NCBI GenBank assembly: GCA_030694985.1
Contig: JAUYTV010000052.1
Span: 1 to 51,277 of the forward strand
Direction: 5' to 3'
Length of the DNA: 51,277 nucleotides
DNA from: Methanoregula sp.
GTDB taxonomy: Archaea > Halobacteriota > Methanomicrobia > Methanomicrobiales > Methanospirillaceae
The notes under the pieces were generated by a model. That model saw nothing but the letters and a program-made list of their open reading frames with translations, ran no database searches and was not told the DNA's origin. Every line of letters begins with the position of its first letter. The first letter of the stretch is position 1. The position numbers and the translations under genes are program-made. This document shows, one piece after another, positions 1 to 51,277 of this stretch.

Positions 1-80
1 TGATCAGGATCTGAAATTTTCATTTTTTTGGTTTTTGATTTTTTTTGAGATTTTCATTTTTTGATTCGATTTTATGAAAA

Positions 81-205
81 AATGGGGTGGAAATGTATTG
101 CCATTGCAAGAAAAAAACGAAACACTTATAATGGGGTGGAAAGCAAGCGCTTATTAGTGAATGAGTTTTAAATAAACTTAGTTTGAGATCAATCTTCGCT
201 CAAAC
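81..205 (+). promoter_or_regulatory. Repeat-rich upstream region of the gltB-like gene
   Basis: Seen: a 13-bp direct repeat, aatggggtggaaa, at 81-93 and 130-142 (49 bp apart). A TATA-like tttaaataa lies near 167-175. A 7-bp inverted repeat, gtttgag (181-187) with ctcaaac (199-205), lies where transcription would start about 25 bp past the TATA box. The AT-rich stretch 1-80 holds nothing else I recognise. Inference: the direct repeats may bind a regulator upstream of the TATA box, and the inverted repeat could be an operator or leader hairpin. The regulator is unknown. The sites are not the GGAA-N6-TTCC type found at amtB and glnA. Confidence 0.45.
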
Positions 206-259
206 ATTCCCTATCGTGTTTTCACTGGGGAGATTTTGTTATTCAAATGGAGTGTATTA

Positions 260-1849
260 ATGAATCTTAGACAGCCAAATGCGAATGAAGCAACCGGAAC
301 AGTGAACCGCTCAAGGGATGTAGCCCCGTGTTCAGGTATCTGTACCCGGTGCATAGACGGATGCAAAGGCAGCTGTGAGATCTGGTTATCATCGTTTCGG
401 GGCAGGGAAGTTCTCTATCCCGGCCCGTTCGGTGAAATCACCGCAGGTGCAGACAAGAATTACCCGATCGATTACTCCCATCTCAATATCCAGGGATATG
501 CAGTCGGTGCATACGGTCTTCCCGATGGCGTCGAAGCCGGTCCGGACACTGCAATCTTTTCAGATGTGAACACCGAGACCGAGTACGGCTGGGACAAAAA
601 AGTCAGGATGCGCCTGCCCATCTTTACCGGTGCACTGGGATCAACAGAAATTGCACGGGTAAACTGGGAACATTTTGCCATCGGTGCAGCGATCGCTGGT
701 ATCACGTGTGTCTGCGGTGAGAACGTCTGCGGGATTGATCCGGGCTTAAAACGCGATAACAAAGGTAAGGTTATCGAGTCCCCCGAGATGGATCGCCGTA
801 TCAGTGTATATAAGAAATTCCACGATGGCTTTGGAGAGATCCTTGTCCAGATGAATGTTGAAGACACCCGGCTTGGAACCGCGGAGTATGTCGCCAGCAA
901 ACACAACCTGGATACCATTGAACTCAAGTGGGGACAGGGTGCCAAGTGCATTGGCGGCGAGATCAAGGTCAAGTCTCTTGAACGTGCAATCGAGCTCAAG
1001 AAGCGGGGCTATATCGTTCTGCCCGACCCGACTCTTAAGGAGAACCAGGCCGCATTCAAGGCTGGAGCTATCAAGGAGTTCGAGCGCCACTCCCGGCTCG
1101 GCTTTGTTACCAAGGAAGGGTTCTTAGAAGAAGTTGACCGCCTCCGTGACATCGGATTCAAGCGTGTTACCTTAAAGACCGGCGCGTACTCCATGGTAGA
1201 GCTGGCAATGGCCCTCCGGTACAGTTCCGAAGCAAAAATCGATCTGCTCACCATCGATGGAGCTCCCGGTGGAACCGGCATGAGCCCGTGGCCGATGATG
1301 AACGAATGGGGTATTCCCTCGTTCTACCTGCAGTCACTTGCTTATGAATTCGCCTGCAAGCTCGACAAGAAGGGTTTCCGTGTACCTGACCTTGCAATGG
1401 CCGGTGGTTTCTCAGATGAACCCGGCGCATTCAAGGCACTTGCCATGGGAAGCCCGTACTTCAAGGCAGTCTGCATGGGCCGTGGCCTCATGATCCCAGG
1501 AATGGTTGGTAAGAATATCGAGAAGTGGATCAAAGAAGGCGACCTGCCCAAGTCAGTTTCCAAGTACGGCAACAATATGGAAGAGATCTTTGTCTGCTAC
1601 GAGGACCTCAAGGAGAAATTCGGTCCCCGCATGAAAGAGATCCCCATGGGTGCAGTCGGTATCTACACCTATGCCCAGAAGTTCAGGACCGGTCTCCAGC
1701 AGATCATGGCCGGCAGCAGGAACTTCCGGCTCTCGACCATGTCCCGCGATGACTTAATGGCACTGACCGAGGATTCAGCGAAAGTCTCTAAAATCAAGTA
1801 CGTCATGGAAGCACGTCGCGATGAGGCGATGGGCCAGCTGCTCGACTAA
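260..1849 (+). CDS. Stand-alone FMN glutamate-synthase-like protein with N-terminal Cys cluster
   Basis: A 529-aa protein of the FMN-binding glutamate synthase (GltB central domain) family, with the TIM-barrel phosphate-site signature DGAPGGTG in its second half. No glutamine amidotransferase domain or C-terminal GXGXG beta-helix is attached, so it is not a complete glutamate synthase. The N-terminus has five closely spaced cysteines (C24, C28, C31, C35, C39), and further Cys occur at the 'TCVCGENVCG' stretch. It lacks the Cys-x2-Cys-x4-Cys loop seen in the other synthase gene at 9548. The ATG at 260 is preferred because GGAGTG lies 5 nt upstream; an upstream TTG at 236 is in frame but poorly placed. 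It is monocistronic and ends in a hairpin plus T-tract. The substrate is unknown; an FMN/Fe-S oxidoreductase acting on glutamate or a related amino acid is an inference. Confidence 0.85.
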   Translation: MNLRQPNANEATGTVNRSRDVAPCSGICTRCIDGCKGSCEIWLSSFRGREVLYPGPFGEITAGADKNYPIDYSHLNIQGYAVGAYGLPDGVEAGPDTAIFSDVNTETEYGWDKKVRMRLPIFTGALGSTEIARVNWEHFAIGAAIAGITCVCGENVCGIDPGLKRDNKGKVIESPEMDRRISVYKKFHDGFGEILVQMNVEDTRLGTAEYVASKHNLDTIELKWGQGAKCIGGEIKVKSLERAIELKKRGYIVLPDPTLKENQAAFKAGAIKEFERHSRLGFVTKEGFLEEVDRLRDIGFKRVTLKTGAYSMVELAMALRYSSEAKIDLLTIDGAPGGTGMSPWPMMNEWGIPSFYLQSLAYEFACKLDKKGFRVPDLAMAGGFSDEPGAFKALAMGSPYFKAVCMGRGLMIPGMVGKNIEKWIKEGDLPKSVSKYGNNMEEIFVCYEDLKEKFGPRMKEIPMGAVGIYTYAQKFRTGLQQIMAGSRNFRLSTMSRDDLMALTEDSAKVSKIKYVMEARRDEAMGQLLD

Positions 1850-1875
1850 AACGCTGACATAATAAAACGTCTGCG

Positions 1876-1902
1876 CCGGGAATTATTCCCGGTATTTTTT
1901 TT
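1876..1902 (+). terminator. Hairpin plus T-tract terminator
   Basis: Inverted repeat ccgggaat-t-attcccgg at 1876-1892, followed by an eight-T run at 1895-1902, 27 bp after the stop codon of the gltB-like gene. Placed to end that transcript. Confidence 0.6.
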
Positions 1903-1975
1903 CCGGGCAAGACTGGAATATCCTTTTTTTTGGCTCTCCGACATTTCGTGTGGGTAAGATACAGTACAAAAAAAA

Positions 1976-2136
1976 TGTGAGGGTTCCCCGCCTCAGGGCC
2001 TCTCCGAGGCACGGCGGGGCAAGACGGTTTCAACATTTCACTCATTAAAACCGCCGCGGGGGCGCCCCGTCGGGGGCGGCGGCGTTCATCGTGTTTGGGG
2101 GTATGGGGGCATCAGCCCCCATCTTTGTATTCTACC
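1976..2136 (+). repeat. Dispersed 160-bp structured repeat, copy A
   Basis: One of three related copies (others at 20682 and, inverted, 44463). Shared blocks are gggcctct, gaggcac, cggggcaag, aaccgccgcg, ggcgcccc and gttcatcgt, in the same order and spacing. Copy A folds best: an outer stem CCCCGCC/GGCGGGG encloses GCCTC/GAGGC, and a second hairpin pairs CCGCCGC...GCGCCCC with GGGGGCGGCGG. A and C also share the downstream flank to 'cccatctttgta'. No reading frame of note. It lies between the convergent genes ending at 1849 and 2287. The rest of 1850-2286 is AT-rich and shows nothing further. Confidence 0.8.
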
Positions 2137-2286
2137 CAATACATGTGTTACCCATTCAAAATAGCAATGAGCCTTCTTTTTCAACCCATAGTAAATGACG
2201 AAGAGCCTTTTTTTTATGTAGTGCGCTTAAAAAGAAATCATCGCGGATCCGGTAGATAACAAATACTTAAAGACAGTTTATCGTTT

Positions 2287-3429
2287 TTACGATTGTCCCT
2301 TTATAGAAAAAGTATCGAGTACCTGAAGGGTAATTCTTGTGCCAAGTGATGGCTGGATCGCTTCTAACCAGAGGAAGAACCCTACCTTGGGAGGTGTCGG
2401 GCGTTCAAATTTGAAGTGTCCGTCTTTTACCTGCACCATTTTGTGGTACTCTTTCTTCTGTTTTGATCGCAGGTAGATGATCAATTCAAACCCGGGGAGA
2501 TCGGTTGCGATGATCGCTTTTGAATAATATTTTGAAAAATCTGCAAACTCGATCTTTTTTCCTTTCACTGAGAGCCCGTAGGAATCACAGAGAGCTTTTA
2601 TTGCCGGGGGAAACAGTCCGCCGTATAACACCTTCTTGACAATCTGTCCGGTCTGGCTCGTTAACTCCATATTTTTCTTACCGCTCGGTTTTGCGATCTC
2701 GGTAAAAAACTGGGTACGCACTTCGTCATGATAGCGTTTGTAATCGAACGGGTTTTTTGTCGGGATGTCCGTTGCCCGGATCAGTTTTGGGTGGTTATCG
2801 GGATTGTTATAGAGGATACGGGGGCGGTAGTGTTTCACTAACGATTTGATCTGCTCGCACGAGCTGGTGTGGATGATTGCGTTTGTTTTGTCCCTGGCCA
2901 ATCGTTTAACTACTGAATAGTTGGAGAGATCAAATGATGAGACCAGCAGAAATGGTGTAGTCTTCTGGTTGTAGAGATACCCAAGAAGTTTTTTCTTGAA
3001 TTCAATCTCGGCTTCAAATTCTTTTAAGTCAGCCGGGGATGTGACCACTTCAGCAAATGCAATATGGTTGTCCGAGTCGACTAAAAGCAGGTCGAACTCC
3101 GCTAGATCCTGACCGTTACCTCTTACGGTAATGTCACCATATTTCGAATAAAAAATACCGTTCTGACCGAGCTGGACCCCTTCACGCTGATGGGGAGCAT
3201 CAGCACCTTTCATGGCAAGGTATTTTATCCGGTCTGAGTTTTTGGAGATCTCTAAAAACATCTCGTATACAATAGCTTCGAACCAGCGTCCCTCCGCAGT
3301 TCTCATCGGCTCAATATCCGGAGAAAAGAGTTTTTTCCGCTCAACTTTATTCATGTGCCGCGTGGCGTTGAGGGCGATTTTGGCATTCGGTTTGAAATTT
3401 TTAAAATTGGAATTCAGCCACGGGATCAT
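2287..3429 (-). CDS. Orphan protein with PD-(D/E)XK nuclease-like core
   Basis: A 380-aa soluble protein I do not recognise by name. The middle of the N-terminal half reads like a restriction-endonuclease-fold core: an early Glu helix (EGRWFEAIVYEMF), a beta hairpin with FDLLLVD, then FAEVVTS. This is the D...(D/E)-x-K layout except that the last position is V rather than K; a Lys could come from the nearby EFKKK helix. The C-terminal third is predicted mixed alpha/beta with no signal peptide or membrane segment. The upstream region has no clear Shine-Dalgarno, so it may be leaderless. It is a single gene convergent with the gltB-like gene across repeat copy A. Base composition looks somewhat more AT-rich than the flanking operons, so acquisition by transfer is possible. 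A defence or repair nuclease role is only a guess. Confidence 0.65.
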   Translation of the reverse strand: MIPWLNSNFKNFKPNAKIALNATRHMNKVERKKLFSPDIEPMRTAEGRWFEAIVYEMFLEISKNSDRIKYLAMKGADAPHQREGVQLGQNGIFYSKYGDITVRGNGQDLAEFDLLLVDSDNHIAFAEVVTSPADLKEFEAEIEFKKKLLGYLYNQKTTPFLLVSSFDLSNYSVVKRLARDKTNAIIHTSSCEQIKSLVKHYRPRILYNNPDNHPKLIRATDIPTKNPFDYKRYHDEVRTQFFTEIAKPSGKKNMELTSQTGQIVKKVLYGGLFPPAIKALCDSYGLSVKGKKIEFADFSKYYSKAIIATDLPGFELIIYLRSKQKKEYHKMVQVKDGHFKFERPTPPKVGFFLWLEAIQPSLGTRITLQVLDTFSIKGQS

Positions 3430-3639
3430 AATTGCAGTATTAAATTTCTACCATTATACTAAATAACAATCTGCTTTGAAATTTCATAAAAGAGAGACAG
3501 ACCTGTTTACGATTGTGCGTATGTAGGGAGAATCGTAATTGTGTGACATGACCAAAAATTTGGTATTTTTTTGGATTGAACTTTTTTCTTGACCGGGTAG
3601 AGCCAAAAAAAAAGTCCGCATCAGTTTTTTGGAGATTTT

Positions 3640-3984
<345 letters not shown>

Positions 3985-5199
3985 TCAGCAGCGTTCACCG
4001 TGCTGGGAGATATCAAGACCGACATATTCTTCTTCCTCACTGACCCGCAGTCCGATGGTTTTATCGATAATTACTGCAAGGATGTAGGTGACAACAAACG
4101 CGTAGATGACCGCCGCAAAAGCACCTGCTGCATTGGCAACGAACTGGTGTACGTTCCCTTCAATCAGGCCGGATGCACCGTTTACTGCTGCCACGGCAAA
4201 GATACCTGTAGCGAGCGCTCCCCAGAGACCACCCATACCGTGAATTGCCCATGCATCGAGGCTCTCATCAAGACCTTTTTTCATGCGGAAGAGCAGCATG
4301 CCATAACAGACTGCACCACCAACAGCGCCAATCAATATAGCTGCCATGGGAGTTACATACCCGGCTCCGGGTGTGATTGCTACAAGCCCGGCGACTGCTC
4401 CGCTGACAAAACCGAGTGAACTTGGTTTTCCATGAATCCAGCTGATCAGGAGCCAGGCCATCGCACCAGCTGCTGCTGCGGTGTTTGTAGTAACAAACGC
4501 CTGGGCTGCAAGACCGTTTGCCCCCAGTGCACTTCCAGCGTTAAACCCGAACCAGCCAAACCAGAGGAGGGCTGCGCCAAGGATTGTCAACGGGATGTTG
4601 TTGGGTTCCATGGAATATTTGCCAAAGCCAACACGTTTTCCTATGACCAGTGCCAGAGCAAGCGCGGCAAACCCTGAACTGATGTGAACGACAGTTCCCC
4701 CTGCAAAGTCAAGCGCACCGAACTGTGCAGCCCAACCCCCGCCCCACACCCAGTGAGCGAGCGGGTCATAGACGATCGTTGTCCAGAGGAGTGCGAATAC
4801 AAGGTATGCACTGAATTTGATGCGCTCTGCAAACCCTGAAGTAACAATTGCCATCGTTACTGTGGCAAACACAAGCTGGAATACCATGAACAGCAGTCCG
4901 GGTATTGCGGTGCTGTAAGGACCGGGGTCCATTCCCACATTGTTCAGTCCCATGTATTGCAGGTTGCCGATAAACCAGTTGAGGGAGTTGGCCGGATCAT
5001 TTCCAAACGCCAGTGAATACCCTATAAGTACCCACTGGATACTCACCAGTGCGAAGGCCACAAACGACAGGGTAATCATGGATATGAAATTTTTCCTGCG
5101 CACGAGCCCGCCATAAAAGAATCCTACCGCAGGCGTCATGAGCATCACGAGCGCCGTTGAGGCCAGGATCCATGCAGTTGTTCCAGTATCTATTGCCAT
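3985..5199 (-). CDS. amtB: Ammonium transporter
   Basis: A 404-aa Amt/Mep/Rh channel with about 11 membrane helices. The twin pore histidines are present (H172 in GTVVHISSG and H318 in AIHGMGG), as is the conserved Asp164 (LDFAGG) of the periplasmic ammonium site. The cytoplasmic tail ends with GLDISQHGE, the segment that contacts PII proteins in this family. The start ATG at 5199 has AGGTGA just upstream; there is no cleavable signal peptide, as usual for archaeal Amt. First gene of amtB-glnK. The upstream leader appears to be about 200 nt, because the best TATA box and the GGAA-N6-TTCC site lie at 5401-5426. Confidence 0.97.
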
Positions 5200-5400
5200 T
5201 CATTTCACCTGAATTGTTTTTGCATTGTTACTCTTGGTTCTTAAACCATTTTCCGAACATGAGATGATCATGACGGCAATTTTTGCCAGTGTCCAATGCC
5301 GGATTTTAAGTCCGGTGGAATGCTGCCTGGCTGAATCGCTGGTTTTTCTCTCCTGCTCTTTTCAGTGAGTTTGTTTTGTAGGGTTGTAAGATTGTTAGAA

Positions 5401-5426
5401 GGAAGTTGTATTCCTAGGTTTATAAA
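5401..5426 (-). promoter_or_regulatory. amtB-glnK promoter with NrpR-type operator
   Basis: On the minus strand a TATA box TTTATAAA (5419-5426) is followed at once by GGAA-GTTGTA-TTCC (5401-5414), an exact match to the GGAA-N6-TTCC operator known for the nitrogen repressor NrpR in Methanococcus. Transcription would start near 5397, so a bound repressor would cover the start site. The leader, about 5200-5397, has a small CCGGA/TCCGG hairpin and a GGTGA ribosome site. The rest of 5427-5592 is AT-rich with a T-tract (minus strand, about 5551-5557) that could end the glnA operon transcript. Confidence 0.7.
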
Positions 5427-5592
5427 TATTATGTAAATCAAAATAAATTTCACACATAGATTCGAAAGTTATTTCCTATATTTAGCCGTTATGAAAAAAC
5501 GCGCAGGATAATATTGTAACGCCTTGTTTAGGATCGCATGGGTGGATGTTAAAAAAATTGCGCCATTATTTTTTATTCTGCGATAAGTTTTA

Positions 5593-7020
5593 CTACAAAC
5601 TGATCCGGAATGCTCCCTTTGGCACGGTCATCTCGAACCGTGCTCCTTTGCCCGGCTCACCATTTTCGTGAATTGTGATGCCGGTTATGTCAAGTATCTC
5701 CCGCACAAAAAAAAGACTTCGCACTGAGGCCCGGCTCCCCTCACAATGTAAAAAGATCTTCTCTTTTTTCTCATGAGGGACGCCAATGCCGTTGTCTTCA
5801 AAGACAATAATGACTCCCTCAGGAATAACGGTGTACCCCACATGTATAAGGCTGACATGGCCACCGTGCTCTACCGAGTTCTCAAGGAGTCCCTGGAATG
5901 CAGTTTCGAGCAGGGGATCGCCAAAGATTTCGAGATTCTCCGTTTCAATGCTGTGCCGGAGTTCACCGGTTGATATGTGGGATAGACCAAGCAGGAACGT
6001 CAGTTTGACATTCTGAAATTTCGCCGGCCTTTCTCCCATGGTGTAGTAATCTTTGGTAAATTCTGTAATCTCTTTGATAGACCTGACTGCTCGCTCACCG
6101 CGTTCAACATTCTTAATAATTTCATCCGGTCCGGTTGCCTGTTTTTTTACCATCTCTAGGTAACTGTTCAGGATAAAAATCTGAGTGGTTAAATCCTGTC
6201 GGGTCAATTGGGAGAGTACATTGAGTTTATGGTTCACCCGCAGGAGAGTTTCTTCCGCCCGTTTGCGCTCGGTGATGTCAGTAAACATTGCAAAGGATCC
6301 ATGAAAGGACCCGTCTTTTCCGATCAAAGGGGTAGTAGAGACAAGGAATGTGGATATGGCACCGTCTTTTCTTCCGATTCTCCGCTCATGGGTATCAGAA
6401 AATCCGCTCTTTCTTGCCTTTACTTTCTCCTCATGGTCCGGAAGATCATCTTCGGCTATGAAAGATCTGAAAGGTTTTCCTATCATCTCTTCTGCTGTAT
6501 AACCGAGCATCTCCTCCACTCGCTCATTGACATAAGTGGTAACATACTGATCATTGAACATCCAGATTCCTTCACGGGTAGTCTCAACGATCTGGCGGTA
6601 ATTCTCCCTGCTCTCTGCAAGTGAATCATCCGCTCTTTTCCGTGATGCCGCTGACTTGACCGTGTGCGAGAGTTCGGCAAACTGGCTCTTGGGCTCACCA
6701 CCTTTCTGAAGATAGAAGTCCACACCATTGTTGATCGCCTGGATTACCACCTCTTCCCTGCCCCTGCCGGTGAACAGGATGAATGGAACCTGTCCAAAGC
6801 GTGTCCGCACTTCGATAAGGAACCTGATGCCATCCATACCCGGCATCTGGTAATCGGAAATGATGGTATCGAATTTTTCCTGTTCGAGCAAACAGATCGC
6901 ATCAGGTGCGCTCAGTGCCGTAGTTACAATAAAATCCCCGTATTGTTCAAGGAACAACTTTCCGATATCGAGGAGATCGGGTTCGTCATCAACATAGAGA
7001 ATGCGGTACATGGTTTTCAT
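5593..7020 (-). CDS. Receiver-PAS-histidine kinase-like protein with degenerate kinase (pseudokinase)
   Basis: 475 aa. Residues 1-120 form a response-regulator receiver (acidic pair at 11-12, phospho-Asp56 in ISDYQMPG, FTGRG, LQKGG). About 135-260 is a PAS/PAC sensor (ITERKRAEE at its end), about 262-360 a dimerisation region and 360-475 a GHKL ATPase domain. The phospho-acceptor motif LTRHD of the relative at 30547 here reads LTRQD: codon 6196-6198 is CAG, Gln275. The glycine-rich lid that reads TGLGLFF in the relative is SVRSLFF here. N-box (ENSVEHG) and G1 box (DNGIGVP) remain. It therefore probably cannot autophosphorylate but may still bind ATP or a partner. It is transcribed with glnA, 33 bp downstream, and lies before amtB-glnK, so a role in nitrogen sensing is inferred. 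No DNA-binding domain is present. Confidence 0.88.
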   Translation of the reverse strand: MKTMYRILYVDDEPDLLDIGKLFLEQYGDFIVTTALSAPDAICLLEQEKFDTIISDYQMPGMDGIRFLIEVRTRFGQVPFILFTGRGREEVVIQAINNGVDFYLQKGGEPKSQFAELSHTVKSAASRKRADDSLAESRENYRQIVETTREGIWMFNDQYVTTYVNERVEEMLGYTAEEMIGKPFRSFIAEDDLPDHEEKVKARKSGFSDTHERRIGRKDGAISTFLVSTTPLIGKDGSFHGSFAMFTDITERKRAEETLLRVNHKLNVLSQLTRQDLTTQIFILNSYLEMVKKQATGPDEIIKNVERGERAVRSIKEITEFTKDYYTMGERPAKFQNVKLTFLLGLSHISTGELRHSIETENLEIFGDPLLETAFQGLLENSVEHGGHVSLIHVGYTVIPEGVIIVFEDNGIGVPHEKKEKIFLHCEGSRASVRSLFFVREILDITGITIHENGEPGKGARFEMTVPKGAFRISL

Positions 7021-7053
7021 CGGGTGCAGAATCTCTTAAAAAAAAATAGAAAA

Positions 7054-8379
7054 TTAGTATGTTGCCAGGTACCTTTCCAGTTCCCACGGGTGAACTGCGA
7101 GCCGGAAGGAATCGGTTTCCATCTCTGCGATACGGGTTAAATTCTCTACAACATGCTCGCCGAGAGTCTTGCAGATGACTTCATCCTTGAGCATTGCTGC
7201 ATTTGCTTCAGCAAGGCTTGCCGGGAGCATTTCGATGTGAAGCCTCTTTCGGTCTTTTGCATTGAGGTGATAGATGTTCGTGTTCGTTGATTCCGGTGGC
7301 ATGATCTTATTCTTGATACCGTCAAGACCTGCTGCAAGCATGCAGGCAAATGTCAGGTACGGGTTGCACATCGGGTCAGGGCTGCGGAACTCTGCACGGG
7401 TGCTGTTGCCGCGGGCTGCCGGAACCCTGACAAGAGCAGAACGGTTGGCTGCACTCCACGATATGTAACAGGGTGCTTCATAGCCGGGAACAAGGCGCTT
7501 GTACGAGTTGATGGTCGGGTTAGCCACACGCGTGATTGCCTTTGCGTGCTTTAAGAGACCGCCAATATAATACATCGCGGTATCGGAGATCTGAAGTTCT
7601 GCATTGGCATCAAAGAAGGAATTTTTACCGTTCTTCGAGAGTGAACCGTGGGTGTGCATACCGCTGCCATTGATACCCCCAATGGGCTTTGCCATGAACG
7701 ACGCGTGAAGCCCGTACTGGAGAGCAATTGATTTTGTTGCAAATTTGAACGTAATCACACGGTCAGCAGTGGTCAGGACATCGCCATATTTGAAATCAAT
7801 CTCGTGCTGGCTGTCAGCAACTTCGTGGTGGGAGGCTTCAATCTCAAATCCCATGTCACTCAGTGCCAGGACAACATCGCGCCGGACATCTTCTGCAGAG
7901 TCTGTCGGAGCGAGATCGAAATATGCGCCGTGATCCACAAATTCCGTTGTGGGTATGCCATCATACATCTTGAACAGGAAAAACTCAAGTTCTGGTCCGG
8001 TGTTGAACGTATAACCCATCTTTGCCGCATCAGCAATGGTCTTACGGAGGATGTAACGGGGGTCCCCATCAAAGGGCTTGTTACCATACGTCTGGACGTC
8101 GCAGATAAATCGCGCGACCTTCCCTTCCTGTGGTCTCCATGGGAGGAGTGCGTAGGTTGACGGGTCCGGTTTTAAGATCATGTCGGATTCTTCAATCCGA
8201 GCAAATCCTTCAACAGAGGATCCATCGAACCAGATTCCTTCCGTCAGGGCTTTCTCAGCCTGGATGGCGGGGATTGAAACGTTTTTTGGCATCCCCTGGA
8301 TATCCGTGAACTGTAGGCGGATAAATTTGACTTTGTCTGCCTCAATTTTCTTGAGCATCTTCGTTACGTCTGCTGACAT
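7054..8379 (-). CDS. glnA: Glutamine synthetase, type I-alpha
   Basis: 441 aa; makes glutamine from glutamate, ammonia and ATP in the cytoplasm. The beta-grasp N-domain includes WFDGSSVEGF, the catalytic domain shows PELEFFLF, the ATP-site segment KPIGGINGSGMHTH, and the Arg-rich RVPAARGNSTRAEFRSPDP. Length and the absence of the roughly 25-residue insertion and of the NLYDLP adenylylation site place it in the I-alpha group, which is not adenylylated; control is likely by repression and feedback. The start ATG at 8379 lies only about 6 nt from the predicted transcription start, so the mRNA is nearly leaderless. It is first in an operon with the pseudokinase and divergent from the glutamate synthase genes, giving a complete GS-GOGAT set. 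Confidence 0.97.
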   Translation of the reverse strand: MSADVTKMLKKIEADKVKFIRLQFTDIQGMPKNVSIPAIQAEKALTEGIWFDGSSVEGFARIEESDMILKPDPSTYALLPWRPQEGKVARFICDVQTYGNKPFDGDPRYILRKTIADAAKMGYTFNTGPELEFFLFKMYDGIPTTEFVDHGAYFDLAPTDSAEDVRRDVVLALSDMGFEIEASHHEVADSQHEIDFKYGDVLTTADRVITFKFATKSIALQYGLHASFMAKPIGGINGSGMHTHGSLSKNGKNSFFDANAELQISDTAMYYIGGLLKHAKAITRVANPTINSYKRLVPGYEAPCYISWSAANRSALVRVPAARGNSTRAEFRSPDPMCNPYLTFACMLAAGLDGIKNKIMPPESTNTNIYHLNAKDRKRLHIEMLPASLAEANAAMLKDEVICKTLGEHVVENLTRIAEMETDSFRLAVHPWELERYLATY

Positions 8380-8382
8380 AAT

Positions 8383-8446
8383 GGAAGAAAGGTTCCACCC
8401 AATCGTATTTATATCTATTTCACTTACATTATTGAGCGAATGCTCA
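8383..8446 (-). promoter_or_regulatory. glnA promoter with NrpR-type operator; shared divergent region
   Basis: For glnA (minus strand) a TATA box ATATAAAT lies at 8407-8414. GGAA-GAAAGG-TTCC at 8383-8396 is an exact GGAA-N6-TTCC site covering the predicted start of transcription (about 8385). On the plus strand the same AT-rich block could serve the glutamate synthase operon starting at 8499. A further inverted repeat tgagc-gaat-gctca lies at 8433-8446, where transcription in that direction would begin. Both operons may thus be switched from this 119-bp region. Confidence 0.7.
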
Positions 8447-8498
8447 TATTGAAATCAGGAAAGTCTCAGTATAATGGATCATCGTTCTCTGTGATAAT

Positions 8499-9551
8499 AT
8501 GTGTGGTATAATTGGAGTAATTGACAGGAACCGCCAGCTCATGGATGGCGGGAAGATCAGGGAATCGCTCGCTATGATGGATGAGCGCGGGAGCGGCGAG
8601 GGAGCCGGCTATGTCGCATACGGTATATACCCGGATTATAAGGACTACTATGCGCTGCATGTATTCTTTGATAATATCCGCGAGAACAAGGGAGCCCTTG
8701 ATACCCTGCTCGAGAAATGGGGAACCATTGTCCACGATGAGCAGATCAAGACGTATGAGCAGCCCAATATAAGGAAAGTCCACACCCCCTGGAGATATTT
8801 CTTTCGCCCTGACCGGAGCCTGATGCCGAAAAGTACCACCCCTGATGAAGACATCGTGACTCATCTGGTCATGAAGGTGAACGCGGAAAAGAACGGTGCG
8901 CTGATCTTCTCTTCAGGAAAAAATTTAGGAGTATTCAAAGCCGCAGGTTGGCCGGAAGATGTGGCAAACTTTTACCGGATTGAGGATTACAAAGGATATC
9001 TCTGGCTTGCCCACAACCGTTACCCCACAAATACTTCCGGCTGGTGGGGCGGGGCACACCCTTTCAATCTCTTAAACTGGAGCGTTGTGCATAACGGGGA
9101 GATCACCTCCTATGGTACCAACCGGCGCTACATTGAGAGTTTCGGCTACAAATGTACCATGTATACCGACACAGAAGTTGTTGCATACTTAGTAGATCTG
9201 CTTGTCCGGAAACACGGGCTATCAGAGAAACTGGCAGTGCGGGCACTGGCCCCCCCGTTCTGGGAAGAGATTGACCTGATGCCCCCAAAGGAGCAGGAAC
9301 TTAACCGGGCCATACGACTCACTTATGGTCCTGCACTCATGAATGGCCCGTTTGCAATCTGTGTTGCCAACGAACATTCGCTTGTGGGATTCACTGACCG
9401 GATCAAGCTCCGCCCCCTTGTCAGCGGAGAATCCGGAGATCGCCTCTACATTTCCAGCGAAGAAGCGGCCATCCGCAGGATCGATCCGGATGTTGAGAAC
9501 ATCTCAATGCCAAAAGCCGGCGAACCGGTGATCGGGAGAGTGTACTCATGA
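8499..9551 (+). CDS. Glutamate synthase, glutamine amidotransferase subunit (class II)
   Basis: 350 aa. The sequence starts Met-Cys-Gly-Ile-Ile-Gly, so Cys2 becomes the N-terminal nucleophile after Met removal, the hallmark of class II (Ntn) amidotransferases. Further conserved segments are LAHNRYPTNTSGWWGGAHPF and WSVVHNGEI (substrate and oxyanion sites) and YTDTEV. It releases ammonia from glutamine for the synthase subunit encoded next; the genes overlap by ATGA. In bacterial GltB this domain is the N-terminus of one large chain, while here it is a separate gene, as usual in methanogens. The promoter region is shared with glnA. Confidence 0.93.
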   Translation: MCGIIGVIDRNRQLMDGGKIRESLAMMDERGSGEGAGYVAYGIYPDYKDYYALHVFFDNIRENKGALDTLLEKWGTIVHDEQIKTYEQPNIRKVHTPWRYFFRPDRSLMPKSTTPDEDIVTHLVMKVNAEKNGALIFSSGKNLGVFKAAGWPEDVANFYRIEDYKGYLWLAHNRYPTNTSGWWGGAHPFNLLNWSVVHNGEITSYGTNRRYIESFGYKCTMYTDTEVVAYLVDLLVRKHGLSEKLAVRALAPPFWEEIDLMPPKEQELNRAIRLTYGPALMNGPFAICVANEHSLVGFTDRIKLRPLVSGESGDRLYISSEEAAIRRIDPDVENISMPKAGEPVIGRVYS

Positions 9552-11059
9552 GCATCGGGAGCACCCCTCTAAAATTCAAAGTCTCAATTGATCCTGACCG
9601 CTGCATGTCCTGCGGACGCTGTATAGAAAACTGCTCCTATGGCGTGTACAGAAAAGAAGGAGACGATATCCGGATAAATTCCCGGAATTGTGTCGCCTGC
9701 CACCGCTGTCTGGCCTTCTGCCCCCGCGATGCGATCGATATTGAAGAAAAACCCAATGATTACCGGAGCCACCCGCTCTGGACCCGGGAAGTCAGGGAAG
9801 CGATCTTCAACCAGGCAAAAACCGGAAAGATTATTCTTGCAGGTATGGGAAATGCACAACCGTACCCGGTCATCTTTGACCGGCTGGTGCTGGATGCCTG
9901 CCAGGTAACCAACCCGAGCATCGATCCCCTGCGTGAACCTATGGAGTTGCGCACCTATATCGGTAAGAAACCATCTTCGCTTACGTTAAAGCAACTCCCG
10001 GATGGCGAAGTCGAACTCATAACAAAACTCACTCCCAATCTCCAGATTGAGACCCCGATTATGATCGGTCACATGAGCTATGGAGCCATAAGCCTCAATG
10101 CCCAGACCGCTCTGGCAAAAGCCGTGAGCCGGATTGGCACTTTCATGGGAACAGGGGAAGGCGGCCTTCACGAGTCCCTCTACCCGTACCAGAAGAACAT
10201 GATTGTCCAGGTAGCATCGGGTCGGTTTGGTGTGGACATCAACTACCTCGAACGCGGAGCTGCTATTGAGATCAAGATAGGCCAGGGAGCAAAACCGGGC
10301 ATTGGCGGGCACCTGCCGGGCGAGAAAGTCTGTGCAGATGTGTCCTGCACAAGGATGATTCCAGAAGGGAGCGATGCGATCAGCCCGGCACCGCACCACG
10401 ACATCTACAGTATCGAAGATCTCAAGCAGCTGGTACGCGGCCTGAAAGAAGCCACCGAATGGAAAAAACCGGTCTTTGTAAAAATTGCCGCAGTCCATAA
10501 CTCTGCTGCAATTGCTGCGGGTATCGCCCGTTCATCTGCTGATGCCGTTGTCATTGACGGGTTCCGTGGCGGGACCGGAGCGGCTCCCCGGGTCTTCCGG
10601 GATCACGTGGGTATACCGGTCGAAGCTGCGGTTGCCAGCGTTGATGCCAAACTCCGGCAGCAGGGTATCCGGCACAAAGTTTCCATCATTGCAAGCGGTG
10701 GTATCCGCGAAAGTGCAGATGTAGCAAAGATCATCTGTCTTGGTGCAGATGCAGTCTACATCGGCACATCCGCACTGGTTGCGATGGGCTGCCGGGTCTG
10801 CGGTACCTGTTACCAGGGCAATTGTGCGTGGGGTATTGCCACCCAGAAACCCGAACTGGTAAAGAGACTCGACCCTGAAACCAATTCCGTGCAGGTGGAA
10901 AATCTCATCCACGGCTGGACACTCGAACTGGCAGAACTTATGGGGGCAGCGGGTATCAACAGCATAGAGAGCCTGCGGGGCAACCGCGACCGGCTCCGGG
11001 GTTATATGCTGGACGAAGGTCTGATGGAAGTCCTTGATGTCAAGACCGTGGGGGCGTAA
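9548..11059 (+). CDS. Glutamate synthase, ferredoxin-FMN synthase subunit
   Basis: 503 aa. Residues about 10-65 carry two [4Fe-4S] motifs (CMSCGRCIENC and CVACHRCLAFC). Residues about 150-500 are the FMN-binding glutamate synthase barrel: GHMSYGAISLNAQ, GTGEGGLHESL, GQGAKPGIGGHLPG and the FMN-phosphate loop DGFRGGTGAAP. The Cys loop CGTCYQGNCAWG matches the cluster-binding region of classical GltB. It converts 2-oxoglutarate and channelled ammonia to glutamate. Electrons would enter through the fused ferredoxin domain, presumably from the FrhB-like protein at 11812, because no NADPH-oxidising GltD gene is present. Overlaps the amidotransferase gene by 4 nt. Confidence 0.93.
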   Translation: MSIGSTPLKFKVSIDPDRCMSCGRCIENCSYGVYRKEGDDIRINSRNCVACHRCLAFCPRDAIDIEEKPNDYRSHPLWTREVREAIFNQAKTGKIILAGMGNAQPYPVIFDRLVLDACQVTNPSIDPLREPMELRTYIGKKPSSLTLKQLPDGEVELITKLTPNLQIETPIMIGHMSYGAISLNAQTALAKAVSRIGTFMGTGEGGLHESLYPYQKNMIVQVASGRFGVDINYLERGAAIEIKIGQGAKPGIGGHLPGEKVCADVSCTRMIPEGSDAISPAPHHDIYSIEDLKQLVRGLKEATEWKKPVFVKIAAVHNSAAIAAGIARSSADAVVIDGFRGGTGAAPRVFRDHVGIPVEAAVASVDAKLRQQGIRHKVSIIASGGIRESADVAKIICLGADAVYIGTSALVAMGCRVCGTCYQGNCAWGIATQKPELVKRLDPETNSVQVENLIHGWTLELAELMGAAGINSIESLRGNRDRLRGYMLDEGLMEVLDVKTVGA

Positions 11060-11062
11060 AAG

Positions 11063-11806
11063 ATGACTACGGTACACATTGATGCGCACAGGCTCCACTA
11101 CACCCCGTTAAACCAGAAGATCCGGGCTGCGATTGTTAATGGTGCCACAGAGATCATCATTGATAATGTTTTAGGCCAGCGTTTTATTGGTGACGGTGTG
11201 AGAGGCGATGGAGTTACCATCACTGTGAACGGTGTACCTGGCGGCGATCTGGGCATGTTCATGAGCGGGCCTACGATCATTGTCAACGGCAACGCCGATC
11301 ATGCGCCCGGTAATACCATGGACAAGGGTAAAGTCATCATCTACGGGAGCGCCGGCGATGCAGTAGCTCACAGTATGCGGGGCGGCAGGGTCTATGTCCG
11401 GGACAATATCGGGTACCGCGGCGGCATCCATATGAAACAATACATGGAGAAGCGACCGATCCTTGTTGTCGGGGGGGCAGCGCGGGCATTTTTGGGTGAA
11501 TATATGGCTGGCGGTCTTCTCATAGTCTTAGGTCTTACTGGAATTACACCGATATCAGAGCGGGGGGTTGGCAGCGGTATCCATGGCGGAGAAATCCTTG
11601 TCCGTGGTCCGGTGGATGAACTGCATCTTGGTGTCGGTGCCAAACAGACCCTGGCAACTGAAGAACAGAAAGCGATGATCAAACCGATCATCGAGGATTT
11701 TGCAAAACAGTTCGGTATCGACCCGGTCCCCCTGCTGGCCTCTGACTACACGCGGATTTCACCGGCAAGTGCACGGCCGTTTGCAAACAAATATACTTGG
11801 GAGTGA
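11063..11806 (+). CDS. Glutamate synthase, GXGXG beta-helix subunit
   Basis: 247 aa corresponding to the C-terminal right-handed beta-helix of GltB (GXGXG domain, also seen in FwdC). Repeated Gly-rich turns can be read: GQRFIGDGVRGDG, GNADHAPGNTMDKGKVIIYGSAGD, GGRVYVRDNIGYRGG, GVGSGIHGGEI. This domain is mainly structural and holds the amidotransferase and synthase domains together; it has no catalytic residues of its own. It starts 3 bp after the synthase gene and its stop overlaps the next start, so the four genes are one operon. Confidence 0.92.
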   Translation: MTTVHIDAHRLHYTPLNQKIRAAIVNGATEIIIDNVLGQRFIGDGVRGDGVTITVNGVPGGDLGMFMSGPTIIVNGNADHAPGNTMDKGKVIIYGSAGDAVAHSMRGGRVYVRDNIGYRGGIHMKQYMEKRPILVVGGAARAFLGEYMAGGLLIVLGLTGITPISERGVGSGIHGGEILVRGPVDELHLGVGAKQTLATEEQKAMIKPIIEDFAKQFGIDPVPLLASDYTRISPASARPFANKYTWE

Positions 11807-11811
11807 TGACG

Positions 11812-12825
11812 ATGGCACTCAAAAATTATCGCGATTTAAAAAGTGAGGTCTGGGATACGGGCAAATGTTCAGGCTGTGGTGCCTGCGTGGCGGTCTGTCC
11901 GGCAGATGCCATATCTTTTGATGAAGGGGAGATGGTGCTTGCCCCAAAGAGCAGCGGGTACTGCAAACAGGCAACCGATAGTGTAAACTGCGGGGCGTGT
12001 TATTCAGTGTGCCCCCGTGTTGGCGAACAACCAGCAGAGACGCTCGGGAAGTATCTCGAAATTGCGTGTGGGAAATCAGCATTTGAAGTCCCGCACAAAC
12101 AGAGCGGGGGGGCAGTAACGGCGATCCTTGTCAATGCACTCGACCAGGGTCTGATTGATGCCATCGTGACGGTCACTGAAGATCGCTGGACTCTCAAACC
12201 CTCCTCGGTTATTATCACGAAATCCGATCTCCTCATACAACAGGCAGGCAGCCGTTACAGCTGGTGGGTGCCGCTCCTTGCTGCGCTCAAGCACGCGGTT
12301 GTTGAACGGAAATTCAAGAGGATAGCAGTCATCGGGGTTCCCTGTGCAGTGCAGGCAGTTGCACGAATGCGAAAGAGCGATAACGATCTGCTCGTACCGT
12401 ATGGGAATGCAATCCGGCTGGTAATAGGTTTGTTCTGTACCGAGACTTTCGATTACGAAGCCCTCATCCAGGGAAAACTTCACACTCAACTCAAGTTAGA
12501 ACCGCACGATATCAAAAAACTGGATGTGAAAGGGAAACTTAATATCCTCAAACACGATGGCACCACGACCATCGTACCGCTCGCAGAACTCGAGACCTGC
12601 ATCCGCAAAGGCTGTCACTACTGCACGGATCTAACCGCTGTGCTATCCGATATCTCTGCCGGATCGATCGGGAGCCCTGCGGGTAATACCACCTTAATCA
12701 TCCGCACTCCAACGGGCAAAGGTTTTGTAGACAGTGCCGTGCAGAACCACAAGCTTACAATCACACCGGGTGCCGATACCACAGCAATCGAAAAACTGGC
12801 GTTGGCAAAAATCAGGAAAAATTAA
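11812..12825 (+). CDS. FrhB-family F420-interacting Fe-S protein, likely electron input for glutamate synthase
   Basis: 337 aa of the coenzyme F420 hydrogenase/dehydrogenase beta subunit family. Residues about 10-65 hold two ferredoxin-type motifs (CSGCGACVAVC and CGACYSVC with an upstream Cys). The remainder is the FrhB flavin/F420 domain with KQSGGAVTAIL, IGVPCAVQAVARM, GLFCTETF and the late Cys pair CIRKGCHYC. Known members pass electrons between F420H2 and partner enzymes. Position as fourth gene of the glutamate synthase operon, and lack of GltD, suggest an F420H2-dependent glutamate synthase. The start chosen is the ATG at 11812, 8 nt after GGAG; a TTG at 11797 and an ATG at 11806 are also in frame. 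Confidence 0.87.
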   Translation: MALKNYRDLKSEVWDTGKCSGCGACVAVCPADAISFDEGEMVLAPKSSGYCKQATDSVNCGACYSVCPRVGEQPAETLGKYLEIACGKSAFEVPHKQSGGAVTAILVNALDQGLIDAIVTVTEDRWTLKPSSVIITKSDLLIQQAGSRYSWWVPLLAALKHAVVERKFKRIAVIGVPCAVQAVARMRKSDNDLLVPYGNAIRLVIGLFCTETFDYEALIQGKLHTQLKLEPHDIKKLDVKGKLNILKHDGTTTIVPLAELETCIRKGCHYCTDLTAVLSDISAGSIGSPAGNTTLIIRTPTGKGFVDSAVQNHKLTITPGADTTAIEKLALAKIRKN

Positions 12826-12833
12826 AAAAAAAA

Positions 12834-13289
12834 TCAGCACTTGTCGCAGACATACCCGACTGCGATTGCTGCCTTGCGCATATCGCCTTTGATCTGTTTC
12901 TTCCCACCACGGAAGAATAATTTTTTACAACTGGCACAATGTTTGGGCCTGATCTGATCCAATAGTTTCATGGGAATCTCAAGAGTAAAGCCGGTCTTGT
13001 TCCATTCTTCAGGGGGTTTTTCTGCGTTCTGTTCGTAGACTGCAACAAACTCCATGATCTGGTGGGGGGGCACCCCTAAGTCAACGAATTTTTTGAAGAC
13101 AAAGTAGTTGAAGATCAGCCACGATAAGTCAGAGCGGTCGAGGATGCCTTCATACTCCCCGAATGCGTCATCGAATTCCTCTAACGAGCAGCCGCAGAGC
13201 GGGCATTTGCCACTCACGAGCTCATCGAGAAAAACCTCTTCCTGGCAACCCGGACAGGTTGTGTGCGGGGATTGCATGCGTGATGTCAT
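12834..13289 (-). CDS. Zinc-ribbon protein of unknown function
   Basis: 151 aa with zinc knuckles at both ends: C12-x2-C15 and C29-x2-C32 near the N-terminus, CASC and a terminal CDKC near the C-terminus. The central part is helical and rich in aromatic residues (SDLSWLIFNYFVFKKF). Two separate zinc ribbons flanking a helical core suggest a nucleic-acid or protein-binding adaptor, but I do not recognise a family. GGAG precedes the ATG at 13289. It is convergent with the FrhB-like gene, the two stops being 8 bp apart, and is probably monocistronic. Confidence 0.75.
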   Translation of the reverse strand: MTSRMQSPHTTCPGCQEEVFLDELVSGKCPLCGCSLEEFDDAFGEYEGILDRSDLSWLIFNYFVFKKFVDLGVPPHQIMEFVAVYEQNAEKPPEEWNKTGFTLEIPMKLLDQIRPKHCASCKKLFFRGGKKQIKGDMRKAAIAVGYVCDKC

Positions 13290-13452
13290 TTGTATTCTCC
13301 GGAAAGGGTAAAATTATTGATATTCTTAATAAATGGATACTAAAAAATTTGCAAGAGTTTAGTATTGTAACTAGTGTTTCGCGGGGTTGCACATATAGGT
13401 ATCACCAGTGCAAATGCACCCCGATAATAGTGTTGTGGTCGGGCTAAAAAAA

Positions 13453-13761
13453 TCACTCAGCGGACAGGTCTTCGCGCTCCATGATCAGCGTGCCATAGAC
13501 CACTTTTTCGAGCACCTGTGCAACATACTTGATGTGCATTGCTTTTTCCATATCTTCATTGCGGTGAATATCTGAATATAGCTGGAGCCGGATTAAGGAG
13601 AAGCGGAACCTGTCAAGGGTTTCATCGTCCATTGTCATTGCTTCCCTGTAAATCGGTTCGATCAGGTCAGGAAAGACCAGCGGGTTTTCAAGGCAGGAGA
13701 TGATTCCTGTGTAGATCGGAAGCGGTTTTTCCGTTCCGGTGAGAACCCGCAGGTAGTCCAT
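13453..13761 (-). CDS. Small helical protein downstream of Mrp
   Basis: 102 aa, unrecognised. Predicted all-helical, acidic, one cysteine, no signal or membrane segment. The ATG at 13761 is preferred over an in-frame TTG at 13779 because it follows the Mrp stop by 4 bp and has GAGGG about 8 nt upstream. Co-transcription with the Mrp ATPase suggests a partner in Fe-S cluster delivery or a cofactor enzyme, which is only inference from position. Confidence 0.7.
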   Translation of the reverse strand: MDYLRVLTGTEKPLPIYTGIISCLENPLVFPDLIEPIYREAMTMDDETLDRFRFSLIRLQLYSDIHRNEDMEKAMHIKYVAQVLEKVVYGTLIMEREDLSAE

Positions 13762-13765
13762 TTGC

Positions 13766-14665
13766 TTATCCCTCGACAACTTTGATGAGGGATTCCATTA
13801 CCTTATCAACCGCAGTCCATGTCGGGCTGGTGCTGCTGCCACGCCTGATGATGAACGGTCGGCCTTCGTCGCCGGCCTTGCGCATCTCGATATCAATGGG
13901 TATTGCTCCAAGGAATGGCACCTTAAGTTCTTCTGCAATCTTTTTACCGCCATCTTTTCCAAAGAGATCGATCTCAACACCACAGTGGGGGCAGAGCATG
14001 CCGCTCATGTTCTCGATGATCCCAATGACCGGGAGGCCGAGTTTTTCTATGAATTTTGCCGATTTTCTTGCATCCATGGTGGCAACATCCTGAGGGGTTG
14101 TCACAATGACTGCTCCGCGAACGTTTGGGGCAAGCTGGGCAATCGTGAGCGCCTCATCGCCGGTGCCCGGGGGGAGGTCAACGACAAGGTAGTCAAGCGT
14201 ACCCCAGTTCACTTCAGCAAGGAACTGCTGGATAGCAGCCATCTTCATCGGTCCTCGCCAGATGATTGGCGTGCTCGTATCGGGGAGCAGGAACGCCATC
14301 GAGAGAACCGATAACATGCCAGTGACACGAACCGGCTCAATCCGGTCGCCGGAAATCGCGAGCTTGTGGTCTTCGATGCCCAGCATCTTTGGGACATTGG
14401 GGCCGTGCATATCGAGATCGAGAAGGCCGACTTTTTTGCCGTGGTTCGAGAGGGCGTATGCAAGATTCACTGAAACTGTTGATTTTCCTACGCCACCTTT
14501 GCCGCTGAGCACCATGATAACATGCTTTACATCAATTACTGCTTTTGGCGGGAGGCCGGCCGGACCTTTCTTTTCCGAAGAGCAGGAGGATGCGGTTGCG
14601 CAGCTGGAGCATTCGCTCTTGCACTCTTCTTCTGCTTTTTTTGATTGGGTATTGTTCTTTGCCAT
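13766..14665 (-). CDS. Mrp/ApbC-type Fe-S cluster carrier ATPase
   Basis: 299 aa. A P-loop of the deviant MinD/Mrp type, SGKGGVGKSTVSVNLA, with LLDLDMHGPNVPKMLG, the DLPPGTGDEALT segment and the TTPQDVA motif. A cysteine-rich N-tail (C, C, C, C within about residues 15-30) recalls the NBP35 extension, and the C-terminal CPHC is the cluster-binding pair of Mrp dimers. It binds and hands on [4Fe-4S] clusters to target enzymes in the cytosol. First gene of a two-gene unit with the helical protein at 13453. AGGGAT lies just upstream of the ATG. Confidence 0.93.
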   Translation of the reverse strand: MAKNNTQSKKAEEECKSECSSCATASSCSSEKKGPAGLPPKAVIDVKHVIMVLSGKGGVGKSTVSVNLAYALSNHGKKVGLLDLDMHGPNVPKMLGIEDHKLAISGDRIEPVRVTGMLSVLSMAFLLPDTSTPIIWRGPMKMAAIQQFLAEVNWGTLDYLVVDLPPGTGDEALTIAQLAPNVRGAVIVTTPQDVATMDARKSAKFIEKLGLPVIGIIENMSGMLCPHCGVEIDLFGKDGGKKIAEELKVPFLGAIPIDIEMRKAGDEGRPFIIRRGSSTSPTWTAVDKVMESLIKVVEG

Positions 14666-14839
14666 AGTATCCCTTTTTAAAAATTCTTATCGTGTACTCG
14701 TACCAGTTGTTGTCATTAGACAATAAAGATGTGGAAATCATCCCGTTTATCTTGCAGCAGGACCATTTATTCCACCGGTTAAGCGCAGGAAAAAGAAAAC
14801 TGCACATTTTTTATAAGCTGCCCGCTCACCGGTCTTTTA

Positions 14840-15493
14840 ATGAGACCCGGCCAGAATTTCTGTACAGAGTGCGGTGGAGTACTGGTGCCTGACGCAAGGT
14901 TCTGCGGGCATTGCGGTCACCCGGTTGAAGGAAAGATCCCTGCGGGTTCTCCTGCGGTCATCAGGACTGATACCCCGCTTCATCCCACGGTTACGCAAGG
15001 TGCAGCCATAAGTGGTGGCCCTGAACGGATTATCGGCATTGTGCCTTTCCTTGAGCAGGGTCTCATCTCGGTGATCCACTATACCCTGCTCGTTACACCA
15101 CAGCGTCTCATCTTCTGCTCATGGAACCCGGACACTGATGAAAAAATGTCTGAAGCTGATGACGATGTGATGGAGGAGTCCTGCAACATTGAAGAGACCT
15201 TAGATGAGATCGCTCATTTCCGGGCAAAGGATTGGACCTCCGGGCCCTGGCAGCGGTATCTCAGTATGCCGATCGATGCCATCGCTGCCGGTGCTCCGGG
15301 GTCCATTACCATCCCTATGACCGGTATTGTATGGGCAGAGATCGCTTGCGAGACAAGAACCTCAACGCAAGACAGTCTCTCCATTGAAATGGTAGGGCAT
15401 CGGCACAAATTCGATCTGATGTACTCCCAGGGATCGTACCTCTTTAACCTTCTCCAGCCATTTCTTGGAGACAGGGTCAGAATAACTGACTAG
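14840..15493 (+). CDS. Zinc-ribbon protein with PH-like domain
   Basis: 217 aa. The N-terminus is a compact zinc ribbon (CTECGGVL...CGHCG, residues 8-26), then a flexible Pro/Ala linker, then a beta-rich domain from about 60 on (IIGIVPFLEQG...YTLLVTPQRLIFC) that resembles bacterial PH-like 'short PH' domains. The function is unknown. A TATA box (ttttttataag, near 14808-14816) lies about 26 bp before the ATG and no ribosome site is present, so the mRNA is probably leaderless. Divergent from the Mrp operon. Confidence 0.75.
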   Translation: MRPGQNFCTECGGVLVPDARFCGHCGHPVEGKIPAGSPAVIRTDTPLHPTVTQGAAISGGPERIIGIVPFLEQGLISVIHYTLLVTPQRLIFCSWNPDTDEKMSEADDDVMEESCNIEETLDEIAHFRAKDWTSGPWQRYLSMPIDAIAAGAPGSITIPMTGIVWAEIACETRTSTQDSLSIEMVGHRHKFDLMYSQGSYLFNLLQPFLGDRVRITD

Positions 15494-15713
15494 CTCAATA
15501 AACAATGCTGATCAGACGGGCTGTTAACCGGTCCAGAGTGAAAGTAACCCCACAATTCATCCCGGTGCATGAACAGGGCCGCCGGGAATTCCATTTTTCA
15601 TCGTTGTTGAATAAAAATCCCATTGACTGTGTAACGGCGGGTCAAGGAACCAGAGTTTTTTTATTTTCCCTGCGTCAGGATTAATACATCCCGACACAGA
15701 ATAGACGAACAAC

Positions 15714-16901
15714 ATGAAAAAACGGGATCGTTTACAGTTTTTAGATAAAAAACTCGATTCGGCCATTCGTACCATGACAGGTAAACGGGAATCTCTCCTC
15801 TCCCCTCTTGCCGCAACCAGTGCCGATGCAACACGCCGCCACAACCGGACAGCAGAAGATATCCGTACCCCCTACTCCCGGGATGCTGACCGGATCATCC
15901 ATACAAGGGCATACACGCGTTACATTGACAAGACCCAGGTCTTTTACCTTGTTGAAAACGACCACATTACCCACCGGGTGATCCATGTCCAGCTCGTCTC
16001 GAAGATAGCGCGGACGATCGGGCGTTGCCTGCGGCTGAACGAAGATCTCATTGAAGCGATCGCACTCGGGCATGACATCGGTCACATCCCGTACGGCCAC
16101 TTTGGCGAGACCTGCCTCTCTGCACTCTGCGAACAGTACGGCATTGGCAGATTTTTTCACAATGTCCAGAGCGTGCAGTTCCTTGACCGGATCGAAGATC
16201 AGGATCTGACAATGCAGGTGCTCGACGGAATCCTCTGCCACAACGGCGAGGCAGATGATCTTCGTATCACCCCCTTACCATGCGGGAGCTGGGCAGCGTT
16301 TGATAAAAAAGTGCAGGACAATTCCGAGGGCAGACAGAGCGGAGCTGCTATGACGCTTGAAGGCTGCGTGGTCAAGTTTGCTGACACGATTGCCTATATA
16401 GGCCGGGATATCCAGGATGCAAAGGAGATTGGGCTGATCGATGATTCAGTTCCATTACCGGAAGAATGTACAGCCGTTTTGGGGAGTTCCAACCGCGAGA
16501 TAATTAATACCCTGATCTACGATCTGCTGGAAAACAGCGAGAGCGAAAATGAGGGGTATATCGCATACAGCCATAAAGTCGAGACGGCATTAATCGGGCT
16601 ACGGGAGTTCAGCAGGACAAACATCTACAATAACGAAAAACTCATAAAAGAGCGCTCAAAGATTGAACGGATGTATGCTACCCTGTTTGAGACATATTTG
16701 CAGGATCTCGAATCGGAGCGAAGGGACTCAAAAATTGTTACAGATTATATAAAAACCGGCTGGATCAATCCCCGGTACTTAAAAACCGCAACTGATGCCG
16801 AACTCGTGCGGGACTTTATTGCTGGTATGACGGACAGGTTTTTTGCCAAACGGTTTGAAGAGTGCGTAATTCCAAAAAGAGTTGACGCAAAATTCTCCTG
16901 A
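15714..16901 (+). CDS. HD-domain dNTP triphosphohydrolase-like protein
   Basis: 395 aa. The metal-binding HD motif is seen as GH120D121IGHIPYGH, with an upstream His87 in DHITHRVIHV and a later His in LCHNGE, the H...HD...D pattern of dGTPase-type HD hydrolases. The N-terminus (DADRIIHTRAYTRYIDKTQVF) matches the R-x2-HT segment of that family. It probably hydrolyses deoxynucleoside triphosphates or a related nucleotide. Length is shorter than E. coli Dgt but normal for archaeal and type-2-like members. A TATA-like attaata at about 15679 leaves a very short leader. Its stop is 13 bp from the convergent small zinc-finger gene. The gap 15494-15713 shows nothing else. Confidence 0.85.
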   Translation: MKKRDRLQFLDKKLDSAIRTMTGKRESLLSPLAATSADATRRHNRTAEDIRTPYSRDADRIIHTRAYTRYIDKTQVFYLVENDHITHRVIHVQLVSKIARTIGRCLRLNEDLIEAIALGHDIGHIPYGHFGETCLSALCEQYGIGRFFHNVQSVQFLDRIEDQDLTMQVLDGILCHNGEADDLRITPLPCGSWAAFDKKVQDNSEGRQSGAAMTLEGCVVKFADTIAYIGRDIQDAKEIGLIDDSVPLPEECTAVLGSSNREIINTLIYDLLENSESENEGYIAYSHKVETALIGLREFSRTNIYNNEKLIKERSKIERMYATLFETYLQDLESERRDSKIVTDYIKTGWINPRYLKTATDAELVRDFIAGMTDRFFAKRFEECVIPKRVDAKFS

Positions 16902-16914
16902 TAAAAATGGCAGA

Positions 16915-17106
16915 TCAATCGTACTTGCCCTTTGGTTCTGCCCAGCCGGTGAACCCGCAATAAATGCATCCGGCTCCCTCGCACTGCGGACACTGCCGTT
17001 TGGGCGCCGTGACAAGAACGGTGCCGGTTTTGTTGCATATTGTGCACCCGAATCCCTCACAGTGCGCACATTGCGCTGGTTCATAGGTTTTTTTCCCATC
17101 ACTCAT
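16915..17106 (-). CDS. Small DnaJ-type zinc-finger protein
   Basis: 63 aa. Four paired motifs CAHCEGFGC, CTICNKTG, CPQCEGAGC and CIYCGFTG repeat the CxxCxGxG pattern of the DnaJ cysteine-rich domain; together they would bind two zinc ions. There is no J domain or other part, so this is a free-standing zinc-binding module. The ATG at 17106 follows the -GTATG- of the upstream stretch without a strong ribosome site. It lies tail to tail with the HD hydrolase gene. The function is unknown; a chaperone-adaptor or RNA-binding role is possible. Confidence 0.75.
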   Translation of the reverse strand: MSDGKKTYEPAQCAHCEGFGCTICNKTGTVLVTAPKRQCPQCEGAGCIYCGFTGWAEPKGKYD

Positions 17107-17165
17107 ACGATCACATCATAAAATGCATACTATGACCCAAAAAAAATTCTGATGAGTTTTTTTGC

Positions 17166-18113
17166 TCACTTCTTTTTCATCGCCATAAGGCAACAGAGTG
17201 CCCCGCAAACTCCAAGCGCAACTACCGGCAGAATTCCCGATGAGGGGGACTGGGGTGTGGTGGTGGGGTAGGGTGTCGGGACGGTCATCTTTGGCGTGGG
17301 TTTCTTTGTTGGCGTGACTGGAATTTGTGCAGTGGTAACCAGGATAGTTACGCTGGGAGTTTCAGTGAGCGCAGACACCCTGGAAGGGACGGTGAGACGC
17401 ACGTTATCGAGATAACCTTGCGCATAGATATTCATCATTCCACCATCCTCTACGGATCCGAAGTAGATCCGGTTCAGACCCCTCATGTTCTCCCCGCACT
17501 GGATAAAATAGCTCCAGATATCTTTTCCGGACTGTAACTCTCTGACTTTCATGGACAGGATCTTCGTATTGTCATCATATTTGACCGTCACACGGTAAGT
17601 TTTGTTGACTTCGTATTTTGAAGTTGGACCTTTATAAGCATCCGGCCCCATTTCCGGTGCCGCGTTCTGGCTGTTCACTTGCAGAAGTTTGTTTCCCGGA
17701 GATACTGTATGAAGCCACATGATCTTGCCGTATTTTGCATTGGTGAACATTGAGAGGACATTTGGACCCTTGTTAATTCTCATATCAGTATCGGTTAACC
17801 CAATACGGAAGGTAGCACCCTCATCGATTCTTGTTAAAAGGAAATCATAATCGAGTGTAAATGATCCAGCATCAAAGACGACAGGGATATAGGCGTAGTT
17901 TCCCGTGCTGGGTTCGATGCCGAAGTGATACATTCCCATATTCGGATCCCAGTAATTGCTGGACGGGTTGTTGGTTATCCAGCGGGGATCGGAAGCAAAC
18001 GAGGTCTGGTAGATCGTAGTCTGGTCTTCGCTGCTCTGCGCCAGTGTCGGCTGTACAACCAGAAGACAGCAGGCAGCAAGGATAATGGTTAACAGGATTG
18101 TTCTTGTCTTCAT
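17166..18113 (-). CDS. Secreted, C-terminally anchored surface protein
   Basis: About 315 aa. A signal peptide starts at the ATG at 18113 (MKTRTILLTIILAACCLLVV), supported by GGAGA a few bases upstream; an in-frame start at 18161 would add an unlikely 16-residue tail. The mature part to about residue 230 is a beta-rich domain with the look of a jelly-roll/LamG-like fold (YQTSFASDPRW... YIPVVFDAGSF). Then comes a Thr/Pro-rich linker and a C-terminal membrane helix followed by Lys-Lys-Lys, anchoring it at the cell surface facing out. The ligand is unknown. Monocistronic. Confidence 0.8.
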   Translation of the reverse strand: MKTRTILLTIILAACCLLVVQPTLAQSSEDQTTIYQTSFASDPRWITNNPSSNYWDPNMGMYHFGIEPSTGNYAYIPVVFDAGSFTLDYDFLLTRIDEGATFRIGLTDTDMRINKGPNVLSMFTNAKYGKIMWLHTVSPGNKLLQVNSQNAAPEMGPDAYKGPTSKYEVNKTYRVTVKYDDNTKILSMKVRELQSGKDIWSYFIQCGENMRGLNRIYFGSVEDGGMMNIYAQGYLDNVRLTVPSRVSALTETPSVTILVTTAQIPVTPTKKPTPKMTVPTPYPTTTPQSPSSGILPVVALGVCGALCCLMAMKKK

Positions 18114-18335
18114 TACATTTCTCCATAGTTGTATTTCCCACAACAGGTTAAGCACCAGCAACCATCAAAAGGATCGCGGGGGATTTCTCCTGCATATCTT
18201 CTCTTAAGATTTTTTGGAAAATTCCTATTTACTTATGCAGCCCTCCTTTTCTTAAAAATAACTGATTCAGCATTCCCAAACGGGATATATTTATTTCCCG
18301 ATTCGCGCAATATTTAGAGGAGCATAGCAAAGTGC

Positions 18336-18406
18336 GCGATAATAGTCTAGCGGTAGGACAGGAGCTTCCCAAGCTTCTAGCCCGGGTTCGATTCCCGGTT
18401 ATCGCA
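18336..18406 (+). tRNA. tRNA-Gly (CCC)
   Basis: A 71-nt cloverleaf. Acceptor GCGATAA pairs with TTATCGC, the discriminator is A and CCA is not encoded. D-stem GTCT/GGAC, anticodon stem GGAGC/GCTTC with loop TTCCCAA giving anticodon CCC, T-arm CCGGG-TTCGATT-CCCGG. A TATA-like atatattta lies near 18285. The T-run usual after tRNA genes is missing and an ACT-domain gene begins 10 nt later. Confidence 0.95.
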
Positions 18407-18416
18407 TAGGTCAAAT

Positions 18417-19100
18417 ATGGATACAGAACCCGAACGACTGGCCCTGAGGATCATTGCAGAGAACCGCAGGGGTGTCTTGCGCGACATTTCAACAGTGGTT
18501 GCCGCCCATGATGCAAACATCGTGATGATCAGCCAGGAAGTGTTTGAATCCGGTCCCTTTGCAGGTATGGCAGAACTCTATTTTGAATATGATTCTGCAG
18601 ATGCAGACGACCACGAACTTCTATTAAAAGATCTCAATGATATCACATCAGTTAAGGATGTGAAAGCCTACAAGCCATTCGGACATATCTTCGGCTCGCG
18701 CGTGATCATTATTGGTGGCGGGGCTCAGGTGGCACAAGTGGCAATGGGTGCCGTGAACGAGGCTGACCGGCATAACATCCGGGGTGAGAGGATATCGGTA
18801 GACACGATCCCGCTTGTAGGGGAACGGACACTCGCGCTTGCAGTAGATGCAGTCACCCGTCTGCCCCGGGCCTCCATCCTTGTGCTTGCCGGTTCGATCA
18901 TGGGCGGCGATATCTCAAAAGCGGTGGACAGGGTTAAGGAAGCAGGGATCCCGGTCATTGCGTTAAAGATGGCCGGCACTGTACCGGAACATGCAGATCT
19001 CGTGGTCACAGACCCGATCCAGGCGGGTGTTTTTGCCGTGATGCACATCAGCAGCAAAGCAGTTTTTGACATCAACCGCATCCGTGGTCGGGAGTTTTAA
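18417..19100 (+). CDS. ACT-domain protein (DUF5612 type)
   Basis: 227 aa. An N-terminal ACT domain (about 5-80, LRIIAENRRGVLRDISTVVAAHDANI) is typical of amino-acid-binding regulatory modules. A second alpha/beta half follows from about 90 (VIIIGGGAQVAQVAMGAVNEADRHNIRG), a pairing known from uncharacterised archaeal proteins. It probably senses an amino acid; the target is unknown. The ATG at 18417 is 10 nt after tRNA-Gly with little room for a promoter, so it may be read with the tRNA. The next gene (sua5) follows with no gap. Confidence 0.8.
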   Translation: MDTEPERLALRIIAENRRGVLRDISTVVAAHDANIVMISQEVFESGPFAGMAELYFEYDSADADDHELLLKDLNDITSVKDVKAYKPFGHIFGSRVIIIGGGAQVAQVAMGAVNEADRHNIRGERISVDTIPLVGERTLALAVDAVTRLPRASILVLAGSIMGGDISKAVDRVKEAGIPVIALKMAGTVPEHADLVVTDPIQAGVFAVMHISSKAVFDINRIRGREF

Positions 19101-19673
19101 ATGGATATCATAGAAAAAGCGGTTTCGATCCTGATGCGTGACGGTATTGTTGTGTATCCGACTGAAACCGTGTACGGGCTTGGTGCCGATGCTTTCTCTG
19201 ATGAAGCGATCTTTAAGGTATACGAGGCAAAACATCGCCCGCTCGGTATGCCGGTATCGATTGCTGTCTCAGATTTTGATATGCTAGCTGCGGTGGCTCA
19301 TGTCGAACCATGGATGGAGACATTCATCCAGTCGTTTCTGCCGGGCCCGGTAACCGTTGTGCTTGCTGCACGAAACAGCGTTCCTGAATCACTTACGGGG
19401 GGAACAGGAATGATTGGCATCCGTATACCGGCACATCCGCTCGCACAGCAGCTCATCGAGCGGTTCGATTCTCCCATCACTGCAACGAGCGCAAACCTCC
19501 ACGGGGCAAAAGACCCACAGGTTCCTGATGAATGCACGGTGCGCTATGACTTCCTGCTCGATGGCGGAAGACTGCCCGGCACCCCCAGTACGGTTGTAGA
19601 TCTCTCTGCACGCACGATCATTCGCGCAGGTGCACAGATTGATAAGATCGCCAAATTTCTTGTAAATCTGTGA
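19101..19673 (+). CDS. sua5: Threonylcarbamoyl-AMP synthase (Sua5/YrdC)
   Basis: 190 aa of the YrdC fold. Conserved PTETVYGLGADA near the N-terminus, the basic substrate motif KHRPLGMPVSI, PGPVTVVL, GIRIPAHPLAQQL and SANLHG. It makes threonylcarbamoyl-AMP from Thr, bicarbonate and ATP for t6A37 in ANN-decoding tRNAs. The extra C-terminal Sua5 domain is absent (YrdC-length). It directly follows the ACT gene (TAA then ATG) and overlaps or abuts the nucleotidyltransferase gene, so the three form an operon next to a tRNA gene. Confidence 0.92.
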   Translation: MDIIEKAVSILMRDGIVVYPTETVYGLGADAFSDEAIFKVYEAKHRPLGMPVSIAVSDFDMLAAVAHVEPWMETFIQSFLPGPVTVVLAARNSVPESLTGGTGMIGIRIPAHPLAQQLIERFDSPITATSANLHGAKDPQVPDECTVRYDFLLDGGRLPGTPSTVVDLSARTIIRAGAQIDKIAKFLVNL

Positions 19674-19684
19674 GACTGCCTTTT

Positions 19685-20608
19685 ATGAAGCCCATCCGGT
19701 TACGTGATTTTATTGAAGACCGGGACGGCTGGATCTATGCAGTCTCCACGTATGACAATTCGGATAAGATCGGCTGCGTACTCCGGTATGTCCCTGATGC
19801 TGATGGCGAGCGTGTGCACGCTTCTGGCACCCGGTATAAAAAATACGATTTTGAAGACGCCTATGCGTTCATCGCGCTTCACAAACCGCAGTATGCCGCT
19901 CTCCTCCAGCGCATTCCCTATAACGATGTGAAACGGGTGTGGAAACCAGATGAAGAATTGCCGCATATCGCCCGCCAGCACCCCAGAGTTCAGAAACTTG
20001 TCGATCTTTTCAAGCTTCCGTCCGGTACCATAGGCTGCACGGGATCGCTCCTATGCGGGCTTGAGAATGATGCATCAGATATCGACATGGTTGTGTACGG
20101 TCGGCACTGGTTTACTGCACAGAAGCGGGTCCGTAAGGGAATCCTTGACGGGAAGGTAAAAGGACTCTCAGTAGAGATGTGGAAGAAAGTCTATGACAAA
20201 CGCAAACCGGAAATTCCCTATGAACAGTTCGTACTCCACGAACAGCGTAAATGGAACCGTGGCCAGATCGAAGGAACGTACTTTGATATACTCTACACCC
20301 GGTCATACGATGAACTGAAAAGTGTCCATCCCGGCAAAGGTACAGTTATAGGAAAGCAGACAATAGAAGCAAAAGTTGTCGATGCTTCACTATCGTTTGA
20401 CAACCCGGCCATCTATGAAATTGAGCACGAATCGGTGAGCCGGGTGCTCTCGTTTACACATACCTACAGCGGGCAGGCACGCGCGGGAGAGATCATTGAA
20501 GCGTGCGGGGTCTGCGAGCAGCACGGCAACGAGCGCTGGCTGGTTGTGGGGACTACACGCGAGGCAAAGGGCGAGTATATCGTGTCAAAAACGCTGCTTG
20601 AACAGTGA
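19685..20608 (+). CDS. Predicted nucleotidyltransferase
   Basis: 307 aa. The Pol-beta-type nucleotidyltransferase signature is visible in the middle: GCTGSLLCGLEN followed by SDIDMVVYG, giving the GS...DxD pattern. N- and C-terminal regions (IYAVSTYDN..., and a beta-rich tail RVLSFTHTYSGQARAGE) are shared with uncharacterised archaeal proteins of this type. It may transfer a nucleotide to RNA or to a protein; the substrate is unknown. I prefer the ATG at 19685; a GTG at 19670 overlapping the sua5 stop is possible. Last gene of the tRNA-Gly/ACT/sua5 cluster, followed by repeat copy B. Confidence 0.8.
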   Translation: MKPIRLRDFIEDRDGWIYAVSTYDNSDKIGCVLRYVPDADGERVHASGTRYKKYDFEDAYAFIALHKPQYAALLQRIPYNDVKRVWKPDEELPHIARQHPRVQKLVDLFKLPSGTIGCTGSLLCGLENDASDIDMVVYGRHWFTAQKRVRKGILDGKVKGLSVEMWKKVYDKRKPEIPYEQFVLHEQRKWNRGQIEGTYFDILYTRSYDELKSVHPGKGTVIGKQTIEAKVVDASLSFDNPAIYEIEHESVSRVLSFTHTYSGQARAGEIIEACGVCEQHGNERWLVVGTTREAKGEYIVSKTLLEQ

Positions 20609-20681
20609 TGGTTTTAAGGTTCGGGCTCTGGTGAAAGCTGTAGAAACGGGAGTTCGCATCTGAATTTAAAAAACCATGATA

Positions 20682-20842
20682 TTGCGAGGCTCCCGCATCA
20701 GGGCCTCTGCGAGGCACATCGGGGCAAGGAGGTTTTGACCTTTATTTGCTATATTTTCCCCGTCATTTTCCAGTCATTGAACCGCCGCGAGGCGCCCCTT
20801 CGGGGGCGGCGGAGTTCATCGTATCCGAAGGGATAGGGGTCT
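20682..20842 (+). repeat. Dispersed 160-bp structured repeat, copy B
   Basis: Same order of blocks as copies A and C: cagggcctct, gaggcac, cggggcaag, gaaccgccgcg, ggcgcccc, ggcggcgg and gttcatcgta. Hairpin GCCTC-TGC-GAGGC and the second hairpin GCGCCCC-TTC-GGGGGCG are intact. The internal linker is longer than in A (extra bases around 20730-20770) and the downstream flank has diverged. It lies between the convergent genes ending at 20608 and 20980. The other parts of 20609-20979 hold nothing I can name. Confidence 0.75.
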
Positions 20843-20979
20843 CAACCACATCAGATCAGATGAGAAGCAGTCAAACAGATCCCCCATTCGCAGTATCATG
20901 CCTCAACCGCCTCTTACCGGAATAAGGCATGCGTCGCCTGCTGTCCCTTGCAGTGCCAGACCTCGACACCGTCCTCATA

Positions 20980-21255
20980 CTAATCAAGGAAGCATTCAGA
21001 GGATGGGACGAACCGGAATTTCTTAAGGATATGCTGCATGATGGGCCGGGGCATCACCACGCTGACATCGCACCCTTCGTTCAGCCACAGCCGGATCAGG
21101 TTCTGGTTGTTTCCTTCGTTCTTCTCCCGCGAGATGACGTAGTGGAGGCAGAGCCGGTTCTCCTCCCGCAGTTCCAGCCAGCCGGAGAAGAGGTGTTCGG
21201 TAAATTCCAGTGCGTCACCCTCAGGGGGTCCGGTCTCAATTCGTTTTGATGTCAT
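20980..21255 (-). CDS. Small hypothetical protein
   Basis: 91 aa, unrecognised. The text reads as a compact alpha/beta protein (FTEHLFSGWLELREEN...CLHYVISREKNEGNNQNLIRLWLNEGCDVSVVMPRPIM). No signal peptide or membrane helix. The ATG at 21255 has GGAAG 8 nt upstream, favoured over an in-frame GTG at 21264. A plus-strand frame over the same stretch (20929-21249) lacks a ribosome site and looks like its shadow. Divergent from the DUF3795 gene. Confidence 0.6.
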   Translation of the reverse strand: MTSKRIETGPPEGDALEFTEHLFSGWLELREENRLCLHYVISREKNEGNNQNLIRLWLNEGCDVSVVMPRPIMQHILKKFRFVPSSECFLD

Positions 21256-21398
21256 GGGTAACACTTCCGTTTACGATCCAGACCATTACAAAAAAAGCAT
21301 AAAAGGCGGGGGCATGCGGATGGCAAAAGTGAACGAAGCCGGCCTCCCATATGCTACAACCCGACAGGTTTTAACAGGTCCGCAACTTACTCACATGC

Positions 21399-21797
21399 AT
21401 GGCGGTGAAAAATCCCTTCAAAACAACCCTGATTGCCCCCTGCGGCATGAACTGCGCGATCTGTATGGCATTTCTCCGGCAGAAGAACCGGTGCGGCGGG
21501 TGTTATTCTCCCAACCGGTTGTGCAGCATACACTGTATTATCTCTGCCTGCGAAAAAGTACGGGACCGATATCATCACACGTGCAAGGACTTCCCCTGCA
21601 AACGGCTGAAGCAACTGGACGACCGGTACCGGAAGAAGTACGGCATGAGCATGATTGCGAACCTTGAAGCGATACGTAAAGAGGGCATCCGTGCGTTTGT
21701 CAAAACCGAGCGCGAGCGCTGGACCTGCAAAGCCTGCAGGGGGACAATCGATGTCCATCACGGCAAGTGTGCGATCTGCGGGAAAGAGCGGGAGTAA
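21399..21797 (+). CDS. DUF3795 cysteine-rich protein
   Basis: 132 aa matching the DUF3795 pattern: APCGMNCAICMAF, CGGCYSPNRLCSIHCIISACEK, HTCKDFPCKRLKQLDDRYRKKYG near the N-terminus, and a C-terminal zinc ribbon (CKACRG...HGKCAICGKE). The family is widespread in anaerobes and of unknown function; the many Cys suggest metal or Fe-S binding. No clear ribosome site precedes the ATG, and a TATA-like ttttaac near 21367 would give an almost leaderless mRNA. Confidence 0.82.
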   Translation: MAVKNPFKTTLIAPCGMNCAICMAFLRQKNRCGGCYSPNRLCSIHCIISACEKVRDRYHHTCKDFPCKRLKQLDDRYRKKYGMSMIANLEAIRKEGIRAFVKTERERWTCKACRGTIDVHHGKCAICGKERE

Positions 21798-21960
21798 GAA
21801 GGTTTTTTATCAATTACGGAAAATGAGGCTTTTTACCGCCCGGTTTCCCTGCTCTGATAATCCTCAAGGGGGACCCCAGCCACTGATGGGGGTGTATAAA
21901 TCCCCATCACAATAATTGGATTTTGCAGAATTTCCCGCTTAAAAAAAGAAAACTCCTGTT

Positions 21961-22455
21961 TTACTTCATACTTAAGATCTGTCGCGCGGTAAGCAGCCAT
22001 TGCAGTTCGCCACTCACCGGATCAAGCCGGGCATTCCGGATTTTTGCAAGCCCGCCTTTTCCCAGCGCGATTGACGCATTGCCTCCGCCTGATATCATGT
22101 AACCGGTGAACATGCCTAGGAGGGGTTCATGCCCGATGAGGAGCAGGGATTCGTCCTCGTTCCTGCTGGTTATGCGCGATTCGAGTGCTTCGATACCGGC
22201 ACCCGGTGTCAGCTCGTCCCACTGGATGAGGAGACCCCGGTTACCAAGCGCTTTTGTTACGATCTGGGCAGTTTCGAGTGAGCGCACGTATGGGCTTGTT
22301 GCCACGCACCCGAATACCACATCGCGTGATGCGAGAAACTCGGCAACCCCTAAGATCTCCGTGCGCCCCTCACCGGTCAACGACCTTCCCGCATCTCCAT
22401 GGGCGGTCGAGGATCGTTTCTCTGCTTTTCCATGTCTCAGAATGTATATATCCAC
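21961..22455 (-). CDS. sixA: SixA-like phosphohistidine phosphatase
   Basis: 164 aa of the histidine phosphatase superfamily. The RHG motif occurs at once (VDIYILRHGKAEKRSS), ATSPYVRSLETAQIV supplies the second Arg, and GHEPLL the second catalytic His. Members remove phosphate from phosphohistidine. The open frame extends upstream to 22704, but that part overlaps the Cas4-like gene and does not resemble the family. The GTG at 22455 gives the normal N-terminus (family start MDLYILRHG), though without a convincing ribosome site. It follows the Cas4-like gene by 41 bp on the same strand. Confidence 0.85.
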   Translation of the reverse strand: MDIYILRHGKAEKRSSTAHGDAGRSLTGEGRTEILGVAEFLASRDVVFGCVATSPYVRSLETAQIVTKALGNRGLLIQWDELTPGAGIEALESRITSRNEDESLLLIGHEPLLGMFTGYMISGGGNASIALGKGGLAKIRNARLDPVSGELQWLLTARQILSMK

Positions 22456-22496
22456 GTTTGTGAGATGAACGCCAAAAGGCAAAAAGGTTCTTGTCC

Positions 22497-23132
22497 CTAG
22501 AGAAGCTCTGACAAACGCTTCCCGACACTGCTCTCGCATTTCTCCCGGTACTTGCACCGGTTGCACGGAGCGTTCAATGGGTGCTTTGGCATATCGCCGT
22601 TCTTTATGGATTTTAACTTGTGCAGGGTAGCAATCACCTGTCGCCTGTCCCGGGGCTGGACCTCGTGCATGCGGGAGACACCGTCCGGAATATATTCCAC
22701 ACAACCCCCCTTTACCTCTGAACCGGTCATCTCCTCTAAGCAGAATGCAATGCAGGAGATCCGTAACCTGTCCGCTGCATAAGTGCCAAACGGCATTGCT
22801 CCTGCAGCACGAACGATCGAGAACGTGCCATCAGCAGCGATTCGGTCGATCATGCCGACAATACCCATCTTATCTGAAACCACCTTCACATCGGTCTGGA
22901 CAGCAGGTTTCCATTCGCCTTTGTTGCAGGCAGTGATGCAGAGTGCCAAAAAATCCTTCAGCGCCGGATCGAGTGCTGGAGAGACTGCAATGATCTCCTG
23001 CCAGATCACCTCCTCATCAAGCGGGGTTCCCAGATGATACGATATCTGCTTGCAGACCGCATACCTGTCTGATTCGGATACGGGTTCTTTGCGTTCATAA
23101 TAAAACCGGACCGGGCACGCGTGTACCCGCAC
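22497..23132 (-). CDS. Cas4-like PD-(D/E)XK protein with doubtful active site and start
   Basis: At least 211 aa, Cas4/RecB-like. It has the N-terminal Cys of the Fe-S site (ACPVRFYYERK) and the C-terminal set CNRCKYREKC. The motif II Asp is GMIDRIAADG, but the following strand reads TFSIVRAAG where active members have (V/E)-E-x-K-x-G, so the catalytic Glu/Lys appear lost. GTG at 23132 is the first usual start codon. In frame upstream the text TVSELV continues, which matches the family N-terminus, but no ATG, GTG or TTG precedes it. No cas genes or CRISPR repeats are nearby, so a role outside CRISPR adaptation is likely. Confidence 0.7.
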   Translation of the reverse strand: MRVHACPVRFYYERKEPVSESDRYAVCKQISYHLGTPLDEEVIWQEIIAVSPALDPALKDFLALCITACNKGEWKPAVQTDVKVVSDKMGIVGMIDRIAADGTFSIVRAAGAMPFGTYAADRLRISCIAFCLEEMTGSEVKGGCVEYIPDGVSRMHEVQPRDRRQVIATLHKLKSIKNGDMPKHPLNAPCNRCKYREKCESSVGKRLSELL

Positions 23133-23329
23133 CAGTTCCGAGACCGTGACATGTTCTTTTTGCGCTGTCAGGATGGTTCCTCTTTTTATTAAACGTGGGG
23201 AACCATGAGGATTAACCTTTTTGAAATGTTTTACTGTTCAAAAAAAAACACCATTAACAAAAAATCTCCCTGCTGGAATTTGTTTTCCAATCCAATGTTT
23301 GATAGCAGTAAAAGACGTATCTGATCATC

Positions 23330-23626
23330 ATGACAGGACAGGAAATTTCAGTTAATATCCCGCAGACACTCGATCCCGTGTACAGCAACATGATCCAGAT
23401 CGCCTACAAGGAAGACGAGTTCACGTTCCTCTTCCTCCACCAGTTGCCACAGGTGAACCAGGCGCGGGCAAAGGCGATCGTCTCGATCACCCCCACCCAT
23501 GCAAAGAACCTGCTCGCGGTGCTCACAAAGACCATGGCAGATTACGAAGGAAAGTTTGGAACAGTCAATGCACCCAAAGAATCGCAGGGCGATGGAACGG
23601 TCACCACCCTTCGCGGGTATTCTTAA
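23330..23626 (+). CDS. DUF3467 protein
   Basis: 98 aa matching the short DUF3467 family: DPVYSNMIQIAYKEDEFTFLFLHQLP, then ARAKAIVSITPTHAKNLLAVLTKTMADYEGKFG. These conserved single-domain proteins are common in archaea and bacteria and their function is unknown. The ATG at 23330 gives the expected length. No clear operon partner; tRNA-Thr follows 58 bp later with its own TATA-like box. Confidence 0.8.
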   Translation: MTGQEISVNIPQTLDPVYSNMIQIAYKEDEFTFLFLHQLPQVNQARAKAIVSITPTHAKNLLAVLTKTMADYEGKFGTVNAPKESQGDGTVTTLRGYS

Positions 23627-23684
23627 ACCAATTCCCACAAACACATATTTTATTAGCGTAACAGTTGACATTATGAGATATTGC

Positions 23685-23756
23685 GCCGCCGTGGCTTAGC
23701 GGCATAGCGGCTGATTCGTAATCAGCAGGTCGAGGGTTCAATTCCCTCCGGCGGCT
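23685..23756 (+). tRNA. tRNA-Thr (CGT)
   Basis: A 72-nt cloverleaf. Acceptor GCCGCCG pairs with CGGCGGC, discriminator T, no encoded CCA. Anticodon stem GCTGA/TCAGC with loop TTCGTAA gives anticodon CGT. T-arm GAGGG-TTCAATT-CCCTC. A TATA-like tatttta lies near 23646, and a T-run right after the gene (23756-23761) would end transcription. Confidence 0.95.
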
Positions 23757-23856
23757 TTTTTAAAGAGGGGATATACCCCGTATTTTCATAGTTCCCTAAT
23801 CTGGAACTGCGGGGTTATCAGAAGAAAAAAGAGATCTGTTTTTTTCGTTTGTAAAA

Positions 23857-24894
23857 TTATTTATAGCCCCGCTCCGAGATATCCCGCACCGTGCTCATGA
23901 CAGCAGACATACCAAAGTACTCAGTGATCCTGCTGCTGATCTCAACCTGAATTATCGTCCCATCCTTTTTCTTCTGCTCTCTGTCAAACAGCAGATACCC
24001 GCGGGACTGGAACCGCTGAACTTTCTCATCTGTGAGCAGGGTTTCTGGATGCACATCCAGATCATGCAGGCGCATATTCAGAAATTCCTTGTGCGAAAAA
24101 CCCAAAAGACGTGAGGCAATTGTATTAGTCTCAAAGATCTGACCGTTTGTATCGTGAAGGAATATCGCATCGCTTGCCCCGTCAAAGAGCGTATGGTAAC
24201 GGAGTTCTGACTCAATAAGTTCATCCTTGATCCGTTTGCGCTCAGTAATATCTACAACCGAGCAGATGACAAGCCTCTCTTTGGTCAGGGAGGCTGTAGC
24301 TAAAAGCCAGATGACAGTCCGGTCTTTTTTGCGCAGCTCGATCTCCATATCGGCAATTTTTTCTTCCTGCCGGATTTTTTTGGTAAACTTAGCTTCCTTG
24401 TCGCTGTCAAACCAGAGGGAAGAGAAATCCTGGTTTTTAAGCTCATCCAGAGGATATCCAAGGATATCTGCCGAGTGCTGGTTAATCTGGCGGATCTTCT
24501 GGGACTCGAGGTCGAACGTGAACATACCCGACTGGGAGTTCTCAAAAATTTCCCGGTATTTTTTCTCCTGACTGAGCTGCCCTGCAAAGGCAGAAATGAC
24601 AATACCTGCAGAAACAAAAATATAGAAAAATGCACTGCTCGCTGCATAAAGCCGGATATCTACCGGGCCATAGATGTACACAAGCCCTAAGAAAATCCAG
24701 CCAATGAGGATAGTGAAATACACAGAATACCTGGGAAATAAATACGCCAGAAGTATGATCGGTATAATGTAAAAATACGGGAAAATATCATAATAACCGC
24801 TTTTTAACGAGAGGATGGATACAAGAATAATCACTATCGTGATGAGCAAGGTTAACGAAAGCCACAGGGTTTTTTGCGAGGATATTGTCTTCAT
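23857..24894 (-). CDS. Membrane PAS-PAS sensor without output domain
   Basis: 345 aa. Four membrane helices in the first 105 residues (about 10-30, 38-55, 58-78, 82-104), then two PAS/PAC repeats (about 112-225 and 230-343; ITERKRIKDE links them, DISERGYK ends the protein). There is no histidine kinase, GGDEF or receiver domain, so the signal must pass by protein contact, perhaps to a soluble kinase such as those at 5593 or 30547. The frame ends cleanly after the second PAC, so this looks like the natural length, not a truncation. Monocistronic. The gap 24895-25093 holds only promoters. Confidence 0.85.
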   Translation of the reverse strand: MKTISSQKTLWLSLTLLITIVIILVSILSLKSGYYDIFPYFYIIPIILLAYLFPRYSVYFTILIGWIFLGLVYIYGPVDIRLYAASSAFFYIFVSAGIVISAFAGQLSQEKKYREIFENSQSGMFTFDLESQKIRQINQHSADILGYPLDELKNQDFSSLWFDSDKEAKFTKKIRQEEKIADMEIELRKKDRTVIWLLATASLTKERLVICSVVDITERKRIKDELIESELRYHTLFDGASDAIFLHDTNGQIFETNTIASRLLGFSHKEFLNMRLHDLDVHPETLLTDEKVQRFQSRGYLLFDREQKKKDGTIIQVEISSRITEYFGMSAVMSTVRDISERGYK

Positions 24895-25093
24895 GTGAAC
24901 TTCATCTCAGTTATGCTGGTACAAGCTTGAACTTTGCTCGATTGGTTTATTATATGTTGTTATACGGCCCGTGCATTGGGTGAAAAACGTTTTTTTTGCT
25001 GGATAATTCCATGAGAGTTTTTTTAACATGGATCAAAAAGACTTGGATCTCTGGACTATTAATAGAATTCAGTGCCATTGATTATTACTAAAA

Positions 25094-25633
25094 ATGACTG
25101 ATAACGAACAACATGTGCAGATACAGGATCTGGTAAAAACCGTACTCTACCTTCTGCTCGGTCTCGTGGTCATTCCTGTGGTCATCGGATCATTTTTTTT
25201 GATCTCCTATTGGCACATGCTTGGACTGGTCGGGTCGGTTCTCATTCTCCAGCCTGTGGCAGTTATAGTCGGGCTCGGACTGGGCATTCCTCCAGTACCT
25301 ATCATGCTCATCATGATCTCCTTTGGATTTTCCATCATCTATGGACTGTTTGCCATCTGTGATACATTTGCAGAACGATCAGCATGGCTCCGTAATCACC
25401 TCCACTCCGTTCAGACAATTGCCGAGAAATCTACACTGTTTCAGCGATACGGGATCTTTACACTTATGCCGTTTATCTGGATACCGGGTATAGGACTTTA
25501 CGGGTGTGTACTTCTTGCCTGGATGTTCAAGTGGCGAGGGGTAAAAGGTGTGGGCGTGATCATGGCAGGCTGGATCCTTTCTACGCTGCTGGTGCTAGGA
25601 GCATCGATAGGGATTCTGAGCAGCATCCATTAG
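25094..25633 (+). CDS. Small multidrug-export-type membrane protein
   Basis: 179 aa with four to five membrane helices (about 15-38, 42-62, 64-86, 118-140, 150-172). Features such as PFIWIPGIGLYG in the second half resemble the 'small multi-drug export' family, whose function is poorly defined. The N-terminus is short, charged and cytoplasmic. A TATA-like attaata near 25060 leaves a very short leader before the ATG. Monocistronic. Assignment to that family is moderate. Confidence 0.7.
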   Translation: MTDNEQHVQIQDLVKTVLYLLLGLVVIPVVIGSFFLISYWHMLGLVGSVLILQPVAVIVGLGLGIPPVPIMLIMISFGFSIIYGLFAICDTFAERSAWLRNHLHSVQTIAEKSTLFQRYGIFTLMPFIWIPGIGLYGCVLLAWMFKWRGVKGVGVIMAGWILSTLLVLGASIGILSSIH

Positions 25634-25751
25634 CGTGAGGAATTAAAAAAACGGCACTGTCACACCATACGCACAGTTACATTAAAAAAATCCCTGAAAT
25701 CATCGCACCAGATCAGGGCGAGGCATGGCTGCGCAATGAAAATTACAAACC

Positions 25752-26135
25752 TTATTCCTTTGCCCTGAGCACGAGCCATTCCTTCCCGCCCGCTTTTTTA
25801 AAACGGATAAGGACATATTTACCTGAAAAGACCTGTCCATGCAGGAGCACTTCGATTCGTTCATTGCTCCAGATCAGGAGATCATAGGTCCCGGTATCCT
25901 TAATCGTCACCTCACCAGCACCATACTGCCCTTCCGGTATTGTACCCTGAAAACCGATATAGTCAATCGGGTGATCTTCAACTGCGATTGCGAGCCGTCG
26001 TTCACCGGATTTCTCCGTAAGTCCCTTTGGCACCGCCCAGCTCTTCAGCACCCCGTCCCGCTCAAGCCGGAAATCGAAATGGTGATGGCTGGCGAAATGC
26101 TCGTGAAGGACAAAACGCTGATGCTCTTGAGTCAT
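25752..26135 (-). CDS. Stand-alone LigD-type 3'-phosphoesterase
   Basis: 127 aa equal to the phosphoesterase domain of bacterial DNA ligase D. The metal and catalytic residues are present: HEHFASHHHFDFRLE (His17-19, Asp21) and AVEDHPIDY (His55), plus LKSWAVPKG and PEGQYGAGEV. The enzyme trims 3'-phosphate or 3'-ribonucleotide ends at breaks. The start ATG at 26135 overlaps the thiE stop by 4 nt (ATGA). No ligase or polymerase domain of LigD is encoded here, so it must work with another ligase. Its place in a thiamin operon is unexpected. Confidence 0.92.
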   Translation of the reverse strand: MTQEHQRFVLHEHFASHHHFDFRLERDGVLKSWAVPKGLTEKSGERRLAIAVEDHPIDYIGFQGTIPEGQYGAGEVTIKDTGTYDLLIWSNERIEVLLHGQVFSGKYVLIRFKKAGGKEWLVLRAKE

Positions 26136-26770
26136 GGATACCCTGCCGCTTTGCATTGCCGGATCAGGTTTTTGAGATCGCGGGCAGCAGCAGTAATATC
26201 GGCAGCCCCGACAACAGCAGAAATCACCGCAACACCTGCTGCTCCTGCTGCAATCACTTCACAAATATTTTTTCGGTTTATTCCTCCGATAGCGATAACA
26301 GGCACTGATACATTCCGCTGTATTTCCCGCAACATCTCAAGTCCATGCCCCGGCCCGGCATCCGGTTTGGATCCCGTGGAAAAGGTCGGACTGAGCGCAA
26401 CATAATCAGCACCTTCCTGTTCAGCCCATACAGCCTCATCTACAGTACTTACAGAAACTCCGATGATGAACCCCAGTGGAGAGAGCTGTCGGGCAACATC
26501 GGTACGCATATCCCCCTGTCCGAGATGCACACCATCCGCCCTGCAGGCAAGTGCCACATCAAGCCGGTCGTTTACGATAAAGAGGGTTGCACTCCTGCAG
26601 GTATTTTTGCGGAGAGTTTGCCCGATCCGTATAAGCTCTCTGCTGCTGCAGGTTTTGTCCCGCAACTGGATGACATCGGCTCCTCCGGCAATCGCCCGCT
26701 GTGCAATCTCTGCATGGGTTCTTTTAAGCCCCACATTCTCATCAGTGATTACATACAGGTCATAGTTCAT
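26132..26770 (-). CDS. thiE: Thiamin-phosphate synthase
   Basis: 212 aa TIM barrel. It joins HMP pyrophosphate and thiazole phosphate to thiamin phosphate. Conserved segments are ADVIQLRDKTCSSRE, FIVNDRLDVALACRADGVHLGQGDM, GVSVSTVDEA, YVALSPTFSTGSK and AIGGINRKNICEVIAAGAAGVAVISAV. Located 8 bp after thiM and overlapping the phosphoesterase gene. No thiD was seen, so HMP kinase must be elsewhere. Confidence 0.96.
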   Translation of the reverse strand: MNYDLYVITDENVGLKRTHAEIAQRAIAGGADVIQLRDKTCSSRELIRIGQTLRKNTCRSATLFIVNDRLDVALACRADGVHLGQGDMRTDVARQLSPLGFIIGVSVSTVDEAVWAEQEGADYVALSPTFSTGSKPDAGPGHGLEMLREIQRNVSVPVIAIGGINRKNICEVIAAGAAGVAVISAVVGAADITAAARDLKNLIRQCKAAGYP

Positions 26771-26778
26771 AGAGGGTT

Positions 26779-27621
26779 TCAGATGGATCGGACCTTTGCA
26801 GCGGACTTAAGTGCTGTTGGCGTAAGCCCGGCAAGTTCATCGAAGAGGGCAACTTTGAACGAGTAGGGTCCTCGTGCTATGGCAGCAGCTCGCTCCCCTG
26901 CGATACCAAACGCGGCGAGTGCCGCCGTTGCTGCCCGGACAGGATCTTTTGACTCTGCTGCAAACGCACCTGTCACCGATGCTGCCATGCACCCGGTTCC
27001 TGATATACCCCCCATCATCGGGTGTCCGTTCTCCACGAGCAGGACGCGTTTGCCATCAGTTACTATATCGGCAGCCCCACTCACAACCACCGTGAGACCG
27101 GCTCTGGATGCATATTCCTTTGCAATTGCCACAGGATCTCCGGTGAGCCCGGCAGAATCCACGCCCCGCACCTTTCCGTCAGCGCCGGCAAGCACACCGA
27201 TCTCCCCGGCATTTCCCTTGAGAATGGTGATTTCCAGTTCGGTAAGCAGGCGCCGGGCAGTCTCTGTACGGAAACGGGTGGCTCCTGCCCCGACGGGATC
27301 CAGGATGATGGGGATCTTTAACTCATTTGCCTTCCTGCCTGCTGCCAGCATGGACTCGATCTGGACATGGTTGAGGGTACCGATGTTGAGCACAAGCGCC
27401 CCGACAATTCCTGTCATGTCTGCAACTTCTTCGATTGCATCTGCCATGATCGGTGCACCACCGATACAGATCGTAATGTTTGCGCAGTCGTTGACCGTGA
27501 CGTAGTTGGTGATGTGGTGAACGAGCGGGTGGTTCTTCCGCACGCGGGCAAACAGTTCGGATAGTTGAACGGGTGTCAAGAGTGCTCTCCAGATATCTGG
27601 TGTAGTATTCCAGATAGTCAT
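26779..27621 (-). CDS. thiM: Hydroxyethylthiazole kinase
   Basis: About 280 aa of the ribokinase-like ThiM family, salvaging hydroxyethylthiazole for ThiE. Segments: [62 protein letters not shown], the nucleotide-site [12 protein letters not shown] and the catalytic [17 protein letters not shown]. The ATG at 27621 is favoured over an in-frame TTG at 27630. A TATA-like tttaata near 27649 makes the mRNA almost leaderless, which leaves no room for a TPP riboswitch. Confidence 0.95.
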
Positions 27622-27694
27622 ATTACACAAATATTTGCAGCGGGACTATTAAACCGTGACAGAAAGGGAACCAACCCACAAAAAAGTGAATGGG

Positions 27695-30370
27695 TTATCG
27701 CGTGAGTTCCTCTAATGTTGCAATGAGCATATCGATCTCTTCTGCGGTATTATAAAGCGCAAGGCTTGCCCGGACAGTCCCGTCGGGAAGGCCGAGTGCT
27801 TCCATCAGCGGCTGACAGCAGTGATGACCGGATCGCACCAGAATATCTGCCGCGTCATCCAGCTGCTGGGCCACCTCATGCGGGTGGAACCCCTCAACTG
27901 TGAACGAGACAACCCCGATGCGGGCTTCAGGACGCGGTGGAGCATAGACTCGGATCTTCTTGTTCTGGGAAAGTCCGGCAATCAGCCGCGTAGTAAGAGC
28001 CTCTTCATGACGCTGGATCTTTTCCATACCAATCGCTTCAAGATACCCGGCTGCCACACCAAGCCCGATACCTCCTGCAATGTTGGGGGTACCGGCCTCG
28101 TATTTCTGGTATCCTTCAGCGGTTGTATAGCCGGTACCGGTTACCGTCTCGACCATCCCCCCGCCGAGAATGAAAGGTTCAAGCTCCGGCTCTTTCATCC
28201 AGAGAACTCCGGTACCGGTTGGACCGCACATCTTGTGACCGGAGAATGCGAAATAATCACAGCCAAGTCTTGAGACATCCACCGGCATGTGCGGAACCGT
28301 CTGGGCACCATCCACGAGCAGGAGTGCTCCACGATCATGGCAGACTTTTGCAATCTCCTTAATTGGAGTGACCATCCCCAGCACATTGGAGGCATGGGTA
28401 ACGGTAACGAGTCGTGTCTGAGGTGTTATCACCGCTTCAAGCGCTGCGAGATCGGGCGAATAGTCCGGTCTGATACCGATCAAGTCAACTTCCACGCCCA
28501 GAGATTTCAGCGCACGCCAGGGTAGCAGGTTGGAGTGATGCTCAAGGATGGTTGTGACCACACGATCCCCGGTTTTCCACACCAGACCATGTGCAACCAT
28601 GTTGATCGACTCGGTGGTATTTTTGGTAAACACACACGTGCCGTCCTTCCCGCCAATGAACTCTGATACCTTCTCGTGGGCATGCCAGTAGCGCTGGCTG
28701 GCGATCCGGGTGAGGCGGTGCACCCCCCGGCCGACATTGGCCCGGTAATTGTGCTCAAACTCAACCATGGCTTCGATCACGGGTTTTGGAGAAAAACTCG
28801 TAGCTGCATTGTCGAGATAGATGATATCTCCCAGGATGGGGAAATCCTTCCTAATCGCTGATACAGAAAATCCCTCAATTGTTTGTGCATCCATTGCCGG
28901 TTCCATAATTTTTCCTTTGATAACTTCTTCTTTTGGTTTCTCTTCCTTTACGGGTTTCTTATCAACCGTTGCCTGCGGAGGTGCACGGGCAGGCCCGGCT
29001 ACAAGTATGTGTTCCTCATTGAACGGAACTCCTTTGAGTTTACAGAGTTCACGCATCTTGGGGGGTAGTGCCCGCCAACGCCAGAGTCCCCAGCGGTAAA
29101 ATGCTTCTGGCAAACCTTTCTTTGCTGCCCATCGTTTTAAGAACTCATCCCAGCGCTGTGCATACTCCGGCTGGAGAACACGAAGTTCTTCGTACTCACT
29201 CTCGAGCATTGCCGGGCAGAGATAACACCCGATGCGTTCAAGGCCCTTATCATAGAGCGGGTTTGTCGCAACCTTCTGCCACCAGAGATAGAGGAAGACT
29301 TCGAGCGCCCGCCAGTGACGGATGGGCGAGATGTTGAGCTGGAGAGGATTTGCCGGGTTCTGGCTGGTCTCGTCAAGACCTGCACGGTTCCATGACTCAT
29401 ACCAGCGGTTGCCCTGCACCGTGACGCAGGGGCCGACATCTGCCAGATAGAGTTTGAGCGGGTGAAGTTTCTGGAGTTTGCAGCACCAGCGGTTATCCTT
29501 ACCCGGAGGTCCGGCTTTTTCTGCTGCCTGCCAGAAGTCACCGGCTTTTCTGATGATCTCTACTTCCTGAGATTCGACAAACTTGATCGTCTCTGGAAAT
29601 TCAAGACCGGTATCAATGAAAAACGCTCTGGTCACGCCGGCTTTCCTGGCGATATGGAGAACTGCGGTACTGTCCTTTCCTCCGGAGAATGAGACATTTG
29701 CAGTCGGTCGATCCGTGATGTGCTGCTTGATCGCCCGGATCGCGTGGCGTTCAAGGTTTTTTAAGTGGAAGCGGTTCTTTTCTATTGCCACATCCCAGCC
29801 AGGATTTTTTAAGGTGCGGGGAACAACCGTGATGAGCTCTTTGACTTTGATGGACCCTTCCTTGACCATACCAGTGCCGAACCGGTTTTTGTATTTTACT
29901 ATGACCGTCCCTTCAGGCACGGGAATTTTTAGCGCGATCCGTTTGCCACCAACGCGTCCCTGCTCCTGCCGGACATTCGTGTGCGTATCGAGATCAACGA
30001 TTCCCTGGGTGACATGAGGGAGGATAAACTGGAGCGCTTCTGGCGAAATGTCGAGGCTGAATTTCCTTAATACCGGATCGAAGGTGAGCCATCCAAACCG
30101 CTCGCCATGCATGATGATTAAATCAGCCCGGTCAACCCCCCCGGTCTTGTTAAAGAGAAGAATTTTTGCGAGCGGAATATTGCCAAAGCGCTCCTGAACG
30201 AGTTTTTTTATTAGAGCCACATCTGCTGCAAGAGCCGGGCGGACATCATACGGCTGGAGCAGTTCAATCTTTTTACCTTCGCCCCCGCACGCACAGCTCT
30301 TTGCCACAAGCGGCACGTTGCACTGCTCACACCAGTAGAGAACCTTTTTTACCGGTGGCTCGTGCATCAT
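27695..30370 (-). CDS. Fusion: PAPS-reductase-like ATP pyrophosphatase and SufS-type cysteine desulfurase
   Basis: 891 aa, numbered from the ATG at 30370 (start uncertain: GTG 30376, ATG 30367 also possible). A zinc ribbon (C14, C17, C26, C28) opens the protein. A PUA-like beta domain spans about 120-195. The ATP pyrophosphatase/PAPS-reductase domain runs from about 205 to 470 with P-loop SFSGGKDST (229-234), RWCCKLQK and the later GCYLCPAM. A charged Lys/Glu/Pro linker follows (about 475-495). A complete class V aminotransferase fills the C-terminus: LDNAATSF, PLP Lys713 (FSGHKMCGPTG) and the SufS-type catalytic Cys851 (RSGHHCCQP). One chain could thus extract sulfur from cysteine and pass it to an adenylated target, probably RNA given the PUA domain. 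Apparently monocistronic. Confidence 0.9.
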   Translation of the reverse strand: MMHEPPVKKVLYWCEQCNVPLVAKSCACGGEGKKIELLQPYDVRPALAADVALIKKLVQERFGNIPLAKILLFNKTGGVDRADLIIMHGERFGWLTFDPVLRKFSLDISPEALQFILPHVTQGIVDLDTHTNVRQEQGRVGGKRIALKIPVPEGTVIVKYKNRFGTGMVKEGSIKVKELITVVPRTLKNPGWDVAIEKNRFHLKNLERHAIRAIKQHITDRPTANVSFSGGKDSTAVLHIARKAGVTRAFFIDTGLEFPETIKFVESQEVEIIRKAGDFWQAAEKAGPPGKDNRWCCKLQKLHPLKLYLADVGPCVTVQGNRWYESWNRAGLDETSQNPANPLQLNISPIRHWRALEVFLYLWWQKVATNPLYDKGLERIGCYLCPAMLESEYEELRVLQPEYAQRWDEFLKRWAAKKGLPEAFYRWGLWRWRALPPKMRELCKLKGVPFNEEHILVAGPARAPPQATVDKKPVKEEKPKEEVIKGKIMEPAMDAQTIEGFSVSAIRKDFPILGDIIYLDNAATSFSPKPVIEAMVEFEHNYRANVGRGVHRLTRIASQRYWHAHEKVSEFIGGKDGTCVFTKNTTESINMVAHGLVWKTGDRVVTTILEHHSNLLPWRALKSLGVEVDLIGIRPDYSPDLAALEAVITPQTRLVTVTHASNVLGMVTPIKEIAKVCHDRGALLLVDGAQTVPHMPVDVSRLGCDYFAFSGHKMCGPTGTGVLWMKEPELEPFILGGGMVETVTGTGYTTAEGYQKYEAGTPNIAGGIGLGVAAGYLEAIGMEKIQRHEEALTTRLIAGLSQNKKIRVYAPPRPEARIGVVSFTVEGFHPHEVAQQLDDAADILVRSGHHCCQPLMEALGLPDGTVRASLALYNTAEEIDMLIATLEELTR

Positions 30371-30546
30371 ACACACTAAATTGCACGGGAGGGAAGATAA
30401 GAGAAGCGATTGGGGAGGGACGAACTGATTTTTATATTCCCTAGACCTTAAGTGCTGCCAGATCCCCCGTATTTTTTAGTGAATTCACTCAAGGTAATGA
30501 CACTTTTGAATAGCAGTGAGTATAATGAAGATCTTTTGGATCGAAA

Positions 30547-32586
30547 TTATGGGGATGGTTGTTGAGTATCCGCAATACGGTACTCCCCTTTTGGCACGGT
30601 AATCTCGAACCGGGCGCCTTTACCGTTTGTACCGCTCTCTGTTATGGAAAGCCCGGTGATTGCGAGAACTTCCCTTGTAAAAAAAAGACCAAGACCGGTT
30701 TGTTTCCCAAACCCACGTTCGAAGAGGTGAACCCGGGCATCTGCGTCAACACCAACGCCATTATCGGTGTAAGTGATAACAAGTCCAGCCTCATTTTCGC
30801 TATAGGAGATCGTAATTTCTGTTACGTTTTCTCCATAACGGAGGGTGTTGTCCATTAAGTTATAAAACCCTTTCATGAGGAGTGGATCAGCATAGATCTC
30901 CAGATTGTCTGTGACCACATTCAGGCAGATTCCTGATAGATCAAGTCCCTCAGCAGCGTTCATTGCCGTTGTGCCAACAGCCTGCCATACCGGCGCGTTC
31001 ACCCCCATATTCTCATACTCTTTTGTGAACAGGATCTGCTGGTGGATCATCTCGATGATCATCTGTTCTTTTTTAATCATCTGCTGGAATGTTGGATCCT
31101 GCACACGGTCTGCCGACAACTCCACGTAACCGCTCAGCGCAGTGAGCTGGTTCACCACATCGTGGCGCGTTAGACCGGAAAGCAGGTTGAGTTTCCGGTT
31201 TGCAATCTGGATCGCGTGTTCGGATTTCCTGATCGTTTCGCGCTGTACTTCCAGCTCCCGGTTCCGTGCCAACAGCGATTCCTCGGTTGACTTCAACTCT
31301 TCAAACGCAGCTGCCATCTGTTCATTTGCCGCATTTAACTCCAGGTTCTTTTGCTCAAGTTCCTGCCTTGCAATCTTTCGTGCCGTGATATCGGTGAGCA
31401 TGGCAAACGAGCCCTGGAACATTCCCCCGGCATCCAGAAGAGGGGTTGCCGAGACAAGGCACCAGAGAGGGGACCCGTCTTTTTTGCAGAACTGCCGCTC
31501 ATATACTGAGCTCGCACCTGTGCGCCGCTGCCGGATCTTTTCCATATGATCCGGCATCTCTTCGGCATGCATGAAATCCCCAATGGATCTTCCAAGAATT
31601 TCATCTGATGAATAGCCGAGCATATCAGCGAGGCGGGGGTTGACAAAGACGGCATTCAGTCTGTTGTCAATGGACCAGATACCTTCGTTTGCCGTATCCA
31701 CGATCCGCCGGTAATGCTCTTCACTTGTACGCAGTGCCTGTTCCCGCGACACCAGTTCCTCAAGATTGTTGCGCAGTTCCTCTTCCATTGCGGTGATCTG
31801 TTCATAGGCAGCCCGGAGCTCGTGCTCTTTTTGTCTGCGGTCGGTAATATCTTCAAATACAGTGGCAAAGATTCCTTTTTTTGGAGAATACACCGAGATT
31901 GCTAAATATTTTTTCATCGGGGGGTACCAGATCTCAAAGAATTGCGAAGTCCCGGTCCGGACTACATCGGCATATAAAGCAAGCGCGCTCGACTCATCCA
32001 CGCCAAATACTTCCCGGCTTTTCTTTCCTATTGCGGTATCGCGGGGGATGTTAAAGATCTTCTCAAACGCAGGATTCACCTGGAGGATCCGGTATTCCAC
32101 CGCTATGCCGTTTCTGTCATACACCAGCTCGTTGACAGCATGTCCTTCAACCATGACAGAGAAGAGAGCCCGGTACCGCTCTTCAGATTCATTGATGCGC
32201 ATCTCTGATTTTTTCTGGCTGACCGCCTGCCTGATCTTGTGCGCCAGCTCAGCAAACTGCGGTACAGGGCTGCCTCCTTTCTGGAGATAGAAATCTGCAC
32301 CAAAATTGAGCGCCTCGATCACCACTTCCTCGCGTCCCCTGCCGGTAAAAAGTATGAACGGGAGATCCCCGTGACTGGTCCGGATGTATTTGAGGAACTC
32401 GATGCCATCTGTCACGGGCATCTGGTAATCAGAGATGATCGCATCATAGTGGCTTTCAGCCAGTCGCAGCTGTGCATCAGCAGCAGAATTTGAGGTATCT
32501 ACAGTGATAGTCCCACTCTTTTCAAGATATATCTTTCCAATCTCAAGGAGAGCGGGTTCATCATCAACATAAAGAACGGAAATCAA
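30547..32586 (-). CDS. Receiver-PAS-PAS histidine kinase
   Basis: 679 aa. A receiver domain (1-120, phospho-Asp53 in ISDYQMP), two PAS domains (about 135-260 and 290-410, with ITDRRQK and ITARKIA at their ends), a coiled coil about 410-470, then the kinase core with phospho-acceptor His475 in LTRHDVVNQL. The GHKL domain has DNTLRYG, TDNGVGVD and GLGLFFTREV, so it should be active. No membrane segment is present, so it senses a cytoplasmic signal. It is the intact counterpart of the pseudokinase at 5593. No partner regulator gene is adjacent; its own receiver may act as output or feedback. Confidence 0.92.
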   Translation of the reverse strand: MISVLYVDDEPALLEIGKIYLEKSGTITVDTSNSAADAQLRLAESHYDAIISDYQMPVTDGIEFLKYIRTSHGDLPFILFTGRGREEVVIEALNFGADFYLQKGGSPVPQFAELAHKIRQAVSQKKSEMRINESEERYRALFSVMVEGHAVNELVYDRNGIAVEYRILQVNPAFEKIFNIPRDTAIGKKSREVFGVDESSALALYADVVRTGTSQFFEIWYPPMKKYLAISVYSPKKGIFATVFEDITDRRQKEHELRAAYEQITAMEEELRNNLEELVSREQALRTSEEHYRRIVDTANEGIWSIDNRLNAVFVNPRLADMLGYSSDEILGRSIGDFMHAEEMPDHMEKIRQRRTGASSVYERQFCKKDGSPLWCLVSATPLLDAGGMFQGSFAMLTDITARKIARQELEQKNLELNAANEQMAAAFEELKSTEESLLARNRELEVQRETIRKSEHAIQIANRKLNLLSGLTRHDVVNQLTALSGYVELSADRVQDPTFQQMIKKEQMIIEMIHQQILFTKEYENMGVNAPVWQAVGTTAMNAAEGLDLSGICLNVVTDNLEIYADPLLMKGFYNLMDNTLRYGENVTEITISYSENEAGLVITYTDNGVGVDADARVHLFERGFGKQTGLGLFFTREVLAITGLSITESGTNGKGARFEITVPKGEYRIADTQQPSP

Positions 32587-32932
32587 TGCAAAGTCACCAG
32601 AGCAGTATTCAAAGAATAAACAAAATCAAAAAACATGTTTTAATTTTTTCTTCTAAAATTATTCGTGATATACCCTTAAAAACCCAACGGAAGCAAAAAA
32701 AGGGTTTGAAAATCCGTCTCTGTTGAAACCCTCATTTTTGCCCTATACCCTTTCACTTACCACAATCAAGCAACACAAGCGAATGTAGTGAGAGGGTTAA
32801 ACGGAACCGGAAATCTTTTTTTTGTTATGATTTTTTTTTTTGGATTTTGACCAGAGAAAGTGGAGCAGGAGCACAATTGAGCAATATATTTATACGCAAT
32901 GAAACCATGAGAAAAAAGAAGGTGATTGTACT
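32587..32932. other. 346-bp divergent intergenic region
   Basis: Between the kinase and the PNPOx-like gene. It has an inverted repeat agggttt (32701-32707) with aaaccct (32726-32732) and several A/T tracts. Toward the PNPOx gene a TATA box aatatattta (about 32883) and GGTGATT (32919-32925) can be seen. No open frame of note and no RNA gene recognised. Confidence 0.5.
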
Positions 32933-33337
32933 ATGGCAAAGTTAACCGCAGAGATGAAGGAAGCCTTCTCAAAGATGAAGGTTTTTCCCGTTGCAACTGC
33001 AACCAAAGACGGCACTCCCAATGTGATCCCGCTGGGTATTGCCGAGCTTGTGGATGATGAAACGGTCTGGTTTGTAGACAATTTCATGAACAAGACGCTC
33101 TCAAACATCCGGACAAACCCAAAGATCGCATTCTATGTCTGGGGACCGGAGATCAAAGGATGCTTCCAGGTAAAGGGAGTGGCTGCGATCAAGACGAGCG
33201 GACCGGAATACGATGCTATGAAAGCAAAGATCAACATCAAGAACCCGGCATTGCCGGCCCGGTCGCTCGTCATCGTCAAGATCACCGAGATCTTTGAATG
33301 TAAACCCGGTCCGACTGCGGGTTCAAAGATCATCTGA
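32933..33337 (+). CDS. Pyridoxamine 5'-phosphate oxidase-like flavoprotein
   Basis: 134 aa of the PNPOx/FMN-binding split-barrel family: FPVATATKDGTPNVIPLG, WFVDNFMNKTLSNIRTNPKIAFYVWG and a C-terminal strand VIVKITEIFECKPG. Archaeal members of this size bind FMN or F420 and usually have no assigned substrate; true PdxH is longer. A clear TATA box and a strong GGTGAT ribosome site precede the ATG. It ends in an 11-T tract at 33341-33351. Monocistronic. Confidence 0.85.
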   Translation: MAKLTAEMKEAFSKMKVFPVATATKDGTPNVIPLGIAELVDDETVWFVDNFMNKTLSNIRTNPKIAFYVWGPEIKGCFQVKGVAAIKTSGPEYDAMKAKINIKNPALPARSLVIVKITEIFECKPGPTAGSKII

Positions 33338-33507
33338 ACTCTTTTTTTTTTACAGAAACGATCCTCTTGGGATTTGCCCGATATACAGTTTCTGTACCAA
33401 AAGTGTGAAGATTTTTCCGGAAAATACCTTACTTGCGTCTGCTCCAAACGAAAAGCCATCTGCTGACAACCGCTCTTTGCATTAAAAAAAGTGATCTGGC
33501 TTCAACC

Positions 33508-34233
33508 TCACTTCGCGCCGGGCTTTGAACCCGGTGCAGCGGCGACAATTTTTAACGATTCTGTAATTTCCGGGAGCAGCTCGGCCGGTATCCCGATGAC
33601 CAGCTCGCCATCTTCGATGCCGGAGAACTTCCTTGAACCGTCACAGCCCAGTGAGAAATTCACGTGGCCGGTTAAGTAGGTCTGGGCACAGGCATCCGCA
33701 CAAACCGACTGGATGCCGGCAAATTCCGACTGGATTCGTCCACCGAGACGAAAGAGCGTGCTCTGGGCAAGTTTCAGCATTGCCCACGGGGTTGCAATGA
33801 TCACTACTACCTGCGGATCGAACGGGGTCTTTTCAAGCGGGGCATACATGGTGGCATAGGTATCGCCCGGGTGCAGGTGGGCGACCCGGTCAATGGTCCG
33901 CTTGCAGGCAGCGGAACTTTCGAATTTTCCGAGTTTGTAATAAAAATCGCCGGTCTTCAGGCTCTCGGTGAGTTCCCGGAGACCGAGTGCCCATGCACCA
34001 CCATTGCATTCGTGCTTTTCTGATGTGGAATAAAAGATCCGGCCTTCTTTTCGTGCAAGACCAACCATCGAGCAGTGGCGGACAGTCTTGTCAAACGCTT
34101 CCATACCGGCCGGGATATCTTCTTTTTTTGTTGCGAACCGGAACGCTACCGGTGAGCCGCTGAGTTTGAGGTATTTTTTCAATGTCTCGGATGCTTCTGC
34201 ATAGTTTATCGGGATTTTCATATCTGCTGCCAT
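33508..34233 (-). CDS. DUF169 family protein
   Basis: 241 aa resembling DUF169, a family common in methanogens and other anaerobes: an N-terminal segment PVAFRFATKKEDIPAGME with following Cys (RHCSMVGLARKEG), the central HECNGGAWALGL, and a late Cys group SVCADACAQTYLTGHVNFSLGCDGSR. The Cys pattern hints at metal or Fe-S binding; the function is unknown. Start ATG at 34233; a second in-frame ATG 12 nt later is possible. It stands alone next to the moa operon, after an inverted repeat that may be an operator. Confidence 0.8.
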   Translation of the reverse strand: MAADMKIPINYAEASETLKKYLKLSGSPVAFRFATKKEDIPAGMEAFDKTVRHCSMVGLARKEGRIFYSTSEKHECNGGAWALGLRELTESLKTGDFYYKLGKFESSAACKRTIDRVAHLHPGDTYATMYAPLEKTPFDPQVVVIIATPWAMLKLAQSTLFRLGGRIQSEFAGIQSVCADACAQTYLTGHVNFSLGCDGSRKFSGIEDGELVIGIPAELLPEITESLKIVAAAPGSKPGAK

Positions 34234-34250
34234 AAGATTTCACCAAGATG

Positions 34251-34275
34251 ATCTCTGTATAGAGATATGTATATG
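34251..34275 (-). promoter_or_regulatory. Candidate promoter and operator of the DUF169 gene
   Basis: Inverted repeat ATCTCT-GTAT-AGAGAT at 34251-34266, 17 bp before the start codon, with a TATA-like acatatacat (minus strand) at about 34266-34275. Transcription would begin inside or just after the repeat. The remaining part of 34276-34436 shows nothing further. Confidence 0.4.
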
Positions 34276-34436
34276 TCTAGAGGATGTGATGGGAATTATT
34301 TAAAGATAGTGACCGCAGGCTTTTTTTAAATTTTGAGAGTAAGGGTTTACAGTAGCCACTTTTTATAGGGCGGATAACACAACCAGAAGGAAAATAAGAG
34401 TATTTTACAGGGTAGGTTGAGCCGTCTGTGAACGGT

Positions 34437-34856
34437 TTAGTGGTACCCCTTACCATGCCCATGATCGCCTGGCACCCATCGCCCGCCATCCCGGGTCAGT
34501 TCCTTTTTCCAGATCGGGACCCCTTTCTTGATCTCTTCGATGATAAACCGTGACCCGGCATACGCCTCTTTTCTGTGCCCGGCACTCACAACAATGATCA
34601 GGATATTTTCACCAACAACGAGCCTCCCGATCCGGTGGATGATGTCAACATGCAGGAGACCAAACTGCCGGGTTGCTTCCCCAGCAATTTTTTTTAGTTC
34701 CTTGACCGCAACTTCCTCGTAGGCTTCGAGTTCCATCTCGGTTATTTCATCGTCCCGGACAATACCGTCAAAGACTACGACAGCACCGGTCCCATGCTCC
34801 TTTGCCGCAGCAATGAGTGCCCCGATATCGACATCACTTGTCTGGATAGCGATCAT
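34437..34856 (-). CDS. moaE: Molybdopterin synthase catalytic subunit
   Basis: 139 aa. Together with MoaD it adds the dithiolene sulfurs to precursor Z. Conserved: VVVFDGIVRD, LEAYEEVAVKEL, HRIGRLVVGE, VSAGHRKEAYAGSRFIIEEIKKGVPIWKKE with the catalytic lysines, then a C-terminal Gly/His tail. GGAG precedes the ATG. Last gene of iscS-iscU-moeB-moaD-moaE, which puts sulfur mobilisation and pterin sulfuration in one transcript. Confidence 0.95.
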   Translation of the reverse strand: MIAIQTSDVDIGALIAAAKEHGTGAVVVFDGIVRDDEITEMELEAYEEVAVKELKKIAGEATRQFGLLHVDIIHRIGRLVVGENILIIVVSAGHRKEAYAGSRFIIEEIKKGVPIWKKELTRDGGRWVPGDHGHGKGYH

Positions 34857-34868
34857 GATTCTCCTGAA

Positions 34869-35147
34869 TTATCCCCCCGCAACCGGCGGGAATACTGCGA
34901 TCTCATCGCCATCGGCAACCGGAGTCGTTGCTGCATCCGTAAGCTCGATTCGCTTGCCGTTCTTCATTAAGATGACAAACTCGTGAAAAGTGCCATTCTC
35001 ATCAAATATGGCAGCATAACCTTCAGGATTTTTCCGGGCTATGGTTGTGATCAGATGGGTAAACATCGTTGCTGCTGCTACATCGATTACGATATCTGTT
35101 CCAAGCAGTTCGCGGAACCGTGCAAAAAACCGGATCTTAACCGTCAT
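34869..35147 (-). CDS. moaD: MoaD-like sulfur carrier
   Basis: 92 aa ubiquitin-fold protein ending in the di-Gly motif PPVAGG, which is adenylated and converted to thiocarboxylate. Also visible: VKIRFFARFRELLG and DGDEIAVFPP. The ATG at 35147 overlaps the moeB stop by 4 nt (ATGA); the longer open frame to 35189 lies inside moeB and is not the start. Partner of MoaE and MoeB in the same operon. Confidence 0.94.
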   Translation of the reverse strand: MTVKIRFFARFRELLGTDIVIDVAAATMFTHLITTIARKNPEGYAAIFDENGTFHEFVILMKNGKRIELTDAATTPVADGDEIAVFPPVAGG

Positions 35148-35899
35148 TTCTTTCTCGCTGTTGTTTTCTTTGTTGTCATACCACTGCATGCTTCACAGGC
35201 GGGATTGCGCTCAACACCGAGCTCTTCCGCATGCGCCTGCATCCCATCCCAGATGAAGAGCCGGTTTGTGAGCAGTTCACCGCTGCCGATCAGGTACTTG
35301 ATCACTTCATTTGCCTGAATCGTGCCTATGATGCCCGGTGTCACACCGACAACCGGGAACACTTCCTTGGGCGGTGCCTTTGGAAAAATACATTTCAGGC
35401 ATGGGGTTGTCCCGGGAATGATCGTTGTTGCCTGCCCATAGAATCCCCGGATACCGCCATGGAAGAACGGGATCTCGTTTGCAATCGCTGCATTGTTGAG
35501 CAGGTACCGCGTTTTGAAATTATCCATTGCATCCACAATCCCGTCAGCCTTCCCAACGAGTTTTACCGCGTTCGATTCATCGATCTTTACATCAATGGCA
35601 TTGACCGTGATATCCGGATTGAGCGCCTGCAACTTATCTTCAGCAGATGCGGTCTTCTTCTTTCCGATATCCCGGTCGAAATGGAGAACCTGGCGGTTTA
35701 AATTCGTTAAGTCAACCACATCCATGTCAACAATGGTGATCGTTCCTACGCCAGCTACAGCGAGATAGATGGAGATCGGCGAACCTAATCCTCCGGCACC
35801 GGCAATAAAGATATGCGCCTTTTTCAGCCGCTCCTGGCCTTCCTCGCCAAAGAGCATCATCTGCCGTTTATATCGTTCAAGTTCCCGTTCTGAAAACAT
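35144..35899 (-). CDS. moeB: E1-like adenylyltransferase MoeB/ThiF
   Basis: 251 aa. Nucleotide-binding loop IAGAGGLGSPISIYLA, the R-finger region LTNLNRQVLHFDRDIGKKK, DAMDNFKTRYLLN, and two Cys pairs for zinc (CLKC and CEAC). Adenylates the C-terminal Gly of MoaD and possibly of other ubiquitin-like carriers such as the protein at 40700. AGGTGA lies just before the ATG. The cysteine desulfurase two genes upstream is a plausible sulfur donor. No rhodanese domain is attached. Confidence 0.94.
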   Translation of the reverse strand: MFSERELERYKRQMMLFGEEGQERLKKAHIFIAGAGGLGSPISIYLAVAGVGTITIVDMDVVDLTNLNRQVLHFDRDIGKKKTASAEDKLQALNPDITVNAIDVKIDESNAVKLVGKADGIVDAMDNFKTRYLLNNAAIANEIPFFHGGIRGFYGQATTIIPGTTPCLKCIFPKAPPKEVFPVVGVTPGIIGTIQANEVIKYLIGSGELLTNRLFIWDGMQAHAEELGVERNPACEACSGMTTKKTTARKK

Positions 35900-35936
35900 T
35901 GCTCACCTGATTTTTCTTAATCCATGCAGCCGGCTC

Positions 35937-36368
35937 TTAGTGCTGGCAGGTCATATCTTCGTGTTCATGCGAATGGGGGTTCTTTTCCACCCACGGCTCA
36001 AGCCCTTTTTTCACACGGTAATCATTGATGGCCTTGTGGATCCCTTCTTCGGCCAGCACCGAGCAGTGCATCTTGATAGGAGGGAGACCTTCGAGCGCCT
36101 CGGCCACCGCCATGTTCGAGACCTCCCATGCCTCTTCAAGTGTCTTTCCCCGGACCAGTTCCGTTGCCATGCTGCTGGATGCGATTGCAGCACCGCAGCC
36201 GAATGTCTTGAACTTCGCGTCCGTGATGACGTTGTTCTCGATCTTTAAGAAGATCTTCATAATATCCCCGCAGACAGGGTTTCCTACTTCCCCAATACCT
36301 TCAGCATTGTCGATCTCACCAACATTTCGCGGGTTTTTGAAATGGTCCATCACCTTTTCACTGTACAT
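35937..36368 (-). CDS. iscU: Fe-S cluster scaffold IscU/NifU (N-terminal type)
   Basis: 143 aa. Assembly cysteines C33, C58 and C102 and the Asp35 of the PVCGD motif are present. The tail is His-rich (HSHEHED...CQH), which may bind metal. The chosen ATG at 36368 overlaps iscS by 11 nt and has GGAAGG about 7 nt upstream, fitting translational coupling. It takes sulfur from IscS and iron to build [2Fe-2S]/[4Fe-4S] clusters. Other NifU domains are absent. Confidence 0.95.
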   Translation of the reverse strand: MYSEKVMDHFKNPRNVGEIDNAEGIGEVGNPVCGDIMKIFLKIENNVITDAKFKTFGCGAAIASSSMATELVRGKTLEEAWEVSNMAVAEALEGLPPIKMHCSVLAEEGIHKAINDYRVKKGLEPWVEKNPHSHEHEDMTCQH

Positions 36369-37557
36369 TGCAGCTACCTTCCTTTCCACTCTTTACGAAT
36401 AACGGGGACATGTCCCGCAGTTTTTTAACGATTTTCGGGAGAACTTCAAGCACAAAATCCACGTCCTTTTCCGTATTTGCATCGCCAAGTGTGAGCCTGA
36501 GCGAGCCGTGCGATATCTCAACCGGCAGACCGGTTGCAAGCAGCACATGCGACGGTTCAAGTGATCCTGATGTGCACGCACTACCAGTAGAAGCGCAGAT
36601 CCCTTCATCATCCAGCCAGAGGAGCATAGACTCGCCTTCGATAAATTCAAAACTCACATTGAAGTTCCCCGCGAGGCGTTTTTCCGGGTGACCGTTGAGC
36701 CGCGTGTGGGAGATGGTTGAAAGAACGCCATTGATGAGCCGGTCCCTCATGGAACGAATCTTTGCTGCATGTCCCGTTATATCGGCAGTTGCCATCTCGA
36801 TGGCCTTACCAAGACCGACAATGCCGGCAATATTTTCGGTACCCGCACGCCGCCTGCGCTCCTGGCCACCCCCGTGTATCAGGTTGTCGATCCGGACGCC
36901 TTTTTTAATGTAGAGCGCTCCTGTCCCTTTAGGGCCATAGAACTTGTGGGCAGAGAGCGAGAGCAGATCGATGTTCTGCGCTTTTACATCGATCGGGATG
37001 CTGCCGATTGCCTGCACTGCATCGGTATGGAAGTACACCTTGTGCTTGCGGGCGATCGCACCGAACTCGGCAATTGGTTCTATTGTCCCAATCTCGTTGT
37101 TCGCGTACATAATCGATATAAGGATTGTTTTTTCCGTAATCGCCTTTTCGAGCACCGCCGGATCCACAAGTCCATACTGGTCAACGGGGAGGTATGTGAC
37201 TTCAAAACCTTCCTTTTCAAGATACTGGCAGGTGTGAAGTACCGCATGATGCTCAATCTGTGTGGTGATGATATGGTTGCCCCGCTTCCGGTTTGCAAAG
37301 GCCACACCCTTGATCGCCCAGTTATCCGACTCGCTCCCTCCTGAAGTAAAATAAATCTCGCCCGGGTCAGCACCCAGCGCCTTTGCCGTCTGCACCCGTG
37401 CAAAATCGATCGCTTTTTTCGATTCACGGGCAATGCTGTAGATAGATGACGGGTTACCGAAATGTTCCGTGAAGTACGGTATCATTGCGTTTGCCACCTC
37501 CGGTTTTACAAACGTTGTTGCGGAATGATCCATGTAGATTGTTCGTTGTGCTCCCAT
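36358..37557 (-). CDS. iscS: Cysteine desulfurase IscS/NifS
   Basis: 399 aa PLP enzyme. The N-terminus reads YMDHSATTFV, the PLP Lys205 is in LSAHKFYGPKG, His104 lies in TQIEHHAVLH, and the catalytic Cys328 is in the flexible loop STGSACTSGSLEPSHVL. This loop marks the IscS/NifS group, distinct from the SufS type fused at 27695. It converts cysteine to alanine and a persulfide. First gene of the sulfur operon; the divergent regulator at 37762 and the palindrome at 37700 probably control it. Confidence 0.96.
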   Translation of the reverse strand: MGAQRTIYMDHSATTFVKPEVANAMIPYFTEHFGNPSSIYSIARESKKAIDFARVQTAKALGADPGEIYFTSGGSESDNWAIKGVAFANRKRGNHIITTQIEHHAVLHTCQYLEKEGFEVTYLPVDQYGLVDPAVLEKAITEKTILISIMYANNEIGTIEPIAEFGAIARKHKVYFHTDAVQAIGSIPIDVKAQNIDLLSLSAHKFYGPKGTGALYIKKGVRIDNLIHGGGQERRRRAGTENIAGIVGLGKAIEMATADITGHAAKIRSMRDRLINGVLSTISHTRLNGHPEKRLAGNFNVSFEFIEGESMLLWLDDEGICASTGSACTSGSLEPSHVLLATGLPVEISHGSLRLTLGDANTEKDVDFVLEVLPKIVKKLRDMSPLFVKSGKEGSCNVQ

Positions 37558-37699
37558 GGCTTTTCTCGTACCTGAATATCTGTTTGGAAGGTGAGATTAT
37601 TCTTTCCCACCCGTGCATACCATAAAACCATACTCTTTCTTCGGGCGAACCTTATGGCTGGTCCATGAACTCGAAAGATTTTTGTGGTTTCCCGGCATA

Positions 37700-37726
37700 A
37701 TTCACAATTGTGAATGCAATATATTA
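37700..37726. promoter_or_regulatory. Perfect 16-bp palindrome in the iscS/regulator divergent promoter
   Basis: ATTCACAATTGTGAAT (37700-37715) is a perfect palindrome, followed at once by a TATA box aatatatta (about 37718-37726) for the regulator gene. TTGTGA-like half-sites recur at about 37729 (atgtgac) and 37754 (gttgtga). A TATA-like ttttatgg for iscS lies near 37625 on the minus strand. Candidate operator for the HTH protein encoded at 37762. The remaining intergenic DNA has no gene. Confidence 0.65.
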
Positions 37727-37761
37727 TGTGACAACTGGGATAACTTAAACGTTGTGATACC

Positions 37762-38094
37762 ATGGAAGCGCCCTGTCAGAGAATAGTGTGGGATGTGCTC
37801 CCGGCAATCCGGGCAGCGATCGCAGTCGAACTCGTCAGGTGCGGGGTCTCCCAGGTAGAGGCATCGCGAATGCTTGAGATTGCGCCGTCCGCAGTCTCAC
37901 AGTACCTTTCCGGCAAACGCGGGTACAGGATCGAATTTGAAGATGAAGTGAAAAAAACGATCGCCACGCTGGCAAAGGACCTGATAGATAAAAAACAGGT
38001 CAATGTGATCGAACGAATCTGCGGGATCTGCCGCCAGCTCCGTGATGGTGAGGGGGGATGTGCAGGCCCGGTCACTGAACGGTGCGGTTCATAA
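37762..38094 (+). CDS. HTH regulator with C-terminal Cys cluster
   Basis: 110 aa. A helix-turn-helix of the Xre type occupies about 20-52 (VSQVEASRMLEIAPSAVSQYLSGKRG). A helical region follows and then C87-x2-C90-x9-C100-x7-C108, which looks like an Fe-S or zinc site. It resembles a group of small predicted archaeal regulators. Being divergent from iscS-iscU-moeB-moaD-moaE it may sense Fe-S status or sulfur supply and repress both genes; this is inference. GTGAT just upstream serves as ribosome site, close to the ATG. Confidence 0.85.
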   Translation: MEAPCQRIVWDVLPAIRAAIAVELVRCGVSQVEASRMLEIAPSAVSQYLSGKRGYRIEFEDEVKKTIATLAKDLIDKKQVNVIERICGICRQLRDGEGGCAGPVTERCGS

Positions 38095-38144
38095 TTTTTT
38101 TTATTGCATTCAGTTTAACCGGTAACGATAATTATGGTACTCCC

Positions 38145-38942
38145 ATGAATACGCGAGAAAAAACACACGCACTCAAAAAGATCATCGCATCAAAAGGATC
38201 GATGCTCATATCCTATTCTGGAGGTGTAGACAGTGCCCTTCTCGCAGTACTCGCAACAGAGGTGCTGGGCAAAAACGCCCGGTGTATCCTGCTCGACAGC
38301 CCGGTTGTCCCGCGTACTGCAATTATTGAAGCACAACAAATTGCACAGGATCATCATCTGACACTGGAGATTATTGCCGTATCTGTCATGGATGATGAAA
38401 AGTTTGTGAAAAATCCCGCAGAGCGCTGCTACTGGTGTAAAAAAAGTTCAGCCCGTGTATTGAAACAGCGAAAAAAGGCATTGAATATTGCCTGCATTGC
38501 TGATGGCATCAATGTCTCCGACACGGGTGAACACCGGCCCGGGCTCCTGGCAAGCACGGAAGAAGGGATTGTCCACCCATTTTTAGATGCGGGTATAACC
38601 AAGGCAGACATAAGGGAGATTGCACAGGCCAAAGGATTGCCATTCTGGAATAAGCCGTCAGCGGCCTGCCTTTCATCCCGCATTCCCTATGGAGATGAGA
38701 TCACCAATAAAAAACTCACCATGATTGAGGAGGCCGAAGCCTTCCTGCACACGAATGGGTTTTCCCAGTGCCGGGTCAGGATGCACAGGGATATTGCCCG
38801 GATTGAAGTTGCCCGCAATGATATGCAGAAAATCATGGACAAACAAGAGGATCTGGTAAAGAATTTCCGTTCGATCGGTTTTACTTATGTTACGCTCGAT
38901 CTTACAGGATACCGGAGTGGTAGTATGGATGAGGTTTTATGA
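38145..38942 (+). CDS. larE: LarE-like ATP-dependent sulfur transferase
   Basis: 265 aa PP-loop protein. SYSGGVDS (23-30) binds ATP; C175 in PSAACLSSRIPYG corresponds to the sacrificial/cluster Cys of LarE, and C95-x2-C98 (ERCYWCKK) adds two more Cys, fitting a [4Fe-4S]-type LarE. LarE supplies sulfur to the nickel-pincer nucleotide, but no larA, larB or larC is here, so the true target may be another thiolation. The ATG at 38145 is chosen; the open frame from 38082 starts inside the regulator gene. Overlaps fdhD by ATGA. Confidence 0.88.
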   Translation: MNTREKTHALKKIIASKGSMLISYSGGVDSALLAVLATEVLGKNARCILLDSPVVPRTAIIEAQQIAQDHHLTLEIIAVSVMDDEKFVKNPAERCYWCKKSSARVLKQRKKALNIACIADGINVSDTGEHRPGLLASTEEGIVHPFLDAGITKADIREIAQAKGLPFWNKPSAACLSSRIPYGDEITNKKLTMIEEAEAFLHTNGFSQCRVRMHRDIARIEVARNDMQKIMDKQEDLVKNFRSIGFTYVTLDLTGYRSGSMDEVL

Positions 38943-39775
38943 AAAAGGAAAGATCTGAGCCAAAAGAAAGTGTCATTAAAGAGGACATGAAGGGACAAAC
39001 ATCCCTTATGTACCGCAATATCCCCTGCATACGAGCGGACGGAAATCTCTATGAACCGGGTTCACACGATGTTGTTGAAGAGATACCATTTGCCCTTTTT
39101 ATCAACGGCCGGCACGCAATGACAGCGATGATGAGCCCGGTCAACCTGGAAGACTTTGTTACCGGTTACATGTTTACTGAACAGATCATTAAAACAGTGG
39201 ATGAGATCGAGTCAATCAAGATCGAGAAAAACCGGATGAGTGTGATTACCAAAAATCTGTTCAAAGTGCTCGGGCCAAAAAAGACCATCCTATCCGGTTG
39301 TGGAGGGAGTGCTTCATACATAGATGCAGAAAAACTGCCAAAGATCCAGTCTGACTTTTGCATCAGTGCTGAAGCGATTTCCACTGCTTTAAGATCCGTC
39401 CTTGATTCGGAAATTCACCGGGCTACCGGTGGTTTTCACATGGTTGTACTGCTGGATAAACAGCGGGTGATATGCATTGCAGAAGATATCGGGCGGCACA
39501 ATGCTGTCGACCGGGTCATCGGTTACGCACTGAAAAATCATATAGATCTGTCGCAGACATTTATCATCTCATCCGGGCGGATCTCTTCTGAGATGGCACG
39601 GAAATGCTTAATTGCAAATATTCCGGTCATTGTTTCACGCAGTGCAACCACCACTCTTTCAGTAGATATTGCAAAAAAGACCGGGCTGACGGTGATCGGG
39701 TTTGCCCGTGGCGCAAAGATGAATATCTACACGCATCCCGAACGCGTGCAGGGTATGCCGTCACTTCCCCAGTGA
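38939..39775 (+). CDS. fdhD: Formate dehydrogenase accessory sulfurtransferase
   Basis: 278 aa FdhD. Recognised by FVTGYMFTEQII, the Cys loop LSGCGGSASY, GGFHMVVLLD, EDIGRHNAVDRVIGYAL, SSGRISSEMARKC and SRSATTTLSVDIA. FdhD carries sulfur from IscS to the molybdenum or tungsten cofactor of formate dehydrogenase. The second Cys of the usual CxxC is Ser here. Methanogens of this group use formate, so the link to the moa genes next door fits. The extra N-terminal 25 residues are charged and may not be translated from another Met (codon 17). Its 3' end overlaps the convergent ncsA gene by 15 bp. Confidence 0.94.
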   Translation: MKKERSEPKESVIKEDMKGQTSLMYRNIPCIRADGNLYEPGSHDVVEEIPFALFINGRHAMTAMMSPVNLEDFVTGYMFTEQIIKTVDEIESIKIEKNRMSVITKNLFKVLGPKKTILSGCGGSASYIDAEKLPKIQSDFCISAEAISTALRSVLDSEIHRATGGFHMVVLLDKQRVICIAEDIGRHNAVDRVIGYALKNHIDLSQTFIISSGRISSEMARKCLIANIPVIVSRSATTTLSVDIAKKTGLTVIGFARGAKMNIYTHPERVQGMPSLPQ

Positions 39776-40699
39776 TTTCCGGAGCGTGCATACCTGGCAG
39801 AGTTCCCCGCTGCACGGATCCCCGCACTGGCGGCAGCGGCGCAGGGGTTCAGAGACTGCACGCCAGTTAACATGTTTTTCTATCGCCCTTTTGCTCTTTA
39901 TCAGGTTACGCATGGTGCCGGGATGTTTCTGTTCCATGGCAGAGAGCATTGTCCGGACCTCTAATCTCATGGCATGGCGGGTATACGGGCACTCAGGAAG
40001 AAAAGGGAACATATCCTGGACAAACAGGTAGGCGGCAATCTCTTTTTCAGATATCCCGGCAAGCGGTTTTATACGGGGAATGAAACAATCATGAGAATCC
40101 GCATCGCTGGTGCGGACAAGGCGGGACAGATCTCCACGAAGTGTGTTCATCAGTACTGACTGGGCTTCGTCATCGAGATTGTGACCTGTGGCGATCCTGG
40201 TCGCACCCGCCTTATGAGCTGCAACTGAAAGCGCCTTCCTTCGCAGGATTCCGCAGACCGAGCACGCCTGTGTTTCGCGCCCGATAAGAAGGGTGTCGAG
40301 ATCATCTCCAATAAGATCCGTAAACGAGATGCAGACATGCTCGATCCGGAGTTTTTTTGTTACCTCCTCTGCAGCCCGGATTGTATCATCACGGTAACCT
40401 GCAATCCCTTCATCCACGGTGATAGCCACAAGGCTCACATCTTCCCATGCGGGCAGGAGCCGGGTGAGGCACACAAGGAGTGCGGTGCTGTCCTTGCCGC
40501 CGCTGAACGCAACCGCGATCCGGTCATGGGGTTTAATGAGTTCCCTCTCACGAATCATTAAGGCTGCCCGTTCCTCAACATCTGCGATGAGATGGGCAGC
40601 ACAGAGATGCCGGTCCGGCTCCCGCAACCGGATGACCGGTGGTTCAGCGCAGAGCGTGCACCGCTCCGCTCCTCCGTTCGCCGGATTCCCATTACTCAT
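39761..40699 (-). CDS. ncsA: tRNA thiolation enzyme NcsA/TtuA type
   Basis: 312 aa. Zinc fingers at both ends (C14-x2-C17 with C33; C-terminal CRQCGDPC...CQVC). P-loop AFSGGKDST (66-71), catalytic/Fe-S cysteines C146-x2-C149 (CSVCG) and a later Cys (LPECPYTRH). Known members use a ubiquitin-like thiocarboxylate to thiolate U34 or U54 of tRNA. It starts immediately after the ubiquitin-like gene at 40700 and is probably translated with it. Whether position 34 or 54 is the target cannot be told from sequence. Confidence 0.92.
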   Translation of the reverse strand: MSNGNPANGGAERCTLCAEPPVIRLREPDRHLCAAHLIADVEERAALMIRERELIKPHDRIAVAFSGGKDSTALLVCLTRLLPAWEDVSLVAITVDEGIAGYRDDTIRAAEEVTKKLRIEHVCISFTDLIGDDLDTLLIGRETQACSVCGILRRKALSVAAHKAGATRIATGHNLDDEAQSVLMNTLRGDLSRLVRTSDADSHDCFIPRIKPLAGISEKEIAAYLFVQDMFPFLPECPYTRHAMRLEVRTMLSAMEQKHPGTMRNLIKSKRAIEKHVNWRAVSEPLRRCRQCGDPCSGELCQVCTLRKSLGK

Positions 40700-40894
40700 T
40701 CATCCCCCGTGTGCAATGCGGATGATCCGGATCTCATCATCGCCGCTGATCAATGTATCCTCTGGCACCAGCTTCCCGTTCCGGGATACAATCACATCTG
40801 ACGGGTTGATGGTAAGCTTGTCAAGGATACTGGTGATACTGACCGGATCCTCTTGCATAATATTTATCGTTGAATAGGAAAGGATAATTTTCAT
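40700..40894 (-). CDS. Ubiquitin-like sulfur carrier (SAMP/ThiS type)
   Basis: 64 aa, too short for many gene finders. Beta-grasp pattern: SILDKLTINPSDVIVSRNGKLV, then DDEIRIIRIAHGG with a C-terminal Gly-Gly, the site of adenylation and thiocarboxylation. The stop abuts the ncsA start. Together they match the archaeal Urm1/SAMP-Ncs6 tRNA thiolation pair. MoeB (35144) could be its activating enzyme. Divergent from nadA. Confidence 0.88.
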   Translation of the reverse strand: MKIILSYSTINIMQEDPVSITSILDKLTINPSDVIVSRNGKLVPEDTLISGDDEIRIIRIAHGG

Positions 40895-40998
40895 TAACAG
40901 CAGGGAATAGTTGGATGTGCCCGTTCATAAATTTCCCCCACACACCAGCTTTTTTAAAGAGGGGATAAAACGTATACAGCACAGGAGCGTTCATAAGG

Positions 40999-41904
40999 TT
41001 GCCTGCCACTTCACTCAAAGACGAGATCCTTGCCCTGAAAAAAGAGCGGGGTGCAATTATCCTTGTCCATAACTACCAGCTGCCGGAAGTGCAGGATGTA
41101 GCCAATCTCTGCGGGGATTCACTCGAACTCTCAAGAGCTGCTGCTTCCATGAAAGGCGAGGTGATCGTCTTTTGCGGAGTGGATTTCATGGCCGAAACCG
41201 CAGCAATTCTCTCGCCCGATAAGACCGTCTTACTCCCTGCACCCGATGCCTGCTGCCCGATGGCACAGATGATCTCGGCAGAAGAACTCCGGTATGCCAA
41301 AACCCGTAACCCGGACGCTGCCGTGGTCTGCTATGTGAATACCACAGCAGAAGTCAAGGCAGAAAGCGACATCTGCTGCACCTCGTCAAATGCCGTAAAA
41401 GTTGTCAACTCGGTAAAGCAGGACCGCGTGATCTTTGTTCCTGATCGGAACCTCGGGCGTTACGCAGCCCGGTTTACAAAAAAGGAGATCCTGCCATGGG
41501 AAGGGTTCTGCATTGTGCACGACCAGATAACATCGGCTCATGTTGCTGCTGCCCGTCAGGCACACCCGGATGCAGTGCTGCTGGTCCACCCGGAATGCCG
41601 CCCGGAAATAATCGATCTTGCAGATCATGTGGCAAGTACGTCTGGCATCATCCACCATGTCTGCACCTCTCAAAAACAGGAGTTCATCATCGGGACAGAA
41701 GTCGGGATCCTGCACCGGCTCCTAAAAGAGTGCCCGGAGAAACGGTGTTTCCCGCTCTCGCAAGCAGCAGTTTGCAGGAATATGAAAAAGACGGATCTTA
41801 AAAACGTGAGGGACGCATTGCAGTCACTTTGTCCCCGCATCACTGTGCCGGGCGAGATTGCAGACCGTGCCCGTGGCGCTATTGAGCGGATGCTGGCCCT
41901 CTGA
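40999..41904 (+). CDS. nadA: Quinolinate synthase A
   Basis: 301 aa [4Fe-4S] enzyme making quinolinate from iminoaspartate and dihydroxyacetone phosphate in NAD synthesis. HNYQLPEVQDVANLCGDSLEL, VFCGVDFMAETAAIL, PDACCPMAQM, YVNTTAEVKAESDICCTSSNAV, PDRNLGRYAA and VHPECRPE are all typical; the cluster Cys include those in NLCGDS-distal positions, HPEC and the late MKK-preceding AVCRNMKK. The start is a TTG at 40999 with AGGAG about 11 nt upstream. No nadB or nadC follows. Dependence on Fe-S clusters fits the surrounding sulfur genes. Confidence 0.94.
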   Translation: MPATSLKDEILALKKERGAIILVHNYQLPEVQDVANLCGDSLELSRAAASMKGEVIVFCGVDFMAETAAILSPDKTVLLPAPDACCPMAQMISAEELRYAKTRNPDAAVVCYVNTTAEVKAESDICCTSSNAVKVVNSVKQDRVIFVPDRNLGRYAARFTKKEILPWEGFCIVHDQITSAHVAAARQAHPDAVLLVHPECRPEIIDLADHVASTSGIIHHVCTSQKQEFIIGTEVGILHRLLKECPEKRCFPLSQAAVCRNMKKTDLKNVRDALQSLCPRITVPGEIADRARGAIERMLAL

Positions 41905-42101
41905 TCTTTACTTTTTTTTTATTCTCCCTGGTCTGTGATTCTGTTGTAATTCCCGATTCACACACCGGTTCAAGTGCTACATCAGACCGTATTTTTTTTC
42001 AACAGATCTGCCCGCAATGAATCCTACTGTTTTTTGTTGTTGTGCCCGCAACATACAAATAACTTAAAGACATTTTCCCTCACTTCAGAGTAGGATTCCG
42101 C

Positions 42102-44354
42102 ATGCACAACCCGTTTGACGCGCTCGCGTCCCTCATCGTCACCCGCCCGAAACATCTGGCCGTACTCTTCTGCCTGCTGCTTGTCGTAGCGCTCTACGGG
42201 ATGACCATGATCACCATGGCAACGGGAACGGACACCTACCTTGACAAGGATACCCGGCGCGGGATGCTTCTCGATAAATACACCAAGACCTTCCAGTCCG
42301 ACAGTGTTCTGATTCTCATCGAGTCTGATGACGTGATGAGCCCTGACATCCTCAAGTATATTGACCGGCTCCAGAAGGATCTCGTCCAGGAGCGCTATGT
42401 CACCGGAGCGTCCGGTATCTCCGATCTGGTCAAGGACCAGAATGGGGGTGTGCTGCCTGCCAGTAAGGCTGAGATCACCCGGCTGGAAGAAGGGGTGCCC
42501 CCCGAGATCCTTAACCTTTATGTTCCATCCCGGACCATGACCATCTCTGTCGTCACCGTTGACCAGGGACTTAAGGATGCGCAGGCGTTCACTCTTGTCG
42601 ATAACATCAACAAGAGGGTAAGTCTTTCCACCCCGCCTCCCGGGGTGAGTGTGGTTGTCTCAGGCAACCAGGCATATAACAAAGAGACCTCTGATGAAAT
42701 GAGCACGTCCATGGGAGAACTCATCCTTGTCGCGATGATCCTCATGGTGATCGCTGTAGGTCTGCTTTTCGGTCACGTCCGGTACCGCATTCTCTCGGTC
42801 TTTATCGTCGGGACGGGTCTCATCCTGACGTTTGGGGTTATCGGCTTTTCAGGCATGCAGATCACGATGGTGACCATCGGTGCTTTTCCGGTCATGATAG
42901 GGATTGGGATCGATTACGCGATCCAGTTCCATTCACGATTTGATGAAGAACTTAGAAAATCCCCCATTGCTGATGCGGTTACTACAACCATTACCAAGGC
43001 CGGGCCGTCCGTACTCTATGCAATGCTTGCCACGGCTATGGGTTTTCTCGCCCTTACTATCTCACCACTTCCGATGATCCGCAGTTTCGGCCTGACCTGC
43101 GTAATCGGGATCGTCTGCTGCTACATTGCAGCGATCGTGGTTGTGCCGGTCTTTTCCCTCCTGGTAAATTACCGTCCTGTAGAAGAGCAGGCAAAGAAAA
43201 AAACCGATACCACAAAAACGAATATTGAGCGGTATAACGAATTCATTGGCGGTGTTGTGAAAATAGTATCCCGGAACGCAGTTCCGGTCCTGATTATATG
43301 TGTCCTGTTTGCCGTTATCGGGTTCCAGCTGGACAACGAGGTCATCGTCAACACGGATGAGAAAACTTTTGTCCCGGCAGATATGCCGGCAAAGATAAAT
43401 CTCGACAAGATCCGGCGCACGATGGGCGAGACGTTAAGCGTCCCCGTGATAGTGCAGGGAGATGATCTTCTTTCACCGGATTCTGTCCGCTGGATGTATG
43501 AGTTCCAGAAATACGAAGAGACGCGTAACAGCAAGATTACCGGCTCAACGAGCATTGCAACCTATCTTGTACAGTACAACAACGGGATCCTGCCGCAGAC
43601 AGCCCCTGAGATCGATGCCGTCATGAAAAAGATTCCCCCGCAGATCCGTAACCGGTACGTGAGCTGGAACACCGAGGCTGTTATCGAGTTCAACTTTATT
43701 GCCATGCCCAATGATATCGCCATGTCAACGATCGAGCAGATGAAAAAAGATCTCGCGTGGAAGAAACCCCCGCCGGGCATCCACGCCTCCTTCACGGGCA
43801 TGTGGGAGATGTTTACCAACCTGATCCGCGAGATCCGGGATGGGAAAACATTCATGACCATCCTTGGTTTTGGGATGATCTTTGTCTTCCTCTACATAAT
43901 CTACCGGAAATTCACAAAAGCGGCAACCCCGCTGGTCCCTATCATCATGATAGTTGGCTGGAACGGTCTCATCATGTACATGCTTGCCATCGATTACACC
44001 CCGCTCACCGCAACGCTCGGTTCGATGTCGGTCGGTGTTGCATCGGAATACACGATCCTGATCATGGAGCGATACTATGAGGAGCGTGCAAACGGGCTCG
44101 CCTTGTTGCCGGCAATCCAGTACAGTATTGAAAAGATTGGTACAGCGATTACAGTCTCGGGCATGACAACCGTCTTTGGGTTTGCGGCCCTCATGGTCTC
44201 TGCTTTTGGCATCATCAGTAATTTCGGCACGGTTACGGTCATCTCGGTCTTTTTTGCCCTTGCCGGAGCAATCATCGTGATGCCGGCGATCCTGGTACTT
44301 GTGGGAATGATGGAAGGCGGATCAACGGACACGAAAAAAGATCCGGATGCCTGA
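42102..44354 (+). CDS. RND/MMPL-family exporter (HAE3 type)
   Basis: 750 aa with 12 predicted membrane helices in two halves, each holding one helix, a large extracellular loop and then five helices. The conserved helix-4 motifs are GIGIDYAIQFHSRFDEEL in the first half and VGVASEYTILIMERYYEE in the second. Archaeal members probably export hydrophobic compounds or lipids by proton antiport; the substrate is unknown. An archaeal promoter (aataacttaaag near 42060) precedes it, and AGGAT serves as ribosome site. The gap 41905-42101 otherwise has only T-tracts. Monocistronic, followed by repeat copy C. Confidence 0.9.
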   Translation: MHNPFDALASLIVTRPKHLAVLFCLLLVVALYGMTMITMATGTDTYLDKDTRRGMLLDKYTKTFQSDSVLILIESDDVMSPDILKYIDRLQKDLVQERYVTGASGISDLVKDQNGGVLPASKAEITRLEEGVPPEILNLYVPSRTMTISVVTVDQGLKDAQAFTLVDNINKRVSLSTPPPGVSVVVSGNQAYNKETSDEMSTSMGELILVAMILMVIAVGLLFGHVRYRILSVFIVGTGLILTFGVIGFSGMQITMVTIGAFPVMIGIGIDYAIQFHSRFDEELRKSPIADAVTTTITKAGPSVLYAMLATAMGFLALTISPLPMIRSFGLTCVIGIVCCYIAAIVVVPVFSLLVNYRPVEEQAKKKTDTTKTNIERYNEFIGGVVKIVSRNAVPVLIICVLFAVIGFQLDNEVIVNTDEKTFVPADMPAKINLDKIRRTMGETLSVPVIVQGDDLLSPDSVRWMYEFQKYEETRNSKITGSTSIATYLVQYNNGILPQTAPEIDAVMKKIPPQIRNRYVSWNTEAVIEFNFIAMPNDIAMSTIEQMKKDLAWKKPPPGIHASFTGMWEMFTNLIREIRDGKTFMTILGFGMIFVFLYIIYRKFTKAATPLVPIIMIVGWNGLIMYMLAIDYTPLTATLGSMSVGVASEYTILIMERYYEERANGLALLPAIQYSIEKIGTAITVSGMTTVFGFAALMVSAFGIISNFGTVTVISVFFALAGAIIVMPAILVLVGMMEGGSTDTKKDPDA

Positions 44355-44462
44355 AAAAGAGGATTTTTTTGGACTGCTTATCTAAGATCCTGACCGCCAT
44401 AAAAATCACGGACATTTTTATTTTTGTCAATAGCCGGTTTTGAATGGATAATGAAAGTATCA

Positions 44463-44622
44463 GGTAGATTACAAAGATGGGACTAGTACCCTCATATCCC
44501 CAATACGATGAACGCTGCCGCACCAAAAAGGGGCGCCCCCGCGGCGGTTTTAATGACAAAACTGTTGGAACCCCCTTGCCCCGCCGTGCCTAAAAAGAGG
44601 CCCTAAGGTGGGAGGCATCACA
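44463..44622 (-). repeat. Dispersed 160-bp structured repeat, copy C (inverted)
   Basis: Reverse complement of the element at 1976 and 20682. Read on the minus strand: ttagggcctct, aggcacggcggggcaag, attaaaaccgccgcggg, ggcgcccc, gttcatcgtatt and finally cccatctttgtaatctacc, the last also present in copy A. The loops of both hairpins carry T5 (GCCTC-TTTTT-AGGC and GCCCC-TTTTT-GG) where A and B have three bases. The outer stem is weaker. It lies between the convergent genes ending at 44354 and 44647. Confidence 0.78.
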
Positions 44623-44646
44623 AATCCACATAAAATAGTCTGGATT

Positions 44647-44895
44647 CTATTTTCTCTCTGCGGGCACGTTCTTCTGTATCATGAGTTTCTTGTACATCTC
44701 CTCACCAACACATTCCTTTGCGTGTTTACACCACTGGACGCAGGATGCAATGTCGTTATAGACCACAAAACCGCATCTGCATTTGATGGAGATATCGTTT
44801 GAGAACAATTCCACTTCTTCTCCGCACTGCGGGCATTTTTTTATCGCGAGCGTGGGAGTGCGGATATTTGCAGCACCGGGACAGTGATCAGGCAT
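44647..44895 (-). CDS. Small Cys-rich protein
   Basis: 82 aa. Cys pattern: KKCPQCGEE, IKCRCGF, then ASCVQWCKHAKEC, giving a zinc ribbon plus three helical Cys that could bind a second metal or a cluster. I know similar short proteins from methanogens but not a function. Start ATG at 44895. It follows the SRAP gene on the same strand (12 bp gap), so they may be co-transcribed. Confidence 0.7.
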   Translation of the reverse strand: MPDHCPGAANIRTPTLAIKKCPQCGEEVELFSNDISIKCRCGFVVYNDIASCVQWCKHAKECVGEEMYKKLMIQKNVPAERK

Positions 44896-44907
44896 AAGGT
44901 TCCTTGT

Positions 44908-45594
44908 TTATTGTGTATACTGCGAATTTAATGAAGATACGGGTCGTATCACTCGTTCGTCATTGGCTGAGGGTGTATTTACGAGCGGTGAGACCGTATG
45001 CATGGCCATTTTCTCGGCCGGGTATGGTACGAGCATCTCCTTTAACTGCCCGGCATCCGGTTGCTCTCCAGTGAGCCAGCCCTCTTCATAATCCGGTGAA
45101 ATTATCGCGGGCATCCGGTTGTGGACCGTTGCCATCAGGGCATTTGGCTCTGTCGTGATGATCGTATACGTGGCAAGCATTGTTCCTGCGGGATCGTGCC
45201 ACTCATCGTACAGCCCGGCAAAGGCAAAGAGCGGCTGGTCGTTTACATGAATGTAGAACGGGATCTTTCTTGCCCCCTCGTGTTTCCACTCAAAAAAGCC
45301 GCTTGCAGGAACAAGGCAGCGTTTCGTTTTCAGCAGTGAGGCAAACGAAGGTTTTTCCAAAAGGGACTCTGCCCGGGCGTTGATGATCGGGTGCGCAGTT
45401 TTGAGATTGTTTGTCCAGTGGGAAACCAGCCCCCACTGCATCTGCTTAAGTTCCCTGTTTAAAGCCCCCTGCACGATCACCGGCTGCCGGGTACCGGGCG
45501 CGATATTGAACTTCGAGCGGGCGCCAAGCATCGGGTTGAAGATACGGAAGCGGTTGCCGAGATCATCGATGCAGATGAGGGAATACCTGCCGCA
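44908..45594 (-). CDS. SRAP (HMCES/YedK) abasic-site protein
   Basis: 228 aa. Starts Met-Cys-Gly-Arg-Tyr-Ser, so Cys2 becomes the N-terminal nucleophile that crosslinks to abasic sites in single-stranded DNA. Other conserved parts are KFNIAPGTRQPVI, WGLVSHWT, INARAES, CLVPASGFFEWK and the catalytic His in ATVHNRMPAI. The ATG at 45594 is chosen over 45618, because the family needs Cys at position 2. Divergent from the polymerase operon, so DNA-damage functions lie on both sides of this promoter region. Confidence 0.95.
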   Translation of the reverse strand, partial: CGRYSLICIDDLGNRFRIFNPMLGARSKFNIAPGTRQPVIVQGALNRELKQMQWGLVSHWTNNLKTAHPIINARAESLLEKPSFASLLKTKRCLVPASGFFEWKHEGARKIPFYIHVNDQPLFAFAGLYDEWHDPAGTMLATYTIITTEPNALMATVHNRMPAIISPDYEEGWLTGEQPDAGQLKEMLVPYPAEKMAMHTVSPLVNTPSANDERVIRPVSSLNSQYTQ

Positions 45595-45708
45595 CATTAC
45601 ACTCCACTTCTTATCCATCCGCTCATCAATCTTACGATGTCTTTTTTACACTTTCACCCCCCGCGAACCTGAGCCTTATCCCGCCCGGTGGAGCAGGGAT
45701 CCGGTGCA

Positions 45709-46233
45709 ATGCTTATCGAGCTCTCAAAGGGGATCACCCTCCACCCGGGCAGTTTTACAGCAGTGATTGCACCGGAAAAAAAGATACTTGCAGCGCTCAA
45801 CAGCAACGCAGATCTCCAGCGTTTCCTCTTCCTCTATGTCTGCGGCAACTACTCGCGTATCCTCTCAGGCATCAGCCGCACATCAAACAATTTTGAAGTC
45901 CGCAGGCCGTTTACCGCAGACCAGCTCTTAACGGTCATCCACGAAGCAAGCCACACCATTGTCTTTATCGAGCATGACCCTACGCTCTTTGACGGGGCAG
46001 AGCGCCTGTTTGTCCCAATAGCATCAGCACTTAAGCAGACCGGCAGGGAAGCCATGGTAATCCTGTGGGCGCCGGCGAGTGACCGGTCCTTTGCCGCACT
46101 GATCCGGCAGGCAGACCGGATTATCGAGATTTTGCCCGAAGGCCCACCTCCGGACCGCTTTGGTTTTTCGAGCCAGCGGTCCTGCCGGAAAGGCGGAGTG
46201 GTGCCAAGAGCCCAGAAGACACTGGAGGTGTAG
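45709..46233 (+). CDS. RecA/KaiC-like protein without P-loop, first gene of polymerase operon
   Basis: 174 aa from the ATG at 45709 (GGTG just upstream; an in-frame GTG at 45688 is possible). The order of predicted strands and helices, ITLHPGSFTAVIAPEKKILAAL then HTIVFIEHDPTLFDG and AMVILWAPASDRSF, recalls a small RecA-fold core. The glycine-rich Walker A is absent and the Walker B-like strand has Glu-His-Asp. It is probably a structural relative rather than an ATPase. The stop is TAG; 3 nt later the next frame begins in the same phase. Family assignment is tentative. Confidence 0.65.
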   Translation: MLIELSKGITLHPGSFTAVIAPEKKILAALNSNADLQRFLFLYVCGNYSRILSGISRTSNNFEVRRPFTADQLLTVIHEASHTIVFIEHDPTLFDGAERLFVPIASALKQTGREAMVILWAPASDRSFAALIRQADRIIEILPEGPPPDRFGFSSQRSCRKGGVVPRAQKTLEV

Positions 46234-46236
46234 GAA

Positions 46237-46527
46237 ACGGGCAGGAGTTTTGAGAGCATCCGGCAGGGGATAAAGGGTCCGATAGATCGCTGGGCCCGGG
46301 CTGCCCGTGCACTCAGGAAAGAAGACACGCCGTATGGTGAGAGGCTGGTAGCGCTTGCCAAACTCCATTCGAGCGAGGCGTTCTATGGCTGCGATGACCC
46401 GCTTGAGGCTGTGGTCTTCTCGGTGCTCATCGAGATGCTTAAACAACAGGAAGATCTGGAACCGCAGGTATGCAGAGATGACCGTGATCAGAGACAAGGG
46501 AGAGAGGAGCCCGATGTGGATCCTTGA
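46237..46527 (+). CDS. Small helical protein with apparent ACG start
   Basis: 96 codons in the same frame as the preceding gene, just after its TAG stop. The reading frame is protein-like: RSFESIRQGIKGPIDRW, ALRKEDTPYGERLVAL and HSSEAFYGCDDPLEA. A perfect ribosome site GGAGGTG (46224-46230) is spaced 6 nt from ACG at 46237, where ATG is expected; no other ATG, GTG or TTG starts early in the frame. The stop TGA (46525-46527) overlaps the polymerase start by 14 nt. Either ACG is used, or the start was mutated, or the window has a base error. Likely helical; function unknown. Confidence 0.6.
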   Translation, partial: TGRSFESIRQGIKGPIDRWARAARALRKEDTPYGERLVALAKLHSSEAFYGCDDPLEAVVFSVLIEMLKQQEDLEPQVCRDDRDQRQGREEPDVDP

Positions 46528-48565
46528 TTCGGCGTTCCGGAGCGGGGGCGTGGACCTGTGGCACAAGAATGGATCCGTGCAGAAGATCCATAACGAATAT
46601 GATCCACCGTTTTATCTCCATCTCCCGGACCCGGATTTACATCACGGGATGATCGAAGCGTTAGAAGAGCACTACCGTGCGGAGCCATGCACGTTTACAA
46701 CCATCTTTGGCGACTGCAAAGGACACGCGGTGTTTGCCGGCAGGCCTGTGGCAGAAGCTATCGAGCAGCAGACACAGTTTGCTGCGCAACTCTTCAACGT
46801 AGATGTGCGACGCGACCAGCGTTTCATGGCAGAACGCGGGATAGTTCCCTGCTGTGCAGATCCAGCTGACCGGTTCTCCCCAATATTCGAGCACGGACTG
46901 AACCGCATGGAGATCCGTATCCGGGATGACCCGGCCCGTGACCAGACCTGCTCGGATATTGAGATCATATGCGGGCGCACCGAGCGGCTGCACGGGCCGG
47001 AACGCGATGTGCTTGCCGATCTCTTCGGGCTTGTTGCTGCGTATGACCCGGACCTGATCCTGATGACCGATGCAGATCGCTGGATGTCGAAACTACAGGT
47101 GCGGGCCCGGGCACTGGACCTTGCGATGCCGTTTTCCCGGAGCGGGAAGTACCGCACTATGGACTCGCGCTCCTACTGGAGTTACGGCAGGGTGGAGCAC
47201 AAGGAAGCTGCACTCATACCGGACGGGAGAATCCTGATCGATACCGAACAGTCGTTTGTGTACCGCGAGGGCGGGCTTGCCGGGGTGCTTATGGCCTCCC
47301 GGCTATCAGGGCTCTCGCCCAGTCTCGCATCACGATTCACACCGGGCACGCTCATCTCCAGCTACGAGACCTATGAGGCGGTGCAAAGGGGAATTGTTGT
47401 ACCGTTCCGGAAGAGCGATGCAGAAGTGCTGAGGAAATTTGCGGCCCTCAAAACCGCAGACCGTGGCGGGATGATGTTCCAGCCGGAGCCTGGCATCTTT
47501 GAAGATGTGGACGAGATTGACTTTACCTCTATGTATCCCTCCATCATCGTTAAGGCAAACCTGTCACCAGAGACCATCGGGCATCCGGAATCGCAGCAGC
47601 GGGGTTTTCTCCCAGTCGCGCTGGAACCTCTTCTTGATCTGAGAATCCGGACAAAGCAGCTGAAAAAGACCGACCCGGCCATTGCAGGCATTGATGCGAT
47701 CCTCAAGTGGATGCTGGTCACATGTTTCGGCTATACGGGCTACAAGAATGCAAAGTTCGGCAGGATCGAAGTCCACGAGGGAATCACCGGGCGATCGCGC
47801 GACATCCTGCTGCTCACCAAGGATATTACCGAAGCGATGGGATTTCGCGTCCTCCACGGCATCGTGGACTGCCTCTGGGTACAGGGTTCTCCGGTTGCAG
47901 CATTGCAGGAGCGGGTCAACCGCGAGACCGGGTTGTTAACAGAACTCGAACACTTCAACTGGATCGTTTTCCTGCCGCTCAATGACGGGATGGGAGCCTA
48001 CAACCGCTACTATGGCAGGCTCTCTGATGGCAGCGTGAAGGTGCGGGGCATTGCCGCACGCAGGCATGACACCCCGGAATATATCCGGAAAATGCAGGGC
48101 GATATGCTTGCAGTCATGGGGACTGCGGCAACGATCGAAGAACTCAACAGGCTGTGGGATCAGGTAAACGCGATATACCGGAATGCACTCCAGAAACTCC
48201 CGTACGCACCAGTACAGGAGATGAGAATCAGCCGTCGGATCAGCCGGCTCACGTACGCCCACCGCTGCATCGAAGGCGCTGCGGTAAACGCGTACCACAA
48301 GTGCGGGGTTCCGATAGCACCGGGCATGAAGATCCGGTATGTGGTGCAGGATGCCCGCACGTACCGGGTGGAGCCTGACTGGAATGCAGAGCGCTTCGAT
48401 ACCACGTACTACAGGGAACTGCTGGAGCGGGCATGGAAAGAGATCGCGTATGCGTTCAGAGCAGGCAGAGTGAGCAACACAGAACAGCAGAGGATTTCTG
48501 TAATCCGGGTGGAGCAGCAGATCTGTGCCAAGCAGCCGGAGTACCGGGACGCACAAAAGATGTAA
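46514..48565 (+). CDS. Family-B DNA polymerase, PolB2-like with altered motifs
   Basis: 683 aa. Start ATG at 46514 has GAGGAG 4 nt upstream; the open frame from 46355 is longer but its extra part lies over the helical gene. Motif A is canonical (D336FTSMYPSI). Motif B is K398WMLVTCFGYTGYKN. Motif C reads HGIVD452CLW instead of YGDTDS, keeping only the second Asp. The exonuclease region lacks the DxE of Exo I (NRMEIRI) and has DADRWMSKL in place of the Exo II Asn...Asp; Exo III Tyr...Asp is not evident. So proofreading is probably absent and polymerisation may be weak. The N-terminal uracil-pocket type domain is reduced. Likely an accessory or translesion polymerase. Confidence 0.82.
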   Translation: MWILDSAFRSGGVDLWHKNGSVQKIHNEYDPPFYLHLPDPDLHHGMIEALEEHYRAEPCTFTTIFGDCKGHAVFAGRPVAEAIEQQTQFAAQLFNVDVRRDQRFMAERGIVPCCADPADRFSPIFEHGLNRMEIRIRDDPARDQTCSDIEIICGRTERLHGPERDVLADLFGLVAAYDPDLILMTDADRWMSKLQVRARALDLAMPFSRSGKYRTMDSRSYWSYGRVEHKEAALIPDGRILIDTEQSFVYREGGLAGVLMASRLSGLSPSLASRFTPGTLISSYETYEAVQRGIVVPFRKSDAEVLRKFAALKTADRGGMMFQPEPGIFEDVDEIDFTSMYPSIIVKANLSPETIGHPESQQRGFLPVALEPLLDLRIRTKQLKKTDPAIAGIDAILKWMLVTCFGYTGYKNAKFGRIEVHEGITGRSRDILLLTKDITEAMGFRVLHGIVDCLWVQGSPVAALQERVNRETGLLTELEHFNWIVFLPLNDGMGAYNRYYGRLSDGSVKVRGIAARRHDTPEYIRKMQGDMLAVMGTAATIEELNRLWDQVNAIYRNALQKLPYAPVQEMRISRRISRLTYAHRCIEGAAVNAYHKCGVPIAPGMKIRYVVQDARTYRVEPDWNAERFDTTYYRELLERAWKEIAYAFRAGRVSNTEQQRISVIRVEQQICAKQPEYRDAQKM

Positions 48566-48594
48566 TAGGGTCTATCACCAAGTTACCGGCAACA

Positions 48595-50097
48595 ATGACC
48601 GATAAGCAGCTCATCTCCACCATAAAATACGTTGCCGGTTCAAAACCGGTCTTTTCACTCTCGGAGATTGTGCCGTACCTTGAAAAGAAATACCCGGTTG
48701 AAAAACTGCTCACCCTCATCACCCCCCTCCTGGATGAACTGAACCTTGTGGCAAAGAAAGTGGGAACAGACTATGAGATCTCTCGGAGAGTTCCGGCAGA
48801 GCAGTATACTTTAAACACAGCTGAGCGGGAGAGGCAGGATGTATTTTTTGCAACGCGTTGTCTTCCCCCGCAACTGGAAGTGGCGATCGAGCAGTACATC
48901 CCCAAAAAAGTGGGAAAGGAACTGGCCGATCCCGTTATTCTCGAACGGCTCCGCAGGGCCATTGTGGCGCAGAAATCGGATTACTGGAAACCGACACATA
49001 AGCGATCGCTGCAGTACACCAAGGCATACCATGTGCTCGGGTATCTCGCGTACCATTTCCCGGTCTACTATGTGCAGACCCAGCACCTGCTCGCCATGCT
49101 CGCACGCGACGGTTTGTTGAAAAATTCCATGACCGTGCTTGACGCCGGTACCGGGCCGGGCGTTGTGCCGCTTGCAATTGCGGATTTTTATTCCCGGCTG
49201 GATGGTGCAACAGCAACAGTATACTCGGTGGAACGTTCCGAGGAACATATCGAGGCGTTCATGTACCTCCGGGAGCAGTGCACGCTAAAAGGGTCACATG
49301 CCAGTATCAAGCCCCCGATAAAAGCGGATCTCACTACCCTTGACCCTGCAAAAATTCCCCAGCAGATCGACCTGATGATCTTTTCAAATGTGCTCAACGA
49401 GATCAGCGATGTCTCCCTTGACCAGCGGGCTGATCTCGTTCTGAAACTGGCCGGGCGGCTCGCTCCGGATGGCACGATCCTTATTGTCGAACCCGCTGAG
49501 GAGACGAACTCAGCCCAACTGCGGCTGCTCTCGCTTGCGTTAAAGAAGCGGGGGCTGACCGTTCACAGTCCGTGTTCATTTATCTGGGGCACGAACTGCA
49601 CACCGGACAGGTGCTGGAGTTTTGCAACAAACCGGAACATCCAGCCCACCCGGCTTATGGGGGTGCTGGCATCCGGAGAAGAGCCGTTCCGGTATCTCAA
49701 CATCGATATCAAGTACAGTTACGTTGTGCTCAGGAAAGATGGAAAAGTTCGGGATACTTACCGGGTGCCCGCCGGTTCCCGTGTCCTTCGGTTGTCCCAG
49801 ATCAGACGCCACGTGGAAAAAAGGATCAATCTCATTGCAGCCAAGATGTCAGGAAATCTGGGCGATGCCAAGACGATGGTTTTCAAGCTCTGCGATGGTA
49901 CGGCAGACACACCGGTGTATGCGGTGGTGCCGGCGTACCATGTTACACCGGAGAATGAGGCGATCGTGTCGGCACCGTACGGGGCAATTCTTGAGATTGA
50001 GAGCGTGCTTGTCCGGCACAACTCAAAGCATGATGCGTATAATGTGCTGGTGAGCCGGAATACGGGAATCCAAAAGATTGGAGCCGCAGACAATTAA
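48595..50097 (+). CDS. Rsm22/METTL17-like methyltransferase with Cys motif
   Basis: 500 aa, from the ATG at 48595; the frame upstream to 48433 overlaps the polymerase out of phase. N-terminal helical region, then a Rossmann methyltransferase with SAM loop LD183AGTGPGVVPLAI and the acceptor-strand VEPAEETNS. C327-x7-C335-x4-C340 (CSFIWGTNC, PDRC) lies where Rsm22/METTL17 relatives bind an Fe-S cluster. The C-terminal part (about 410-500) looks like a beta-rich RNA-binding domain. Relatives act on small ribosomal subunit assembly. It follows the polymerase by 29 bp and may be co-transcribed. The gap 50098-50311 holds only a promoter. Confidence 0.85.
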   Translation: MTDKQLISTIKYVAGSKPVFSLSEIVPYLEKKYPVEKLLTLITPLLDELNLVAKKVGTDYEISRRVPAEQYTLNTAERERQDVFFATRCLPPQLEVAIEQYIPKKVGKELADPVILERLRRAIVAQKSDYWKPTHKRSLQYTKAYHVLGYLAYHFPVYYVQTQHLLAMLARDGLLKNSMTVLDAGTGPGVVPLAIADFYSRLDGATATVYSVERSEEHIEAFMYLREQCTLKGSHASIKPPIKADLTTLDPAKIPQQIDLMIFSNVLNEISDVSLDQRADLVLKLAGRLAPDGTILIVEPAEETNSAQLRLLSLALKKRGLTVHSPCSFIWGTNCTPDRCWSFATNRNIQPTRLMGVLASGEEPFRYLNIDIKYSYVVLRKDGKVRDTYRVPAGSRVLRLSQIRRHVEKRINLIAAKMSGNLGDAKTMVFKLCDGTADTPVYAVVPAYHVTPENEAIVSAPYGAILEIESVLVRHNSKHDAYNVLVSRNTGIQKIGAADN

Positions 50098-50311
50098 CGG
50101 ACTGTACATATCCGGACGGGGTTATTTGCACCGGGCTTGCGGCTGGATAGTATATGCATTCGCTCACGTGACATAATGACCGTCCGTCTTGAACACCCGT
50201 ACATCTGCCAGCCCGGTTGCCATAACTGCCGGGAATCTGTTTAAAAAGTGGGATCTTATCAAAAATCCGAATTGGTTTTTATAGTTCAGATTTATAGTTA
50301 AATGTAGAGTC

Positions 50312-51277
50312 ATGGACAACCTTAACCTGAACAGCGATGAAACGATCATTCAAAAGACGCAGACTATTATTATTTCGGGCGTCAGGCACGAAGCAGTACT
50401 GACCAGCAGACGTCTCATCATTGTTGATAGTAAAAAGGGCAGCATCCGTGAAGATATCCCCTTTGCAGAAATTGAACGGGCAATATCGGGTGTAAATAAA
50501 TTACGCGAACCAATCATAACGCTCACCTTTGACTCACCCGGTGGTGAGAAAAGAACAATCGAACTTGTATTTATCCATAGTATCGGGGATAAAAATATTG
50601 CTGATCTCGAAAAATGCTTATCAATCCTCAAAGAACATAATGTCCCCATTGAGGGTATAAGCCCATTGACCATTCGTGCTCTTTTAATCAAAGTAGATAG
50701 GAAAAACCAGGGGATGCTGGTAGTTGAAGAACAGGTCAACCGCCCTGCAGTACCGGAATGGACAATTTTTGGTCCATTGCGTGATAACAAGCAATCCACG
50801 GAAGAAGAAGAATACCATGAACTAAAACCGCTCCACACGCTCGCAATAATAATCCTTATTTTTGTTGTTATGATCGCAGGAATAACTCTCGCTGGACAAT
50901 CGCTGAAAGAAAAACCGGCTCCTGTTAACGTGACCGCTGCGGTTACAGGTGTGGTCACAATCGCAACACCTGCCCCTACTCCGACTCCAGCCAGCGAGGT
51001 CACTCCCGTTCCTACTGAATCACTTCCACAGATCATTATACCACCTACCGGGGTCTGGGTACGGGTACAGTACCCCGGAAATTTCTCCGGGGATGTGGGT
51101 GCAGGGGGGAGGATGATTGATGTGAGTGGTTCCGGAATACAGTGGTACCAGTTGCCGGTTGTTGACACCATGCTGGATGGAACAATAACAAAACAAGATG
51201 GATCAATAGAGAAAATGTTAGTTGAGACCTATAAAGACGGGAATCTGATCTCGCGAAAGAGTACCAAGTCTCCCTAT
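50312..51277 (+). CDS. Membrane-anchored protein with PH-like N-domain (partial, runs off the end)
   Basis: Open without a stop for 322 codons up to the window end. Residues 1-110 form a PH-like beta domain (VLTSRRLIIVD, IPFAEIERAISG, TLTFDSP). An acidic linker, one membrane helix at about 174-193 (HTLAIIILIFVVMIAGITLAG) and a Thr/Pro-rich stretch follow. The start of an extracellular beta domain (GVWVRVQYPGNFSG) is next. A TATA box tttttatag (about 50276-50284) is about 30 bp before the ATG, giving almost no leader. The minus-strand frame at 50350-51171 is a shadow. Function unknown. Confidence 0.8.
   Translation, partial: MDNLNLNSDETIIQKTQTIIISGVRHEAVLTSRRLIIVDSKKGSIREDIPFAEIERAISGVNKLREPIITLTFDSPGGEKRTIELVFIHSIGDKNIADLEKCLSILKEHNVPIEGISPLTIRALLIKVDRKNQGMLVVEEQVNRPAVPEWTIFGPLRDNKQSTEEEEYHELKPLHTLAIIILIFVVMIAGITLAGQSLKEKPAPVNVTAAVTGVVTIATPAPTPTPASEVTPVPTESLPQIIIPPTGVWVRVQYPGNFSGDVGAGGRMIDVSGSGIQWYQLPVVDTMLDGTITKQDGSIEKMLVETYKDGNLISRKSTKSPY

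What the first reader, a model, noticed from the sequence alone, without database searches (positions are those of the whole stretch)
1976..2136. A 160-bp structured repeat confined to convergent intergenic regions
Three copies (1976-2136, 20682-20842, and inverted at 44463-44622) keep the same order of conserved blocks and two stem-loops. All three lie between the 3' ends of converging genes and none lies in a promoter or coding region. Loop changes with intact stems suggest selection on structure. Possible roles are a bidirectional transcript end, a chromatin or gyrase-type site, or a small RNA. I know no named family with this pattern.
Basis: partly seen in the sequence, partly recalled or inferred. 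Interest (0 to 1): 0.65.

Follow-up and report, generated by a model that had tools for sequence, protein, structure and literature searches.

The report
Hairpin-cored miniature transposons of Methanoregula
The repeated 160-base segment is the middle of a small gene-less jumping DNA element of methane-producing archaea, which accumulates just behind genes; it is a new family of a known kind of element, unusual because the same hairpin-forming core is carried by elements with two different sets of ends.

Summary
The three copies are real and homologous. They are not free-standing structured elements: they are the inner core of miniature inverted-repeat transposons (MITEs). Copy 1 is 276 bp (1932-2207) with ~26-bp terminal inverted repeats (TIRs) and an 8-bp target duplication, TTTTTTTT. 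Across the genome and close relatives, 10 of 15 tested elements have 7-8/8 matching duplications (0 of 20,000 shuffles). The ends match autonomous ISL3-family insertion sequences of the same order (best 20-23 of 26 bases). In other Methanoregula the same three-hairpin core (A-B-C, nearly always in one order and orientation) sits in 410-560-bp elements with different ends, [G/T]GCTCTGTAGAAAC, matching an intact IS5-family element. The core occurs in 37 of 39 Methanoregula genomes and 8 genera of the family, and was not found outside the family. Context: never inside genes; enriched between convergent genes (12 of 23 in this genome against 15% expected; 44% in relatives), depleted between divergent genes, but ~40% lie between tandem genes, so "confined" is wrong. 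Stems are mostly kept but only one pair covaries. Best explanation: ordinary trans-mobilised MITEs that survive at gene 3' ends; a terminator role for the core is possible, untested.

The parts
1932..2207 (+). Copy 1: whole MITE, 276 bp, ISL3-type terminal inverted repeats
   Evidence: TIR pair with 8/8 target duplication; aligns end to end with copies at other genomic sites
1924..1931 (.). Left target-site duplication TTTTTTTT of copy 1
   Evidence: identical to 2208-2215; low-complexity on its own, supported by non-homopolymer duplications at sister copies
2208..2215 (.). Right target-site duplication TTTTTTTT of copy 1
1932..1957 (+). Left TIR GGCTCTCCGACATTTCGTGTGGGTAA
   Evidence: 20-21 of 26 identical to TIRs of autonomous ISL3 elements L225/L226
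2148..2173 (-). Inner right TIR-like repeat (reads GGCTCATTGCTATTTTGAATGGGTAA on -)
   Evidence: 20 of 26 to L227 ISL3 TIR
2182..2207 (-). Outer right TIR (reads GGCTCTTCGTCATTTACTATGGGTTG on -)
   Evidence: 19-20 of 26 to L225/L226 ISL3 TIR
1985..2021 (+). Module A hairpin of copy 1
   Evidence: profile HMM module; stem pairs kept, one strongly covarying pair
2049..2082 (+). Module B hairpin of copy 1 (CCGCCGC...GCGGCGG)
   Evidence: profile HMM module; most conserved segment among own-genome copies
2099..2123 (+). Module C hairpin of copy 1 (TATGGGGGCATCAGCCCCCAT)
   Evidence: profile HMM module
20691..20820 (+). Copy 2: A and B modules, with a decayed C to about 20851 and a ~26-bp insert in the A-B spacer
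20624..20660 (+). Copy 2 left arm, resembles the IS5-type end (GGCTCTGGTGAAA.GCTGTAGAAACGGGAGTTCGCA); right end not found
   Evidence: sequence compared with IS5-type ends; no target duplication identified
44426..44647 (-). Copy 3: decayed ISL3-type MITE (both TIRs degraded), core 44507-44619
   Evidence: TIR limits placed by eye
260..1849 (+). Gene left of copy 1 (glutamate synthase domain, PF01645)
2287..3429 (-). Gene right of copy 1, converging (no Pfam match)
19685..20608 (+). Gene left of copy 2 (nucleotidyltransferase domain, PF01909); start uncertain, Pfam run on 19670-20608
20980..21255 (-). 91-aa ORF right of copy 2, converging (coding score 32; absent at the G019 orthologous locus)
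42102..44354 (+). Gene left of copy 3 (MMPL transporter)
44647..44895 (-). 82-aa ORF right of copy 3, converging; its stop codon abuts the element

Best explanation
The repeat is the core of non-autonomous miniature transposons (MITEs) of Methanoregula. An ISL3-family transposase supplied in trans recognised the ~26-bp ends of the copies like those in this window and pasted them into 8-bp A/T-rich targets. In sister species the same A-B-C hairpin core travels in longer MITEs with IS5-family ends. Insertions in genes and promoters are lost by selection, and AT-rich 3' regions are favoured targets, so surviving copies collect behind genes and above all between converging genes. Shown: homology, TIRs, target duplications, autonomous relatives with matching ends and the same duplication length, intergenic placement and convergent enrichment. 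Inferred: mobilisation in trans, and selection plus target preference as the cause of the placement. Not known: what, if anything, the hairpin core does (plausibly it ends or insulates read-through transcripts, which would make insertions at 3' ends harmless).
For: Own-genome and close-relative copies: 15 TIR pairs tested, 10 with 7-8/8 target duplications against 8 of 210 mismatched pairs, 0 of 20,000 shuffles, duplications 86% A/T; exact non-homopolymer examples ATTAAACT, AAAATTCC, ATAAAAAA, AAAAATTA, TTTCATTT. Ends match ISL3-family elements with ISL3 transposase and exact 8-bp duplications in the same order (L225, L226, L227, L242, L247); the best ISL3 end agrees at 20-23 of 26 positions. 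In other Methanoregula, 25 of 113 IS5-type TIR pairs have 7-8/8 duplications against 1.3 expected. An intact IS5-family transposase (NF033579, 207 bits against a cut-off of 140) lies between GGCTCTGTAGAAA ends with duplication GAATAATC, and sister ISs in several species carry TGCTCTGTAGAAA with 8-bp duplications. ISL3-type ends and exact duplications also occur in other genera (L309 ACTTTTTT, L313 GATTTAAT, read). Copies are present in one species and absent at the matching gap in another (L078 against L252). Placement: 0 in real genes, convergent 52% against 15% (p ~3e-5) and 44-47% against 23-24% (p 2e-6 to 7e-9), divergent depleted.
Against: No intact ISL3 transposase with exactly these ends was found in this genome; the resident one (L060) has a different sub-family end (10-13 of 26 to the MITE ends), so local mobilisation is historical or by a lost partner. 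Window copy 1's duplication is a T-run, and copies 2 and 3 have decayed ends. Hairpins A and B are better conserved among copies (82-84%) than ends and most spacers (45-76%; B-C spacer 80%), which plain neutral decay after insertion would not give, though selection on the source copy could.
Confidence: 0.92

Rival explanations
1. The A-B-C core has been domesticated as a bidirectional transcription end or insulator: the hairpins are transcribed from both converging genes and stop or stabilise the transcripts, and copies are kept for this; mobility is only how they spread.
For: Convergent enrichment and divergent depletion; stems kept in most cells with one strongly covarying pair, 50 compensatory cells against 22 expected; hairpin segments more conserved than most spacers and ends; an element core retained behind the same gene in two species whose other intergenic sequence no longer aligns; order A-B-C almost never broken.
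Against: About 40% of copies lie between tandem genes and some between divergent genes. Copies 2 and 3 fold no better than shuffles. Most stem positions hardly vary, so covariation evidence rests on one pair and related sub-families. No expression data.
Confidence: 0.25
2. REP/BIME-like palindromic repeats spread by a REP-associated tyrosine transposase.
For: GC-rich palindromes in up to hundreds of copies, intergenic, biased to 3' ends as REPs are (PMC3733652); modules combine in arrays.
Against: Terminal inverted repeats and 8-bp target duplications are marks of DDE transposases; no GTAG or CGTC tag was noticed at the ends; module orientation is fixed, not alternating.
Confidence: 0.04
3. 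A chromatin, gyrase or replication-related site distributed by selection.
For: Conserved GC-rich palindromes in intergenic regions.
Against: Transposon ends and target duplications; copy number varies from 0-2 to about 200 candidate sites between congeners; Methanoregula genome G026 has none.
Confidence: 0.02
4. The shared blocks are chance similarity of GC-rich hairpins.
For: GC-rich palindromes are easy to align.
Against: E-values to 7e-59 for other copies in the genome; AT-rich spacers and ends also align.
Confidence: 0.005

Closest known systems
MITEs derived from ISL3-family insertion sequences
   Same: 26-bp ends starting GGCTCTTCG, 8-bp A/T-rich target duplications, no gene, many intergenic copies
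   Different: Carries a conserved three-hairpin GC-rich core unrelated to the ISL3 ends; the exact autonomous partner is not in this genome
MITEs derived from IS5-family insertion sequences (NF033579 group)
   Same: In sister species the same core lies between [G/T]GCTCTGTAGAAAC ends with 8-bp duplications, the ends and duplication length of an intact IS5-family element
   Different: Longer (410-560 bp), with further GC modules; only copy 2 of this window looks like this type, and it is decayed
REP/BIME palindromic repeats
   Same: Palindromic GC-rich modules, intergenic, more often at convergent and tandem than divergent gene pairs (PMC3733652)
   Different: TIRs and target duplications instead of tagged ends; no tyrosine transposase link seen (not searched)
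Short modular repeats such as BOX/RUP/SPRITE of Streptococcus pneumoniae
   Same: Short intergenic elements that cluster and insert into one another, some with terminator-like hairpins (review PMC10969869)
   Different: Different sequences and host; here one fixed core is shared by two TIR families

Membership tests
MITE (non-autonomous DDE transposon) | Terminal inverted repeats at both ends | tested here: met
MITE (non-autonomous DDE transposon) | Target-site duplications of fixed length | tested here: met
   8 bp; 10 of 15 and 25 of 113 pairs at 7-8/8, far above shuffles
MITE (non-autonomous DDE transposon) | No transposase gene, short, multicopy | tested here: met
   About 220-280 bp here, about 30 copies in this genome
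MITE (non-autonomous DDE transposon) | Autonomous element with matching ends | tested here: met
   ISL3 elements L225-L227, L242, L247 in the order; IS5 elements L101, L198, L200, L201 in the genus; for ISL3 not within this genome
MITE (non-autonomous DDE transposon) | Moves in trans | not testable with these tools
   Only presence/absence between species
ISL3-derived MITE | ISL3-type TIR and 8-bp duplication | tested here: met
   20-23 of 26 positions for the best ISL3 end; the IS5 end gives 7-11 of 26
IS5-derived MITE (sister-species elements, perhaps copy 2) | IS5-type TIR and 8-bp duplication | tested here: inconclusive
   Met in UBA154, UBA471, fen_80 and others; for window copy 2 only a degraded left arm was seen
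REP/BIME | GTAG or CGTC tag and tyrosine-transposase association | not tested
   No tag noticed at the ends, no dedicated search for tyrosine transposases; TIR and duplication argue against
Known structured RNA family | Rfam match at gathering score | tested here: not met
   (best 19.6 bits against a cut-off of 38)

The most novel reading that the evidence does not exclude
The three-hairpin core is a transferable 3'-end module: a bidirectional transcription stop that makes its carrier transposon harmless behind genes, which is why it has been taken up by MITEs with two unrelated transposases (and a related hairpin by an autonomous ISL3 element) and kept across one archaeal family.
Probability: 0.18. 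Interest if true: 0.7.

Novelty: new variant of a known kind. Interest (0 to 1): 0.42.

Why it matters
Few MITE families are described in archaea, and in the papers reachable here none was found for Methanoregula. A core shared by ISL3-type and IS5-type MITEs, with a strong 3'-end bias, gives a natural experiment on whether transposons carry terminators that let them live between genes. It also warns that structured intergenic repeats read as RNA or regulatory elements should first be tested for inverted ends and target duplications.

Tried and rejected
Rfam scan, both gathering and permissive: nothing above cut-off. IS6-family partner guessed from the GGCTCTGTTG end: IS6 transposases occur in only 3-4 of 39 genomes and were not pursued; the matching partner was IS5-family. 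A first codon-based gene finder placed copy 2 between tandem genes and put 9 of 23 own copies between convergent genes; a hexamer model corrected this, so earlier context counts are superseded. Repeated swapping of the core between TIR types: the core tree needs at most two changes and a single one is not rejected (AU p = 0.465), so only one capture event is claimed. Orientation bias in tandem gaps: 8 of 9 opposed in this genome but 32 of 55 elsewhere, not claimed. Coreless MITEs as a control for placement: only two found, too few.

Full report
Setting. The window is contig C28 of a 2.49-Mb archaeal genome. A pattern scan for the most conserved block returned named records of Methanoregula and of Methanoregulaceae or Methanomicrobiales MAGs only, so the host genus is Methanoregula.

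Observation. The three copies align over the stated 160 bp with the same block order. A BLAST search of the own genome with copy 1 gives 32 matches, about 30 separate sites, with E-values down to 7e-59 for the other copies. The signal is not chance.

Anatomy. Three GC-rich hairpin modules can be told apart by profile HMMs: A (CCCCGCCTCAGGGCCTCTCCGAGGCACGGCGGGGC), B (CCGCCGCGGGGGCGCCCCGTCGGGGGCGGCGG) and C (GGGGGTATGGGGGCATCAGCCCCCATC). Over the loci held they appear as AB (87), ABC (58), A (36), B (17), AC (15), BC (12) and a few arrays; only one group holds a module in the opposite orientation. Outside the modules lie AT-rich spacers and inverted ends.

Ends and target duplications, this genome and close kin. 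Copy 1 is bounded by GGCTCTCCGACATTTCGTGTGGGTAA and, inverted, GGCTCTTCGTCATTTACTATGGGTTG, with a second inner inverted end at 2148-2173; the whole is 276 bp and is flanked by TTTTTTTT on both sides. Sister copies have exact 8-bp duplications ATTAAACT, AAAATTCC, ATAAAAAA, AAAAATTA and, in fen_80, TTTCATTT; 10 of 15 tested pairs match at 7 or 8 of 8 positions, and none of 20,000 shuffles reaches this. These are the marks of cut-and-paste transposition.

Partner for these ends. ISL3-family transposases are rare in the order (20 of 232 genomes). Intact ISL3 elements there end in GGCTCTTCGTCAGTTTGAGTGGGTA or GGCTCCTCGCTGTTTTATGTGGGTAA with exact 8-bp duplications. The best ISL3 end matches each MITE end at 20-23 of 26 positions, whereas the IS5 end matches at 7-11. 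This genome itself holds one ISL3 element, L060, with a different sub-family end, and a coreless 422-bp MITE that fits that element instead (L252:121-542). So the transposase that spread the window's type is probably gone from this genome (inference).

The same core in other ends. In UBA154, UBA471, fen_80 and others the core lies in 410-560-bp elements that begin [G/T]GCTCTGT[A/T]GAAAC..CATGAAC and end in its inverse. Of 113 end pairs, 25 have duplications of 7-8/8 against 1.3 expected. In UBA154 an intact 1007-bp insertion sequence, L101:1744-2750, has ends GGCTCTGTAGAAA, duplication GAATAATC and an IS5-family transposase. Related elements in several congeners have the same 12-13-base ends and 8-bp duplications. 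Window copy 2 keeps a degraded arm of this type. The core tree joins all ISL3-type A-B cores with three IS5-type cores of fen_80 and LacPavin at 99/97 support; one exchange between element types suffices. The non-coding tail of the resident ISL3 element also holds a hairpin like module D of the UBA154 elements.

Range. The core is found in 37 of 39 Methanoregula genomes and in 24 further genomes of the same family, 8 genera in all; every listed genome with a match belongs to this family. In other genera the B-C part sits between ISL3-type ends, with exact duplications such as ACTTTTTT (L309) and GATTTAAT (L313) read.

Placement. With a hexamer gene finder trained on 438 kb of this genome, 12 elements are between convergent genes, 9 between tandem and 2 between divergent genes; 15% convergent is expected from intergenic length (p ~ 3e-5). 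In other Methanoregula the counts are 54, 55 and 15, with 24% expected (p = 2e-6), and divergent gaps are depleted (12% against 27%, p = 5e-5). Apparent hits inside genes are tiny ORFs within the elements. All three window copies are convergent. The placement is a bias, not a confinement; a similar bias is reported for bacterial REPs (PMC3733652).

Structure. Outer and inner stems of A are mostly intact over 141 distinct sequences, but only one pair varies on both sides in many sequences (T-A in 76, C-G in 50; 126 paired against 72 expected). This fits structure but is mostly two sub-families. Among own-genome copies the hairpins A and B are 82-84% identical, C 75%, the spacers 55-80% and the ends 45-73%. 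That may reflect selection on the source copy, or use after insertion. Copy 1 folds better than shuffles on the minus strand (z = -4.4), copies 2 and 3 do not clearly.

Orthologous sites. Behind the nucleotidyltransferase gene left of copy 2, genome G019 also has an element, and B-C aligns while the rest of the gap does not. In another convergent gap this genome has a copy with ISL3-type arms where fen_80 has one with IS5-type arms. LacPavin L078 has two elements where this genome has an 83-bp gap. Elements therefore come and go, and convergent gaps are used repeatedly.

Conclusion. The repeat is a MITE family with a shared hairpin core. Shown: ends, duplications, autonomous relatives, range, intergenic placement and convergent bias. 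Inferred: mobilisation in trans and purifying selection as the cause of the bias. Open: any role of the hairpins, for which transcription termination is the most testable idea.

Noticed in passing
L060:1275-2760 (G000:C23): Resident ISL3 insertion sequence running exactly to a contig end; its non-coding tail carries a GC hairpin like module D of the UBA154 elements.
   Followed up: partly
L252:121-542 (G000:C25:30120-30541): 422-bp coreless MITE with target duplication AAAAAAAT and ends of the resident ISL3 element.
   Followed up: partly
L263:13835-13981 (G000:C11): 147-bp coreless IS5-type MITE in the own genome, duplication AAAAAAAT.
   Followed up: no
UBA154 (G006), UBA471 (G005): About 200 candidate core sites per ~2.3-Mb genome, far more than most congeners; further GC modules downstream of C and compound or nested elements (e.g. 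L097:1663-2356, L092:301-1212).
   Followed up: partly
L254:5888-6033 and L130 (fen_80): The same convergent gap carries an element with ISL3-type arms in one species and IS5-type arms in the other.
   Followed up: partly
window 44647-44895 (-): The 82-aa ORF ends exactly at the start of copy 3, so the insertion may have replaced the gene's original end.
   Followed up: no
window 6698-6870 and 32273-32445: 173-bp direct repeat at 72% identity inside ORFs, probably paralogous domains.
   Followed up: no
G026 (Methanoregula, 97% complete): The only congener without any match to copy 1; a candidate for a lineage that lost the family.
   Followed up: no
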